This document shows, in pieces, positions 1 to 64,000 of a stretch of DNA of 64,000 nt; position 1 is the first letter of the stretch; every line of letters starts with the position of its first letter. Under the pieces are notes generated by a model. That model did not search any database, was not told the DNA's origin, and saw nothing but the letters and a program-made list of their open reading frames with translations. Origin of the DNA: Lysobacter oculi (GTDB lineage Bacteria > Pseudomonadota > Gammaproteobacteria > Xanthomonadales > Xanthomonadaceae); assembly GCF_003293695.1 (NCBI RefSeq), contig NZ_CP029556.1:816001-880000 (forward strand), given 5' to 3'. Made by a program: the position numbers and the translations under genes.

Positions 1-191
1 GGCTTCGGTTCGCTGCGGAAGTGCGGGCTGATCGCAGCCAGCGCCGGTTGCAGGTCGGTCAGCAGCCGCTGGAAGGGCGCGCGGACGTGGGCTTCGTATT
101 CCGCCTTGTGATCGAGGAACCAGGCGCGTTCGTTGTGCCGGGCAAGGCCACGCAGGAACTTGAAGCTGGCATCGCTGAAATAGGCGCTCAT
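1..191 (-). CDS. DUF2461 (TIGR02453-type) protein, C-terminus cut by window edge
   Basis: The gene starts with ATG at 191 on the minus strand and runs off the left edge, so only the first 63 residues are seen. The N-terminus begins MSAYFSDASFKFLRGLARHN and continues with a WF-D-K-Y-x-x-V pattern typical of the DUF2461/TIGR02453 family, whose biochemical role is unknown. Its ATG overlaps the TGA of sbcB (ATGA, 188-191), so it is almost certainly translated from the same transcript. The family assignment is from recognition of the N-terminal pattern only. Confidence 0.75.
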   Translation of the reverse strand, partial: MSAYFSDASFKFLRGLARHNERAWFLDHKAEYEAHVRAPFQRLLTDLQPALAAISPHFRSEPK

Positions 192-1633
192 GCGACTTCG
201 GCCTCGCGTTCGTCGCCCCACAGCGACAGGTGCTCAAGCAGGTCGAGCTTGTCGGCATGTCCGGCGTGGACTTCGCGCAGGGTCTCGATCTCCGCGCGAT
301 AGGCCGCCAGCGACAGTTCGGCCAGGCCCGCATCGCCCGACAGCCGTTCGCGCCGATAGTCGTACCAGCGCGCCTGCTCGTCGAAGTTGAGCGTCGAAGG
401 CCAGTTGCGTGCGCGGTAACGGAACAGCAGCTCCTGCAGGCGCGGATCACGGAAAGCGAAATCGGCACTCGCCAGTAGATGCGGCGGCGTGGCACGGACC
501 TGGTTGGCGAGCCGCTTGTCGCCCTCGGGAATGAAGCCGTCGTAGAGCGCGCCGTCGGCATCGCAGGGCGGGAAGTCGTTGCCACGCGCATAGACCTGCC
601 GGATTTTCTCGGCCAAGGCGGGACCGGCGTCACGCAGGCGTGCGGCGCGTTCTTCCACCAATGCCGGATCAATGCCGAGGCGGGCGAAATCGGCCTCACG
701 CAGATGCGACCACTCCACCAGCGCGGGGCAGCGGTTGGCGTGGACTTCCTTCAGCGCGATCCGTTGTTCGCCTTCCGGCAGATCGGCTTGGGCGATGTAG
801 AGGCGGGCGGCGATCTGCTCGGCGGTCAACGCCAGCAGCGGCTCCACGTCCTGCGCCAGGTCGAACACCACCACGCGGTTGTCGATATTGGGATGTCGCG
901 TCAGCGGAATGACCGGCGCCGCGCACAGCCGCGAGGCCGGGAAGCGCTGCGAGACATGCAGCAGCGGCTGCATCGCGAAGGCATCCAGCATCCGCAATGC
1001 CCGCTTCTTGTCGCGCAGGTCGAGTGCGTATTCCCACAGTTTCGGTTGCGCAGTCTTGAGCTGGCGGGCGAGGCCGATCAACGCACGTACGTCGGACAGC
1101 GCCTCGTGGGCCATGCCTTCGCGCAGGCCGTTGTCTTCGGCCAGATGCTCAAGCTTGAAGCTGGTGCCCTTGCCGTCGTCGCGCTGCCGCCAGGTGATGC
1201 CATCCGGTCGCAGCGCATGGGCGAGGCGCATGACATCAAGCAGGTCCCAGCGTGAATTGCCGCCGCGCCACTCGCGTTCATAGGGGTCGTAGAAGTTGCG
1301 CCAGAAACCGAAGCGCATGAACTCGTCGTCGAAGCGCAGCGAGTTGTAGCCGACGCTGCAGGTCTCCGGTCGCGCCATCTCGTCGAAGATGCGCGCGATG
1401 GCGTCGGCCTCGATCACGCCATCGCGCCACGCCTGCTGCGGGGTGATGCCGGTGACCATCGTCGCACCCGGCGAGGGCAGCAGGTCGTCGGCGGGTTGCA
1501 CGAAGAAGCTGATCGGCTCGTCGACCACTTCCAGATCGGCATTGGTCCGGATCGCCGCGAACTGCGCGATCCGCGTGCGGCGCGGATCACTGCCGAAGGT
1601 TTCGAGATCGTAGAAAAGGAACGTGGCGGGCAT
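188..1633 (-). CDS. sbcB: Exodeoxyribonuclease I
   Basis: A 481-residue protein matching the length of E. coli ExoI (475). ExoI digests single-stranded DNA 3' to 5' and acts in recombination and mismatch repair. The DEDDh exonuclease signature is complete: D9 and E11 in FYDLETFG, the D102/D103 pair in SLRFDDEF, and H176 with D181 in HEALSDVRALIG. The C-terminal part carries the helical ExoI-specific domain. The open frame extends further upstream, but the ATG at 1633 gives the family's usual N-terminus (MPATFLFYDLETFG) and overlaps the kmo stop by one base (TGATG). It is the penultimate gene of a long minus-strand run that starts at asnS; its link to kynurenine degradation is positional only. 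Confidence 0.95.
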   Translation of the reverse strand: MPATFLFYDLETFGSDPRRTRIAQFAAIRTNADLEVVDEPISFFVQPADDLLPSPGATMVTGITPQQAWRDGVIEADAIARIFDEMARPETCSVGYNSLRFDDEFMRFGFWRNFYDPYEREWRGGNSRWDLLDVMRLAHALRPDGITWRQRDDGKGTSFKLEHLAEDNGLREGMAHEALSDVRALIGLARQLKTAQPKLWEYALDLRDKKRALRMLDAFAMQPLLHVSQRFPASRLCAAPVIPLTRHPNIDNRVVVFDLAQDVEPLLALTAEQIAARLYIAQADLPEGEQRIALKEVHANRCPALVEWSHLREADFARLGIDPALVEERAARLRDAGPALAEKIRQVYARGNDFPPCDADGALYDGFIPEGDKRLANQVRATPPHLLASADFAFRDPRLQELLFRYRARNWPSTLNFDEQARWYDYRRERLSGDAGLAELSLAAYRAEIETLREVHAGHADKLDLLEHLSLWGDEREAEVA

Positions 1634-2994
1634 CAGGTTTCCGCAGGCAGCGGCGCCAGCCGGCGTTCGACTTCTGCATCCACCCATGCCCAGTCGATGT
1701 CATCCAGCGAGGCCTTGCCGCGCGTGGCATCGACCAGCAATTCGCGCTGCACGCGACCGCGTTCGAAAGCAGTGGCGTAAGGCAGGCGCATGAAGCTGAC
1801 CATGCTGTAGCGCGGCACGAAACGCCCCGGATGGCGTTCGGCCAGTTTCAGTTCCAGTGCGCGCTGGATGAGGTAGTCGTCATCGTCCACGCGGTCGCGC
1901 ATTTCCAGATAGTTCTCCAGCGCCATCGCCTGGATCGCGCGGGCATTCGGGGCGCGCTCCTGCTCGTAGGCGGCGAAGGCGGCTTCTAGACTGCCGGCAT
2001 CGGCGATGTGCGTCGCCAGCGACACGCAGTCTTCGAAGGCGCAGTTCATGCCCTGGCCGTGGAAGGGCACCATCGCGTGCGCGGCATCGCCGACCAGCAC
2101 GGCCTGTCCGCCGAAGCGCCATTGGTCGAGGTAGAGCGTGGCGAGCGTGCCGACCGGATTGCGTTCGTAATCGGTGATCAGTTCCGGGATAAGCGGGATA
2201 GCATCGGGGAAGTTGCGTTCGAACAGGGCGCGTGCGTCGTCGCCGCTCTCGACGGTGGCGAAGCTGGGCGATGCGCCTTCGTTCGGCATGAACAACGTGA
2301 CGGTGAAAGTGCGCTCGTCATTGGGCAGCGCGATGCACATGTAGCGACCGCGCGGCCAGATGTGCAGGGCGTTGGGCTCGATCTGGAAACCGCCATCGAA
2401 ACCCGGCGGAATCTCCAGTTCCTTGTAGCCGTGGCCCAGCCATTCGGTGCGTGCGCCGAGCGGCGCGACGGCCTCCATCGCGCCACGCAGGGTGGAGCCC
2501 GCGCCGTCGCACCCGAGCAGCGCATTGAAGGCGTGGCGATGCTCGCGGCCATGCGTATCGCGGAAGGTGGCGATGCCGGCATCGAAATCCACATCGGCCA
2601 GGCCCTGGTCGAAATGCATCACCGCGCCGGCGGCTTCGGCGGCCTCGATCAGGGTGATGTTGAGTTCGCCACGGCTGATCGACCAGATCACTTCGGAATC
2701 ATCGCGGCCATAACGCTGCAGCTGTGGTTCGCCGCCGAGCGGATGCACCATGCGGCCGCGCATCATCACTGCCTGCTTCAATACTTCGTCATCGGTGCCG
2801 GCCTGGCGCAGGGCGTGCAGGCCGCGTTCGGCCAAGGCGAGGTTGATGGAGCGGCCGCCCGCATAGCCGTCGATGCGCGGATCGCCGCGGCGTTCGAACA
2901 CTTCCACCCTGAAGCCGCGCTGGGCGAGCAGGGTGGCGAGCAATGCGCCGGCCAAGCCGGCGCCGACGATGGTCAGGTGTCGCTCAATGGGCAT
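1633..2994 (-). CDS. kmo: Kynurenine 3-monooxygenase
   Basis: A 453-residue flavoprotein that hydroxylates L-kynurenine to 3-hydroxykynurenine with NADPH and O2. The Rossmann dinucleotide motif GAGLAG is at residues 11-16, followed by an acidic residue at the end of strand 2 (VEVFERR, about 31-37). The second FAD motif, GD in VGDAAHAMVPFHGQG, lies near residues 300-318. Length and motif order fit class A flavin monooxygenases of the KMO type. Its start lies inside the end of kynU (11-bp overlap, 2984-2994), indicating translational coupling. Substrate is inferred from the KMO-like sequence and from the adjacent kynureninase, ACMSD and 3-hydroxyanthranilate dioxygenase. Confidence 0.93.
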   Translation of the reverse strand: MPIERHLTIVGAGLAGALLATLLAQRGFRVEVFERRGDPRIDGYAGGRSINLALAERGLHALRQAGTDDEVLKQAVMMRGRMVHPLGGEPQLQRYGRDDSEVIWSISRGELNITLIEAAEAAGAVMHFDQGLADVDFDAGIATFRDTHGREHRHAFNALLGCDGAGSTLRGAMEAVAPLGARTEWLGHGYKELEIPPGFDGGFQIEPNALHIWPRGRYMCIALPNDERTFTVTLFMPNEGASPSFATVESGDDARALFERNFPDAIPLIPELITDYERNPVGTLATLYLDQWRFGGQAVLVGDAAHAMVPFHGQGMNCAFEDCVSLATHIADAGSLEAAFAAYEQERAPNARAIQAMALENYLEMRDRVDDDDYLIQRALELKLAERHPGRFVPRYSMVSFMRLPYATAFERGRVQRELLVDATRGKASLDDIDWAWVDAEVERRLAPLPAET

Positions 2995-4261
2995 CGATCC
3001 ATTCCCTGGCCGCCTGCGCGAAACGCAGCACGTCCTCGTGGTTGTTGTAGAGCGGGGCGGGCGAGATGCGGATCACGTCCGGTTCGCGCCAATCACCGAG
3101 CACGCCGCGTGATTGCAGGTGGGCGAAGAGGGCGCGTCCGGCATCGCGTCCGGCCTTGACCCGCAGCGACAGTTGCGCGCCGCGTTGCGTGTCGTCGCGC
3201 GGGGTGATGCTTTCGATGGCGTCGCTCAACCGTGTGTCGATGAGTTGTTCCAGATAGCCGGTAAGGCCGCGGGACTTGTCGCGCAATGCGGTCATGCCCG
3301 CACGCTGGAACTGCTCGACGGACGCACGCAGGGGCGCGAGGCCGAGGATCGGCGGGTTCGACAGCTGCCAGCCATCGGCGCCGGGCGTCGGGTTGAACTC
3401 CGGCCCCATGCGGAAACGCACATCCTGGCTGTTGCCCCACCAGCCTGCGAAGCGCGGGCGTTCGGTGCGTGCGTGACGCTCGTGCACGAAGCAACCGGCG
3501 ACCGCGCCCGGCCCCGAGTTCATGTACTTGTAGTGGCACCAGACCGCGAAGTCCGCGCCGCTGTCGTGCAACTTCAATTCCAGATTGCCGACGCCATGCG
3601 CCAGGTCGAAACCGACGATGGCGCCTGCTTCATGGCCGAGGCGGGCGATCTCCTTCAGATCGAACGCCTGCCCGGTGCGGTACTGCACGCCGGACCACAG
3701 GATCATGGCGAGGCGCGGGCCGTTCTCGCGGATCGCGCGTTCGATCGCTTCCATCGAGAACACGCTATGCGGCAGGTCGGGTTCGACTTCGATCAGGGTG
3801 AGATGCGGCGGCAGCCCGCGATACTTCAGCTGCGACTCCACCGCGTAACGGTCGGACGGAAAGCTGCCGGCTTCGATCAGGATCGCGGTGCGCTCGATGG
3901 TCGGCTGGTAGAAGCTGACCATCATCAGATGCAGGTTGGCGGTCAGCGAATTCATCGCCACCACTTCATGCGGCTGCGCACCGACGATGGCGGCGAGCGG
4001 TTCGCGCACCAGCTCGTGGTACGGCATCCACTGCGCCTGGCCGGTGAAATGGCCTTCGACGGCTTCGGTCGCCCACTTGTCCAGCACTTCCTCGACATGC
4101 GCGCGGGCGCCCTTCGGCTGCAGGCCCAGTGAATTGCCGGCGAAGTAGGCCTGTTCGTGGCCTTCGTGCATCGGGATCAGGAACTCGTCGCGGAAACCAC
4201 GCAGCGGGCAGGCGGCATCCCGTGCGCGGGCGTAGGCGATGTTGAAGATGTCGTCGCTCAT
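2984..4261 (-). CDS. kynU: Kynureninase
   Basis: A 425-residue PLP enzyme of the aminotransferase fold that cleaves 3-hydroxykynurenine (or kynurenine) to 3-hydroxyanthranilate (or anthranilate) plus alanine. The PLP lysine is K245 in HYKYMNSGPG, the family signature, preceded by the DLAHGVGN segment that holds the cofactor-contacting aspartate and histidine. The frame is open ten codons upstream of the chosen ATG, but the ATG at 4261 overlaps the ACMSD stop (ATGA, 4258-4261) and gives the conventional start MSDDIFNIAYA. It overlaps kmo by 11 bp at its 3' end. Confidence 0.95.
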   Translation of the reverse strand: MSDDIFNIAYARARDAACPLRGFRDEFLIPMHEGHEQAYFAGNSLGLQPKGARAHVEEVLDKWATEAVEGHFTGQAQWMPYHELVREPLAAIVGAQPHEVVAMNSLTANLHLMMVSFYQPTIERTAILIEAGSFPSDRYAVESQLKYRGLPPHLTLIEVEPDLPHSVFSMEAIERAIRENGPRLAMILWSGVQYRTGQAFDLKEIARLGHEAGAIVGFDLAHGVGNLELKLHDSGADFAVWCHYKYMNSGPGAVAGCFVHERHARTERPRFAGWWGNSQDVRFRMGPEFNPTPGADGWQLSNPPILGLAPLRASVEQFQRAGMTALRDKSRGLTGYLEQLIDTRLSDAIESITPRDDTQRGAQLSLRVKAGRDAGRALFAHLQSRGVLGDWREPDVIRISPAPLYNNHEDVLRFAQAAREWIDAH

Positions 4262-5283
4262 GCAAACCTCGAAGCCGGCAGGCCGAGCCATTCCAGCGCG
4301 GTGCCGTGATAGAGCCGCGCCTGCACGGACGCATCCAGCTGCAGGCGATCGATGCCTTCGCCCGGCGTCTGTTCGCCGAGCGGGAAGGGGTAGTCGGTGC
4401 CCAGCATCACCCGGTCAACACCGCAGGCATCGAGCAGGTAACGCAGGGCCAGATCGTCCGCGACCCAGGAATCGAAATACAGGCGCTTCAGGTATTCGCG
4501 CGGGTTGCGGAAGTTGTCGGTGGCGACGAGATCCGGCCGCATGCGGAAGCCGTGCTCGATGCGCCCGATGGTGTAAGGGAAGCTGCCGCCGCCGTGCGCC
4601 ATGCAGACTTTCAGCTTCGGCAGCCGTTCCAGCACGCCGCCGAACACCAGGCAGCACGCGGCACGCGCCTGTTCGGCCGGCATGCCGACCAGCCACGGCA
4701 TCCAGTATTTCGGCATCGAATCCGCACCCATCATGTCCCACGGATGGATGAGGATGGCCGCGCCCAGTTCCGCAGCCGCTTCGAAAAACGGAAACAGTTC
4801 CGGTGCGTCGAGGTTCCAGTGGCCGCCGTCGGGCAGGTGGATGTGCGAACCGATCTGCACGCCCTGCAGGCCCAGTTCGTCCATGCAGCGCTCAAGTTCG
4901 CGGATCGCCAGCTGCGGCGATTGCAGCGGCACCGTGCCGATGCCGGCGTAATGGCGCGGATGCGTGCGCACCGTGTCCGCCATGTGGTCGTTGAGCGCGC
5001 GATGCAATTCAAGCGCGTGGTTGGCCTTGGCCCAGTACGAGAACATCACCGGCACCGTGGACAGCACCTGCACCTGCACACCGAAGCCGGCGTATTCGTC
5101 GATGCGGATCTGCGGGTCCCAGGTCTTCGGCCAGATCTCGCGGAAGAACTTGCCGTCGCGGTAGATGCGCGAGCGGCCGTCCTCGCCGTGGTGGATCACC
5201 GGGAAGCGGGCGTCGCCGTATTTTTTCGCCAGGTCCGGCCAGTCGCGCGGCAGGTAATGGGCGTGGATGTCGATCTTGAGCAT
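4258..5283 (-). CDS. nbaD: 2-amino-3-carboxymuconate-6-semialdehyde decarboxylase (ACMSD)
   Basis: A 341-residue amidohydrolase-fold decarboxylase. It converts the unstable ring-opened product of 3-hydroxyanthranilate oxidation to 2-aminomuconate semialdehyde plus CO2, diverting carbon away from quinolinate and NAD. The zinc-binding HxH is H7 and H9 in DIHAHY, a further metal histidine is in LIHPWDMMG, HGGGSFPYT carries the catalytic-region histidine, and MLGTDYPFP near residue 296 carries the conserved aspartate. Gene neighbours supply the steps immediately before and after. The 4-nt gap to the upstream dioxygenase gene supports co-translation. The symbol follows Pseudomonas usage. Confidence 0.94.
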   Translation of the reverse strand: MLKIDIHAHYLPRDWPDLAKKYGDARFPVIHHGEDGRSRIYRDGKFFREIWPKTWDPQIRIDEYAGFGVQVQVLSTVPVMFSYWAKANHALELHRALNDHMADTVRTHPRHYAGIGTVPLQSPQLAIRELERCMDELGLQGVQIGSHIHLPDGGHWNLDAPELFPFFEAAAELGAAILIHPWDMMGADSMPKYWMPWLVGMPAEQARAACCLVFGGVLERLPKLKVCMAHGGGSFPYTIGRIEHGFRMRPDLVATDNFRNPREYLKRLYFDSWVADDLALRYLLDACGVDRVMLGTDYPFPLGEQTPGEGIDRLQLDASVQARLYHGTALEWLGLPASRFA

Positions 5284-5287
5284 GGCG

Positions 5288-5839
5288 TCAGGTGATGTCC
5301 GCGCGGGAGTCGGCCTGCATTTCGTAGCGCGTCGGTCGCGGGTTGAGCGTGCCGCATTGCTTGCAGGTGCGCAGTTCGTCGTTGCGGTAGAACGCTTCGA
5401 ACACGCGGAAGAAATCCTGCTCGATGTCCTTGAGGTGGAAGAATTCCTCGTACACCGGGTGGTTGCAGTTCACGCAGAACCACATCAGTGCATCGTCCTC
5501 GTGCGGCTGGCGCTTTCGTTCGATCACCAGCCCCACCGAATTTTCCATGCGCTGCGGCGAATGCGGTACGCGCGGCGGCAGGTAGAAGATTTCGCCGGCC
5601 TTGATCGGCACGTCGCGGGCGTGGCCATCTTCCTGGATGCGCAACACCATCTCGCCTTCCAGCTGGAAGAACCATTCCGGGCCTTCCTCGAAGTGGTAGT
5701 CGGTGCGCGCGTTTGGCCCGCCGACGATCATCACGATGAAGTCTTCCTGCACGATGCATTTGTTGCCGACCGGCGGCTTCAGCAGGTGGCGGTGTTCCTC
5801 GATCCAGCCTTGCAGGTTGAACGCGGCGGGCAACGACAT
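5288..5839 (-). CDS. nbaC: 3-hydroxyanthranilate 3,4-dioxygenase
   Basis: A 183-residue cupin dioxygenase that opens the ring of 3-hydroxyanthranilate to 2-amino-3-carboxymuconate semialdehyde. The catalytic Fe(II) ligands are visible as H49, E55 and H93, matching the H51/E57/H95 arrangement of the characterised Cupriavidus enzyme. The C-terminal second, rubredoxin-like iron site of bacterial family members is intact: C122-x2-C125 and C159-x2-C162. It lies 1 nt downstream of the deaminase gene and 4 nt upstream of the decarboxylase gene. Confidence 0.96.
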
Positions 5840-5840
5840 G

Positions 5841-6275
5841 TCAGGCTCCAGTCGGGAATTGCGCGATCACTTTCAGCTCGATGTGGATCGGGCCGGGCAG
5901 GCGGCTGACCTCCATCGTGGTGCGGCAGGGCGCGTCCGGAATGGACGGGAACTGCGCCGCCCACAGCGCGTTGTAGGTGGTGAAGTCGCGTGCGTAGTCG
6001 GTCAGGAAGACGGTGACATCGACCACATCGGCCCAGCCCAGGCCGCAATACGTGAGCACCAGTTCGATGTTGCCGATGACGCTGTGCCATTGCGCGGTGA
6101 TGTCGTGGTCGATGACGTTGCCGCCCGCATCCACGACATTGCCGGGCACGCTGTTGCTGGCTGCATCGCGCGGGCCGGCCCCGGAGATGTAGAGCAGGTC
6201 GCCGACGCGCCGTGCATGCGGATAGTGGCCGACGGGCGTGGGCGCACCCGGAACTTCGATGCCGCGTTCTGCCAT
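5841..6275 (-). CDS. nbaF: RidA-family 2-aminomuconate deaminase
   Basis: A 144-residue RidA/YjgF-fold protein. The strongly conserved arginine of the family is present in [12 protein letters not shown] and the segment [12 protein letters not shown] is typical of this subfamily. Generic RidA proteins remove reactive enamines. The subgroup found with ACMSD and 3-hydroxyanthranilate dioxygenase acts as 2-aminomuconate deaminase, releasing ammonia to give 4-oxalocrotonate. Assignment to that reaction rests mainly on context, because fold alone does not separate the two roles. It is 1 nt from the genes on both sides (can and nbaC). Confidence 0.85.
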
Positions 6276-6276
6276 C

Positions 6277-6939
6277 TCAACGGTCCTCGTGGTCTTCGCG
6301 GATGCGTCCGAGCGCGTCCGCGTACTGCAGTTTCAGTTCTTCGTTCGACGCGATGTTCAGGCCCAGGTCGTGGACCAGACCGTCGCGCAGCGTGTACACC
6401 CAGCCGTGCACGGCCAGCTTCTGTCCGCGCGACCAGGCGTCCTGCACCACGGTCGTCCGCCCGACGTTGACCACCTGCTCCAGCACGTTCAGTTCGCACA
6501 GGCGGTCGTGCTGCAGGGTGGGGTCGGGCATCAGCGCCAGCACATCCTGGTGCTTGTCCTTGACGTCGCGGACGTGGTGGATCCAGCTGTCCGACAGGCC
6601 GAGGCGGCTGCCATGCAGCGCCGCGTGCACGCCGCCGCAGCCGTAATGGCCGACAACGAGGATGTGCTCGACCTTCAGGACGTCCACCGCGAACTGGATC
6701 ACCGACAGGCAGTTGAGATCGGTATGCACCACCACGTTGGCGATGTTGCGGTGGACGAAGACCTCGCCCGGCGGGATGTCGACCACCTGGTTGGCCGGCA
6801 CGCGCGAATCGGAACAACCGATCCACAGGTATTTGGGCGCCTGTTGCTTCGAAAGCCGCTCGAAGAAACCGGGGTCTTCGGCATGGATGCGCTCGGCCCA
6901 TGCCTTGTTGCTGCGGAGCAGGTCGTCGATTCGATTCAT
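6277..6939 (-). CDS. can: Beta-class carbonic anhydrase
   Basis: A 220-residue beta-carbonic anhydrase interconverting CO2 and bicarbonate. The zinc ligands are C42, H98 and C101 (CSDSRVPANQ and GHYGCGG) and the catalytic Asp-Arg dyad is D44/R46. Length and motifs match E. coli Can (220 aa). Unusually for this housekeeping enzyme, it sits inside a catabolic run: 10 nt after the aminomuconate-semialdehyde dehydrogenase gene and 1 nt before the deaminase gene. The run also encodes a CO2-producing decarboxylase, so a role in handling that CO2 is plausible but inferred. Confidence 0.96.
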   Translation of the reverse strand: MNRIDDLLRSNKAWAERIHAEDPGFFERLSKQQAPKYLWIGCSDSRVPANQVVDIPPGEVFVHRNIANVVVHTDLNCLSVIQFAVDVLKVEHILVVGHYGCGGVHAALHGSRLGLSDSWIHHVRDVKDKHQDVLALMPDPTLQHDRLCELNVLEQVVNVGRTTVVQDAWSRGQKLAVHGWVYTLRDGLVHDLGLNIASNEELKLQYADALGRIREDHEDR

Positions 6940-6949
6940 GTCGCCATTG

Positions 6950-8377
6950 TCATGCAGGAAAGCCGATGTTGCGCGACTCGGTATAGAAGCGCAGCGCGTC
7001 CATGCCGCCTTCGCGCCCGTAGCCGGACTGGCCTACGCCACCGAATGGCGTGCGCAGGTCGCGCACCAGCCAGCTGTTGATCCACACCATGCCCACGTGC
7101 AATTTCGCGGCCACGCGATGGGCGCGGGCGAAATCGCGTGTCCATACCGATGCGGACAGTCCGTAGTCGCTGGCGTTCGCGAGCTCAAGTGCTTCTTCTT
7201 CGGTGTCGAAGGCTTGCAGCGTCACCACCGGCCCGAAGATTTCCTCGCGGTTGGTCGCGCATTCCGGGCCCAGGCCTTCGATCACCGTCGGCGCGATGTA
7301 CCAGCCGGCGCGGTCCAGCGCTTCGCCACCGGTCAGCACGCGTCCGCCTTCGCCGCGTGCGCGTTCGATCGCCGCCATCACCTTGTCGAAGTGCGCCTTC
7401 GACACCAGCGGGCCCATCCGGGTCGCCGGGTCCAGCGGGTCGCCCACGTTCAATGACGATGCGGCTTCGACCAAGGCATCGCGCACCTCGTCGTAGATGC
7501 CGCGTTCGATGAGGATGCGTGAACCGCACAAACAGATCTGCCCGCTGTTCTGGAAGGCGCTGCGCACCAGCGTGTCGAGGTTGTCGCGCCAGTCGCTGTC
7601 GGCGAACACCAGTGTCGGGTTCTTGCCGCCGAGTTCCAGCGACACTTTTTTCAGCGAAGGCGAGGCGAGTTGATGGATGCGCTTGCCGACCGCCGTGCTG
7701 CCGGTGAACGAGACCGCACGCACTTCGGGCGCGGTGACGATGGCCTCACCGACCTTCGGGCCCAGGCCGTGCACCAGATTGAACACGCCGGGCGGTAAGC
7801 CGATTTCCGCCGCCACCTGCGCCAGCAAAGTGGCGCTGGCCGGTGTGACCTCCGACGGTTTGGCGACGACCGTATTGCCGGCGGCGAGTGCCGGCGCGAT
7901 CTTCCAGGTGAACAGATACAGCGGCAGGTTCCACGGCGACACCGTGCCGACCACGCCCAGCGGCGTGCGCAGGGTGTAGTGCATGCCGGCCTCGCCGTGG
8001 TGGAACTCGCTGGCGAACTGGGTGGCGGCGTGCGCGAAGAAGCGCAGGTTGCTGACCGCGCGCGGGATCTCCGCGTTGCGGGCGAGCGAGAGGGGTTTGC
8101 CGCCATCGCGGGCTTCGGCCAGCGCGAATTCGTCGATGCGGGCTTCGACCGCCGCCGCCAGTTTTTCCAGCCAGCGGGCGCGTTCGCTGGCCGGCAGGGC
8201 GGACCAGGCGGGGAAGGCCGCCTGCGCGGCGCGGATGGCCGAAGCGACATCCCCGGCATCGCCATCGGCGACTTCGGCATAGACCTCGCCGGTTGCGGGT
8301 TCATGCACCGGCAACCATGTGCCGGAAGCCGCTTCGCGCGGCGTGCCGTCGATCCAGTGCGGGAAGCATCGCGTCAT
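6950..8377 (-). CDS. nbaE: 2-aminomuconate-6-semialdehyde (2-hydroxymuconic semialdehyde type) dehydrogenase
   Basis: A 475-residue NAD(P)-dependent aldehyde dehydrogenase. The general-base glutamate lies in LELGGKNP and the catalytic cysteine in NSGQICLCGS; the cofactor-loop sequence FTGSTAVGK precedes them. The C-terminal VNSW/PFGG-type segment (INSWLVRDLRTPFGG) is characteristic of the hydroxymuconic/aminomuconate semialdehyde dehydrogenase branch. It would oxidise the ACMSD product to 2-aminomuconate. It lies 25 nt after the SDR gene and 10 nt before can. Substrate preference between the amino- and hydroxy-muconate aldehydes cannot be read from sequence; context favours the amino form. 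Confidence 0.88.
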   Translation of the reverse strand: MTRCFPHWIDGTPREAASGTWLPVHEPATGEVYAEVADGDAGDVASAIRAAQAAFPAWSALPASERARWLEKLAAAVEARIDEFALAEARDGGKPLSLARNAEIPRAVSNLRFFAHAATQFASEFHHGEAGMHYTLRTPLGVVGTVSPWNLPLYLFTWKIAPALAAGNTVVAKPSEVTPASATLLAQVAAEIGLPPGVFNLVHGLGPKVGEAIVTAPEVRAVSFTGSTAVGKRIHQLASPSLKKVSLELGGKNPTLVFADSDWRDNLDTLVRSAFQNSGQICLCGSRILIERGIYDEVRDALVEAASSLNVGDPLDPATRMGPLVSKAHFDKVMAAIERARGEGGRVLTGGEALDRAGWYIAPTVIEGLGPECATNREEIFGPVVTLQAFDTEEEALELANASDYGLSASVWTRDFARAHRVAAKLHVGMVWINSWLVRDLRTPFGGVGQSGYGREGGMDALRFYTESRNIGFPA

Positions 8378-8402
8378 CCGTCCAGCTTAACGCGGCCGGC
8401 GA

Positions 8403-9188
8403 TCAGATCGAATGCATGCGGCCGCCATCCACCGCGATCGACTGGCCGGTGACATATGCCGCGGACGGGCTGCACAGGAACGCGATCATGGCGGCGGTCT
8501 CCTCCGGCCGGGCGAAGCGGCCCACGGGGACGGCGCTGCTCATGCGCCTGCGCACATCTTCCTCGCTGGCGCCGGACTTCTGCATGTCGTTGGCCACGAT
8601 CTGCGCGATGCGGCCGGTCTCGGTGAAGCCGGGCAGCACGTTGTTGACGGTGATGCCATCGGGACCGAGTTCGCGCGAGAGCGTCTTGGCCCAGCTGGCC
8701 ACCGCCCCGCGCGTGGTGTTGGACACACCAAGGTTGGGAATGGGCTCGTACACGGAGGTGGAGATGACGTTGACGATGCGGCCCCAACCGGTCGCGCGCA
8801 TGCCCGGCAACACCGCCTGCACCCAGATCTGGTTGGCGATGAGGTGGCGGTGGTAGGCCTCCAGGATCGCGTCGATGCCGGCTTCGTGCATCGGGCCGGC
8901 CGGCGGGCCACTGGTGTTGTTGATGAGGATGTGCACCGGTTCGCGCGCGACGAGTTCACGGGCCTTGGCCAGCAGGCCTTCGGTATCGCCGGCGTCGGCG
9001 ACCAGGATGTCGTGCGTCTGCGAGCCGTTGCTGGGCAACGACTGCTGCACCTTGCTCAGGGCGTCCTCGTTGCGCGCCAGCACGGTGATGTTGGCGCCCA
9101 GGTCCGCGAGTTCGAACGCGGTGGCGCGGCCGATGCCTTCGGAGCCGCCGCAGACCAGCGCGTGGCGGCCGGTGAGATTCAGGTCCAT
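8403..9188 (-). CDS. SDR-family protein with atypical active site
   Basis: A 261-residue Rossmann protein of the short-chain dehydrogenase/reductase superfamily. The cofactor glycine motif is at residues 13-20 (CGGSEGIG), the NNTSG segment at 90-94 and a serine in NVISTS (about 143). Where a classical SDR carries the catalytic YxxxK, this protein reads SNTTR (156-160), so both the tyrosine and the lysine appear replaced. SDRs with an SNxxR-like sequence here are known among bacterial paralogues, but their chemistry is unclear to me. It is the first gene of the kynurenine segment, 56 nt after the upstream small gene; no substrate can be assigned. Confidence 0.85.
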   Translation of the reverse strand: MDLNLTGRHALVCGGSEGIGRATAFELADLGANITVLARNEDALSKVQQSLPSNGSQTHDILVADAGDTEGLLAKARELVAREPVHILINNTSGPPAGPMHEAGIDAILEAYHRHLIANQIWVQAVLPGMRATGWGRIVNVISTSVYEPIPNLGVSNTTRGAVASWAKTLSRELGPDGITVNNVLPGFTETGRIAQIVANDMQKSGASEEDVRRRMSSAVPVGRFARPEETAAMIAFLCSPSAAYVTGQSIAVDGGRMHSI

Positions 9189-9244
9189 GTCAGTCCTCGT
9201 GTGGGGAGTCGTGGAATGTGGCGTGGATCATCGCCATCGCTGCA

Positions 9245-9568
9245 TCAGGCGCGACGGCCCAGAGATTGCACCATGCGCCCGCGCAGGTGGTCGTCGTCGC
9301 CTTCGGGCGGCGCGAGTTCATGCAGGCTGAAACCGCGTTGCAGGGCGTCGTCCTCGTCCAGTCCGTCAAAGGCGACGAATTCGGCATCCATCAAGGCCGC
9401 GCGGGCGGTGTCCGGGCTGTCGTAGGGCAGCAGGTTGCCGTCGGAATCCAGCACCTCGGCGGTACCGGCCTCGCGCACATGCAGGCGCGCCCAGATCAGC
9501 ACGTCACCGAGCGTGGCCAACCACCATTCGTAATGGGCGATGTGGTCGTCGTGCAGGGCGTCGCTCAT
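9245..9568 (-). CDS. Conserved hypothetical protein, acidic, 107 aa
   Basis: A 107-residue soluble, acidic protein without a signal peptide or membrane segment. It opens with MSDALHDDHIAHYEWWLATL and contains a run resembling LDSDGNLLPYDS, then an acidic stretch (VAFDGLDEDDALQRGF). I recognise it only as a small protein conserved in xanthomonads. A longer frame is open upstream, but the ATG at 9568 overlaps the stop of the preceding membrane-protein gene (ATGA, 9565-9568), fixing the start. Function unknown. Confidence 0.75.
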   Translation of the reverse strand: MSDALHDDHIAHYEWWLATLGDVLIWARLHVREAGTAEVLDSDGNLLPYDSPDTARAALMDAEFVAFDGLDEDDALQRGFSLHELAPPEGDDDHLRGRMVQSLGRRA

Positions 9569-9882
9569 GCGCCGATCCCCGGGAACGCCACCGACCACAA
9601 CCACAGCAGGCCAGCCATCACCAGGCCCAGCACGATGCAGCTCAGCGAAATCATCGCCGGCGTCGCCAGCCCGGTGAAACCGCGGTCGCGTACTTCGCGG
9701 AAACGCTGCGACAGCAGCCACCAGAGCGCGCGGGGGTGGATGAAGGCACCTTCGCCCAGCTGCGCGCGGACCTCGGGGTGGCGGTCACGCAGATGCACCA
9801 GCGCGAGCGGCCAGAAGATGACGAAGGCGGTGGCGCCGGCGATGGCCACGGCGACGAACAGCAGGGCGAAGAACAGGACCAT
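9565..9882 (-). CDS. Small two-helix membrane protein, hypothetical
   Basis: A 105-residue protein with a hydrophobic segment at about residues 2-28, a basic central cytosolic-looking stretch (HLRDRHPEVRAQLGEG to about residue 65), and a second hydrophobic segment at about 74-100. This suggests a hairpin inner-membrane protein. It starts 3 nt after asnS ends and overlaps the next small gene by 4 nt, so the two small genes are probably expressed with asnS. No family recognised. Confidence 0.75.
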   Translation of the reverse strand: MVLFFALLFVAVAIAGATAFVIFWPLALVHLRDRHPEVRAQLGEGAFIHPRALWWLLSQRFREVRDRGFTGLATPAMISLSCIVLGLVMAGLLWLWSVAFPGIGA

Positions 9883-9885
9883 CGA

Positions 9886-11280
<1,395 letters not shown>

Positions 11281-11336
11281 CGTCTTGAATCCTGTTGTGC
11301 GTGCAACCATATGAACGGGCAAGTTTAATCGACAGG

Positions 11337-11351
11337 TACACTGCGCACATG
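11337..11351 (+). promoter_or_regulatory. Candidate -10 element placing transcription start at the iscA ATG
   Basis: TACACT at 11337-11342 resembles a sigma-70 -10 hexamer and is followed by six bases and then the ATG at 11349. Initiation 6-7 nt after the -10 would make the mRNA begin at the start codon. No Shine-Dalgarno-like sequence precedes the ATG. No convincing -35 is visible. Confidence 0.4.
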
Positions 11352-11690
11352 GCCGTCACCCTTGCTCCCGCCGCCCTCGAACGCGTCCGTGGCTACCTCG
11401 CCGCCGAACCGGCGAAGGCCGGGCTGCGTTTCGGCGTCAAGCGCACCGGATGCTCCGGCTGGGGCTATGTGATCGGCCTGGCCGACGCGGCGGAGCCGGG
11501 CGATACGGCGTTCGAGCACGAAGGCATCTGGATCCTGGTCGATGCCGACAGCCTGTCGCTGGTCGACGGCACCGAGATCGACTTCCTGAAGGCCGGCCTG
11601 AACGAGCAGTTCGTCTTCCGCAACCCCAATGTGCAGGGCGAATGCGGCTGCGGCGAAAGCTTCACCACCGACGCCGACAAGGTCGCCTGA
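11349..11690 (+). CDS. iscA: A-type iron-sulfur cluster carrier (IscA/HesB family)
   Basis: A 113-residue HesB/IscA-type protein that binds and delivers Fe-S clusters. The three cluster cysteines of the family are C35 (TGCSGWGY), C99 and C101 (ECGCGESF). It stands alone here, not in an isc or suf operon, and is divergent from asnS, so it could equally be called ErpA-like; the specific paralogue cannot be decided from the window. The ATG at 11349 is chosen over the upstream in-frame ATG because the family starts just before the first conserved strand and a -10-like hexamer ends 6 nt upstream. Confidence 0.85.
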
Positions 11691-11698
11691 CCCGCGGC

Positions 11699-11727
11699 TT
11701 GCCGCAAGCCCTTGATTCCGTCATAAT
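11699..11727 (+). promoter_or_regulatory. Promoter of the rpsF-rpsR-rplI operon
   Basis: TTGCCG at 11699-11704 and CATAAT at 11722-11727 are separated by 17 bp, a good sigma-70 arrangement. Start of transcription would be near 11734, leaving a leader of about 108 nt before rpsF. In other bacteria this leader binds the S6:S18 complex for feedback control; the GC-rich leader here could fold, but I did not identify the binding motif with certainty. Confidence 0.6.
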
Positions 11728-11842
11728 TTCCGGCTCCGTGCGGCTTGCCGTGCGGTGAACTTGCCCCACGGCGTGCATCCGCCCGTCCGGGGGCTGTCGG
11801 GCCAGGCAATTCCGCCGGGCCGATATCCACAAGGAAAACACA

Positions 11843-12262
11843 ATGCGTCATTACGAAGTCGTGTTCCTGGTCCATCCGGACCAGAGCGAACAGGTGCCGG
11901 CCATGATCGAGCGCTACAAGGGCCTGATCGAGAACGCCGGTGGCACCGTCCACCGCATGGAAGACTGGGGCCGCCGCATGCTGGCCTACCCGATCAACAA
12001 CCTGGTCAAGGCGCACTACGCGATGTTCAACATCGAGTGCGAGCAGGACGCGCTGAACGAGCTGGTCGACAGCTTCCGCTTCAACGACGCCATCCTGCGC
12101 CACCTGATCATCAAGCGTGACGATGCCGTCACCGAGCAGTCCCTGATCATGAAGAACAAGGACGAGAAGGGCGACAAGCCCGAGCGCGGCGAGCGCCGCC
12201 GTCGTGACGACGAGGCTTCCGAAGCTTCCAGCGACGACACCGACAACGCCGAAGCCGCCTGA
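11843..12262 (+). CDS. rpsF: 30S ribosomal protein S6
   Basis: A 139-residue S6 protein beginning [17 protein letters not shown], with the family's [16 protein letters not shown] core. S6 binds 16S rRNA together with S18 in the platform of the small subunit. The body is about 105 residues; the rest is a long charged tail (about 110-139) rich in Lys/Arg then Asp/Glu/Ser, as in proteins whose tail receives glutamate residues from RimK. An AAGGA ribosome-binding site precedes the ATG. First gene of the rpsF-rpsR-rplI operon. Confidence 0.98.
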
Positions 12263-12273
12263 GGAGCACACCC

Positions 12274-12504
12274 ATGTCCAAGTTCTTCCGCCGCCGCAAG
12301 TTCTGCAAGTTCACCGCCGAAGGCGTGACCGAGATCGACTACAAGGATCTCAACACCCTGCGCCAGTACCTGACCGAGACCGGCAAGATCGTCCCGAGCC
12401 GCATCACCGGCACCAAGTCGCGCTACCAGCGCCAGCTGGCGACCGCGGTCAAGCGTGCGCGGTTCCTCGCGCTGCTGCCGTACACCGACAACCACGACGT
12501 CTGA
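12274..12504 (+). CDS. rpsR: 30S ribosomal protein S18
   Basis: A 76-residue S18 protein ([20 protein letters not shown]) with the conserved [22 protein letters not shown] core. It forms a heterodimer with S6 on 16S rRNA. It lies 11 nt after rpsF with a GAGGAG-type ribosome-binding site. Length is normal. Confidence 0.98.
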
Positions 12505-12698
12505 TTGCTTCGCCAGCTTGGCCTGGCGTTGTCGGCTTCGGGCGCGCGGTCCCTCATTGACGACCTGTCAACGTCGGGCCCGCGCACCCTTCGCCTCCTA
12601 GCCAGACCCGCGCTGGCTGTGCAATCCCTCGCGTGAATCCAATACCGTCCATCCGGACAACTCAAAGCTGCGGGCCTGCCCGCTAACGGAGACACACC
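12505..12698 (+). other. Spacer between rpsR and rplI with a small hairpin
   Basis: A 194-nt gap, long for a ribosomal operon. It holds a hairpin just after rpsR (arms CGCCAG 12511-12516 and CTGGCG 12523-12528) without a clear T-tract, and a small inverted repeat TTGAC-N5-GTCAA (12557-12571). I found no convincing open frame or promoter. It may act as a partial terminator or RNA-processing site that sets S18/L9 stoichiometry. Confidence 0.3.
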
Positions 12699-13151
12699 AT
12701 GAAGCTCATCCTCCTGCAGAAAGTGCAGAACCTCGGCAAGCTCGGCGACACCGTCGACGTGAAGCCCGGCTTCGGCCGCAACTACCTCGTGCCGCAGGGC
12801 AAGGCCGTGCCGGCGACCGCCGCCAACCTGGCCACCTTCGAAGCCAAGCGCGCCGAGTACGAAGCCAAGGCCCAGGCCGCCCATGACGAGGCGGAATCCC
12901 GCCGCGCCAAGCTGGAAGGCGCCAGCGTCACCATCCGCGCCAACGCTTCCAACGAAGGCAAGCTGTTCGGCTCGGTGACCCCGCGCGACATCGCCGAGGC
13001 GTTCACCGCCGCCGGCTTCCCGCTCACCAAGAGCGAAGTCGTGATGGGTGAAGGCCCGCTGCGCCACGTGGGCGAGTACGAAGTCATGGCCCATTTCGCC
13101 GCCGACGTGGAAACGCCGGTCAAGGTGATCGTGGAAGCCGAAGAAGCCTGA
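12699..13151 (+). CDS. rplI: 50S ribosomal protein L9
   Basis: A 150-residue L9 protein. The N-terminal rRNA-binding domain ([20 protein letters not shown], with [13 protein letters not shown] at about 24-37) joins through a long helix (about 40-75) to the C-terminal domain ([11 protein letters not shown] to the end). L9 spans the surface of the large subunit near L1. A strong GGAGA ribosome-binding site precedes it, and an intrinsic terminator follows at 13174. Confidence 0.98.
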
Positions 13152-13173
13152 TCCCCACGGATCCGGTTTCAGG

Positions 13174-13202
13174 AAACGGACGCTTCGGCGTCCGTTTTCG
13201 TT
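13174..13202 (+). terminator. Intrinsic terminator after rplI
   Basis: Arms AACGGACGC (13175-13183) and GCGTCCGTT (13188-13196) close a TTCG tetraloop and are followed by TTCGTTT. It ends the ribosomal-protein operon. Confidence 0.85.
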
Positions 13203-13251
13203 TGGGGATGGCGAAGCGTCGTCGCAGGCGCTGAGACATCGCCATGCACAC

Positions 13252-13260
13252 TTATCCACA
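13252..13260 (+). promoter_or_regulatory. Consensus DnaA box upstream of dnaB
   Basis: TTATCCACA at 13252-13260 is a perfect match to the bacterial DnaA-box consensus, 93 nt before the dnaB start codon. It could let DnaA modulate helicase expression. A single box with no AT-rich unwinding element is not an origin. Binding is inferred from sequence only. Confidence 0.55.
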
Positions 13261-13352
13261 GGATGTTCCGTCGCGGCTCCACAAGCGCACGGCCTAGCAT
13301 GGATGCCCGTCGCCACCTCCGGTGATGGATGCCCCTTGGAGCCTGATCGCGC

Positions 13353-14771
13353 ATGTCCAGTCGTCCCGCTGATTTTTCCGGATCCGGCCGCTCCCCGGAC
13401 CGCTTCGCCGACAGCCGCGTCCAGCAATTGCGCCTGCCGCCGCAGTCGGTGGAGGCTGAGCAGGCGGTGCTGGGTGGCCTGATGCTGGCGCCGGAGGCCT
13501 TCGATCGCGTCTCCGACCTGCTGGGCGAACAGGATTTCTACCGCCGCGACCACCAGCTGATCTATCGCGCGATCCGCGAACTGGCGGAGCGTAACCGGCC
13601 CTTCGACGCGGTGACGCTGGGCGAGTGGTTCGAGTCACAGGGCAAGGCCGAGCAGGTCGCCGGCGGTGCCTATCTGGTCGAACTCGCCAGCACCACGCCC
13701 TCGGCCGCCAACATCCGCGCCTATGCGGAAATCGTCCGCGACAAGGCGGTGCTGCGGCAGTTGATCGATGTCGGCACCGGCATCGTCAATGACGCCTTCC
13801 AGCCCGAGGGCCGCGAAAGCACCGAGCTGCTGGCCAAGGCCGAGCAGGAAGTCTTCGCCATCGCCGAAGCCGGTTCGCGCGGGCGTGCGGATTTCGTCGC
13901 GGTCAACGCGGCGATGAAGGAAGCGATGGAAGTGCTGCAGCAGCGCTTCGACAACGGTGGCAGCGTGACCGGCCTGCCGACCGGTTACACCGAGTTCGAC
14001 GAGATGACCGCCGGCCTGCAGCCGACCGACCTGTTGATCCTTGCGGCGCGTCCTTCGATGGGCAAGACCACGCTGGCGATCAACATGGCCGAATACGCGG
14101 CGATGAAGACCAAGAAGGCGGTCGCGGTGTTCTCGATGGAAATGTCGGCCAGCCAGCTCGCGCTGCGCCTGATGTCGTCGGTGGGGCGCGTCAACGCGGG
14201 CAGGTTGCGCACCGGCCAGCTGGAAGACGAGGATTGGAGCCGCGTGTCGAGCGCCGTGCGCATCCTCAAGGACGTCAAGATCTTCATCGACGACACGCCG
14301 GCGCTTTCGCCCGACGTGCTGCGTTCCAAGTCGCGCCGCCTCAAGCGAGAGCACGACCTGGGCCTGATCGTCATCGACTACCTGCAGCTGATGGCCGTGC
14401 CCGGCAACAGCGAGAACCGCGCGACCGAGATCTCGGAGATCTCGCGCTCGCTCAAGGCGCTGGCCAAGGAACTCAACGTGCCGGTGATCGCGCTCTCGCA
14501 GCTCAACCGCTCGCTGGAACAGCGCCAGGACAAGCGCCCGGTTATGGCCGACCTGCGCGAATCGGGCGCCATCGAGCAGGACGCCGACGTCATCGTCTTC
14601 ATCTACCGCGACGAGTACTACAACAAGGAAAATTCGCCGGACAAGGGCCTGGCCGAAGTCATCATCGGCAAGCAACGTAACGGCCCCACCGGCTCGTTCA
14701 AGCTGAAGTTCTTCGGCGAGTACACGCGCTTCGACAACCTCGCGCACGACAGCGTGGGCAGCTTCGAATAA
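13353..14771 (+). CDS. dnaB: Replicative DNA helicase
   Basis: A 472-residue hexameric helicase that unwinds DNA at the replication fork. The N-terminal primase-interacting domain (about 25-135, starting LRLPPQSVEAEQAVLGGLML) is followed by a linker and the RecA-like domain. Walker A is ARPSMGKTT (about 232-240), Walker B is LIVIDYLQLM, and the DnaB-family segment SQLNRSLEQR plus the DLRESGAIEQDAD arginine-finger region follow. No intein interrupts the P-loop, a common insertion site. It is followed 40 nt later by alr, the same pairing as in E. coli. Confidence 0.98.
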   Translation: MSSRPADFSGSGRSPDRFADSRVQQLRLPPQSVEAEQAVLGGLMLAPEAFDRVSDLLGEQDFYRRDHQLIYRAIRELAERNRPFDAVTLGEWFESQGKAEQVAGGAYLVELASTTPSAANIRAYAEIVRDKAVLRQLIDVGTGIVNDAFQPEGRESTELLAKAEQEVFAIAEAGSRGRADFVAVNAAMKEAMEVLQQRFDNGGSVTGLPTGYTEFDEMTAGLQPTDLLILAARPSMGKTTLAINMAEYAAMKTKKAVAVFSMEMSASQLALRLMSSVGRVNAGRLRTGQLEDEDWSRVSSAVRILKDVKIFIDDTPALSPDVLRSKSRRLKREHDLGLIVIDYLQLMAVPGNSENRATEISEISRSLKALAKELNVPVIALSQLNRSLEQRQDKRPVMADLRESGAIEQDADVIVFIYRDEYYNKENSPDKGLAEVIIGKQRNGPTGSFKLKFFGEYTRFDNLAHDSVGSFE

Positions 14772-14799
14772 ACGCCTGCCGCCTGCTGCGCACGGCTTC

Positions 14800-14814
14800 T
14801 ACAATGGCGCGATG
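14800..14814 (+). promoter_or_regulatory. Candidate promoter -10 immediately before the alr ATG
   Basis: TACAAT at 14800-14805 is a good -10 and CTGCCG (14776-14781) lies 18 bp upstream as a possible -35. Six bases separate the -10 from the ATG at 14812, so transcription would begin at the start codon. No Shine-Dalgarno sequence is present. Confidence 0.5.
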
Positions 14815-15936
14815 AGCGATCCCGTCCAGCAACGCCCGACGCGCATCGAGATCGACCTCGATGCCTTCGCCCACAACCACGCGGCGATCCGCGCGCACGT
14901 CGGCGTGCCGGTGATGGGCATCGTCAAGGCCAACGGCTACGGCCACGGGCTGGTGCCGATGGCGCGGCAGCTGGAGAAGCAGGGCGTCGAGCAGATCGGC
15001 GTGGCCTTCGTGGAGGAGGGTGTGGCGCTGCGGCGCGCTGGCATCCGCACGCCGATCCTGGTGCTGGGTGGCATCTTCGGGCCGCAGGTCGGCCAGTACC
15101 TCGACCATGACCTTGAAATCACCGTGTCCTCGCTGGACAAGCTGCGGCAGGTCGAAGCGGCGGCTGAGGCGCGTGGGCGCCGGGCGGTGGTGCATCTCAA
15201 GATCGACACGGGGATGGAGCGCATCGGCGTCCACAGTTATTCGGCGGGGCCGTTCATCGAGGCCGCCGCCGCATCGACATGGTGCGAAATCAAGGGCGTC
15301 TATTCGCATCTGGCCTGCGCGGACGATCCGGCATCGCCGATGACGATGATGCAGCTTGAGCGTTTCCTCGAAGCCTGCGCGCACTTCGAGCGCATCGGCG
15401 CGCCGATGCCGATCCGCCACCTGGCCAATTCCGGTGGCGTGCTGCACTTCCCCGAGACCTGGCTCGACATGGTGCGGCCCGGCATCCTGCTGTACGGCGT
15501 CCTGCCTGACCCGGCCTCCAAACCCACGGTTGAAGTAGGCCCGGTGCTCTCGCTGACATCGCAGGTGGTGTATTTCAAGGTGATCCCGGCGGGGGCCACG
15601 GTGAGTTATGGCGCCACCTGGGAGGCGTCCACGCAGACGCGGCTGGTGACGGTGCCGATCGGTTATGGCGATGGCTGGCCGCGTGCGTTGTCGTCGCGCG
15701 GCGAGGTGCTGATCCGTGGCCGGCGCTACCCGGTGACCGGGCGCATCTGCATGGACCAATTCATGGTCGATGTCGGCGCTGGCAGTGCCTACAACGAGGA
15801 CGAAGTGGTGCTGATCGGCCGGCAGGGCGGAGAAACCCTCAGCGCGGAAGCGGTCGCGGCGCGTGCCGGCACCATCGCCTACGAGTTGCTGGTCGGCCTC
15901 AACGAGCGCATCCCCCGGCACTACACAGGCGGTTGA
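14812..15936 (+). CDS. alr: Alanine racemase, biosynthetic
   Basis: A 374-residue PLP enzyme that makes D-alanine for peptidoglycan. The PLP lysine is K39 in VKANGYGHG and the opposite-face catalytic tyrosine is Y266 in VSYGATW. The TIM-barrel domain spans about 10-240 and the beta domain follows, with VTGRICMDQFMVD contributing to the substrate entry. It is 40 nt downstream of dnaB but has its own likely promoter ending 6 nt before the ATG. Confidence 0.97.
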   Translation: MSDPVQQRPTRIEIDLDAFAHNHAAIRAHVGVPVMGIVKANGYGHGLVPMARQLEKQGVEQIGVAFVEEGVALRRAGIRTPILVLGGIFGPQVGQYLDHDLEITVSSLDKLRQVEAAAEARGRRAVVHLKIDTGMERIGVHSYSAGPFIEAAAASTWCEIKGVYSHLACADDPASPMTMMQLERFLEACAHFERIGAPMPIRHLANSGGVLHFPETWLDMVRPGILLYGVLPDPASKPTVEVGPVLSLTSQVVYFKVIPAGATVSYGATWEASTQTRLVTVPIGYGDGWPRALSSRGEVLIRGRRYPVTGRICMDQFMVDVGAGSAYNEDEVVLIGRQGGETLSAEAVAARAGTIAYELLVGLNERIPRHYTGG

Positions 15937-16059
15937 TTGCATTCACCTGGCGGCGACATTCGCGAGCCGGCCATGAATCCGTGATTCCGCATTCACATTC
16001 AGGTTACCGATGCGCCACTAGGCTCGCCGGGTCTATCACGACTCCCGAGGAGCGACACG

Positions 16060-16740
16060 ATGAATGCATTCACCAAGACCGGCATCGCGGCTGCGCTGGC
16101 CACCACCATGCTGGCCGGCTGCGCCACCTACACCGGCCAGACCAGCGACCCGAACGACCCCAACCGCACGCAGCGTGGCGCCCTGATCGGTGCCGGTATC
16201 GGCGCGGTGGCCGGCCTGCTGTCCGGCAAGGACGCCACTGAGCGTCGCCAGCGCGCGATGGTCGGCGCAGGCATCGGCGGCCTTGCGGGCGCCGGCGTCG
16301 GTGCCTACCAGGATCGCCAGGAAGCCGAGCTGCGCCGCCAGACCGCCGGTACCGGCGTCGATGTGCAGCGCGATGGCGACGTCATCAAGCTCAACCTGCC
16401 GGACGGCGTCACCTTCGACTTCAACAAGACCAACGTGAAGCCGCAGTTCTATTCGGCGCTCAACAGCATCGCCAGCACGATCAAGCAGTACGACCAGACG
16501 ATCGTCGAGATCAACGGCCATACCGACAACATCGGTTCGCTGGCCGCCAACCAGAAGGTGTCCGAGGAGCGTGCGCGTTCGGTCGGTGCCTATCTGGCCG
16601 GGCAGGGCGTGCAGTCGGTGCGCATGGAAACGCACGGTTACAACTATCAGTACCCAGTGGCCGACAACAGCACCGACAGCGGCCGTGCCTTGAACCGCCG
16701 CGTCGAGATCCGCCTGATCCCGCTGCGCAGCGGCGCCTGA
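16060..16740 (+). CDS. OmpA-family outer-membrane lipoprotein with glycine zipper (YiaD-like)
   Basis: A 226-residue lipoprotein. The signal peptide ends in the lipobox LAGC with the acylated cysteine at residue 21. Two glycine-rich segments (about 42-56 and 70-85, GALIGAGIGAVAGLL and AGIGGLAGAGVGAY) form a glycine-zipper region that may insert in the membrane. The C-terminal OmpA domain (about 105-222) has the peptidoglycan-binding core NGHTDNIGSLAANQKVSEER. It probably anchors the outer membrane to the cell wall. A GAGGAG ribosome-binding site precedes the ATG. Confidence 0.9.
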   Translation: MNAFTKTGIAAALATTMLAGCATYTGQTSDPNDPNRTQRGALIGAGIGAVAGLLSGKDATERRQRAMVGAGIGGLAGAGVGAYQDRQEAELRRQTAGTGVDVQRDGDVIKLNLPDGVTFDFNKTNVKPQFYSALNSIASTIKQYDQTIVEINGHTDNIGSLAANQKVSEERARSVGAYLAGQGVQSVRMETHGYNYQYPVADNSTDSGRALNRRVEIRLIPLRSGA

Positions 16741-16766
16741 TCGGTCAGTTGATCGTGGATGAGGGG

Positions 16767-16796
16767 AAGGGCCGCCGCGTGCGGCCCTTCTTCTTT
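16767..16796 (+). terminator. Intrinsic terminator after the OmpA-family lipoprotein
   Basis: Arms AAGGGCCGC (16767-16775) and GCGGCCCTT (16781-16789) enclose a 5-nt loop and are followed by CTTCTTT. Confidence 0.8.
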
Positions 16797-16826
16797 GTCG
16801 ATGTTGATGTCGATGTCGATGTCGAT
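16797..16826. repeat. Hexanucleotide tandem repeat (GTYGAT)x5
   Basis: Five adjacent hexamers, four GTCGAT and one GTTGAT, lie just after the terminator and 62 nt before the ABC transporter start. Outside any gene. Copy number could vary between strains, but five short units are a weak candidate for a hypervariable locus. Confidence 0.6.
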
Positions 16827-16887
16827 GCGGAGCGCTGGCGCGTGAAGGCGCCATGCGACACTTGAATGCCACGAGGAAGCTCCCGCC

Positions 16888-18741
16888 ATGCTTGGCTGGT
16901 TTGAACGCCTGATCAACCCCTTCGCGCCGGACGATGGCCGGATGCCGCCGCAGCGCATCTGGGCGTTCTACTGGCACTACCTGCGGCAGGCGCGCTGGGT
17001 GCTGCTCGGCGTGTGCGTGGTCGGCTTCTTCGTCGCGCTGATCGAGGTGTCGCTGTTCGACTACGTCGGCAAGCTCATCGACCTGGCCACGCAGTCGGCC
17101 AGTCCGCGTGCGTTCTTCGCCGAACACGGCCACACCCTGCTGTGGATGGCGGTGGTGGTGGTGCTGTTCCGTCCGGTGGCGACGCTGCTGCATGCGCTGC
17201 TGGTGAACCAGGCGCTGGTGCCGAGCCTGACCGGGCGCATCCGCTGGCAGCAGCATCTGTACGTGTCGCGGCAGAGCCTCGCGTTCTTTCAGAACGACTA
17301 CGCCGGGCGCATCGCCAACCGGATCATGCAGACCGGCGCCAGCCTGCGCGAATCGGCGGTGGAGATCGTTGACGCGCTCTGGTACGTCTTCATCTACACC
17401 GCCACCGCGCTCTACCTGTTCGCCAAGGCCGATTGGCGGCTGATGCTGCCGCTGCTCGCATGGCTGGTCGGCTACGTGCTGCTGATGCGCTTCTTCGTGC
17501 CGCGTACCAAGGCGCGCTCCTTCGCCGCATCCGAAGCCAAGTCGAAGTTCATGGGCCGCGTGGTGGACGGCTACACCAACATCGCCACCCTCAAGCTGTT
17601 CCCGCACCGCGAGCGTGAGCATGAGTACGCCCGCGAATCGCTGCAGGAGAACATCGAAAAAGTGCGCGCCATGACCCGGCTGACCACCGGCATGGACGCC
17701 TCGATGACGATGTGGAACGGCCTGATGATCGCCGGCACCACCGGTATCGGCATGTGGCTGTGGTCGCAGGGGCACATCACGGTGGGCGCGGTGGCGTTCG
17801 CGGCCGGCCTGGCGATACGCATCAGCAACATGTCGGGCTGGATCATGTGGGTGATCAACGGCGTGTTCGAGAACATCGGCACCGTGCAGGACGGCATGAG
17901 CACGGTGGCGCATCCGCTGACCGTGGTGGATGCCGGGGATGCGAAGACGTTGCAGGTCAGCCATGGCGAAGTGATGTTCGATGACATCCACTTCCATTAC
18001 GGCAAGGCGGGTGGGGTGATCTCGGGGCTCGACCTGCGCATCGCGCCGGGCGAGAAGGTGGGCCTGGTCGGCCCCAGTGGCGCCGGCAAGACCACGCTGG
18101 TCAACCTGCTGTTGCGCCTGTACGACCTGGAATCCGGGCGCATCCTGATCGACGGACAGGACATCGCGCGGGTCACGCAGGCCTCGCTGCGGGCACAGAT
18201 CGGCGTCGTGACGCAGGACACCGCGCTGCTGCATCGCTCGATCCGCGACAACCTGCTGTACGGGCGGCCGGATGCCACGGAAGCGCAGCTCATAGCTGCC
18301 GTGCGTGACGCGCGTGCCGATGGCTTCATCCCGGGACTGAGCGACAACGAAGGCCACACCGGCTTCGATGCGCAGGTCGGCGAGCGCGGCGTGAAGCTGT
18401 CGGGTGGCCAGCGCCAGCGCATCGCGATCGCGCGGGTGCTGCTGAAGGTCGCGCCGATCCTGGTGCTGGACGAAGCGACATCCGCCCTCGATTCCGAGGT
18501 GGAAGCGGCGATCCAGGACAGCCTGGACCGGTTGATGGAAGGCAAGACCGTCATCGCCATCGCGCACCGGCTCTCGACCATCGCGCGGATGGACCGGCTG
18601 GTGGTGATGGACAAGGGGCGCATCGTCGAAACCGGGCGGCACGACGAGCTGGTCGCCGCCGACGGCCTCTACGCGCGGCTGTGGAAGCGGCAGACCGGCG
18701 GATTCGTCGCGCTGGACGATGGCGCGACGCCGGGCGGCTGA
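16888..18741 (+). CDS. ABC transporter, fused permease and ATPase (MsbA/multidrug type)
   Basis: A 617-residue half-transporter: an N-terminal six-helix membrane domain (about 25-330) fused to a nucleotide-binding domain (about 355-600). Walker A is GPSGAGKTT (395-403), the signature LSGGQRQRI is near 504, Walker B ILVLDEATSALD near 524, and the H-loop in IAHRLST follows. It should work as a homodimeric exporter of a hydrophobic compound or lipid; the cargo cannot be predicted. Standing alone between the lipoprotein gene and tmRNA gives no further clue. It is not clearly MsbA, since no lpxK neighbour is present. Confidence 0.9.
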   Translation: MLGWFERLINPFAPDDGRMPPQRIWAFYWHYLRQARWVLLGVCVVGFFVALIEVSLFDYVGKLIDLATQSASPRAFFAEHGHTLLWMAVVVVLFRPVATLLHALLVNQALVPSLTGRIRWQQHLYVSRQSLAFFQNDYAGRIANRIMQTGASLRESAVEIVDALWYVFIYTATALYLFAKADWRLMLPLLAWLVGYVLLMRFFVPRTKARSFAASEAKSKFMGRVVDGYTNIATLKLFPHREREHEYARESLQENIEKVRAMTRLTTGMDASMTMWNGLMIAGTTGIGMWLWSQGHITVGAVAFAAGLAIRISNMSGWIMWVINGVFENIGTVQDGMSTVAHPLTVVDAGDAKTLQVSHGEVMFDDIHFHYGKAGGVISGLDLRIAPGEKVGLVGPSGAGKTTLVNLLLRLYDLESGRILIDGQDIARVTQASLRAQIGVVTQDTALLHRSIRDNLLYGRPDATEAQLIAAVRDARADGFIPGLSDNEGHTGFDAQVGERGVKLSGGQRQRIAIARVLLKVAPILVLDEATSALDSEVEAAIQDSLDRLMEGKTVIAIAHRLSTIARMDRLVVMDKGRIVETGRHDELVAADGLYARLWKRQTGGFVALDDGATPGG

Positions 18742-18794
18742 ATCGACCATAGCACGCGATCACTGCGAAAACGGGCACGAAGCCGCATCCCGCC

Positions 18795-18800
18795 TATACT
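18795..18800 (+). promoter_or_regulatory. -10 element of the tmRNA gene
   Basis: TATACT at 18795-18800 lies 28 nt before the mature 5' end of tmRNA, which fits a precursor trimmed by RNase P. The -35 region is poor. Confidence 0.5.
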
Positions 18801-18827
18801 GCGCGGGTCGGACATTTCGACGTTCCC

Positions 18828-19182
18828 GGGGGTGCACTGGCTTCGACGGGGGTTGCGAAACTGTTTGGCGCATGCCGAGGGGGTAGCTTTCCTCGCTAAT
18901 CCAGCTGCAAACTCATAGTTGCCAACGACGACAACTACGCTCTCGCCGCTTAAGGCGTAAGCCCTGAACCCACTTGTGCCTGTGCTCGTGGATGTAGGGT
19001 CACTCATCACAGGATCGGCCGCGGCGGCGACCCGCCAACCTCGGCTCAACCTTAGCGGGTATGTGTTGCGGCGTGCCTCGCACGCTGTGTTGCCGTAACA
19101 CGAGAACGAACAGCGAGCTAAGCATGTAGTGCCGGGCACGGAGTACCTTCGGACGGGGGTTCAATTCCCCCCACCTCCACCA
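18828..19182 (+). ncRNA. ssrA: Transfer-messenger RNA (tmRNA)
   Basis: A 355-nt tmRNA. The acceptor stem pairs GGGGGTG (18828-18834) with CACCTCC (19172-19178), followed by the discriminator base and encoded CCA ending at 19182. The T-arm is GGGGG-TTCAATT-CCCCC. The 5' portion carries the conserved GGCTTCGACGGGG segment. The tag reading frame at 18921-18953 encodes ANDDNYALAA then TAA, the hydrophobic -LAA end recognised by ClpXP/ClpAP. It rescues stalled ribosomes with SmpB, whose gene lies 58 nt downstream on the opposite strand. Uninterrupted one-piece form. Confidence 0.97.
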
Positions 19183-19187
19183 AACGC

Positions 19188-19223
19188 AAAAGGCCGGAAC
19201 CCCAAAGTTCCGGCCTTTTCTTT
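19188..19223. terminator. Bidirectional terminator between ssrA and smpB
   Basis: A perfect 13-bp stem, AAAAGGCCGGAAC (19188-19200) with GTTCCGGCCTTTT (19207-19219), around a 6-nt loop. T-tract on both strands, so it can end both ssrA and the convergent smpB. Confidence 0.9.
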
Positions 19224-19240
19224 TGCCCGGTCCGCGCGGC

Positions 19241-19744
19241 TCAGGCGAACTTGTTGTGGCGGCGCATGACCTGCTGCTTCTCGCGGTTCCAGTCGCGTTC
19301 CTTGTTGGCGGCGCGCTTGTCGTGCGCCTGCTTGCCCTTGGCCAGCGCGATTTCCACCTTGACCTTGTTGCCCTTCCAGTAGAGCGCGGTGGGGATGATG
19401 GTGTAGCCATCGCGCTCCACGCGGCCGATGAGCGTGTCGATCTCACGGCGGTGCAGCAGCAGCTTGCGGTTGCGGCGGTCGTTGGTGACCACGTGGCTGG
19501 ACGCCTGGATCAGCGGCGTGATCTGCGCGCCGAACAGGAATACCTCGCCGCTGTTGACCATCGCGTAGCTCTCGCCGATGTTGGCGCGGCCGGCGCGGAT
19601 CGCCTTCAGCTCCCATCCCTGCAGCGCCAGACCGGCCTCGAAGCGCTGCTCCAGGTGGTACTCGTGCTTCGCCCGCCGGTTGAGGGCGATGGTGGGATTC
19701 TTTGCCGTATCCTTCGCGGTCTTGTTGTTTGCGGCCTTGCTCAT
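19241..19744 (-). CDS. smpB: SsrA-binding protein
   Basis: A 167-residue SmpB, the partner that escorts tmRNA to stalled ribosomes. The OB-fold core shows ALNRRAKHEYHLEQRFEAGL, the KAIRAGRANIGESYA tmRNA-contact strand and HRREIDTLIGRVERDGYT. The basic C-terminal tail (RDWNREKQQVMRRHNKFA) that enters the mRNA channel is intact. It faces ssrA tail to tail across a shared terminator. A GACAAT hexamer 6 nt before the ATG suggests a leaderless message. Confidence 0.97.
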   Translation of the reverse strand: MSKAANNKTAKDTAKNPTIALNRRAKHEYHLEQRFEAGLALQGWELKAIRAGRANIGESYAMVNSGEVFLFGAQITPLIQASSHVVTNDRRNRKLLLHRREIDTLIGRVERDGYTIIPTALYWKGNKVKVEIALAKGKQAHDKRAANKERDWNREKQQVMRRHNKFA

Positions 19745-19756
19745 GCGGGCATTGTC
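19742..19756 (-). promoter_or_regulatory. Candidate -10 element 6 nt before the smpB ATG
   Basis: On the minus strand GACAAT (19756 to 19751) is followed by GCCCGC and ATG (19744 to 19742). The geometry equals that before alr, iscA and clpS. No ribosome-binding site is visible. -35 not identified. Confidence 0.4.
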
Positions 19757-19790
19757 GCCGATGAATGCGGAACCTGCAGTGAGGAGTCAC

Positions 19791-20225
19791 GTGTCCAACA
19801 CGATCGAGCGCAGCGCCCTGGTGGCGCGCCCGGCCGAAGCGATGTACGCGCTGGTGGCCGATGTCGAGGCCTATCCCCGGCGTTTCAACTGGTGCCAGTC
19901 GGCGACCGTGCTGGAACGGGGCGAGCAGATGATGAAGGCGCGCCTGGACCTGCAGCTGGCCGGCTTCAAGACCTGGTTCGTTACCGAGAACACGCTGGTG
20001 CCGGGCCGCTCAATGGACATGCAGCTGGCCGAAGGCCCCTTCAAGAAGCTGCAAGGACGCTGGGAATTCAAGCCTTTGTCCGATGAGGCGAGCAAGGTCT
20101 CGCTGCTGCTGGAATTCGAACCCGCCTCCAGCCTGCTGGCGCCGGTGATCCGGCTGGGCCTGCAGGGGTTGGCCGATCGCATGGTCGATGACTTCGTCCG
20201 GACCGCCCGCGCCGAAGCCGCCTGA
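19791..20225 (+). CDS. ratA: RatA/COQ10-type START-domain protein
   Basis: A 144-residue START/polyketide-cyclase-fold protein of the RatA (YfjG)/COQ10 family (SALVARPAEAMYALVADVEAYP, WCQSATVLERG). E. coli RatA was described as a ribosome-association toxin, while the COQ10 side of the family binds ubiquinone; this sequence does not decide between them. GTG at 19791 is preferred because it follows GAGGAG and aligns with the family start; an in-frame ATG at 19761 is an alternative. It pairs with rnfH one base downstream, the usual ratA-rnfH arrangement, which also sits beside smpB in other gammaproteobacteria. Confidence 0.9.
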   Translation: MSNTIERSALVARPAEAMYALVADVEAYPRRFNWCQSATVLERGEQMMKARLDLQLAGFKTWFVTENTLVPGRSMDMQLAEGPFKKLQGRWEFKPLSDEASKVSLLLEFEPASSLLAPVIRLGLQGLADRMVDDFVRTARAEAA

Positions 20226-20226
20226 G

Positions 20227-20505
20227 ATGAAGGTGGAAGTCATTGCCGCGTGGCCGGATCGCTTCGAAACCCGCACGATTGAACTGCCCGACGACAGCAC
20301 CGCAACCCAAGCCTGCTCCGCCTCCGGCCTAGCCGAAGGCTATCCGCTGGCCGGCTTCGCGGTGTTCGGACGCAGGGTGGGGGAGGATGCAGTCCTCCAC
20401 GAGGGCGACCGGCTGGAACTGCTGCGCGCCATGGCCATCGACCCGAAAGAAGCGCGACGCCGACGCGCGGAAACCGCGAAGGCCCTCAAGCAAAAAGCCC
20501 GCTGA
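20227..20505 (+). CDS. rnfH: RnfH-family ubiquitin-like protein
   Basis: A 92-residue beta-grasp protein (MKVEVIAAWPDRFETRTIEL; GFAVFGRRVGEDAVLHEGDR; LLRAMAIDPKEARRRRAE) of the RnfH/UPF0125 family. Its role is unproven; it usually accompanies ratA and has been listed as a possible partner. ATG at 20227 begins two bases after the ratA stop. Its stop codon lies in the loop of the terminator hairpin. Confidence 0.92.
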   Translation: MKVEVIAAWPDRFETRTIELPDDSTATQACSASGLAEGYPLAGFAVFGRRVGEDAVLHEGDRLELLRAMAIDPKEARRRRAETAKALKQKAR

Positions 20506-20518
20506 TCGCGGGCTTTTT
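20492..20518. terminator. Bidirectional terminator between rnfH and bamE
   Basis: Arms AAAAAGCCCGC (20492-20502) and GCGGGCTTTTT (20508-20518) around a 5-nt loop. Runs of A and T at the two ends let it work for the plus-strand rnfH and the minus-strand bamE. Confidence 0.9.
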
Positions 20519-20542
20519 CATGGGCTTGAAGACGGGGCTGGA

Positions 20543-20932
20543 TCAGCGGCCCTTCTTCTTGTCCTTGCGCAGGTTGGGACCGAAGTCACGCAGCGAACGG
20601 CGCGCCAGTTCGGCGTCCTGGCTGGGGAAGTAGTCGCCTTCCCAGCGGGTCACCGCCTCGTTTTCGAAATACACCACGAAATTCTTGACCTCGGCCTTGG
20701 CGGTACGGCCGCGACGCTGGCTGCTGGTGTAGTCCCAGCGGTCGTGGTGGAAGGGATCTTCGATGGAGGGCGTGCCGAGCATCGCCGACACCTGCTGCTT
20801 GCTCATGCCGACCTGCAGCTGCTCGACGGCCGAGGGCTCGATCAGGTTGCCCTGGTAGATCGGCTGGCGATAGACGATGCCGCAGCCGGCGGTGGTGGCG
20901 GCCAGGGCGAGGATCAGCAGGGATTTGCGCAT
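20543..20932 (-). CDS. bamE: Outer-membrane assembly lipoprotein BamE (OmlA/SmpA)
   Basis: A 129-residue lipoprotein of the BAM complex that folds outer-membrane proteins. The signal peptide MRKSLLILALAATTAGC ends at the acylated cysteine (residue 17). The BamE fold follows with QGNLIEPSAVEQLQVGMSK and VSAMLGTPSIEDPFHHDRWDY. The ATG at 20932 is chosen because it gives a proper signal peptide; a longer open frame upstream does not. It is divergent from fur, the omlA-fur pairing known in xanthomonads and pseudomonads. The C-terminus is unusually basic (RKDKKKGR). Confidence 0.95.
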   Translation of the reverse strand: MRKSLLILALAATTAGCGIVYRQPIYQGNLIEPSAVEQLQVGMSKQQVSAMLGTPSIEDPFHHDRWDYTSSQRRGRTAKAEVKNFVVYFENEAVTRWEGDYFPSQDAELARRSLRDFGPNLRKDKKKGR

Positions 20933-20960
20933 GTGCGGACAGGACAACGTGGGGTTGGGC

Positions 20961-20970
20961 GATAATACAC
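20961..20970. promoter_or_regulatory. Shared -10 region of divergent bamE and fur promoters
   Basis: The sequence GATAATACAC reads as GATAAT towards fur and as TATTAT (within GTGTATTATC) towards bamE. This suggests overlapping divergent promoters in the 100-bp spacer. I could not identify a clean Fur box. Confidence 0.45.
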
Positions 20971-21032
20971 GCCAGCCCACCGCGACAGGAGCCGTGGCCC
21001 GCATCGGCGGAGCCCACGTTCAGACCCCCACG

Positions 21033-21434
21033 ATGGACAACGACGATCTCCGCAACGCCGGCCTCAAGGTCACCCACCCGCGCGTGCGCATCCTGAATCT
21101 GCTGGAGCAGAACAAGGCGCGCCATGTCACCGCCGAAGACATCTACCGGCAGCTGCTGGCGGACAACGAGGACATCGGCCTGGCCACCATCTACCGCGTG
21201 CTGACCCAGTTCGAGGCGGCCGGCCTGGTGCTCAAGCATCATTTCGAAGGCGGGCAGGCGGTCTACGAGCTCGACCGCGGCGACCACCACGACCACATGG
21301 TCGACCTGGACACCGGCAAGATCATCGAATTCGAAAGCCCGGAGATCGAGAAGCTGCAGCGCGAGATCGCCGAGCGCCACGGCTACATCATCGAAGAGCA
21401 CGCGCTGGTCATGTACGTGCGCAAGAAGCGCTGA
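21033..21434 (+). CDS. fur: Ferric uptake regulator
   Basis: A 133-residue Fur repressor. The winged-helix DNA-binding domain (about 1-82: LRNAGLKVTHPRVRILNLLE, ATIYRVLTQFEAAGLV) is followed by the dimerisation/metal domain with the histidine-rich DRGDHHDHMVDLDTGKIIEF and EEHALVMYVRKKR. The protein lacks the CxxC structural zinc pair of E. coli Fur, as in some other Fur proteins. The ATG at 21033 gives the family length. Its stop codon directly abuts that of recN. Confidence 0.96.
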   Translation: MDNDDLRNAGLKVTHPRVRILNLLEQNKARHVTAEDIYRQLLADNEDIGLATIYRVLTQFEAAGLVLKHHFEGGQAVYELDRGDHHDHMVDLDTGKIIEFESPEIEKLQREIAERHGYIIEEHALVMYVRKKR

Positions 21435-23102
21435 TCAGCCGGCGTCGTCCAGCAGGCTGCGGGCGGCGGCACGCGCCGCATCGCTGACGTTCACGCCGCC
21501 CAGCAGGCGGGCGATTTCCTCGACCCGTCCGGCATCGTCAAGACGTTCCACCGCGCTCATCGTCAGCGACTCGCTGCTGGCCTTGCGCACGCGCCACTGC
21601 GCATGGCCCTGCGCCGCGACCTGCGGCAGGTGGGTCACGCACATCACCTGGCAACGCGCGCCGAGCGCCCGCAGCTTGCGGCCCACCACTTCGGCGACAC
21701 CACCGCTGATGCCGGTATCGACTTCGTCGAAGACCATGGTCGGCACGGTGTCGATGCCGAGCGCGGCGACTTCGATGGCCAGCGAGATGCGCGACAGTTC
21801 GCCGCCCGATGCCACCTTGCGCAACGGCCGCGGCGGCTGGCCGGGATTGGCGGCGATCAGGAATTCGGCGCGTTCGGCGCCCTGTGCATTGGGTTCGAGG
21901 CCGGCTTCGGCGGCGAGCTCGATGCGGAAATCGGCTTCGCCCATCCCCAGCTCGCGGACGATGGCGACGGTCGCCGCCGACAGCGCCTTGGCCGCTTTCG
22001 TGCGGGCGCGGGTGAGTTGGGCGGCGGCGGCATTCCATGTCTGGCGGGCGGCTTCCACCTCTTCCAGCAACTCGGCGGCGCGGGCCTCGGCGTTGTCGAG
22101 CGAGGCGAGTTCGTCTTCGATGCGCGCTTGCACCCCGGCCAGCGCATCCACGCCGACGCGATGCTTGCGGGCGAGCGCGTGGACGCGCTGCAGGCGCTGG
22201 TCGAGCGACTCGAAGCGGCCCGGCTCCAGATCCAGCGTGTCACCGAGGCGGGCCAGCGTGTCGGCGGCCTCGTCGAGCGAAATGGTGGCGGTTTCCAGCA
22301 ACGCATCGACGTCGGCAAGGCGCGGTTCGTGGTCGATGACGCGGCTGATCGCGTCGCGGGCGCGCTGGAGCAGGGCGAGCGCGTTGGCCTCGTCGGAGTC
22401 GGCCAGCCAGTCGCGGGCGCGGGTCTGCGCCTCGATCAACTCGCTGGCGTGGGCGAGGCGGCGATGGTCGGCGTCGAGGCTGGCGAGGCTGGCGGCGTCC
22501 AGCGTCTCGGCCTGCAGTTCACGCAACTGGTGGCGGAGGAATTCGACGCGCTCGCCGACGTCGCCACGGGCGTTCAGCGCTTCCAGTTCGGCGCGGGCGG
22601 CTTGCCAGCGCTTGGCGGCTTGCCCGACTTCGGCCAACAGATCGCCGTGGCGGCCGTAGCCATCGAGCAGCGCCAACTGCGAGTTGCGCGAGAGCAGGGC
22701 CTGCTGCGCGTGCTGGCCGTGGATTTCGACCAGCAGCGAGGCGAGTTCGGACAGCTGCGCGGCGCTGGCCATGCGCCCGTTGATCCAGGCCTTGGAGCCG
22801 CCATCGGCGCGCAGCACGCGGCGCAACTGGCAGTCGCCGGCTTCGTCCATCTCCGCCTCCTGCAGCCAGGCGCGGGCGGCGGGTGCATCGGTGAGGTCGA
22901 ATTCGGCGGAGAGCTCGGCGCGTTCGGCGCCGTGGCGGACCACGCCGGCATCGGCGCGCTGGCCGCAGAGGAAACCGAGCGCATCGACCAGCAGCGACTT
23001 GCCGGCGCCGGTCTCGCCGGAAATGACGGTCATGCCGGGCCCGAACTCCAGTTCGGCGGCACGGACCACGGCAAAGTCGGCGATGGCGAGGCGGGTCAAC
23101 AT
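21435..23102 (-). CDS. recN: DNA repair protein RecN
   Basis: A 555-residue SMC-like ATPase acting in double-strand-break repair. Walker A is GETGAGKS near residue 28-35 (MLTRLAIADFAVVRAAELEF precedes it). Long coiled-coil segments occupy about 150-360. The ABC signature VASGGELSRISLAIEV and Walker B TMVFDEVDTGISG are in the C-terminal third. The open frame extends almost 100 codons further upstream, but the ATG at 23102 begins the universal RecN N-terminus; a TAAGCT hexamer 7 nt upstream suggests a leaderless start. Stop codon touches that of fur. Confidence 0.96.
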   Translation of the reverse strand: MLTRLAIADFAVVRAAELEFGPGMTVISGETGAGKSLLVDALGFLCGQRADAGVVRHGAERAELSAEFDLTDAPAARAWLQEAEMDEAGDCQLRRVLRADGGSKAWINGRMASAAQLSELASLLVEIHGQHAQQALLSRNSQLALLDGYGRHGDLLAEVGQAAKRWQAARAELEALNARGDVGERVEFLRHQLRELQAETLDAASLASLDADHRRLAHASELIEAQTRARDWLADSDEANALALLQRARDAISRVIDHEPRLADVDALLETATISLDEAADTLARLGDTLDLEPGRFESLDQRLQRVHALARKHRVGVDALAGVQARIEDELASLDNAEARAAELLEEVEAARQTWNAAAAQLTRARTKAAKALSAATVAIVRELGMGEADFRIELAAEAGLEPNAQGAERAEFLIAANPGQPPRPLRKVASGGELSRISLAIEVAALGIDTVPTMVFDEVDTGISGGVAEVVGRKLRALGARCQVMCVTHLPQVAAQGHAQWRVRKASSESLTMSAVERLDDAGRVEEIARLLGGVNVSDAARAAARSLLDDAG

Positions 23103-23115
23103 CGCGCATAGCTTA
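23100..23115 (-). promoter_or_regulatory. Candidate -10 element 7 nt before the recN ATG
   Basis: On the minus strand TAAGCT (23115 to 23110) is followed by seven bases and ATG (23102 to 23100), with no ribosome-binding site. A weaker -10 than the others of this kind. Confidence 0.3.
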
Positions 23116-23178
23116 ATGGGTGGAATCGCAGGGGTTGAGATGCTTGCGCCGGCCGCGTTGGTGCACCATATCGATGAC

Positions 23179-24216
23179 ATGGACACCGCTCCCGCGCTCG
23201 ACGCCCGCGCCCGCCAGCTGCTGCGCACGCTGATCTCCCGCCACATCCGCAATGGCGTGCCGGTCGGTTCGCAGACATTGGCCGAACACGCCGGGCTGAA
23301 GGTGAGCCCGGCGACGGTGCGCAACATCCTGGCCGACTTGGAGGACTTGGGCCTGCTGGCGTCGCCGCATACCTCGGCCGGGCGCATCCCGACCACGCAG
23401 GGCTACCGGGTGTTCGTGGACAGCCTGCTGCAATGCCGGCCGCTGCCGGCGGGCGAGATGCAGAAGCTGCGCGATGAACTGGCCGGCGGTGATACCCGGC
23501 AGATGCTCGGCAGCGCGTCGGAACTGCTGTCGGCGATGAGCCGCTTCGTGGGCGTGGTGGCGGCGCCCAAGCCCGATGCGCTGGTCTTCCGCTACATCGA
23601 TTTCGTGATGCTGGAGCCGCAGCGCGTGCTCGCCATCCTGGTCCTGCACGACGGCAGCGTGCAGAACCGCGTGCTGGAGCTGCGTCGGGCGTTCGAACCG
23701 GGTGCGCTGGAACAGGTCGCCAACTACCTCAACACCCATTTCGCCGGCCACCCGCTGCCGCAGGTGCGCGGCCAGCTGGTGGCGGAACTGCGCGCCGCCC
23801 GCGACGAGATGCAATCGCTGCTGAGCCAGGCGGTGGAACTGGCCGAACAGGCGCTGGTGCCGGCCGGCGCGGGCGAGGACCTGCTGGTCGCCGGCCAGAC
23901 CCGGCTGATGGGCGCGCAGGCGATCACCGATGTGGAACGGCTGCGCGAGTTGTTCGAAGCGTTCGCCCGCAAGCGTGACATCCTGCAATTGCTGGAACGC
24001 ACCCTGTATGCCGAGGGCGTCAAGATCTTCATCGGCGAGGAGACCGGCATCGCGCCGCTGGAGGACGTGGCGCTGGTGGCCGCCCCCTATGGCCGCGATG
24101 GTGAGGTGCTGGGCGTGCTGGGGGTCATCGGCCCGACCCGGATGGCCTACGACCGCGTCATCCCGGTGGTGCAGGCGACCGCGCAGGCGCTCGGGGCGGC
24201 CATCTCCACGCGCTGA
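23179..24216 (+). CDS. hrcA: Heat-inducible transcription repressor HrcA
   Basis: A 345-residue HrcA. The N-terminal winged helix ([40 protein letters not shown]) is followed by the GAF-like and inserted domains, with the family signatures [18 protein letters not shown] and [20 protein letters not shown]. HrcA represses chaperone genes through CIRCE operators; I found no CIRCE (TTAGCACTC-N9-GAGTGCTAA) in this window, so its targets may lie elsewhere (for example groESL). First gene of hrcA-grpE-dnaK-dnaJ. ATG at 23179 is the best-placed start. Confidence 0.96.
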
Positions 24217-24218
24217 GG

Positions 24219-24225
24219 CTTGAAA
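24219..24225 (+). promoter_or_regulatory. Possible heat-shock (sigma-32) -35 element before grpE
   Basis: CTTGAAA, the sigma-32 -35 consensus, starts two bases after the hrcA stop. No good CCCCAT-type -10 is found at the proper distance, so this is a partial match. Confidence 0.3.
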
Positions 24226-24278
24226 GCCGGCGGGGCAGGCCTTACGTCCGGGGGTATCGACCCATCCCGGATGCGCCC

Positions 24279-24776
24279 ATGACCACCGAAGCCGACTTCG
24301 ACCCCACCCAGACCCAGCCGCTTGAGCCTGAAATCGACGAGGTCGAGGCGCTCAAGGCGGAGATCGAGCAGCTCAAGGCGCAGTCGCTGATCGAGCGCGC
24401 GGATCTGGACAACCAGCGCAAGCGTCTGGCCCGCGACATCGACACCGCCCGCCGTTTCGCCAACGAGAAGCTGCTCGCCGACCTGCTGCCGGTGTTCGAT
24501 TCGATGGATGCCGGCCTGGCCGCCGCCTCGGCCGACGACCCGTTGCGCGCGGGGCTGGAACTCACGCTCAAGCAGCTGCACGCGGTGGCCGAGAAAAACG
24601 GGCTGGTGGAAGTGGCGCCGAAGCCGGGCGACGCCTTCAACCCCGAGCATCACAACGCGGTCAGCCAGCAGCCGGCGGAGGGCATCGCCTCCGGCGCGGT
24701 GGTGCAGGCCTTCCAGAAGGGCTATGTGCTGAACGATCGCCTGCTGCGCCCGGCGATGGTGGTCGTGGCGCCCTGA
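24279..24776 (+). CDS. grpE: Nucleotide exchange factor GrpE
   Basis: A 165-residue GrpE, which releases ADP from DnaK. A disordered acidic N-terminus (1-22) leads into the long paired helix ([20 protein letters not shown], with [20 protein letters not shown]) and the beta-wing head ([38 protein letters not shown]). Slightly shorter than E. coli GrpE (197) owing to a shorter N-terminus. Confidence 0.97.
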
Positions 24777-24792
24777 GTGGCGCGATTAATCC

Positions 24793-24820
24793 CTTGAATC
24801 GCCGCGCGTCACCCCCAGAT
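24793..24820 (+). promoter_or_regulatory. Candidate sigma-32 promoter for dnaK
   Basis: CTTGAAT (24793-24799), a 13-bp spacer and CCCCAGAT (24813-24820) closely match the heat-shock consensus CTTGAAA-N13-15-CCCCATNT. Transcription would start near 24827, about 48 nt before dnaK, giving dnaK-dnaJ an extra heat-inducible promoter inside the operon. Confidence 0.6.
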
Positions 24821-24874
24821 ACGAACCATCGCGGCGCCGCCGCACCGAATCCACACTTACAGAGGTAATCACAC

Positions 24875-26809
<1,935 letters not shown>

Positions 26810-26847
26810 AGCCTGGCCTGATCGGGGCGACTCGGCAGGCCACGGGA

Positions 26848-26875
26848 GACGGGCAGGCCGGCAGGTCTGCCCGTT
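26848..26875 (+). other. Stem-loop in the dnaK-dnaJ spacer
   Basis: Arms ACGGGCAG (26849-26856) and CTGCCCGT (26867-26874), 8 bp, 10-nt loop, with no strong T-tract. Such a hairpin could stabilise the dnaK 3' end or lower read-through so that DnaJ is made at lower level than DnaK. Confidence 0.5.
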
Positions 26876-26906
26876 CGCGTGAGAGAGCAAGGAACCCGCA
26901 AGACCG

Positions 26907-28040
26907 ATGAGCAAGCGCGACTACTACGAAGTCCTCGGCGTCAGCCGGACCGTCACCGAGGCCGAGCTGAAGGTGGCTTACCGCCGCGCGGCCGCCAAGC
27001 ACCATCCTGACCGCAACCACGGCAACGAGAAGGCCGCCGAGATCGCGTTCAAGGAGTGCAAGGAGGCCTATGAGGTGCTGTCCGACGCCGGCAAGCGCCG
27101 GGCCTACGACCAGCACGGCCACGCCGCCTTCGAGCACGGCATGGGCGGCGGGGGCGCGGGTCCCGGCTATGCCGACGTCGGCGACATCTTCGGCGACATC
27201 TTCGGCAACATCTTCGGCGGCGGCATGGGCGGCCAGCAGCGCCAGCGCCGCGGTGCCGACGTCGGCTACCGCCTCGACCTCGACCTGGAGGAAGCGGTCT
27301 CCGGCATCGAGAAGAAGATCGAACTGCCGACGCTCGCCGAGTGCGACGACTGCGGCGGCTCCGGCTCCGAGGACGGCCAGCTCGATACCTGCGGACAGTG
27401 CGGCGGGCGCGGGCAGGTGGTGATGCAGCGCGGTCCGTTCCGCATGCAGCAGCCGTGCCCGGCCTGCATGGGGCGCGGCCAGACCATCGTGCATCCGTGC
27501 AAGAGCTGCCACGGCAATGGCCGCGTGCACGAAGACAAGGTGTTGGAAGTGAACATCCCGGCGGGCGTGGACAGTGGCGACCGCATCCGCCTGGCGGGCG
27601 AGGGCGAGGCCGGACCGGCCGGCAGTCCGCCCGGCGACCTGTATGTGGAAGTGCGGGTGCGCCCGCATGAGATCTTCACCCGCGAAGGCGACGACCTGCA
27701 TTGCGAAGTGCCGATCCGCATCTCGCAGGCGGCGCTCGGCGACACCGTGCGCGTGCCGACGCTGGAAGGCGAGGCGGAAATCCGCATTCCGGCCGAAACC
27801 CAGAGCGGCAAAGTGTTCCGCCTGCGCGGCAAGGGCGTGAAGTCGGTCCGCAGCCGCAGCGAGGGCGACCTGTACTGCACGGCGGTGGTGGAAACGCCGA
27901 TCAACCTGACCGCCGAACAGCGCCAGCTGCTGGAGCAGTTCGAATCGACCTTCACCGGCGAGGACGCGCGCAAGCATTCGCCCAAGCACGCCACCTTCAT
28001 GGACGGGGTCAAGGGCTTCTGGGACCGGATGACCGGCTGA
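26907..28040 (+). CDS. dnaJ: Chaperone DnaJ (Hsp40)
   Basis: A 377-residue type I J-protein. The J domain (1-70) has the HPD motif in KHHPDRN that stimulates DnaK. A Gly/Phe-rich region (about 75-110) follows. The zinc domain has all four CxxCxGxG repeats: [24 protein letters not shown] and CKSCHGNG (about 145-212). C-terminal substrate-binding domains complete it. Ends the heat-shock run. Confidence 0.98.
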
Positions 28041-28065
28041 CGCGCGGTTGCCCCTTCACCGTGCC

Positions 28066-28092
28066 GGCCGCTAACGTGGGCGGCCTTCTTCC
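28066..28092 (+). terminator. Probable terminator after dnaJ
   Basis: GGCCGC (28066-28071) pairs with GCGGCC (28080-28085) and is followed by TTCTTCCC. The stem is short and the T-tract imperfect. Confidence 0.5.
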
Positions 28093-28107
28093 CGGTCGCC
28101 TCCGCCT

Positions 28108-28863
28108 ATGGCCCACGATCCCGACATCCGCCTGCTGATCCATGGTGCCAATGGCCGGATGGGCCAGGCATTGTTGCGGCTGTGCAACGAATCGCCGGGC
28201 TGCGGCACGGTCGCGGCGGTGTCGCGCCGTTCGCCGCAGCAAAGGGTGGTGGATGGCGTCGCGCACCTGGCCGCCAGCGAGATGTCGGGCGCGCCGGCCT
28301 TCGACGTGGCGGTGGATTTCAGCCTGCCGGAAGCCTTCGACGGCATCCTCGCGCTGTGCGTCGAACGCGGGGCCGCGCTGGTCTCCGGCACCACCGGGCT
28401 GTCCGATGCGCAGAAGGCCGCGCTCGAAGCCGCATCGCAACGCATTCCCGTGCTGTGGGCGAGCAATTTCAGCATCGGCGTGGCCGTGCTGAACAAACTG
28501 GTGCGCCGCGCCGCCGAGGCCTTGCCGGACTGGGACTGCGACATCATCGAAATGCACCACACCCGCAAGCTGGATGCGCCTTCGGGCACCGCGTTGACGC
28601 TGGGCCAGTCGGCCGAGGCGGGCGGCGCCACGCCGCACTACGCCGCGATCCGCGCCGGCGATATCGTCGGCGAGCATCTGGTGCAGTTCGCGGGGCAGGG
28701 CGAGCGCATCGAACTGATCCACCGCGCCACCCACCGCGACATCTTCGCGCGGGGTGCATTGCAGGCGGCACGCTGGCTGGCGGGCCGTCCGGCGGGCCTG
28801 TATGCAGTCCGTGATCTGCTGGATGATGTCGCCGGACTGGATTCACGCGGCCATCACCGATAG
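28108..28863 (+). CDS. dapB: 4-hydroxy-tetrahydrodipicolinate reductase
   Basis: A 251-residue reductase of the lysine/diaminopimelate pathway. The NAD(P) motif is GANGRMGQ at about 13-20. The catalytic signature EMHHTRKLDAPSGTA (about 152-166) is complete: the His pair, the lysine and the DAPSGTA loop. The VDFSLPEAF and SGTTGLSDAQ segments are standard. About 20 residues shorter than the E. coli enzyme. It lies upstream of carA, as in pseudomonads. Confidence 0.96.
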   Translation: MAHDPDIRLLIHGANGRMGQALLRLCNESPGCGTVAAVSRRSPQQRVVDGVAHLAASEMSGAPAFDVAVDFSLPEAFDGILALCVERGAALVSGTTGLSDAQKAALEAASQRIPVLWASNFSIGVAVLNKLVRRAAEALPDWDCDIIEMHHTRKLDAPSGTALTLGQSAEAGGATPHYAAIRAGDIVGEHLVQFAGQGERIELIHRATHRDIFARGALQAARWLAGRPAGLYAVRDLLDDVAGLDSRGHHR

Positions 28864-28950
28864 AATCCTCGTTCGCCTGAATCCAATCGCCTCCGGGGTA
28901 GCCAATGCGCACTTCGGCGGTTTTTTGCAACCCCAGACAAGGCGAAGCCC
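28861..28950 (+). promoter_or_regulatory. carA promoter and leader
   Basis: TAGAAT (28861-28866), overlapping the dapB stop, is a reasonable -10. The leader contains a T6 run (28921-28926) after a GC-rich segment and a short frame from ATG 28904 that runs 24 codons to 28978, past the carA start. It resembles a transcription-attenuation layout, which is how carAB leaders work in some proteobacteria, but I could not draw a strong terminator stem. Function is speculative. Confidence 0.35.
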
Positions 28951-30072
28951 GTGATCCAACCTGCACTTCTCGCGCTTGAAGACGGCACTGTCTTCAGGGG
29001 CTCATCCATCGGCGCGCCCGGTATTTCAGTGGGCGAGGTGGTGTTCAACACCGCCATGACCGGCTACCAGGAAGTGCTGACCGACCCGTCGTACGCGCGC
29101 CAGCTGGTCACCCTGACCTATCCGCACATCGGCAACACCGGCATGACGCCGCAGGACGACGAGGCTGCCCGCGTCTGGGCCGCCGGCCTGATCGTGCGCG
29201 ACGTGCCGCGCCGCCCCAGCAGCTGGCGCAACCGGCAGTCGCTGCCGGAGTGGATGCGCGAACGCGGCATCGTCGGCATCCATGACCTCGACACGCGTGC
29301 GCTGACCCGCCGCCTGCGCGAGAGCGGTGCCCAGAACGGCGCGCTGATGGCCGGCGAAGGGCTGGATGCCGATGCGGCGATCGAGGCCGCGCGCAAGTTC
29401 CCCGGCCTGAAGGGCATGGACCTGGCCAAGGTGGTCAGCACCGACAAGCCGTATGCCTGGACCGAGGGTTCGCTCGACCTCGACCGCAATGCCTTCGATG
29501 TCCCGGCGAAGAAGTTCAAGGTCGTCGCCTACGATTTCGGCGTGAAGACCAACATCCTGCGCATGCTGGCCGACCGCGGCTGCGAGGTGACCGTGGTGCC
29601 GGCGCAGACGCCCGCCGCCGACGTGCTGGCGATGCAGCCGGACGGCATCTTCCTGTCCAACGGCCCGGGCGATCCGGAACCGTGCGATTACGCCATCGCC
29701 GCCATCCGCGAATTCCTGGCGAAGAAGGTGCCGATCTATGGCATCTGCCTCGGCCACCAGCTGCTGGGCCTGGCCGTGGGCGCGAAGACGATGAAGATGC
29801 CGCACGGCCACCACGGCGCCAACCACCCGGTGCAGGAACTCGACGGCGGCCGCGTGCTGATCACCTCGCAGAACCACGGCTTCTGCCTGGACGAAGCCAC
29901 TTTGCCAGCGAATGCGCGCATCACCCACCGCTCGCTGTTCGACGGCACCAACCAGGGCATCGAACTCACCGATGCACCGGCCTACAGCTTCCAGGGCCAC
30001 CCCGAAGCATCACCGGGTCCGCGCGACGTCGCGGGCCTGTTCGATCGATTCATCGCCACGATGGCGAACTGA
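28951..30072 (+). CDS. carA: Carbamoyl-phosphate synthase small subunit
   Basis: A 373-residue glutamine amidotransferase subunit that supplies ammonia to CarB for carbamoyl phosphate (arginine and pyrimidine synthesis). The class I triad is C266 ([11 protein letters not shown]), H350 and E352 ([10 protein letters not shown]). The N-terminal CarA domain starts [11 protein letters not shown]. The start codon is GTG at 28951, preceded by AAGGCG. Unusually, carB does not follow directly: an S9 peptidase gene lies between. Confidence 0.97.
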
Positions 30073-30093
30073 CCACTCAGGAGACACGGATTC

Positions 30094-31983
30094 ATGAAAC
30101 AGCTTGTCATTGCGATCGCGCTGGCATGTGCGTCACTGGTGCCGACCAGTGTCGATGCACGCGAAGTCCCCACGCGTGATTTCTTCAAAGACCCCGAGTT
30201 CACCTCGGTGGTGTTGTCGCCCGATGGCAAGCACATCGCGATCACCGTGCCGCAGGCCGACCGCACCCTGCTGGCCGTGCTGGAAACCGACAACAACAAG
30301 GTCGTCGGCAAGTGGGATTACGGCACCAACCGCCACATCCGCAACGTGATGTGGGCGAACAACGAGCGCCTGCTGTTCCGCGTCGGCCTGAAGCTTGGCA
30401 AGTTCGATTTCGAAGTCGGCAACTCCGACCTCTACGCCACCAACCTCGATGGCACCAAGCGCATCGACATCCCCAATGGCAGCACCTACCAGATCGTCGA
30501 TGTCACCCGTGACGACCCGCGCACGGTGCTGGTGTCGCGCTCGGTGGAATCCACCTATCTGTCCAAGCTCGATGTCTACAACGGTCGCCTGAGCACCGTG
30601 TCGACCGCGAAGGTGGATGGCGGCAGCTTCGTCGTCGACCACACCGGCACCCCGCGCTACGCCTTCGGCGAGATGAAGGACGGCAGCCAGATCACCCTGG
30701 CCCGCAACGGCGATATCTGGGAAGAAGTGCACCGCACGCCGCGTGGTGGCGCGACCCTGTCGCCTATCGGTTTCGCCGCCGACAACAAGCACGTCTATAT
30801 GGAGCGTGGCGACGACGGCAAGCCCGACAGCGTGGTGCTGCTCGACCCGGAAACCGGCGAAGAGAAGCAGGTGTCGAGCAATGGCGCGGTCAGCCCGGCG
30901 CGCACCCTGTGGAGCTCCGACGGCAAGACCCTGCTGGGCATCGCCTACATGGACGGCATCCCGTACTGGGACTGGATCGCCCCGGAACACCCCGAGACCA
31001 AGGTGCTGGCCGGCCTGGAAAAGGCTTTCCCGGGCAAGGCGGTGAGCTTCTCGGGCAGCAGCGAGGACGGCCGTTACATCGCCATGCGCGTCTTCAGTGA
31101 CCGCGATCCGGGCCAGCTCTACCTGTTCGACCGCCAGACCGGCCAGGCCAAGTTCCTCGCCGCCAGCATGGACTGGATCAAGCCCGAGGAAATGTCGCCG
31201 ATGAAGCCGGTGGAGATCACCGCGCGCGACGGCATGCGCATGTTCGGCTACCTGACCATCCCGGCCGGCAGCAACGGCAAGAACCTGCCGCTGATCATCA
31301 ACCCGCACGGCGGCCCGCACGGCCCGCGCGACAGCTGGGGCTTCAACCCGGAAGTCCAGTTCCTGGCCAACCGTGGCTATGCGGTGCTGCAGGTGAACTA
31401 CCGCGGCTCCGGCGGTTACGGCAAGGCGTTCGAGCGTGCCGGCTACCGCAAGTGGGGCACCACGATGCAGGACGACCTGACCGATTCGGTGCGCTGGGCC
31501 ATCGCCGAGGGCATCGCCGATCCGAAGCGCGTCTGCATCTACGGCGCCTCCTACGGCGGCTACGCGGCGCTGATGAGCATCGTGCGCGAGCCGAACCTGT
31601 ACCAGTGCTCGGTCGGCTACGTCGGCGTCTACGACCTGGACATCCAGCGCCGCAGCAGCGACACCTCGCAGAGCGACTTCGGCATGAACTACCTGCGTGA
31701 CGTGCTGCCGCCGACCTCCGCCGAGCGCCAGGCGCAGTCGCCGATCTACGGCGTGGACCGCATCAAGACCCCGGTGATGCTGGTGCATGGCCGCCTGGAC
31801 CGCCGCGTGCCGATCGAGAACGTCGAGAAGCTGGAAGCCAAGATGAAGGCGGCCGGCAAGGCGCCGGAAGACGTGGTGATCGAGGACAAGGAAGGCCATG
31901 GTTTCCAGAACGTGGACAACCAGGTGAACCTCTACAACCGCATGCAGGCGTTCTTCGACCGCCACATCGGCAACAAGAAGTAA
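30094..31983 (+). CDS. Secreted S9-family serine peptidase (prolyl oligopeptidase / acylaminoacyl-peptidase type)
   Basis: A 629-residue exported peptidase. The signal peptide is MKQLVIAIALACASLVPTS with cleavage after VDA (about residue 22). Residues about 35-370 form a WD/beta-propeller-like domain that gates the active site. The C-terminal alpha/beta-hydrolase holds the triad S486 (GASYGGY), D569 (HGRLDRRV) and H602 (EGHGFQN). It likely degrades peptides in the periplasm or outside. It is 21 nt after carA and 81 nt before carB, on the same strand, so it probably shares their transcript. Substrate unknown. Confidence 0.92.
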   Translation: MKQLVIAIALACASLVPTSVDAREVPTRDFFKDPEFTSVVLSPDGKHIAITVPQADRTLLAVLETDNNKVVGKWDYGTNRHIRNVMWANNERLLFRVGLKLGKFDFEVGNSDLYATNLDGTKRIDIPNGSTYQIVDVTRDDPRTVLVSRSVESTYLSKLDVYNGRLSTVSTAKVDGGSFVVDHTGTPRYAFGEMKDGSQITLARNGDIWEEVHRTPRGGATLSPIGFAADNKHVYMERGDDGKPDSVVLLDPETGEEKQVSSNGAVSPARTLWSSDGKTLLGIAYMDGIPYWDWIAPEHPETKVLAGLEKAFPGKAVSFSGSSEDGRYIAMRVFSDRDPGQLYLFDRQTGQAKFLAASMDWIKPEEMSPMKPVEITARDGMRMFGYLTIPAGSNGKNLPLIINPHGGPHGPRDSWGFNPEVQFLANRGYAVLQVNYRGSGGYGKAFERAGYRKWGTTMQDDLTDSVRWAIAEGIADPKRVCIYGASYGGYAALMSIVREPNLYQCSVGYVGVYDLDIQRRSSDTSQSDFGMNYLRDVLPPTSAERQAQSPIYGVDRIKTPVMLVHGRLDRRVPIENVEKLEAKMKAAGKAPEDVVIEDKEGHGFQNVDNQVNLYNRMQAFFDRHIGNKK

Positions 31984-32064
31984 GTGATGCACAGGGGAGG
32001 GCGGCCATCCGCCCTCCCGTCCCCCTCACGCGCCAGCCACGGCGCGCCTGAAGTGACCTGATCC

Positions 32065-35306
<3,242 letters not shown>

Positions 35307-35310
<4 letters not shown>

Positions 35311-35786
35311 ACCAGCCGCCGATGACCGCGCGGGGCGCCGCCCGACTGCGCGAGGAACTTGAAGAACTGAAATCCGTGAAGCGCCCGGCGGTGATCCAGG
35401 CGATCGCCGAAGCGCGTGCGCATGGCGATCTCAAGGAAAACGCCGAATACCACGCCGCGCGCGAGCAGCAGGGCTTCATCGAAGGCCGCATCAAGCAGCT
35501 CGAAGGCGAGCTCTCACACGCGCAGATCATCGATGTCACCAAGCTCGGCGCCGGCGACAAGATCGTGTTCGGCGCGACCGTGGACCTGGCCGACATCGAG
35601 ACCGGCAACGAGGTGACCTACCAGATCGTGGGTGACCTGGAAGCCGACATCAAGCTCAAGCTGATCGCCATTTCCTCGCCCATCGCGCGTGCGCTGATCG
35701 GCAAGCACGAGGGCGACGAAGTCACGCTGGAAGCGCCCGGCGGCACCCACGAGTTCGAGATCGTCGCCGTCCGCTACGAAGGCTGA
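35307..35786 (+). CDS. greA: Transcription elongation factor GreA
   Basis: A 159-residue GreA that rescues backtracked RNA polymerase by stimulating transcript cleavage. The N-terminal coiled coil carries the tip acidic pair in [17 protein letters not shown], and the C-terminal FKBP-like domain ([37 protein letters not shown]) binds polymerase. ATG at 35307 overlaps the carB stop; a second ATG at 35322 gives a start closer to most homologues. The carB-greA linkage is shared with the rpf locus of Xanthomonas. Confidence 0.96.
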
Positions 35787-36719
35787 GTGGCGGCTTCGCG
35801 CATCCAGCTGTTGCTGCCGGCGCCACAGCGCTGGCCTCAGCCGCTGCCGGACAGCATCGCCAAGGCGCTGGGCCGGGCGGATCGTGTCGATGTGGCTTCG
35901 GCCGGTGTGCCCGACGTGCCGGCATCCGCGGCCCTGTCACGGCTCGGCGAAGACGACCTGACGCCCGACGACATCCGCGCACATCGCTGGCTGCGCGCCG
36001 ATCCGGCATGGATCCGCGCCGACATCAACGGCGCACGGCTGTACGCGGTGGGCGCGATGCTGCCGCTCGATGCCGACGACATCGACGCCTTCGCGCCGCT
36101 GGTTCAATCGTTGTGCGACGAAGCCGGCTTCACGCTCGACATCGCGCATCCGCAGCGCTGGTACCTGCGCCTTCCTCGCGATGATACGGCGCTGCCCACG
36201 TTCTCCACCCCCATCGAGGCCTTGGGCGAAGACGTCTTCGACCACCGCCCCGAAGGCGATGCCGCGCGGCCCTGGCGCGTGCTCGACAACGAAGTGCAGG
36301 TCGCGCTGCATCAGCATCCGCGCAACGAGGCGCGGCAACGCCTGGGTCGCCCGCCGGTCAACGCGCTGTGGTGGTGGGGCGGGGCGGCATTGCCCGATGC
36401 GCCCGCCGCCGCGCCGCCGACGATCCATTCCGATGATCCCCTGCTGCGAGGTCTGGCACGGCTGGCCAAGATGACGCCTGCCGGTGTGCCGGATGCGTGG
36501 CCCGATGACGCGCAAGGGCTGTTCGACCTGCGCGGGATGCGCGCCGAAGACCTTGCGGACAAGTGGCTGTTGCCGGCACTCGAATGGATGTCGAAGGGGA
36601 ACCGCACGATGCACTGGATGGTGGAAGACGGCCCGACGTGGCGACTGGCCCGCATGCAGCGCTGGCGTTTCTGGCGCGCCGCGCGCGATGCCGATGGCCA
36701 GCCGATGCACGCGCCATGA
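35787..36719 (+). CDS. rpfE: RpfE-like protein (annotated elsewhere as phosphoglycerate-mutase-like)
   Basis: A 310-residue soluble protein with no signal peptide. Its GTG start follows the greA stop immediately and its TGA overlaps the recJ ATG (36716-36719). The opening IQLLLPAPQRWP, the DPAWIRADINGARL and RWYLRLP segments, and the PPVNALWWWGG motif near residue 190 resemble the xanthomonad RpfE protein, whose gene sits between greA and recJ in the rpf locus. Molecular function is unknown; the phosphoglycerate-mutase label given to relatives reflects a distant alkaline-phosphatase-like match that I cannot confirm from residues here. Confidence 0.7.
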   Translation: MAASRIQLLLPAPQRWPQPLPDSIAKALGRADRVDVASAGVPDVPASAALSRLGEDDLTPDDIRAHRWLRADPAWIRADINGARLYAVGAMLPLDADDIDAFAPLVQSLCDEAGFTLDIAHPQRWYLRLPRDDTALPTFSTPIEALGEDVFDHRPEGDAARPWRVLDNEVQVALHQHPRNEARQRLGRPPVNALWWWGGAALPDAPAAAPPTIHSDDPLLRGLARLAKMTPAGVPDAWPDDAQGLFDLRGMRAEDLADKWLLPALEWMSKGNRTMHWMVEDGPTWRLARMQRWRFWRAARDADGQPMHAP

Positions 36720-38416
36720 CCGCGCGCCGCGTCGTGCGCCGCGAGGTCGATGAGGCCCTGATCTCGCAAGGCGACTGGCCCTCGCATTGGCCGCCCGCGT
36801 TGCGTCGCGTGCATGCCGCGCGCGGCAGCACCGGCCTGGGTGATGCGATGCCCGGGCTCGGCAGCCTGCCGCCGCCCGATGGCCTGCTCGGACTGCCGCA
36901 GGCCGTGGCCCTGCTGCGCGATGCCATCGCCCGCGACGCGCACATCGTGGTCACCGCCGATTTCGACTGCGATGGCGCGACCGCCTGCGCCGTCGCCGTG
37001 CGTGGCCTGCGCATGCTCGGCGCGACGCGCGTGTCCTACGCCGTGCCAGACCGCATGCGTCATGGCTACGGCCTGACGCCCGGGCTGGTCGCCGATATCG
37101 CCGCCCTGCAGCCTGATCTGCTGCTCACCGTCGATCACGGCATCGCCTGCCACGCCGGCATCCAGGCGGCGAAGGCGCGCGGCTGGCAGGTCATCGTCAC
37201 CGACCACCACCTGCCGGGCGAAACGCTGCCGATGGCCGATGCCATCGTCAATCCGCAGCAGCCGGGCGATGGTTTTCCTTCGCGTGCATTGGCGGGCGTC
37301 GGCGTGCTGTTCTACCTGCTGCTGGCGATGCGGGCAGCGGCGCGAAACGCTCAGGAATCCGCCGGCAACGCGGACCTCGCATCCCTGTTGGACCTTGTCG
37401 CGGTCGGCACCGTCGCCGACATGGTGAAGCTGGATGTCGCCAACCGCGCGTTGATCGGCGCCGGCCTGCGCCAGCTGCGCAAAGGGCAGGGCTGCGCCGG
37501 CCTGCGCGCGCTGATCGACGTCGCCGGCCGTGATCCCGCGCGCCTGACCACGGCCGACATCGGCTACGCCATCGCGCCGCGCATCAATGCCGCCGGGCGG
37601 CTGGAAGACATGGCGCTCGGCATCGAGTGCCTGCTCGGCGATGACATCGACACCTGCCGCATGCAGGCCGAGGCGCTCGACGCGATCAACCGCGAGCGCC
37701 GGCAGATGCAGCAGTCGATGGTCGATCAGGCCGTCGCCTGCCCGGAAGTGGCCGGTGACACGCTGATTCCCTGCGTGTCGGATGAAAGCTGGCACCCCGG
37801 CGTGGTCGGGCTGGTCGCCTCGCGGCTCAAGGAGCGCCTGCAGCGGCCGGTGTTCGCCTTCGCGCCGGCCGGCGAGGACGAATGGCGCGGGTCGGCGCGT
37901 TCCATTCCCGGCTTCCATCTTCGCGATGCCATCGCTTTGGTCGATGCGCGTCATCCCGGTCTGGTCACCCGTTTCGGCGGCCATGCGATGGCGGCGGGGC
38001 TCACCTTGCCGCGTGCGGCCTTGCCGGCATTCACCGAGGCCATCGCCGATGTGGCCGAAGCGCACAAGCCGGCCCTGCTCAGCACCGAAGACCTGGTGAG
38101 CGATGGCGAACTGGATGCCGCTTCGCTCGACTTCGCCCATGCCTGCGCCCTGCGTGACGGCGGGGCGTGGGGGCAGGGCTATCCGGAACCGCTGTTCGAC
38201 GGCGTGTTCGGCGTCCTCGACTGGCGCATCGTCGGCGAGCGCCACCTCAAGCTCACGCTGGAACGTGACGGCCGCCGCTTCAACGCCATGCATTTCGATG
38301 GCTGGACCGGAGAGTCACCGGCGGGTGCCGTGCACATCGCCTACCGGTTGACGCCGGATGACTGGCGCGGCGGCGATGCCATCCAGTTGATCGTGGTGCA
38401 GCGCGAAGCCGCCTGA
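36716..38416 (+). CDS. recJ: Single-stranded-DNA-specific exonuclease RecJ
   Basis: A 566-residue 5'-3' single-strand exonuclease acting in recombination and repair. The DHH phosphoesterase core shows TADFDCDGATA, TVDHGIACHAG and the DHH triplet D163-H164-H165 (VTDHHLPGE). The DHHA1 domain has RFGGHAMAAGLTL, and a C-terminal OB fold binds DNA. The open frame extends 51 codons upstream, but the ATG at 36716 overlaps the rpfE stop and gives the usual N-terminus. Confidence 0.96.
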   Translation: MTARRVVRREVDEALISQGDWPSHWPPALRRVHAARGSTGLGDAMPGLGSLPPPDGLLGLPQAVALLRDAIARDAHIVVTADFDCDGATACAVAVRGLRMLGATRVSYAVPDRMRHGYGLTPGLVADIAALQPDLLLTVDHGIACHAGIQAAKARGWQVIVTDHHLPGETLPMADAIVNPQQPGDGFPSRALAGVGVLFYLLLAMRAAARNAQESAGNADLASLLDLVAVGTVADMVKLDVANRALIGAGLRQLRKGQGCAGLRALIDVAGRDPARLTTADIGYAIAPRINAAGRLEDMALGIECLLGDDIDTCRMQAEALDAINRERRQMQQSMVDQAVACPEVAGDTLIPCVSDESWHPGVVGLVASRLKERLQRPVFAFAPAGEDEWRGSARSIPGFHLRDAIALVDARHPGLVTRFGGHAMAAGLTLPRAALPAFTEAIADVAEAHKPALLSTEDLVSDGELDAASLDFAHACALRDGGAWGQGYPEPLFDGVFGVLDWRIVGERHLKLTLERDGRRFNAMHFDGWTGESPAGAVHIAYRLTPDDWRGGDAIQLIVVQREAA

Positions 38417-38438
38417 AGCCCGGCACCGCGTCAGCGAT

Positions 38439-38657
38439 TCAATCGATGTGCTTCAAGGCCTCGCCGTAATGCGCCGCGACGTGGTCGGTCTTGTCACTTT
38501 TGATCTCGTATTGCGGCTTGTCGGGGCTGGCGTGGTGGGTGTGCCCCTTGTAGTCGAAGTCCTGTGTATGGACCTTGGTGATGGTGCCGCTGACGTGGCC
38601 GGCCTCGGAATTCCAGCCGACGTGGTCGCCGACCTTGAACGTGGATGCACTGGACAT
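38439..38657 (-). CDS. Small DUF2945 / hypervirulence-associated Tudor-like protein
   Basis: A 72-residue protein reading MSSASTFKVGDHVGWNSEAG, then HVSGTITKVHTQDFDYKG, then HHASPDKPQYEIKSDKTDHV. This matches the small HVA1/DUF2945 Tudor-like domain, originally named in a fungal pathogen and common in soil bacteria with no known function. ATG at 38657 follows a GGAG site and is preferred over an upstream start. It is divergent from prfB and convergent with recJ (22-nt gap), so it is a single-gene insertion within the otherwise conserved recJ-prfB stretch. Confidence 0.85.
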   Translation of the reverse strand: MSSASTFKVGDHVGWNSEAGHVSGTITKVHTQDFDYKGHTHHASPDKPQYEIKSDKTDHVAAHYGEALKHID

Positions 38658-38739
38658 GGCGTGCTCCGGACGGGAGCCACAGGCTGACACCGCCGCCGGA
38701 AAATGGGCGTGAGCGCGCCGCCCGCAAGGACGGGCCTGC

Positions 38740-38745
38740 TAGAAT
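38740..38745 (+). promoter_or_regulatory. -10 element of prfB-lysS
   Basis: TAGAAT at 38740-38745 lies 32 nt before the prfB ATG. The -35 region is weak. A leader of about 25 nt is predicted. Confidence 0.4.
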
Positions 38746-38776
38746 TGCCGGCCGTTTCAACGATGTACGCACAGCC

Positions 38777-39905
38777 ATGATCGAGCTCAATCCCGTCCGA
38801 GCACGCATCGCCGACCTCATCGGTCGCCTCGATGCGCTCCGGGGGTTTCTTTGACTACGACGCCAAGAAAGAGCGTCTAGAGGAAGTCGAACGGGAGCTG
38901 GAAAGCCCCGATGTCTGGAACGACGCCGATCGTGCGCAGGCCCTGGGCCGCGAGCGGGCGCAGCTGGACAAGAACGTCAACGGCATCCGCGCCCTGACCG
39001 AAGGCCTGACCGGCGGCAACGAGCTGCTGGAACTGGCCGAGATGGAAGACGACGAGGACACCGCGCTGGCCGTGGTGGCGGACGTCGACCGCTTCGAGAA
39101 GGATGTGGAGAAGCTGGAATTCCAGCGCATGTTCTCCGGCAAGATGGATGCCACCAACGCCTTCGTCGATATCCAGGCTGGCGCCGGCGGCACCGAGGCG
39201 CAGGACTGGGCCGAAATGCTGCTGCGCATGTACCTGCGCTGGGCCGAAGGCCGCGGCTGGAAGGTCGAGCTGATGGAAGCCTCGGGCGGCGATGTCGCCG
39301 GCATCAAGTCGGCCACGTTCCGCGTCGAGGGCGACTACGCCTACGGCTGGCTCAAGACCGAGACCGGCGTGCATCGCCTGGTGCGCAAGTCGCCGTTCGA
39401 TTCCGACAACCGCCGCCACACCAGCTTCACCAGCGTGTTCGTGTCGCCGGAAGTCGATGACAACATCGACATCGAAATCAATCCCGCCGACCTGCGCGTG
39501 GATGTCTACCGCTCGTCGGGCGCGGGCGGCCAGCACGTCAACAAGACCGAATCCGCGGTGCGCCTGACCCACTTGCCGACCAATATCGTCGTGGCCTGCC
39601 AGAACGGCCGCAGCCAGCACCAGAACCGCGATACCGCGATGAAGATGCTGGCCGCCAAGCTCTACGAGTTCGAACTGCAGAAGCGCAACGCCGAACGCGA
39701 TGCGGTCGAGGCGACCAAGGCCGACATCGGCTGGGGCAGCCAGATCCGCAACTACGTGCTCGACCAGTCGCGGATCAAGGACCTGCGCACCGGCGTCGAG
39801 CGCAGCGACACGCAGAAGGTCCTGGACGGCGACCTCGACGAATTCGTCGAAGCCAGCCTGAAGTCCGGGCTCGACGCCGGCGCCAAGCGCGCCGACATGG
39901 CCTGA
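38777..39905 (+). CDS. prfB: Peptide chain release factor 2 (programmed +1 frameshift)
   Basis: The ATG at 38777 opens 25 codons that end in an in-frame TGA at 38852-38854. A +1 shift, skipping T38852, continues the frame from GAC at 38853 to 39905, for a 375-residue protein. The site CGGGGGTTTCTTTGAC has the SD-like GGGGG followed by CTT-TGA-C, the known autoregulatory shift: low RF2 stalls at UGA and allows the frameshift. RF2 features are the SPF anticodon tripeptide (205-207) and the catalytic GGQ (250-252, in GAGGQHVNK). lysS follows 10 nt downstream. Confidence 0.97.
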
Positions 39906-39915
39906 TGGAAGCCCG

Positions 39916-41430
39916 ATGAACGAACCGAACAACACCGCGCCGGACGAGAACAGCCTGATCGCGGAACGTCGCGGCAAGCTGGCTGCATTGCGCGGGCAGG
40001 GCATCGCCTTCCCGAATGATTTCCGCCGCGCCGACCACGCCGGCGACCTGCAGGCCGATTACGCGGATGCCGAAAAATGGACCGGCGAAGCACTGGAGGC
40101 CGAGGGCCGCCGCGTGTCCGTGGCCGGCCGCATGCTCGCCAAGCGGGTGATGGGCAAGGCCGCGTTCGCGCAGATCCAGGATGTCACCGGCCGCGTGCAG
40201 CTGTTCCTGCAGTCGACCGCGCTCGGCGAGACCTACGACGCGTTCAAGGGCTGGGACGTGGGCGACATCATCGCCGCCGAAGGCACGCTGATGCGCACAA
40301 AGACCGGTGAGCTGTCGGTCAAGGTCGAGACGCTGCGCCTGCTGACCAAGTCGCTGCGCCCGCTGCCCGACAAGTTCCACGGCCTGGCCGACATCGAGCA
40401 GCGTTACCGCCAGCGCTATGTCGACCTGATCGTCACCCCGGAAGCGCGCGAAGTGTTCGTGGCGCGTTCGCGGATCATCGCGTCGATGCGCCGCTGGCTG
40501 GACGATCGCCGCTTCCTGGAAGTGGAGACGCCGATGATGCATTACATCGCCGGCGGTGCCACCGCGAAGCCGTTCACCACCCATCACAACGCACTCGATC
40601 TCGACCTGTTCCTGCGCGTCGCGCCGGAGCTCTACCTGAAGCGCCTGGTCGTCGGCGGCTTCGAGCGGGTGTACGAGATCAACCGCAATTTCCGCAACGA
40701 AGGCGTGTCCACCCGACACAATCCCGAATTCACCATGCTCGAGTTGTACGAGGCCTATGTCTCCTACACCGAGGTGATGGACCTGACCGAAGCGCTGATC
40801 CGCCACGCAGCGCAGGACGCGATGGGTACGACGGCGATGCAATGGGAAGGCCGCGAGATCGACCTCGGCAAGCCGTTCCGCCGCTGGAAGCTGGAAGAAG
40901 CGGTGCGCGAACTCAATCCGGAAATCTCCGTCGCCGACTGCCGCGACCGCGACGCGCTGGCCGCGCATTGCGCACGGCTCAAGGTGGCGGTGAAGCCGGG
41001 CTATGGCTGGGGCAAGCTGCTGCTGGAAATCTTCGAGAAGACGGTCGAAGGCGGACTCATCCAGCCGACCTTCATCACCCATTACCCGGTGGAAGTCTCG
41101 CCGCTGGCCCGCGAGTCCGACGACGAACCCGGCATCACCGACCGCTTCGAGCTGTTCATCGGCGGCAAGGAAATCGCCAACGGTTTCTCCGAGCTCAACG
41201 ATCCGGAAGACCAGGCCGCGCGCTTCATGGCGCAGGTCGAGGCCAAGGATGCCGGCGACGACGAAGCCATGCATTTCGATGCCGACTACATCCGCGCGCT
41301 GGAAGTGGGCCTGCCGCCGACCGGTGGCCTGGGCATCGGCATCGACCGGCTGGTGATGCTGATGACCGACCGCGCCTCGATCCGCGACGTGCTGCTGTTC
41401 CCGTACATGCGTCCACGCACCGACGATTGA
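39916..41430 (+). CDS. lysS: Lysyl-tRNA synthetase (class II)
   Basis: A 504-residue class II enzyme charging tRNA-Lys. The N-terminal OB-fold anticodon domain (about 60-150: [20 protein letters not shown]) is followed by the catalytic core with motif 1 region ([20 protein letters not shown]), motif 2 ([20 protein letters not shown]) and motif 3 ([15 protein letters not shown]). Transcribed with prfB; an intrinsic terminator follows. In Xanthomonas this gene is followed by the DSF genes rpfG-rpfH-rpfC-rpfF, which are not present here. Confidence 0.98.
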
Positions 41431-41471
41431 CCGGTCCGGCGCAAGCCCACCGAAGCCGCATCGCGCAAAAG

Positions 41472-41497
41472 AAAAACCCGCCGGAAGGCGGGTTTTT
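41472..41497. terminator. Bidirectional terminator between lysS and the acyl-CoA ligase gene
   Basis: Perfect arms AAAAACCCGCC (41472-41482) and GGCGGGTTTTT (41487-41497) around a GGAA tetraloop. It serves the convergent genes on both sides and is nearly all that lies in the 93-bp gap. Confidence 0.92.
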
Positions 41498-41523
41498 CGT
41501 GGCCGGAGCGAAGTGGGGCGGAC

Positions 41524-43203
41524 TCAGCCCTTGTGTTCGTCGCGCAGCTCGCGGCGGAGGATCTTGCCGACGTTGGTCTTCGGCAACTCGTCGCGGAATT
41601 CGACGATGTGCGGGCGCTTGTAGCCGGTCAGCTGCTCGCGGGCGAAGGCCTTGACCTGGTCGGCGGTGAGCGCCGGATCCTTGCGCACGACCACCACCTT
41701 CACGGTCTCGCCGGAATTGTCGTCCGGCACGCCGACCGCGGCGACTTCCGCGATGCCCGGCATCGCCGCCAGCACATCCTCGATCTCGTTCGGGTACACG
41801 TTGAAGCCCGACACCAGGATCATGTCCTTCTTGCGGTCAACGATGTAGACGTAGCCGGTCGGCTCGATGCGCGCCATGTCGCCGGTGTGCAGCCAGCCGT
41901 CGTCGTCCATCACCTTGGCGGTCTCGTCCGGACGCTGCCAGTAGCCCTTCATCACCTGCGGGCCCTTGACGCAGAGCTCGCCGATCGCCTCGCCATCCAT
42001 CGGCAGGATGTTGCCGTCATCGTCCTTGATGCAGACATCGGTGGACGGAATCGGCAGGCCGATGGAACCGTTGTATTCCTTGATGTCGAGTGGGTTGATG
42101 CAGACCGCCGGCGAGGTTTCGGTCAGGCCGTAGGCTTCGGCCAGCGTGCAGCCGGTGGCCTGCTTCCAGCGTTCCGCCACCGAGCGCTGCACGGCCATGC
42201 CGCCACCGAGCGTGAGGTGCAGTTTCGAGAAATCGATCTCATCGAAGCCCGGCGTGTTGAGCAGGCCGTTGAACAGCGTGTTGACGCCGGTCAGCGCGGT
42301 GAACTCGATGCCCTTCAGTTCCTTGATGAAGCCCGGCATGTCGCGCGGGTTGGTGATCAGCACGTTGCGCGCGCCGAGCTCCATGAAGACCAGGCCGTTC
42401 GCCGTCAACGCGAAGATGTGGTACAGCGGCAGCGCCGTGATGATGGTTTCCTGGCCGTCCTTCGCATTGCCCGACACCCATGCGCCGGCCTGCAGCATGT
42501 TGGCGATGAGGTTGCGGTGGGTCAGCATCGCGCCCTTGGCCACGCCGGTGGTGCCACCGGTGTACTGCAGGAAGGCGATGTCCTCGTTGTTGACCGTGAC
42601 CGCCGGCAGGGTGGTGCGTGCGCCGCGCGCCAGCGCCTCGGCATAGCGGATCGCACCGGGGATGGAATACGCCGGCACCATCTTCTTGACGTGCTTGACC
42701 ACGAAGTTGACCAGCTTGCCCTTCAGACCGAGCAGGTCGCCCAGGCCGGTGGTGACCACGTGCTTCACGCGGGTGTTGTGCAGCACCTCGGCCAGCACCG
42801 AGCCGAAGTTGTCGATGACGACGATGGCGACCGCGCCGGCATCCTTCAACTGGTGCTCCAGCTCGCGCGCGGTGTAGAGCGGGTTGACGTTGACGACGGT
42901 GAGGCCGGCACGCAGCACGCCGAACGTGGCGATGGGCTGCTGCATGCAGTTGGGCATCATGACCGCGACGCGGTCACCCTTGGACAGCCCCAGGTCGTTG
43001 AGCAGGAAGGAAGCGAAATCGCGGCTCAGGCGGTCGAACTCGCCGTAGGTGATCTCCTTGCCCATGTGGTGGAAGGCGATGCGGTCGCGATGCTTGTCGA
43101 TGGCCCCCTGCAGGACGTCATTGATCGATGCGTACGAGTCCGGATCGATGGTGGCGGGTACGCCTTGCGGATAGTTGGCCAGCCACGGACGCGCGTCGTT
43201 CAT
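41524..43203 (-). CDS. rpfB: Long-chain acyl-CoA ligase (FadD/RpfB-like)
   Basis: A 559-residue AMP-forming fatty acyl-CoA ligase. The P-loop-like motif YTGGTTGVAKGAML is near residue 207-220, LAEAYGLTETSP near 345, and the hinge GWLHTGDMARIEPTGYVYIV with KDMILVSGFNVYPNEIE near 425-460. The C-terminal catalytic lysine is in PKTNVGKILRRELR. In Xanthomonas the RpfB ligase at this place turns over DSF-type fatty acids; here it may simply be FadD of fatty-acid uptake. ATG at 43203 (GGGGAAAGGA just upstream) gives the RpfB-like N-terminus; another ATG lies at 43230. Confidence 0.88.
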   Translation of the reverse strand: MNDARPWLANYPQGVPATIDPDSYASINDVLQGAIDKHRDRIAFHHMGKEITYGEFDRLSRDFASFLLNDLGLSKGDRVAVMMPNCMQQPIATFGVLRAGLTVVNVNPLYTARELEHQLKDAGAVAIVVIDNFGSVLAEVLHNTRVKHVVTTGLGDLLGLKGKLVNFVVKHVKKMVPAYSIPGAIRYAEALARGARTTLPAVTVNNEDIAFLQYTGGTTGVAKGAMLTHRNLIANMLQAGAWVSGNAKDGQETIITALPLYHIFALTANGLVFMELGARNVLITNPRDMPGFIKELKGIEFTALTGVNTLFNGLLNTPGFDEIDFSKLHLTLGGGMAVQRSVAERWKQATGCTLAEAYGLTETSPAVCINPLDIKEYNGSIGLPIPSTDVCIKDDDGNILPMDGEAIGELCVKGPQVMKGYWQRPDETAKVMDDDGWLHTGDMARIEPTGYVYIVDRKKDMILVSGFNVYPNEIEDVLAAMPGIAEVAAVGVPDDNSGETVKVVVVRKDPALTADQVKAFAREQLTGYKRPHIVEFRDELPKTNVGKILRRELRDEHKG

Positions 43204-43232
43204 TCCTTTCCCCTGTTGCGAAGTGGCCATGG

Positions 43233-43271
43233 CCACGCATGATCGAATCGTTTCGATTTCACCATGCGTGG
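43233..43271. promoter_or_regulatory. Nested palindromes upstream of the acyl-CoA ligase: candidate operator
   Basis: CCACGCATG (43233-43241) and CATGCGTGG (43263-43271) form a perfect 9-bp inverted repeat with 21 nt between. Inside lies a 16-bp palindrome ATCGAA-TCGT-TTCGAT (43242-43257). The block is about 30-68 nt upstream of the ligase start. TetR-type fatty-acid regulators bind palindromes of this size; the regulator is unknown. Confidence 0.45.
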
Positions 43272-43330
43272 GCGGATGCGGCAACCCGCGCACTTGACGC
43301 AGCGCAACAAAAGAGGCTTAAAGGCACATG

Positions 43331-43360
43331 AAAAAGCGCGGCAACCGGAGCTGCCGCGCG
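43331..43360 (-). terminator. Intrinsic terminator after acnA
   Basis: On the minus strand, GCGCGGCA (43359-43352) pairs with TGCCGCGC (43343-43336) and is followed by TTTTT (43335-43331). It separates acnA from the downstream acyl-CoA ligase. Confidence 0.85.
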
Positions 43361-43387
43361 TGGGTTTTGCCGCATCAAGCGCCGGGG

Positions 43388-46147
<2,760 letters not shown>

Positions 46148-46176
46148 GGTGGCTTCCCGGTTGAGCTATCCCCCTG

Positions 46177-46182
46177 ATTATG
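46177..46182 (-). promoter_or_regulatory. -10 element of acnA
   Basis: CATAAT on the minus strand, 29 nt before the ATG at 46147. No good -35 is visible, so an activator may be required. CACGTG at 46201-46206 lies near the -35 position. Confidence 0.35.
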
Positions 46183-46267
46183 GCCGCAGCGCATTCACGC
46201 CACGTGACCATCGCCTTCGACCTTGGTCTCAGCCCTTGGATTTCAAGGGTTTGCGGCACCGCGGCAG

Positions 46268-46296
46268 TTGCCCGGAGCGCCCATTCAGGCGAAAAT
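46268..46296 (+). promoter_or_regulatory. Candidate acnB promoter
   Basis: TTGCCC (46268-46273), 17-bp spacer and GAAAAT (46291-46296), within the 244-bp acnA-acnB divergent spacer. Start near 46303 would leave a leader of about 89 nt. Confidence 0.35.
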
Positions 46297-46391
46297 GACG
46301 CGCGCGGCGGAATCCGGCCGCTGCCTCTTCCATCCATGCCGTCCACGACCGCCCTCCAGCGGGCGCGACGCGCCTCTCTACAGGAACGCCC

Positions 46392-48998
46392 ATGCTCGCC
46401 AGCTATCGCCAACACGTCGCCGAACGCGCCGCCCTCGGCATCCCGCCGCTGCCGCTGACCGCGCAGCAGACCGCCGAAGTGATCGAGCTGCTGAAAAACC
46501 CGCCGGCGGGCGAGGGCGAGTTTCTGGTGGATCTGATCACCCACCGCGTGCCGGCCGGCGTGGACGATGCCGCCAAGGTCAAGGCCTCGTATCTGGCCGC
46601 CGTCGCGCACGGCAGCGAAAAGACCGACCTCATTTCGCGCTCCCGCGCCACCGAACTGCTGGGCACGATGCTGGGCGGCTACAACATCCACCCGCTGATC
46701 GAGCTGCTGGATGACGCGGAAGTGGGCGAGACCGCCGCCAACGCGCTCAAGCACACGCTGTTGATGTTCGATGCCTTCCACGACGTGCAGGCCAAGGCCA
46801 ATGCCGGCAACGCCAACGCCAAGTCGGTGATGCAGAGCTGGGCCGATGCCGAATGGTTCACCAGCAAGCCTGAAGTGCCGGAGTCGCTGACCATCACCGT
46901 GTTCAAGGTGCCGGGCGAAACCAATACCGACGACCTCTCGCCCGCACCCGACGCCACCACGCGCCCGGACATCCCGCTGCACGGGCTGGCGATGCTGAAG
47001 AACAAGCGCGACAACGCGCCGTTCGTGCCGGAGGAAGACGGCAAGCGTGGCCCGATCCAGATGCTGGCCGACCTGAAGGACAAGGGCCACCTGGTCGCCT
47101 ACGTCGGCGATGTGGTCGGTACCGGTTCTTCGCGCAAGTCCGCGACCAACTCGGTGCTGTGGTGGACCGGCGAGGACATTCCGTTCATCCCGAACAAGCG
47201 CTTCGGTGGCGTGTGCCTCGGTTCGAAGATCGCGCCGATCTTCTACAACACGATGGAAGACGCCGGCGCGCTGCCGCTGGAAATCGACGTCGCCGACATG
47301 AACATGGGCGATGTGGTGGAGCTGAAGATCGACCACGCTTCGGGCAAGGTCACCGCGTTCAAGGACGGCAAGCAGATCGCCGAATCCGTGCTGAAGTCCG
47401 ACGTGCTGCTGGACGAAGTGCGCGCCGGTGGCCGCATCCCGCTGATCGTCGGTCGCGGCCTGACCGCGAAGGCGCGCGAGGCGCTGGGCCTGCCGGCTTC
47501 GACCCTGTTCCGCCTGCCGGTGGACCCGGCCGATACCGGCAAGGGCTACACGCTGGCGCAGAAGATGGTCGGCCGCGCCTGCGGCCTGCCGGAAGGCCAG
47601 GGCATCCGTCCCGGCACCTACTGCGAGCCGAAGATGACCTCGGTGGGTTCGCAGGACACCACCGGCCCGATGACCCGCGACGAACTGAAGGATCTCGCCT
47701 GCCTCGGCTTCTCGGCGGACCTGGTGATGCAGTCGTTCTGCCACACCGCCGCCTATCCGAAGCCGGTGGACGTCAAGACCCACCACACGCTGCCGGACTT
47801 CATCTCGACCCGTGGCGGCATCGCGCTACGTCCGGGCGACGGCATCATCCACAGCTGGCTCAACCGCATGCTGCTGCCGGACACGGTCGGCACCGGCGGC
47901 GACTCGCACACGCGCTTCCCGGTGGGCATTTCGTTCCCGGCCGGTTCCGGCCTGGTCGCCTTCGCCGCGGCCACCGGCGTGATGCCGCTGGACATGCCGG
48001 AATCCGTGCTGGTGCGCTTCAAGGGTGAACTGCAGCCGGGCGTGACCCTGCGTGACCTCGTCCACGCGATCCCGCTGTACGCGATCAAGCAGGGCCTGCT
48101 GACCGTGGAGAAGCAGGGCAAGAAGAACATCTTCTCCGGCCGCATCCTCGAAATCGAAGGGCTGCCGACGCTGAAGATCGAGCAGGCCTTCGAGCTGGCC
48201 GATGCCTCCGCCGAGCGTTCGGCGGCGGGTTGCACGGTCAAGCTGGACAAGGAACCGATCGTCGAATACCTGCGCAGCAACATCACCCTGCTGAAGTGGA
48301 TGATCGCCGAGGGCTATGCCGATCCGCGTTCGATCCAGCGCCGCATCGACAAGATGGAAGCGTGGCTGGCCGATCCGCAGCTGCTGTCCGCCGATGCCGA
48401 CGCCGACTACGCCGCCGTTATCGAAATCGACTTGAACGACATCGTCGAGCCGATCGTCTGCTGCCCGAACGATCCGGACGATGCCAAGACGCTGAGCGAT
48501 GTCGCCGGCGCCAACATCGACGAAGTGTTCATCGGCTCGTGCATGACCAACATCGGTCACTTCCGTGCCGCCGCCAAGCTGCTGGAAGGCAAGCGTGACA
48601 TCCCGACCCGCCTGTGGGTCGCGCCGCCGACCAAGATGGACGCCGCCGAACTCACCAAGGAAGGCCACTACGGCACGTTCGGTGCCGCCGGTGCGCGCAT
48701 GGAGATGCCGGGCTGCTCGCTGTGCATGGGCAACCAGGCGCAGGTGCGCGAAGGCGCGACGGTCATGTCCACTTCGACCCGCAACTTCCCGAACCGTCTC
48801 GGCAAGAACTCCAATGTGTACCTGGGGTCGGCGGAACTGGCCGCGATCTGTTCGCGCCTGGGCCGCATCCCGACCCGCGAGGAGTACCTGGCTGACATCG
48901 GCGTGGTCAACGAGAACGGCGAGCAGATCTATCGCTACATGAACTTCGACCAGATCCCCGAGTACCGGGAAGTGGCCGATGGCGTGAAGGCGGCCTGA
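46392..48998 (+). CDS. acnB: Bifunctional aconitate hydratase B / 2-methylisocitrate dehydratase
   Basis: An 868-residue AcnB of the TCA cycle. The N-terminal HEAT-like domain (about 1-160) and mobile domain 4 precede the catalytic domains, the AcnB order. The Fe-S cysteines are in [13 protein letters not shown] and [14 protein letters not shown]; the third is in [27 protein letters not shown] is the conserved active-site loop. AcnB apo-protein can bind mRNA in E. coli; whether here is unknown. AGGAA precedes the ATG and a terminator follows. Confidence 0.98.
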
Positions 48999-49020
48999 TC
49001 CCGCATCGTCAATCGATACG

Positions 49021-49050
49021 AAAAAGCCCCGGGAAGCCGGGGCTTTTTCT
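49021..49050 (+). terminator. Intrinsic terminator after acnB
   Basis: Arms AAAAAGCCCCGG (49021-49032) and CCGGGGCTTTTT (49037-49048) around a GAAG loop, followed by CTTT. Confidence 0.92.
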
Positions 49051-49137
49051 TTGCGATGTCGGGTGCGTGCAGACCGATGGCTTGGCGCAAACGCGGCGGC
49101 ACGCTAGGCTCGCGGCGACATGCAATGGGGAACGATC

Positions 49138-50067
49138 GTGACGGCTGCGAAACCACAACCGATCGTGGCGCGGCTGACGCGCTCGGCCATCTTCCTCGTC
49201 GTGACGGTGCATCCCGGGCCAGAGGCGGAAACCGCCGTGCGCGGCGTCTGCGCCGACCTTTCCAGCCTGCTGCGCGCCGTGGGGTTCCGTGACCTCGACA
49301 GCCAGTTGTCCTGCGTGCTGTCGATCGGCTCGCAGGCCTGGGACCGCCTGTTCCCGGATGCGCCACGCCCGCGCGAACTGCACGATTTCGTGCCGATCCA
49401 CGGCGCCACGCATTCGGCGCCGGCCACGCCGGGCGACCTGCTGTTCCACATCCGCGCGGTGCAGGCCGACACCTGTTTCGAGTTGGCCACGCATCTCATG
49501 GACCGGCTGCGCGGGCAGGTGGATGTGGTCGATGAAGTGCAGGGCTTCAAGTTCTACGACGACCGCGATCTGCTCGGTTTCGTGGATGGCACCGAGAACC
49601 CGGTGGATGACGAGGCGCGGGAATCGACGCTGGTGGGCGACGAAGACGCGGCGCATGCCGGCGGCACCTACGTGATCGTGCAGAAGTACCTGCACGACAT
49701 GGCGGCGTGGAATGCGCTGAGCGTGGAAGGGCAGGAGGCGGTGATCGGTCGGCACAAGCTCAATGACATCGAGTTCCCCGATGCGAAGAAAGCCGGCAAC
49801 GCGCACAACGTGCTCACCAGCATCGAGCAGGACGGCAAGCAGCTGAAGATCCTGCGCGACAACATGCCGTTCGGGCGCCCGGGCGCGGTCGGCACCTATT
49901 TCATCGGTTACGCGCGTACGCCTTCGCGCACCGAACGCATGCTGCGGAACATGTTCATTGGCGTGCCGGAAGGCAACCACGACCGTATCCTCGACTTCAA
50001 CCGCGCGGTCACTGGTGGGCTGTTCTTCTCGCCGACGGTGGATTTCCTGGACGCCGTGGAGGCGTAG
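49138..50067 (+). CDS. Dyp-type haem peroxidase (YfeX-like)
   Basis: A 309-residue dye-decolourising peroxidase. The family motif GFVDGTENP with the catalytic aspartate is near residues 143-151, the proximal haem histidine lies in IGRHKLND near 205, and the distal-side arginine lies in the following half. No Tat or Sec signal, so a cytosolic YfeX-type enzyme is likely. I prefer GTG at 49138, which follows GGGGAA at a good distance; an ATG at 49120 (six codons longer) lies 9 nt after a TAGGCT hexamer and cannot be excluded. Natural substrate unknown. Confidence 0.88.
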   Translation: MTAAKPQPIVARLTRSAIFLVVTVHPGPEAETAVRGVCADLSSLLRAVGFRDLDSQLSCVLSIGSQAWDRLFPDAPRPRELHDFVPIHGATHSAPATPGDLLFHIRAVQADTCFELATHLMDRLRGQVDVVDEVQGFKFYDDRDLLGFVDGTENPVDDEARESTLVGDEDAAHAGGTYVIVQKYLHDMAAWNALSVEGQEAVIGRHKLNDIEFPDAKKAGNAHNVLTSIEQDGKQLKILRDNMPFGRPGAVGTYFIGYARTPSRTERMLRNMFIGVPEGNHDRILDFNRAVTGGLFFSPTVDFLDAVEA

Positions 50068-50149
50068 CCGCGCGACAGGTCAGCTTGGAAGCCGCATCCG
50101 CGAGGCCGCAGCACGAGCTTGGCCGCATCGCAATGCCACGATCGGTGCC

Positions 50150-50770
50150 TCAACTGCCGGCCAGCAGGTCCTTCGCCGCGCGCTTCATCTCGCCGCGCCG
50201 GAGCAGGAAGTCCCACTGGCTGCCGCCCATCTGCCGCCACAGCACCGCCGAGCGGATCGCCGACAGCAGCAGCGCACGGATTTCGCCGACCACCTGCGCC
50301 TGCCCGAGGTAATGCGGGTTGCCCTGGACCATGACCTTCGGCTTCATCGGGCTGAGCGTCTTGGCGTAGAGCGCACCGAGCTGGCGCAGCACATCGGGAT
50401 GTGTCGCGCCCTCGTTGTGGGCCTGGCCGGCGAGGGTGGCGATGCCGCTGCGGACCTCGGCCAAGGCCGCATCGTCACGGCTGAAACTGCGTTCCAGCTG
50501 CAGCACCGACAGCGCCAGTCGCGGCAACTGCGGGTCGCCCAGGCGGTTCTCGACATAGCCGATCAGCGTGCGCAGGCCATCGGCCACCGGCGCGACGCCG
50601 CCGTACACCTCGGCGACGGAATCGGCATCGATGCGCAGAGCACTGTCGATGGCGGTCTGCAGCCGCGACTGGTCGACGCGGCCGTTCTCGGCGAGATGGC
50701 GGACCTCCTGCAGGGCCTGCAGCAGGCCAGCGAGCGGGAGGACGCGTTGGGCGATCACATCAGGATTCAT
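50150..50770 (-). CDS. hflD: High frequency lysogenization protein HflD homologue
   Basis: A 206-residue helical protein ([73 protein letters not shown]) of the HflD/YcfC family, a peripheral inner-membrane protein that in E. coli influences phage lambda CII and whose cellular role is unsettled. Its ATG overlaps the mnmA stop (ATGA, 50767-50770), and nudJ-mnmA-hflD is the E. coli order too, though purB does not follow here. Confidence 0.93.
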
Positions 50771-51915
50771 CGGGTTTCTTGCAGGGGAAGGGGAGAGGCG
50801 AGCAGGGCATCGAAACGGGTAAGTTCCAGCGGCGCGTCGGTGGCGGCGATGACCGCGCCGCCGAGGCATTCCTCGCCACGGTAGAGCACCAGCGATTGAC
50901 CCGGGGTGACCGCGCGTTGCGGTGCGTCGAAGTGGACCAGCAGGCTGCCGTCTTCGCGCACCTCGACCGTGCAGGCCTCGTCCGGCTGGCGGTAGCGGGT
51001 CTGCGCCGTGCATTCGAACCGCGATGCAGGCGCCGCGCCGGCGATCCAGTGCGCCGGTTCGGACAGTAGCCGCCTCGACATCAGATAGGGGCTGTCGGTG
51101 CCTTGGTCGACCGTGAGCGTGTTGGAGGCGACATCCTTGCCCACCACGTACCACGGCGCAGCCTCGCGGCCACGCACGCCGCCGATGTTGAGCCCGCCGC
51201 GCTGGCCCAGGGTATGGAAGAACACGCCGTCGTGGCGGCCGAGCAGTACACCGGCCGGGTCGCGGATCTCGCCGGCCTGCATCGGCAGGTATTGGGCGAG
51301 GAAGCTGCGGAAATCGCGCTCGCCGATGAAACAGATGCCGGTCGAATCCTTCTTCGCGGCGGTGTTGAGGCCGGCGTCGGCGGCGAGGCGGCGGACTTCG
51401 GGCTTGGGCAGTTCGCCGACCGGAAAGCGCGTCGCCGCGAGCTGCGCCTGCCCGAGCTGGTGCAGGAAATAGCTCTGGTCCTTGCCGCGATCCAGCCCGC
51501 GCAGCAGGCGATGGCGGCCATCCAGTGCGTCGGTGCGGGCGTAATGGCCGGTGGCGATGTGGTCGGCGCCGAGCTCGCGGGCGGCATCGAGGAAGTGCTT
51601 GAACTTGACTTCGCGGTTGCACAGCACGTCCGGGTTGGGCGTGCGGCCGGCGGCGTATTCGTCCAGGAAGTGGCGGAACACGCCATCCCAATATTGCGCG
51701 GAGAAATCGCGGAAATGCATGGGGATGCCGAGCCGCCCGCAGACCGCGACGGCATCTCGGCGGTCGTCCTCGGCACGGCACTCGCCGCTGCCGTCATCGG
51801 CCCAGTTCTGCATGAAGAGGCCGGCGATGGGCTCGCCAGCACGTTGCAGGAGCAGGGCGGCGACCGAGGAATCCACGCCGCCGGACATCCCGACGATCGT
51901 CCGTGCCCGGCTCAC
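50767..51915 (-). CDS. mnmA: tRNA-specific 2-thiouridylase MnmA
   Basis: A 382-residue enzyme that thiolates U34 of Lys, Glu and Gln tRNAs. The ATP-pyrophosphatase PP-loop GMSGGVDSS is at about residues 9-17. The two catalytic cysteines are in [12 protein letters not shown] and [11 protein letters not shown], and TGHYAR and [10 protein letters not shown] are conserved. GTG at 51915 is the start: it overlaps the nudJ stop (GTGA, 51912-51915) and gives the family N-terminus, although the frame is open further upstream. Confidence 0.96.
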
Positions 51916-52391
51916 GCGATCAGCTGGGCCAGTTCCAGCGGCTGCCGGCGCCCGGCCAGGTAATCGGCCACCACCCGCCAGACCAGCGGGCTGCGGTGGC
52001 GTCCGGCTTCGGCCTGGAGTTCGGCCGGCGTCCACCACACCGCGCGGACGATGCCTTCGTCGAGTGGGCGGCTTTCATCGAAATGGACCGCCTCGCCGCA
52101 GAAGGCGAAGCGCAGGTAATGGCGCCCGCCGCTGCCATCGGCATTGAGCGGCGCCTTCCACTGGTAGGCACCGACGAAACCGGTCAGGCACACATCCCAG
52201 CCGGTTTCCTCGCGGGCCTCGCGGATCGCGGCTTCCTGCAGGCTTTCATCGGGTTCCAGATGGCCGGCCGGCTGGTTGATCACCAGGCGCCCGGCGGCAC
52301 GCTCCTCCACGCACAGCAGCCGGCCGTCACGCACCACGACCGTGGCGACGGTGACGTCGGGTTGCCAGAAGCGGCCTTCGCGATAGCTCAC
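51912..52391 (-). CDS. nudJ: Nudix hydrolase NudJ
   Basis: A 159-residue Nudix hydrolase. The Nudix box [20 protein letters not shown] followed by TGWD is complete at about 44-66. The place directly upstream of mnmA-hflD is that of E. coli nudJ, a phosphatase acting on nucleoside di/triphosphates and thiamin-pathway pyrophosphates. The GTG start at 52391 ([18 protein letters not shown]) is chosen because it begins one base after the previous stop and gives the right length. Confidence 0.92.
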
Positions 52392-52392
52392 G

Positions 52393-52893
52393 TCAGAGGT
52401 CGTCCTTGCCCGTGAGTTCCTGCTCCATCTCGTCGGCGGAATTGAGCGCGGCGGTGATGGCGGCATCCAGCACGTCCTTGTCGGCATTGGCCGGCACGCG
52501 GACGATGAAGATCGCGGCCTGGCCCTGCTTGCCCCAGCCGCCCATCTTGCTGTCCATGCTCGCTTCCAGCAGGCGGTTGGCGACGTTGGCAGGGAAGGCG
52601 TCGCCGCTGGCCTTGTAGCCGGCCGACCAGACCTCGCGGACGCTGTGGCCGCCGTAGGACTCGACGTTCGAACGCACGAACACCAGCTGGGTGCGCTTGC
52701 TTTCGTCATCCACGTCGAACAGCAGGCGGTAATCGCCGTCTTCGTCGATTTCATACTTGTATTCGAGCGCCTTGAGCTGGGCGGCAATAGCCGGATCCCC
52801 GGCCTTCTTGGCGGTCTTGTCCTGGGCAAAGCCCGGCGTCGCAAGCCCGAGGCCCAGGGCCAGCGTGGCGAGGAGGGTGGCAGTCGTGCGCAT
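52393..52893 (-). CDS. Secreted conserved protein, possible YbjN-like fold
   Basis: A 166-residue protein with a Sec signal peptide ([20 protein letters not shown], cleavage after GFA near residue 24). The mature part is acidic and mixed alpha/beta ([57 protein letters not shown]). The pattern recalls YbjN/T3SS-chaperone-like proteins, but this is a fold guess. It heads the nudJ-mnmA-hflD run and is divergent from clpS. Function unknown. Confidence 0.8.
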
Positions 52894-52957
52894 CGGTAGC
52901 CCCTGTGTGATGTCGCCCGCATTATCACCACCGGCGCCGGGGCCGTCCACGCGCTTT

Positions 52958-52972
52958 TATAATGGGAGGATG
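52958..52972 (+). promoter_or_regulatory. Perfect -10 element immediately before the clpS ATG
   Basis: TATAAT at 52958-52963 is an exact consensus -10; six bases (GGGAGG) separate it from ATG at 52970. Transcription would start at the ATG, so the message may be leaderless even though a GGAGG is present. No clear -35. Confidence 0.55.
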
Positions 52973-53326
52973 ATGCTTCCCGCCCTCCAACCCGTGGCCA
53001 TGTCCGGCACCGAACGCCCCGCCCGCGACCACGAGCATGGCGCGGTGGTGGAGGTCGCCAAGCCGAAGCTCGCGCGCCCGCCGCTCTACACCGTGCTGCT
53101 GCTCAACGACGACTACACCCCGATGGATTTCGTGGTCGAGGTGCTGATGAGCTTCTTCGCGATGGACGAGGAAAAGGCCACGCAGGTGATGCTGCACGTC
53201 CACACCCGTGGCCGCGGCGTCTGTGGTGTGTACACCCGCGAAGTGGCCGAATCCAAGGTGGCGCAGGTGAACGAATTCGCACGCATCCACCAGCACCCGC
53301 TTCTATGCACGATGGAAAAAGCGTAG
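52970..53326 (+). CDS. clpS: ATP-dependent Clp protease adaptor ClpS
   Basis: A protein of 118 residues from ATG 52970, or 108 from ATG 53000. ClpS binds N-degron substrates (Leu, Phe, Tyr, Trp) and hands them to ClpA. The core [20 protein letters not shown] with the acidic N-degron pocket (NDD) and [19 protein letters not shown] is intact. The 52970 start is chosen because it sits exactly 6 nt after a perfect TATAAT, while 53000 has no ribosome-binding site. clpA follows 45 nt downstream and aat lies nearby. Confidence 0.95.
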
Positions 53327-53371
53327 CGTCGCCCCCATAACGGCTCCAGTACCGTTTTGTGGGGAATCCGC

Positions 53372-55672
<2,301 letters not shown>

Positions 55673-55692
55673 GCCGCGTCTTCGCCCAACAA

Positions 55693-55720
55693 AAAAGCGG
55701 CCTCCGGGCCGCTTTTCTTT
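55693..55720. terminator. Bidirectional terminator between clpA and infA
   Basis: Arms AAAAGCGGCC (55693-55702) and GGCCGCTTTT (55707-55716) around a TCCG loop; A-run upstream and T-run downstream. infA ends 20 nt beyond. Confidence 0.9.
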
Positions 55721-55735
55721 TGCCGCTTCGCAGGA

Positions 55736-55954
55736 TTACTTCATGCGATAGGTGATGCGGCCCTTGGTCAGGTCGTAGGGGGTCATTTCCACCTTGACCT
55801 TGTCGCCCGTGAGGATGCGGATGTAGTTCTTGCGCATGCGACCGGAGATGTGGGCGATGATTTCGTGCCCGTTCTCGAGCTTCACCCGGAACATGGTGTT
55901 GGGAAGGGTTTCGCTGATCGTCCCTTCGAACTCGATGACGTCGTCTTTGGCCAT
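55736..55954 (-). CDS. infA: Translation initiation factor IF-1
   Basis: A 72-residue OB-fold protein ([60 protein letters not shown]), the standard IF-1 length and sequence. It blocks the A site during initiation. The ATG at 55954 gives the universal MAKxD start. Upstream on the minus strand, TTGCCC and TTGTAT (18-bp spacer) end 6 nt before the ATG, a possible promoter. Confidence 0.98.
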
Positions 55955-56041
55955 AAATCCATACAAAAGGCGCCGATTGGGCGCGGGCAACGGGATATTG
56001 TGCCACGACCGGCCATGCTCAAGCAAAAAACCGGCGAGCAT

Positions 56042-56797
56042 TCAGTCAGGGTTGGCGAATTCCGCGGCCGGTGGCGCGCCGAAGACGTCCGTCCACGAGG
56101 CCGGCAGGCCGGGCAATGCGACCTGGCGCCGCACGATGTCGATGAAGGCTGCGCGGGGCATCGACTCCGCGCCGACGCTGCGCAGATGCGGGTTCTCGAC
56201 CTGGGCATCGAACAGCGGGCAGCCGTGTCGCTGCAGGAAACGCGCGAGACCGGCCAGCGCAAGCTTGGAGCCGCCGGATTCGCCGGAGAACATCGATTCG
56301 CCGAAGAACATCCGGCCGATGGCGACGCCGTAGATGCCGCCGACCAGCCGGCTTTCACCGGGCACGGGGCCGTCGAACACCTCCACCGAATGCGCATGGC
56401 CGGCGCGGTGCAGCGCGAGGTAGGCCGCCTGCATGTCACCGGTGATCCAGGTGCCATGCTGGCCGGCGCGCGGGGCGCTGGCGCAGGCCGCGATGACGCC
56501 GGCGAAATCGGTGTCCGCGCGGACGGTCCAGTGGCTGCGGCGCAGCTGGCGGCGGAATTTCGATGCCAGCCGCACGCCATCGCTGCGGAACACCATGCGC
56601 GGGTCCGGCGACCACCAGAGCACCGGTTCGCCGTCGGAGAACCACGGGAAGATGCCGCGGGCGTAGGCGTTGAGCAGGCGCGGCACGGAGAGGTCGCCGC
56701 CGGCGCAGAGCAGGCCATCGGGTTCGCGCAGGGCGGATTCGACGGGCGGGAAGGACGCGGCGGGGTCGGCCGGCAGCCAGGGCAGGCGCAGGCTCAT
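56042..56797 (-). CDS. aat: Leucyl/phenylalanyl-tRNA--protein transferase
   Basis: A 251-residue transferase that adds Leu or Phe to proteins with N-terminal Arg or Lys, creating N-degrons for ClpS-ClpA. The conserved segments GLLCAGGDLSVPRLLNAY, GIFPWFSDGEPVLWWSPDPR, GTWITGDMQAAYLALHRAG and the PVPGESRLVGGIYGVAIG region are all present. ATG at 56797 overlaps the stop of the acetyltransferase gene upstream. Its position by infA-clpA-clpS repeats the E. coli neighbourhood. Confidence 0.97.
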   Translation of the reverse strand: MSLRLPWLPADPAASFPPVESALREPDGLLCAGGDLSVPRLLNAYARGIFPWFSDGEPVLWWSPDPRMVFRSDGVRLASKFRRQLRRSHWTVRADTDFAGVIAACASAPRAGQHGTWITGDMQAAYLALHRAGHAHSVEVFDGPVPGESRLVGGIYGVAIGRMFFGESMFSGESGGSKLALAGLARFLQRHGCPLFDAQVENPHLRSVGAESMPRAAFIDIVRRQVALPGLPASWTDVFGAPPAAEFANPD

Positions 56798-57933
56798 GCT
56801 TCGCCATCCACCGATTTGAACGGCGAATGCGCCAGCGCCTGATCGGCGTAACGGCGCACCGAAGCCACTTCCTCCACACACCATTCGCCCAAGGCGGCGC
56901 GGAACCGGGTATCGGCGACCCAGTGCCGGCTGCGCACGATCGTCGGCAGGAAGCCGCGGGCGATCTTGTGTTCGCCCTGTGCGCCGGGCTCGAAGCGGGT
57001 CAGGCCTTCGCGCAGGCAGTAGTCGATGCCCTGGTAGTAGCAGGTCTCGAAATGCAGGCCGGGCAGGGTGAGCTGGCTGCCCCAGTAGCGGCCGTAAAGG
57101 GTGTCGCCGCCGCGCAGGCAGAGGGCGCCGGCGATGGGCGCGTCGTGCAGTTCGGCGAGGATGATCAACAGGCTGTCGGGCAGGGTGCTGGCCAATTCGC
57201 GCAGGAAATCCAGCGTCAGCGCCGGCGAATTGCCGTAGTCGGCGAAGGTCTGCAGGTAGAAGCCGTGCATGGTGGCGAGGTCGGCTTCGGTCGCTTCGCC
57301 GCCGTGGATGTGGCGGAAGGTCACGCCGGCCTCGCGGACCTTGCGGCGTTCCTGGCGGATGTTCTTGCGATGCCTATGGTCCATCGCGGCGAGGAAGCCG
57401 TCGAAGTCGCGCCAGCCGGCCGTGTTGTGCCAGTGGTACTGCACATCCTCACGCGGCAGCCAGTCCGGCCCGAAGGCGGCATCGTCATCCCCCTGATGGA
57501 AATTGACGTGGACGGACGACAGCCGCTGCACGCCGCAGAGTTCGGTCATCGCGCCCGCCAGCGTGGCCCGCAGTGCCGGCGTCGGGGCCAGCAGGCGCGG
57601 CCCGGTGACCGGCGAGTAGGGCACGGCGCACAGCCATTTGGGGAAGTAGTCCAGCCCGTGCTGGGCATAGGCGTGGGCCCAGGCGTGGTCGAAGACGAAC
57701 TCGCCGTGGGAGTTGTCTTTCAGGTACATCGGTGCGGCGGCGAGCAGCGCATCGTCCTCCCAGAGCGTGAGGTGATGCGGCGTCCAGCCCCAGTCGGGGC
57801 GCAGGCAGCCGGTGCGCTCCAGCGCGGACAGGAAGGCATGCTGGACGAAGGGATTGTCCGAGCCGTGCAGGGCGTCCCAGCGGGCGGCATCCAGCTCGTC
57901 CACGCGGGCGATGATGCGGGCGGTCAGGGTCAT
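56794..57933 (-). CDS. FemAB-like GNAT-family N-acyltransferase (DUF482)
   Basis: A 379-residue protein of the DUF482/FemAB-like acetyltransferase group. Typical segments are NPFVQHAFLSALERTGC, HAYAQHGLDYFPKWLCAVPY, TGPRLL, the basic DHRHRKNIRQERRKV near 185-200 and the C-terminal GLTRFEPGAQGEHKIARGF. No signal or membrane segments. Substrate unknown; relatives are predicted to acylate a peptide or amine. Stop overlaps the aat start (ATGA, 56794-56797) and the gene begins 4 nt after the DUF445 gene. Confidence 0.85.
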   Translation of the reverse strand: MTLTARIIARVDELDAARWDALHGSDNPFVQHAFLSALERTGCLRPDWGWTPHHLTLWEDDALLAAAPMYLKDNSHGEFVFDHAWAHAYAQHGLDYFPKWLCAVPYSPVTGPRLLAPTPALRATLAGAMTELCGVQRLSSVHVNFHQGDDDAAFGPDWLPREDVQYHWHNTAGWRDFDGFLAAMDHRHRKNIRQERRKVREAGVTFRHIHGGEATEADLATMHGFYLQTFADYGNSPALTLDFLRELASTLPDSLLIILAELHDAPIAGALCLRGGDTLYGRYWGSQLTLPGLHFETCYYQGIDYCLREGLTRFEPGAQGEHKIARGFLPTIVRSRHWVADTRFRAALGEWCVEEVASVRRYADQALAHSPFKSVDGEA

Positions 57934-57937
57934 CGCG

Positions 57938-59230
57938 TCAGCCCAGCCAGTCGTGCCACGGCAGCTGGAACAGGCCGTACAGCAGCAGCCCGGCCAGGCC
58001 GCCGATCAGCGTGCCGTTCAAGCGGATGAACTGCAGGTCGCGGCCGACCGAGCGCTCGATCTCCGCGACCATGTCGGTGGTGTCCCAGCCTTCGACGGTC
58101 TGGCGGATGTAGGCGGGGGCCACCTTGCGCAGCTGGTCGGAGAGATGCTCGGCGGCGATCCGCAACTGGGCGTTGGCGGCGTCCTGCCAGACCGGGTCTT
58201 CGCGCAGGCGGCGGCCGAGCCGTTCGGCATAGGCGCGGAACTGGCCGAAGGTGGCGGAGTCCTCGCGGGCCAGGTCATCGTGCAGCCACTGGCGCAGCCG
58301 CGCCCACAGGTCACGCGCGTAGTCCTGCACCAGCGGGCTGTCGACCAGTTCGCGCTTCCAGCCATCGACCCTGGCCTGGAAGTCGGCATCGTCCTCCAGC
58401 CGTTCGAGCAGGCGCATCGCCTCAGCGGCGTAACGGCGGCGCAGCGGGTGGTCTTCGTCCTCCAGCACCGCCTGCACCTCGTCGATCAGTGCGTTGGCGA
58501 GCTTGGTCGAGAGCGCTTCGCCCAGCGCATCGGTGTAGTCCAGCTTGTCGGTGAGCCAGGTCAGCTTGGGGAATTCCCGCCGCGCCATCGTCACCAGTTT
58601 CTCGGTGATGAAGCCACGCACCTCGGGCTTGTCCAGCCAGCCGGCGATCTGCCCGAGGCCGGCGTTCAACACGCGCTGGTGATGTTGCCCCGCGGTCAGC
58701 GCACGGGTCAGGCGGGCGGCGGTGGCGGCCGCGTTCCAGCCCAGCAATTGGCGATGGACGAGGCCGAGGACTTCGCGTTCGATCAGCGGCGAATCCAGCG
58801 ATTTCAGCGACTCCGCCACCCAGCCCTGCAGCTGCCGCGACAGGGCCAGCAGGCGGTCGGGCTGACCGAGGAAGACGCCGAGCTGGCGCGCCGGATTCCA
58901 CGCGTCCAGCTTCTGCAGCAGGTGTTCGCGGGCGAGGAAGTTATTGACCAGGAAATCGCCCAGCGCGTCAGCCAGCCGCAGCTTGTTGCGCGGGATGATC
59001 GCCGTGTGCGGGATCGGCAGGCCCAGCGGATGCCGGAACAGTGCCACCACCGCGAACCAGTCCGCCAAGGCGCCGATGGTCGCGGCCTCGGCGAAGGCGC
59101 CGACCCAGCCCCAGACGCCTTGCCGGCCCATCACATGCGAGAGCACCAGCAGCGCGACCGCGCCGAGCAGGAAGCCCAGCGCGATCGCTTTCATCCGCGC
59201 GAGGCGGCGGTGGCGGTCGGCGTCGTTCAT
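57938..59230 (-). CDS. DUF445 membrane protein (YjiN-like)
   Basis: A 430-residue protein with two N-terminal transmembrane helices (about 14-34 and 40-66, the second containing EAATIGALADWFAVVALFRH, the DUF445 hallmark), a long soluble helical middle with many charged residues, and a C-terminal hydrophobic segment (LNGTLIGGLAGLLLYGLFQL, about 402-421). Function unknown. It lies 55 nt after trxB on the same strand. Confidence 0.9.
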   Translation of the reverse strand: MNDADRHRRLARMKAIALGFLLGAVALLVLSHVMGRQGVWGWVGAFAEAATIGALADWFAVVALFRHPLGLPIPHTAIIPRNKLRLADALGDFLVNNFLAREHLLQKLDAWNPARQLGVFLGQPDRLLALSRQLQGWVAESLKSLDSPLIEREVLGLVHRQLLGWNAAATAARLTRALTAGQHHQRVLNAGLGQIAGWLDKPEVRGFITEKLVTMARREFPKLTWLTDKLDYTDALGEALSTKLANALIDEVQAVLEDEDHPLRRRYAAEAMRLLERLEDDADFQARVDGWKRELVDSPLVQDYARDLWARLRQWLHDDLAREDSATFGQFRAYAERLGRRLREDPVWQDAANAQLRIAAEHLSDQLRKVAPAYIRQTVEGWDTTDMVAEIERSVGRDLQFIRLNGTLIGGLAGLLLYGLFQLPWHDWLG

Positions 59231-59285
59231 CGGCCGCCAGCGTGGCGGCGGGCGGGTTCAGGCGATGTCATCGCCCGGTGTCGGC

Positions 59286-61432
<2,147 letters not shown>

Positions 61433-61440
61433 CCGGCCAG

Positions 61441-61490
61441 CAAGGGTCCGATGGCGGCGAACACCCACATCGAACCCTTGCTTTTATTTT
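61441..61490 (+). terminator. Intrinsic terminator after ald
   Basis: CAAGGGTCCGATG (61441-61453) pairs with CATCGAACCCTTG (61468-61480), 13 bp with one mismatch, then CTTTTATTTT. A 14-nt loop. The following A/T-rich stretch may hold the ftsK promoter, but no clean hexamers stand out. Confidence 0.7.
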
Positions 61491-61534
61491 ATGAATCAAT
61501 AAGCTGCGAAGAAAATCGAAGGTAAAACATCACG

Positions 61535-63904
61535 GTGGCAACCCCGAACCCGGAACGCCGCGCCCGCAAGGGTCGCAGCGCAGAAGCGACCCCACGCGCC
61601 ACCGCGCCCAATCCGCGCCGGCAGAAGCTGATGCGCGACATCCTGATGATCGCCATCGCGCCGCTGCTGCTCTACCTGCTGGCGATCCTGGTGACCTATT
61701 CGCCGGAGGACCCGGGCTTCCACCGCACCGGCAGCATCACCGGCAGCCTGCACAACGTGGGCGGGCAGGTGGGCGCCTGGCTGGCGGACGCGCTGATCAC
61801 CCTCTGCGGCTACGTCGCCTTCCTGCTGCCGGTGCTGCTCGGCGCGGTGGCGTGGATCTCGCTGTTCAAGATGGACGCCGACGGGGATGGCGATGCGGAC
61901 CTCGGTCCGGCGCTGCGCCTGATCGGGCTGTTCGCCTTCCTGATCGCCAGCGTGGGCCTGCTCTGGCTGCGGATCGGGGTGGTCCAGGATTTCTCGGCCG
62001 GTGCCGGCGGCGTGCTGGGCCGGCTGGTCGGCAATTCGCTGCACACCCTGTTCGGACCGATGGGCAGCAACCTGTTCCTGCTGGCGCTGCTGCTGGTCTC
62101 GGTGACGCTGGCCACCGGGCTGTCGTGGTTCACCGTGATGGACTGGATCGGCGCGCAGGTGATGAAGCTGCCGGACGTCTTCCGCCGCGGCCAGAAGCAG
62201 GCCACGGAATGGAACGAGGCCCGCACACTGCGCGAGGAGCGCACCGAGGCCCGCAAGGTGGACACCGAACTCCGCGCCAAGCGCGAGAAGGTCAAGATCG
62301 AGGCGCCGCCGCCGGCCGCCGTGGTGGTGGAGAAGAGCGAACGCGCCAAGCGCGACCAGCAGATCCCGCTGTTCATGGGCGGCGATCCCGGCAGCGTGCC
62401 GCCGCTGGCCCTGCTGGATGACCCCAAGCCGCAGCCGCAGGGCTACGACGAGAAGACGCTGGAGGCGCTGAGCCGCCAGATCGAGTTCAAGCTCAAGGAT
62501 TTCCGCATCGACGCCCAGGTGGTCGGCGCCTATCCGGGCCCGGTCATCACCCGCTTCGAGATCGAACCGGCGCCGGGCGTGAAGGTCAGCCAGATCTCCT
62601 CGCTGGACAAGGACATCGCGCGCGGCCTGAGCGTCAAGTCGGTGCGCGTGGTCGATGTCATCCCCGGCAAATCGGTGGTCGGCCTCGAAATCCCCAATAC
62701 CAGCCGCGAGATGATCTATCTCAGCGAGTTGCTGCGCTCCAAGGAATACGACAAGTCGGCCAGCCCGCTGACGCTGGCGCTGGGCAAGGACATCGCCGGC
62801 CGCCCGACCGTGGCCGATCTGGCGCGGATGCCGCATCTGCTGGTCGCCGGCACCACCGGCTCCGGCAAGTCGGTGGCGGTCAACGCGATGGTGCTGTCGC
62901 TGCTGTTCAAGGCCTCGGCGAAGGACGTGCGGATGCTGATGATCGACCCGAAGATGCTGGAGCTCAGCGTCTACCAGGGCATCCCGCACCTGCTGGCGCC
63001 GGTTGTCACCGACATGAAGGAGGCCGCCAACGGCCTGCGCTGGTGCGTGGCCGAAATGGAGCGCCGCTACAAGTTGATGTCGGCGGTGGGCGTGCGCAAC
63101 CTGGCCGGCTTCAACAAGAAGGTGAAGGACGCGGCGGACGCCGGCCAGCCGATCCTCGACCCGCTGTTCCGCCCCTCCGGCATGCCCGACGAAGCGCCGC
63201 TGCCGCTGGAACCCTTACCCTACATCGTCGTCTTCATCGACGAATTCGCCGACATGATGATGATCGTCGGCAAGAAGGTGGAAGAGCTGATCGCCCGCCT
63301 CGCGCAGAAGGCACGCGCGGCCGGCATCCACCTCATCCTCGCCACCCAGCGGCCTTCGGTGGATGTCATCACCGGCCTGATCAAGGCCAACATCCCGACC
63401 CGCATCGCGTTCCAGGTGTCGTCGAAGATCGACAGCCGCACCATCCTCGACCAGAGCGGCGCGGAAACGCTGCTCGGCCACGGCGACATGCTCTACATGC
63501 CGCCCGGCACCTCGATGCCCGAGCGCGTCCACGGCGCCTTCGTCAGCGACGACGAGGTGCATCGCGTGGTCGAACACCTCAAGGCCGGGGCAGGGGAGCC
63601 GGACTACATCGACGGCGTGCTGGAGGAAGTCCAGACCATGCACGACGGCAGCACGATCGGCGCGACCGGCCTGCCGGAAGCCCCGCAGGCTGGTGGCGAC
63701 GAGTCCGACCCGCTCTACGACGAGGCCGTGCGCATCGTCACCGAGACCCGGCGCGCGTCGATTTCCGGCGTGCAGCGGCGGCTCAAGATCGGCTACAACC
63801 GCGCCGCGCGGCTGGTGGAGGCGATGGAAGCCGCCGGCGTGGTCTCGCCGCCCGAGCACAACGGCGACCGCAGCGTGCTGGCCCCGCCGCCGCCGCGAGA
63901 CTGA
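61535..63904 (+). CDS. ftsK: DNA translocase FtsK
   Basis: A 789-residue septal DNA pump that clears chromosomes from the division site and activates XerCD. Four N-terminal membrane helices lie at about 33-55, 80-108, 125-150 and 180-205. A short linker leads to the alpha/beta motor with Walker A GTTGSGKS (439-446) and Walker [15 protein letters not shown] near 565. The C-terminal gamma winged helix (about 730-780: [20 protein letters not shown]) reads KOPS. The linker is much shorter than in E. coli FtsK, as in SpoIIIE-like forms. Start is GTG at 61535; no better start is seen. Confidence 0.96.
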
Positions 63905-64000
63905 GCCGGAAACCTGAACCTGCCGACGCGACATCGGCGGGTTCACATCCCCATTCATATTGATGCCGGCAGACTCGGCCCATCGAAATCCTGTGGAGTC
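63905..64000. other. Region after ftsK to the window end
   Basis: No gene is complete here. A GC-rich hairpin-like stretch (CCTGCCGA with TCGGCGGG, 63919-63943) has no T-tract. CATATT near 63956 could be a -10 of the next gene, which in relatives is lolA. Nothing firmer can be said. Confidence 0.2.

Follow-up and report, generated by a model that had tools for sequence, protein, structure and literature searches.

Probable loss of the rpfG-rpfC-rpfF signalling module from the lysS-rpfB junction of Lysobacter oculi, and recurrent absence of the module in Xanthomonadaceae

Gene content of the lysS-rpfB junction

The stretch of DNA analysed (the window, 64,000 nucleotides) spans bases 816001-880000 of the complete single-contig genome of L. 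oculi (2,592,821 bp; genome code G000, genus code g1) and contains the framework of the xanthomonad rpf locus: carB-greA-(rpfE)-recJ-prfB-lysS on the plus strand, followed by rpfB and acnA on the minus strand (Table 1). NCBIfam profiles named carB, greA, recJ, prfB, lysS, the long-chain acyl-CoA ligase and acnA; rpfE and acnB are named by position and by homologues in relatives. Gene order and orientation on both sides had been proposed from the sequence alone (hereafter the original prediction), and both were borne out by these profiles and by the homologous loci of relatives. The lysS-prfB-recJ side is presumably also part of the Xanthomonas rpf locus.

Table 1. Features of the L. oculi window (window coordinates) and of the intact module in Solilutibacter tolerans (coordinates of locus L039)
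Feature	Position	Strand	Basis or remark
carB	32065..35310	+	NF003671 above cut-off
greA (ORF as listed; profile from residue 14)	35268..35786	+	NF001264 above cut-off
rpfE-position gene	35787..36719	+	position; weak phosphoglycerate-mutase-like profile match
recJ exonuclease	36563..38416	+	TIGR00644 above cut-off
prfB, peptide chain release factor 2	38832..39905	+	TIGR00020 above cut-off
lysS, lysine--tRNA ligase, left border of missing module	39916..41430	+	NF001756 and TIGR00499 above cut-off
93-bp junction	41431..41523		against 4558, 4631 and 4576 bp from lysS to rpfB in three intact congeners
predicted hairpin terminator	41471..41498		25 bp behind rpfB stop; folding of the 93-bp interval
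rpfB-like long-chain acyl-CoA ligase (FadD family), right border	41524..43293	-	NF006442 978 bits (cut-off 1023), NF005463 866 bits (cut-off 869)
acnA (rpfA position), aconitate hydratase	43388..46147	-	TIGR01341 above cut-off
acnB	46392..48998	+	position and congener homologues, 87-93% identical
rpfG, S. tolerans L039	15130-16182	+	within the 4558-bp lysS-rpfB interval
rpfC, S. tolerans L039	16143-18302	+	within the 4558-bp lysS-rpfB interval
rpfF, S. tolerans L039	18334-19272	-	within the 4558-bp lysS-rpfB interval

The last base of the lysS stop codon (TGA) is 41430, and the rpfB-like gene on the minus strand has its stop codon from 41524; the intervening 93 bp hold, as originally predicted, little beyond one terminator-like element, a single strong hairpin with a perfect 12-bp stem (z = -3.1 against 200 shuffles, one of which folded equally well). 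Given the A/T-rich outer part of its stem, this hairpin could act as a strong terminator usable from either direction. On by-eye reading of the junction sequences, a hairpin lies ~20-25 bp behind rpfB, between rpfB and rpfF, in the three congeners with an intact module (S. tolerans, G200 and G130), near the same place behind rpfB in the window (25 bp), G166 and G206, and none was seen there in G149, G046, G204 and G106. By its position, the putative window terminator is the counterpart of the one that intact relatives have behind rpfB.

The rpfB-like ligase scores slightly below the cut-offs of its two best NCBIfam models, and it is the sole match to itself in the genome at E<=1e-150. Its true start may be 43203, since the profile matches begin at residue 31. 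Elsewhere in the window lies a tmRNA gene (18828-19182, plus strand; Rfam RF00023, 194 bits).

Among published loci, the closest is the rpf cluster of Xanthomonas campestris, described as having rpfGHC convergent with rpfF and rpfB behind rpfF (PMC4504480); an earlier comparison delimits the cluster as AcnB to RpfD (PMC2585010). The X. campestris cluster and the window have in common the framework genes, their orientation on both sides, the rpfB-like ligase, acnA and acnB, but in the window rpfG, rpfC and rpfF (and rpfH) are absent and rpfB remains. A different arrangement is described for Xylella fastidiosa, in which a variant of the xanthomonad locus has rpfB elsewhere (PMC4504480), whereas the window keeps rpfB and the signalling genes are gone.

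The signalling module in congeners and in the L. oculi genome

Three of the 17 genomes of the genus carry the arrangement lysS>rpfG>rpfC><rpfF<rpfB: S. tolerans UM1, formerly Lysobacter tolerans (NZ_FTLW01000004.1; G079, locus L039), and, with the same arrangement in 4631 and 4576 bp respectively, G200 (locus L040) and G130. The S. tolerans rpfF product matches NF006452 at 344 bits (cut-off 177) and NF053515, the DSF synthase RpfF model, at 321 bits, under that model's cut-off of 550; among proteins of solved structure, this product is by sequence most like 7zq7 (a crotonase family protein) and 3m6m (RpfF). Within this locus, rpfC and rpfF (L039:16143-19272) look foreign, nearest those of G028, and rpfG looks native, being 93% identical to that of G200. 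The missing block had been expected to comprise rpfG, rpfH, rpfC and rpfF; rpfG, rpfC and rpfF hold good, but in the intact congeners, all three of them, rpfC follows rpfG with no further gene seen between, and to judge from these loci rpfH need not have been present in the lost block.

In congeners without the block, the lysS-rpfB interval measures 0 bp (G046), 10 bp (G204, G106), 32 bp (G149), 49 bp (G202), 65 bp (G166), 176 bp (G201), 348 bp (G206) or 562 bp (G182), and in G199 lysS and rpfB are separated by 3716 bp of other genes; lysS and rpfB lie on separate contigs in G198 and G205, and neither gene was seen in G203. The genes in the G199 slot (L112:9776-13493) resemble, as read from their translations, those for membrane, roadblock-type, PAS and PhnD-like proteins. 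In five of these congeners (G202, G046, G201, G204 and G106; loci L118-L122), the lysS adjoining the missing module, with rpfB 0-176 bp away, is only 75-76% identical to that of the window, nests with genera g4/g36 (SH-aLRT 99) and is thus foreign.

The original prediction of a missing DSF block was confirmed across the complete 2.59-Mb genome. RpfF was not found, the best match to S. tolerans RpfF being 48.9 bits over 113 residues (the three carriers in the genus give 281-702 bits, 702 being the query itself), and NF006452 had no match at E<=1e-40, a profile result that agrees with the RpfF search for the eight congeners in the family sample described below. RpfG, the receiver-HD-GYP regulator, had no match in the genome at E<=1e-30 and, among the 17 genomes, was present in the same three carriers only. 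Full-length RpfC, a hybrid sensor kinase with an N-terminal membrane domain and HPt, was likewise absent from the genome, with a match to the kinase core only (query 193-581); it occurs in the same three carriers, and elsewhere in the genus only the cores of other hybrid kinases match at 1e-60. A move of rpfG, rpfC or rpfF to another site in the genome, the possibility for which a genome-wide search had been proposed, is excluded for practical purposes because these searches, run on a complete single contig, find no match that would qualify as one of the three genes. We also rejected a remnant of the block within the window: none of RpfF, RpfC or RpfG gave a tblastn match at 1e-3 in the 64 kb, and blastn against the blocks of the three congeners yielded only matches of 14-22 bases (E 0.06 or worse).

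Probable loss, ancestral absence and possible routes of loss

We consider the 93-bp interval to be, with a probability of about 0.87, what remains after loss of rpfG-rpfC-rpfF between lysS and the terminator behind rpfB. The three-gene DSF module would have been lost as one piece with the framework genes, rpfB included, retained, and the hairpin would now lie between two converging genes. The original prediction had left two readings side by side, excision of the block or a state preceding its insertion, and had held that the latter would gain support if most relatives and also their outgroups lacked the block. The synteny of relatives and outgroups decides for loss, because in close relatives as well as in outgroup families an intact block stands at this very position. 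The order lysS>rpfG>rpfC><rpfF<rpfB was found in all 22 RpfF-positive family loci chosen (L141-L162, 21 genera). In an order-wide sample, NF006452 matched 85 of 299 genomes, 16 of these 85 outside the family, and 10 of the 17 loci from those 16 genomes (three families) have lysS>rpfG>rpfC><rpfF, seven of them also with rpfB close behind; of the other seven loci, a contig end truncates one, three lie at a different site and three belong to a divergent type. Relatives are indeed mostly without the block, RpfF being absent from 14 of 17 congeners, and seven of the eight sampled outer branches of the family are block-less; but a module that was never here and was later gained by the carriers between lysS and rpfB would have to have reached the same site in the same order in the three congeners, the 22 family loci and, from lysS through rpfF, the 10 non-family loci, and the window genome is nested beside carriers in both the rpoB and the locus trees, so that we regard ancestral absence as highly improbable.

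In the seven-protein locus tree the window genome is sister to the carriers S. tolerans and G200 (97/95). This tree rejects all 13 block-less congeners as one clade (AU p 1.7e-79). Three groupings of the window genome that were chosen once the tree was known are rejected too, namely those with G206 (0.009), the G182 group (5e-5) and G166/G149 (5e-6). In the rpoB tree (21 genomes; G200, G201, G202 and G206 had no match and the partial G203 was excluded) the window genome stands beside the carrier G130 (SH-aLRT 86), and the position of S. tolerans next to the pair is unresolved. The carB-greA-recJ tree gives the placement of the window genome with S. tolerans support of 80/74 only and puts G149, of which 10% is included, in the wrong place.

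Counting losses only, the genus requires five, or four if a single loss covers both G166/G149 and the G046 group, a possibility suggested by rpoB. Under equal weights for gain and loss, a single loss at the base of the genus followed by regain of the module in the G130 line and in the S. tolerans/G200 line takes the fewest steps (three, against four to five separate losses; the locus tree counts four changes over 25 genomes including G167, which is outside the genus). Such a history would also accommodate the foreign rpfC-rpfF allele of S. tolerans, whose RpfF is 74% identical to that of G028 and 48% to that of the congener G200, and a whole module has moved into another family (see below). 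We nevertheless find it unlikely: RpfG of the three carriers forms one clade (100/99) that is deeply divided along the lines of the species tree, even if the division (76.6%) goes as deep as one between genera. On these sequences the single RpfG clade favours repeated loss, without proving it.

As to how the L. oculi line lost the module, the genes flanking the junction give differing signals. The window genome groups with S. tolerans and G200 in the prfB tree (100/98) and in the acnA tree (94/98), whereas the lysS tree rejects that grouping (AU p 0.0017) and the rpfB tree places the window genome with the block-less G166/G149 and the G046 group (93/95), with AU values of 0.052 for the S. tolerans grouping and 0.19 for G166/G149 alone. 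Window prfB is 95.5% identical to that of S. tolerans, as against 87% to G166/G149, but window lysS is nearest to G166 (90.8%) and G149 (90.4%), as against 89.9% to S. tolerans. At sites where S. tolerans and G200 agree with each other and differ from an equally concordant G166 and G149, the ratio of S. tolerans-like to G166/G149-like states is 36:6 in window prfB, 7:2 in lysS residues 1-75 and 4:16 from there to the end of lysS (Fisher p 8e-7 when prfB is compared with this last part, and 0.01 within lysS); over the entire lysS it is 11:18 for the window genome and 22:8 for the carrier G130. From about residue 75, judged by these states, window lysS thus resembles block-less congeners more than S. 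tolerans.

A possible explanation, to which we give somewhat less than even odds, is that homologous recombination exchanged the intact lysS-rpfB stretch for one from a block-less congener; a deletion allele would then be spreading instead of arising anew. This would account for the departure of lysS from S. tolerans and G200, for the switch of states and for the grouping of rpfB, and in the five other congeners with a foreign lysS that gene too ends 0-176 bp from rpfB. The grouping of lysS with G166/G149 reaches only 54/3 in a careful tree, however, and the switch in rpfB is not significant (24:18, then 3:8 in the last part; p 0.10); near the end of rpfB the carrier G130 and the block-less G182 give similar counts, so part of the signal may reflect states that are old and held in common. 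Mosaicism is, moreover, not confined to the junction, since acnA residues 675-750 form one G166/G149-like patch (1:9), and the 93-bp spacer is unlike those of G166 and G149. On present evidence a local deletion is as likely as import from a block-less congener. If import is right, the loss count on the species tree exceeds the number of original deletions. Recombination of this same segment is described for the rpf-1/rpf-2 exchange of Stenotrophomonas maltophilia (PMC4517397) and for the divergent RpfF/RpfC of X. axonopodis pv. citri (PMC2585010), both being allele swaps rather than losses.

Distribution and proposed mobility of the module

In a family sample of 198 genomes, RpfF (NF006452 at E<=1e-40) was present in 146 and RpfG (E<=1e-90) in 147; 144 genomes have both, 49 neither, and five are discordant, with RpfF only (G112, G193) or RpfG only (G104, G107, G143). 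Among the 168 genomes that are >=95% complete and <=5% contaminated, 135 have both, 31 neither, and only G112 and G107 are discordant. G107 has rpfG plus a partial rpfC that the end of the contig truncates; in G112 a divergent RpfF lies close to where its contig ends, and the 12 kb fetched hold neither RpfG nor RpfC; the remaining discordant assemblies are fragmented (320 contigs in G104, 320 in G143 and 760 in G193). With discordant genomes left out, five genera show both states (g1, g4, g26, g30, g51), seven only absence and 32 only presence. RpfF and RpfG are therefore kept or lost jointly, and absence of the whole module recurs across the family. In a quick tree of 56 genomes of our choosing the state changes at least 12 times, not always by loss, and of the eight genomes that branch outside the main clade seven lack the block, which makes the state at the family root less sure.

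Across the family, genomes that lack both RpfF and RpfG are smaller (median 2.8 versus 3.6 Mb; Mann-Whitney p 1.3e-5, 31 versus 135 genomes, with rounded sizes and kinship ignored). Genome reduction as the cause was rejected, given that mean size differences inside the five mixed genera are inconsistent (+0.25, +0.18, -0.10, -0.03 and -0.15 Mb) and the gap is mostly a between-genus effect.

The pattern sets rpfB apart from the signalling genes, since it is retained almost everywhere: of the 31 high-quality genomes that lack both RpfF and RpfG, 30 have an rpfB match at 1e-200, the exception being G081. A further 18 genomes had been picked as RpfF-negative, and in the 17 that remain without G107, rpfB lies <600 bp from lysS in eight and 4.8 kb away in one, and was unseen in the fetched stretch in eight. 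RpfB probably stays because it serves general fatty-acid activation; its described role as an acyl-CoA ligase that mobilises free fatty acids (PMC4504480) fits this retention.

RpfF makes DSF, RpfC senses DSF and represses RpfF, and phosphorylated RpfG degrades c-di-GMP (PMC4504480), and the strain would accordingly be unable to make DSF by RpfF or to answer it through RpfC/RpfG control of c-di-GMP. The same review describes clustered rpfF, rpfG and rpfC as conserved throughout xanthomonads, and an earlier comparison called the rpf cluster ancestral (PMC2585010). Ancestry of the cluster fits our data but universal conservation does not, and published statements about all xanthomonads need amending because RpfF and RpfG are both missing from 31 of the 168 high-quality genomes of the family. 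We found no account of recurrent loss of the whole module in the literature covered, which left out subscription journals and preprints. The loss involves no new biochemistry and is of moderate evolutionary interest; the close relatives amount to natural, replicated knock-outs in which to study the roles of DSF beyond plant disease and the persistence of half-circuits.

In published surveys, rpfF was detected in 232 of 323 clinical Stenotrophomonas genomes (PMC13402532), and rpfC in 111 of 111 isolates but rpfF in 84 of 111 (PMC9097388). Lysobacter capsici 55, a published Lysobacter without rpfC and rpfF (PMC4657364), is like L. oculi in that DSF genes are absent; the passage on it names only rpfC and rpfF as absent, with most components present in the genus, and it may be a half-circuit. 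The two surveys speak against all-or-none loss, and they and L. capsici 55 speak against selection against half-circuits, except if rpfF alleles of divergent sequence escaped detection; that some did is suggested by another survey, which reports the rpf cluster in all 213 strains (PMC11138164).

The module also occurs away from its usual borders. Three genomes of family f12 (G276, G423 and G428; loci L191, L195 and L198) have rpfG-rpfC-rpfF without lysS or rpfB in the 19.5 kb fetched, and the two included in trees (G276 and G428) nest among g38/g51 in the RpfG tree and among g51 in those of RpfC and RpfF. G276 shares with G051 (g51) a 4.4-kb stretch of 80% identity. In G051 it starts ~50 bp beyond lysS and stops ~100 bp short of rpfB, so the shared boundaries fall in the lysS- and rpfB-side spacers; this stretch is the very module absent from the window. 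We tentatively suggest, as an idea that falls a little short of an even chance, that rpfG-rpfC-rpfF is a portable, all-or-none module that changes state repeatedly within one family and moves whole between families, that its deletion allele spreads between species by recombination in lysS and rpfB, and that half-circuits, with RpfG but no RpfF or with RpfF but no RpfG, do not last at the species level. If true, this would imply strong selection against half a quorum-sensing circuit, contrary to stable signal cheaters, and half-circuits would be selected against.

No Pfam match to a mobile-element family was found in eight proteins, six of them near the transferred module of genus g93 and two in L202; the same eight gave uvrD-like, hemD/hemX-like or aconitase matches or nothing. 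Genes of uvrD-like and hem-like type lie near the f12 modules (L191, L195, L198). Three other loci of family f12 (L199, L200 and L201) carry a divergent RpfC/RpfF pair, 30-40% identical, which in L199 lies between lysS-rpfG and rpfB with the order of rpfF and rpfC turned.
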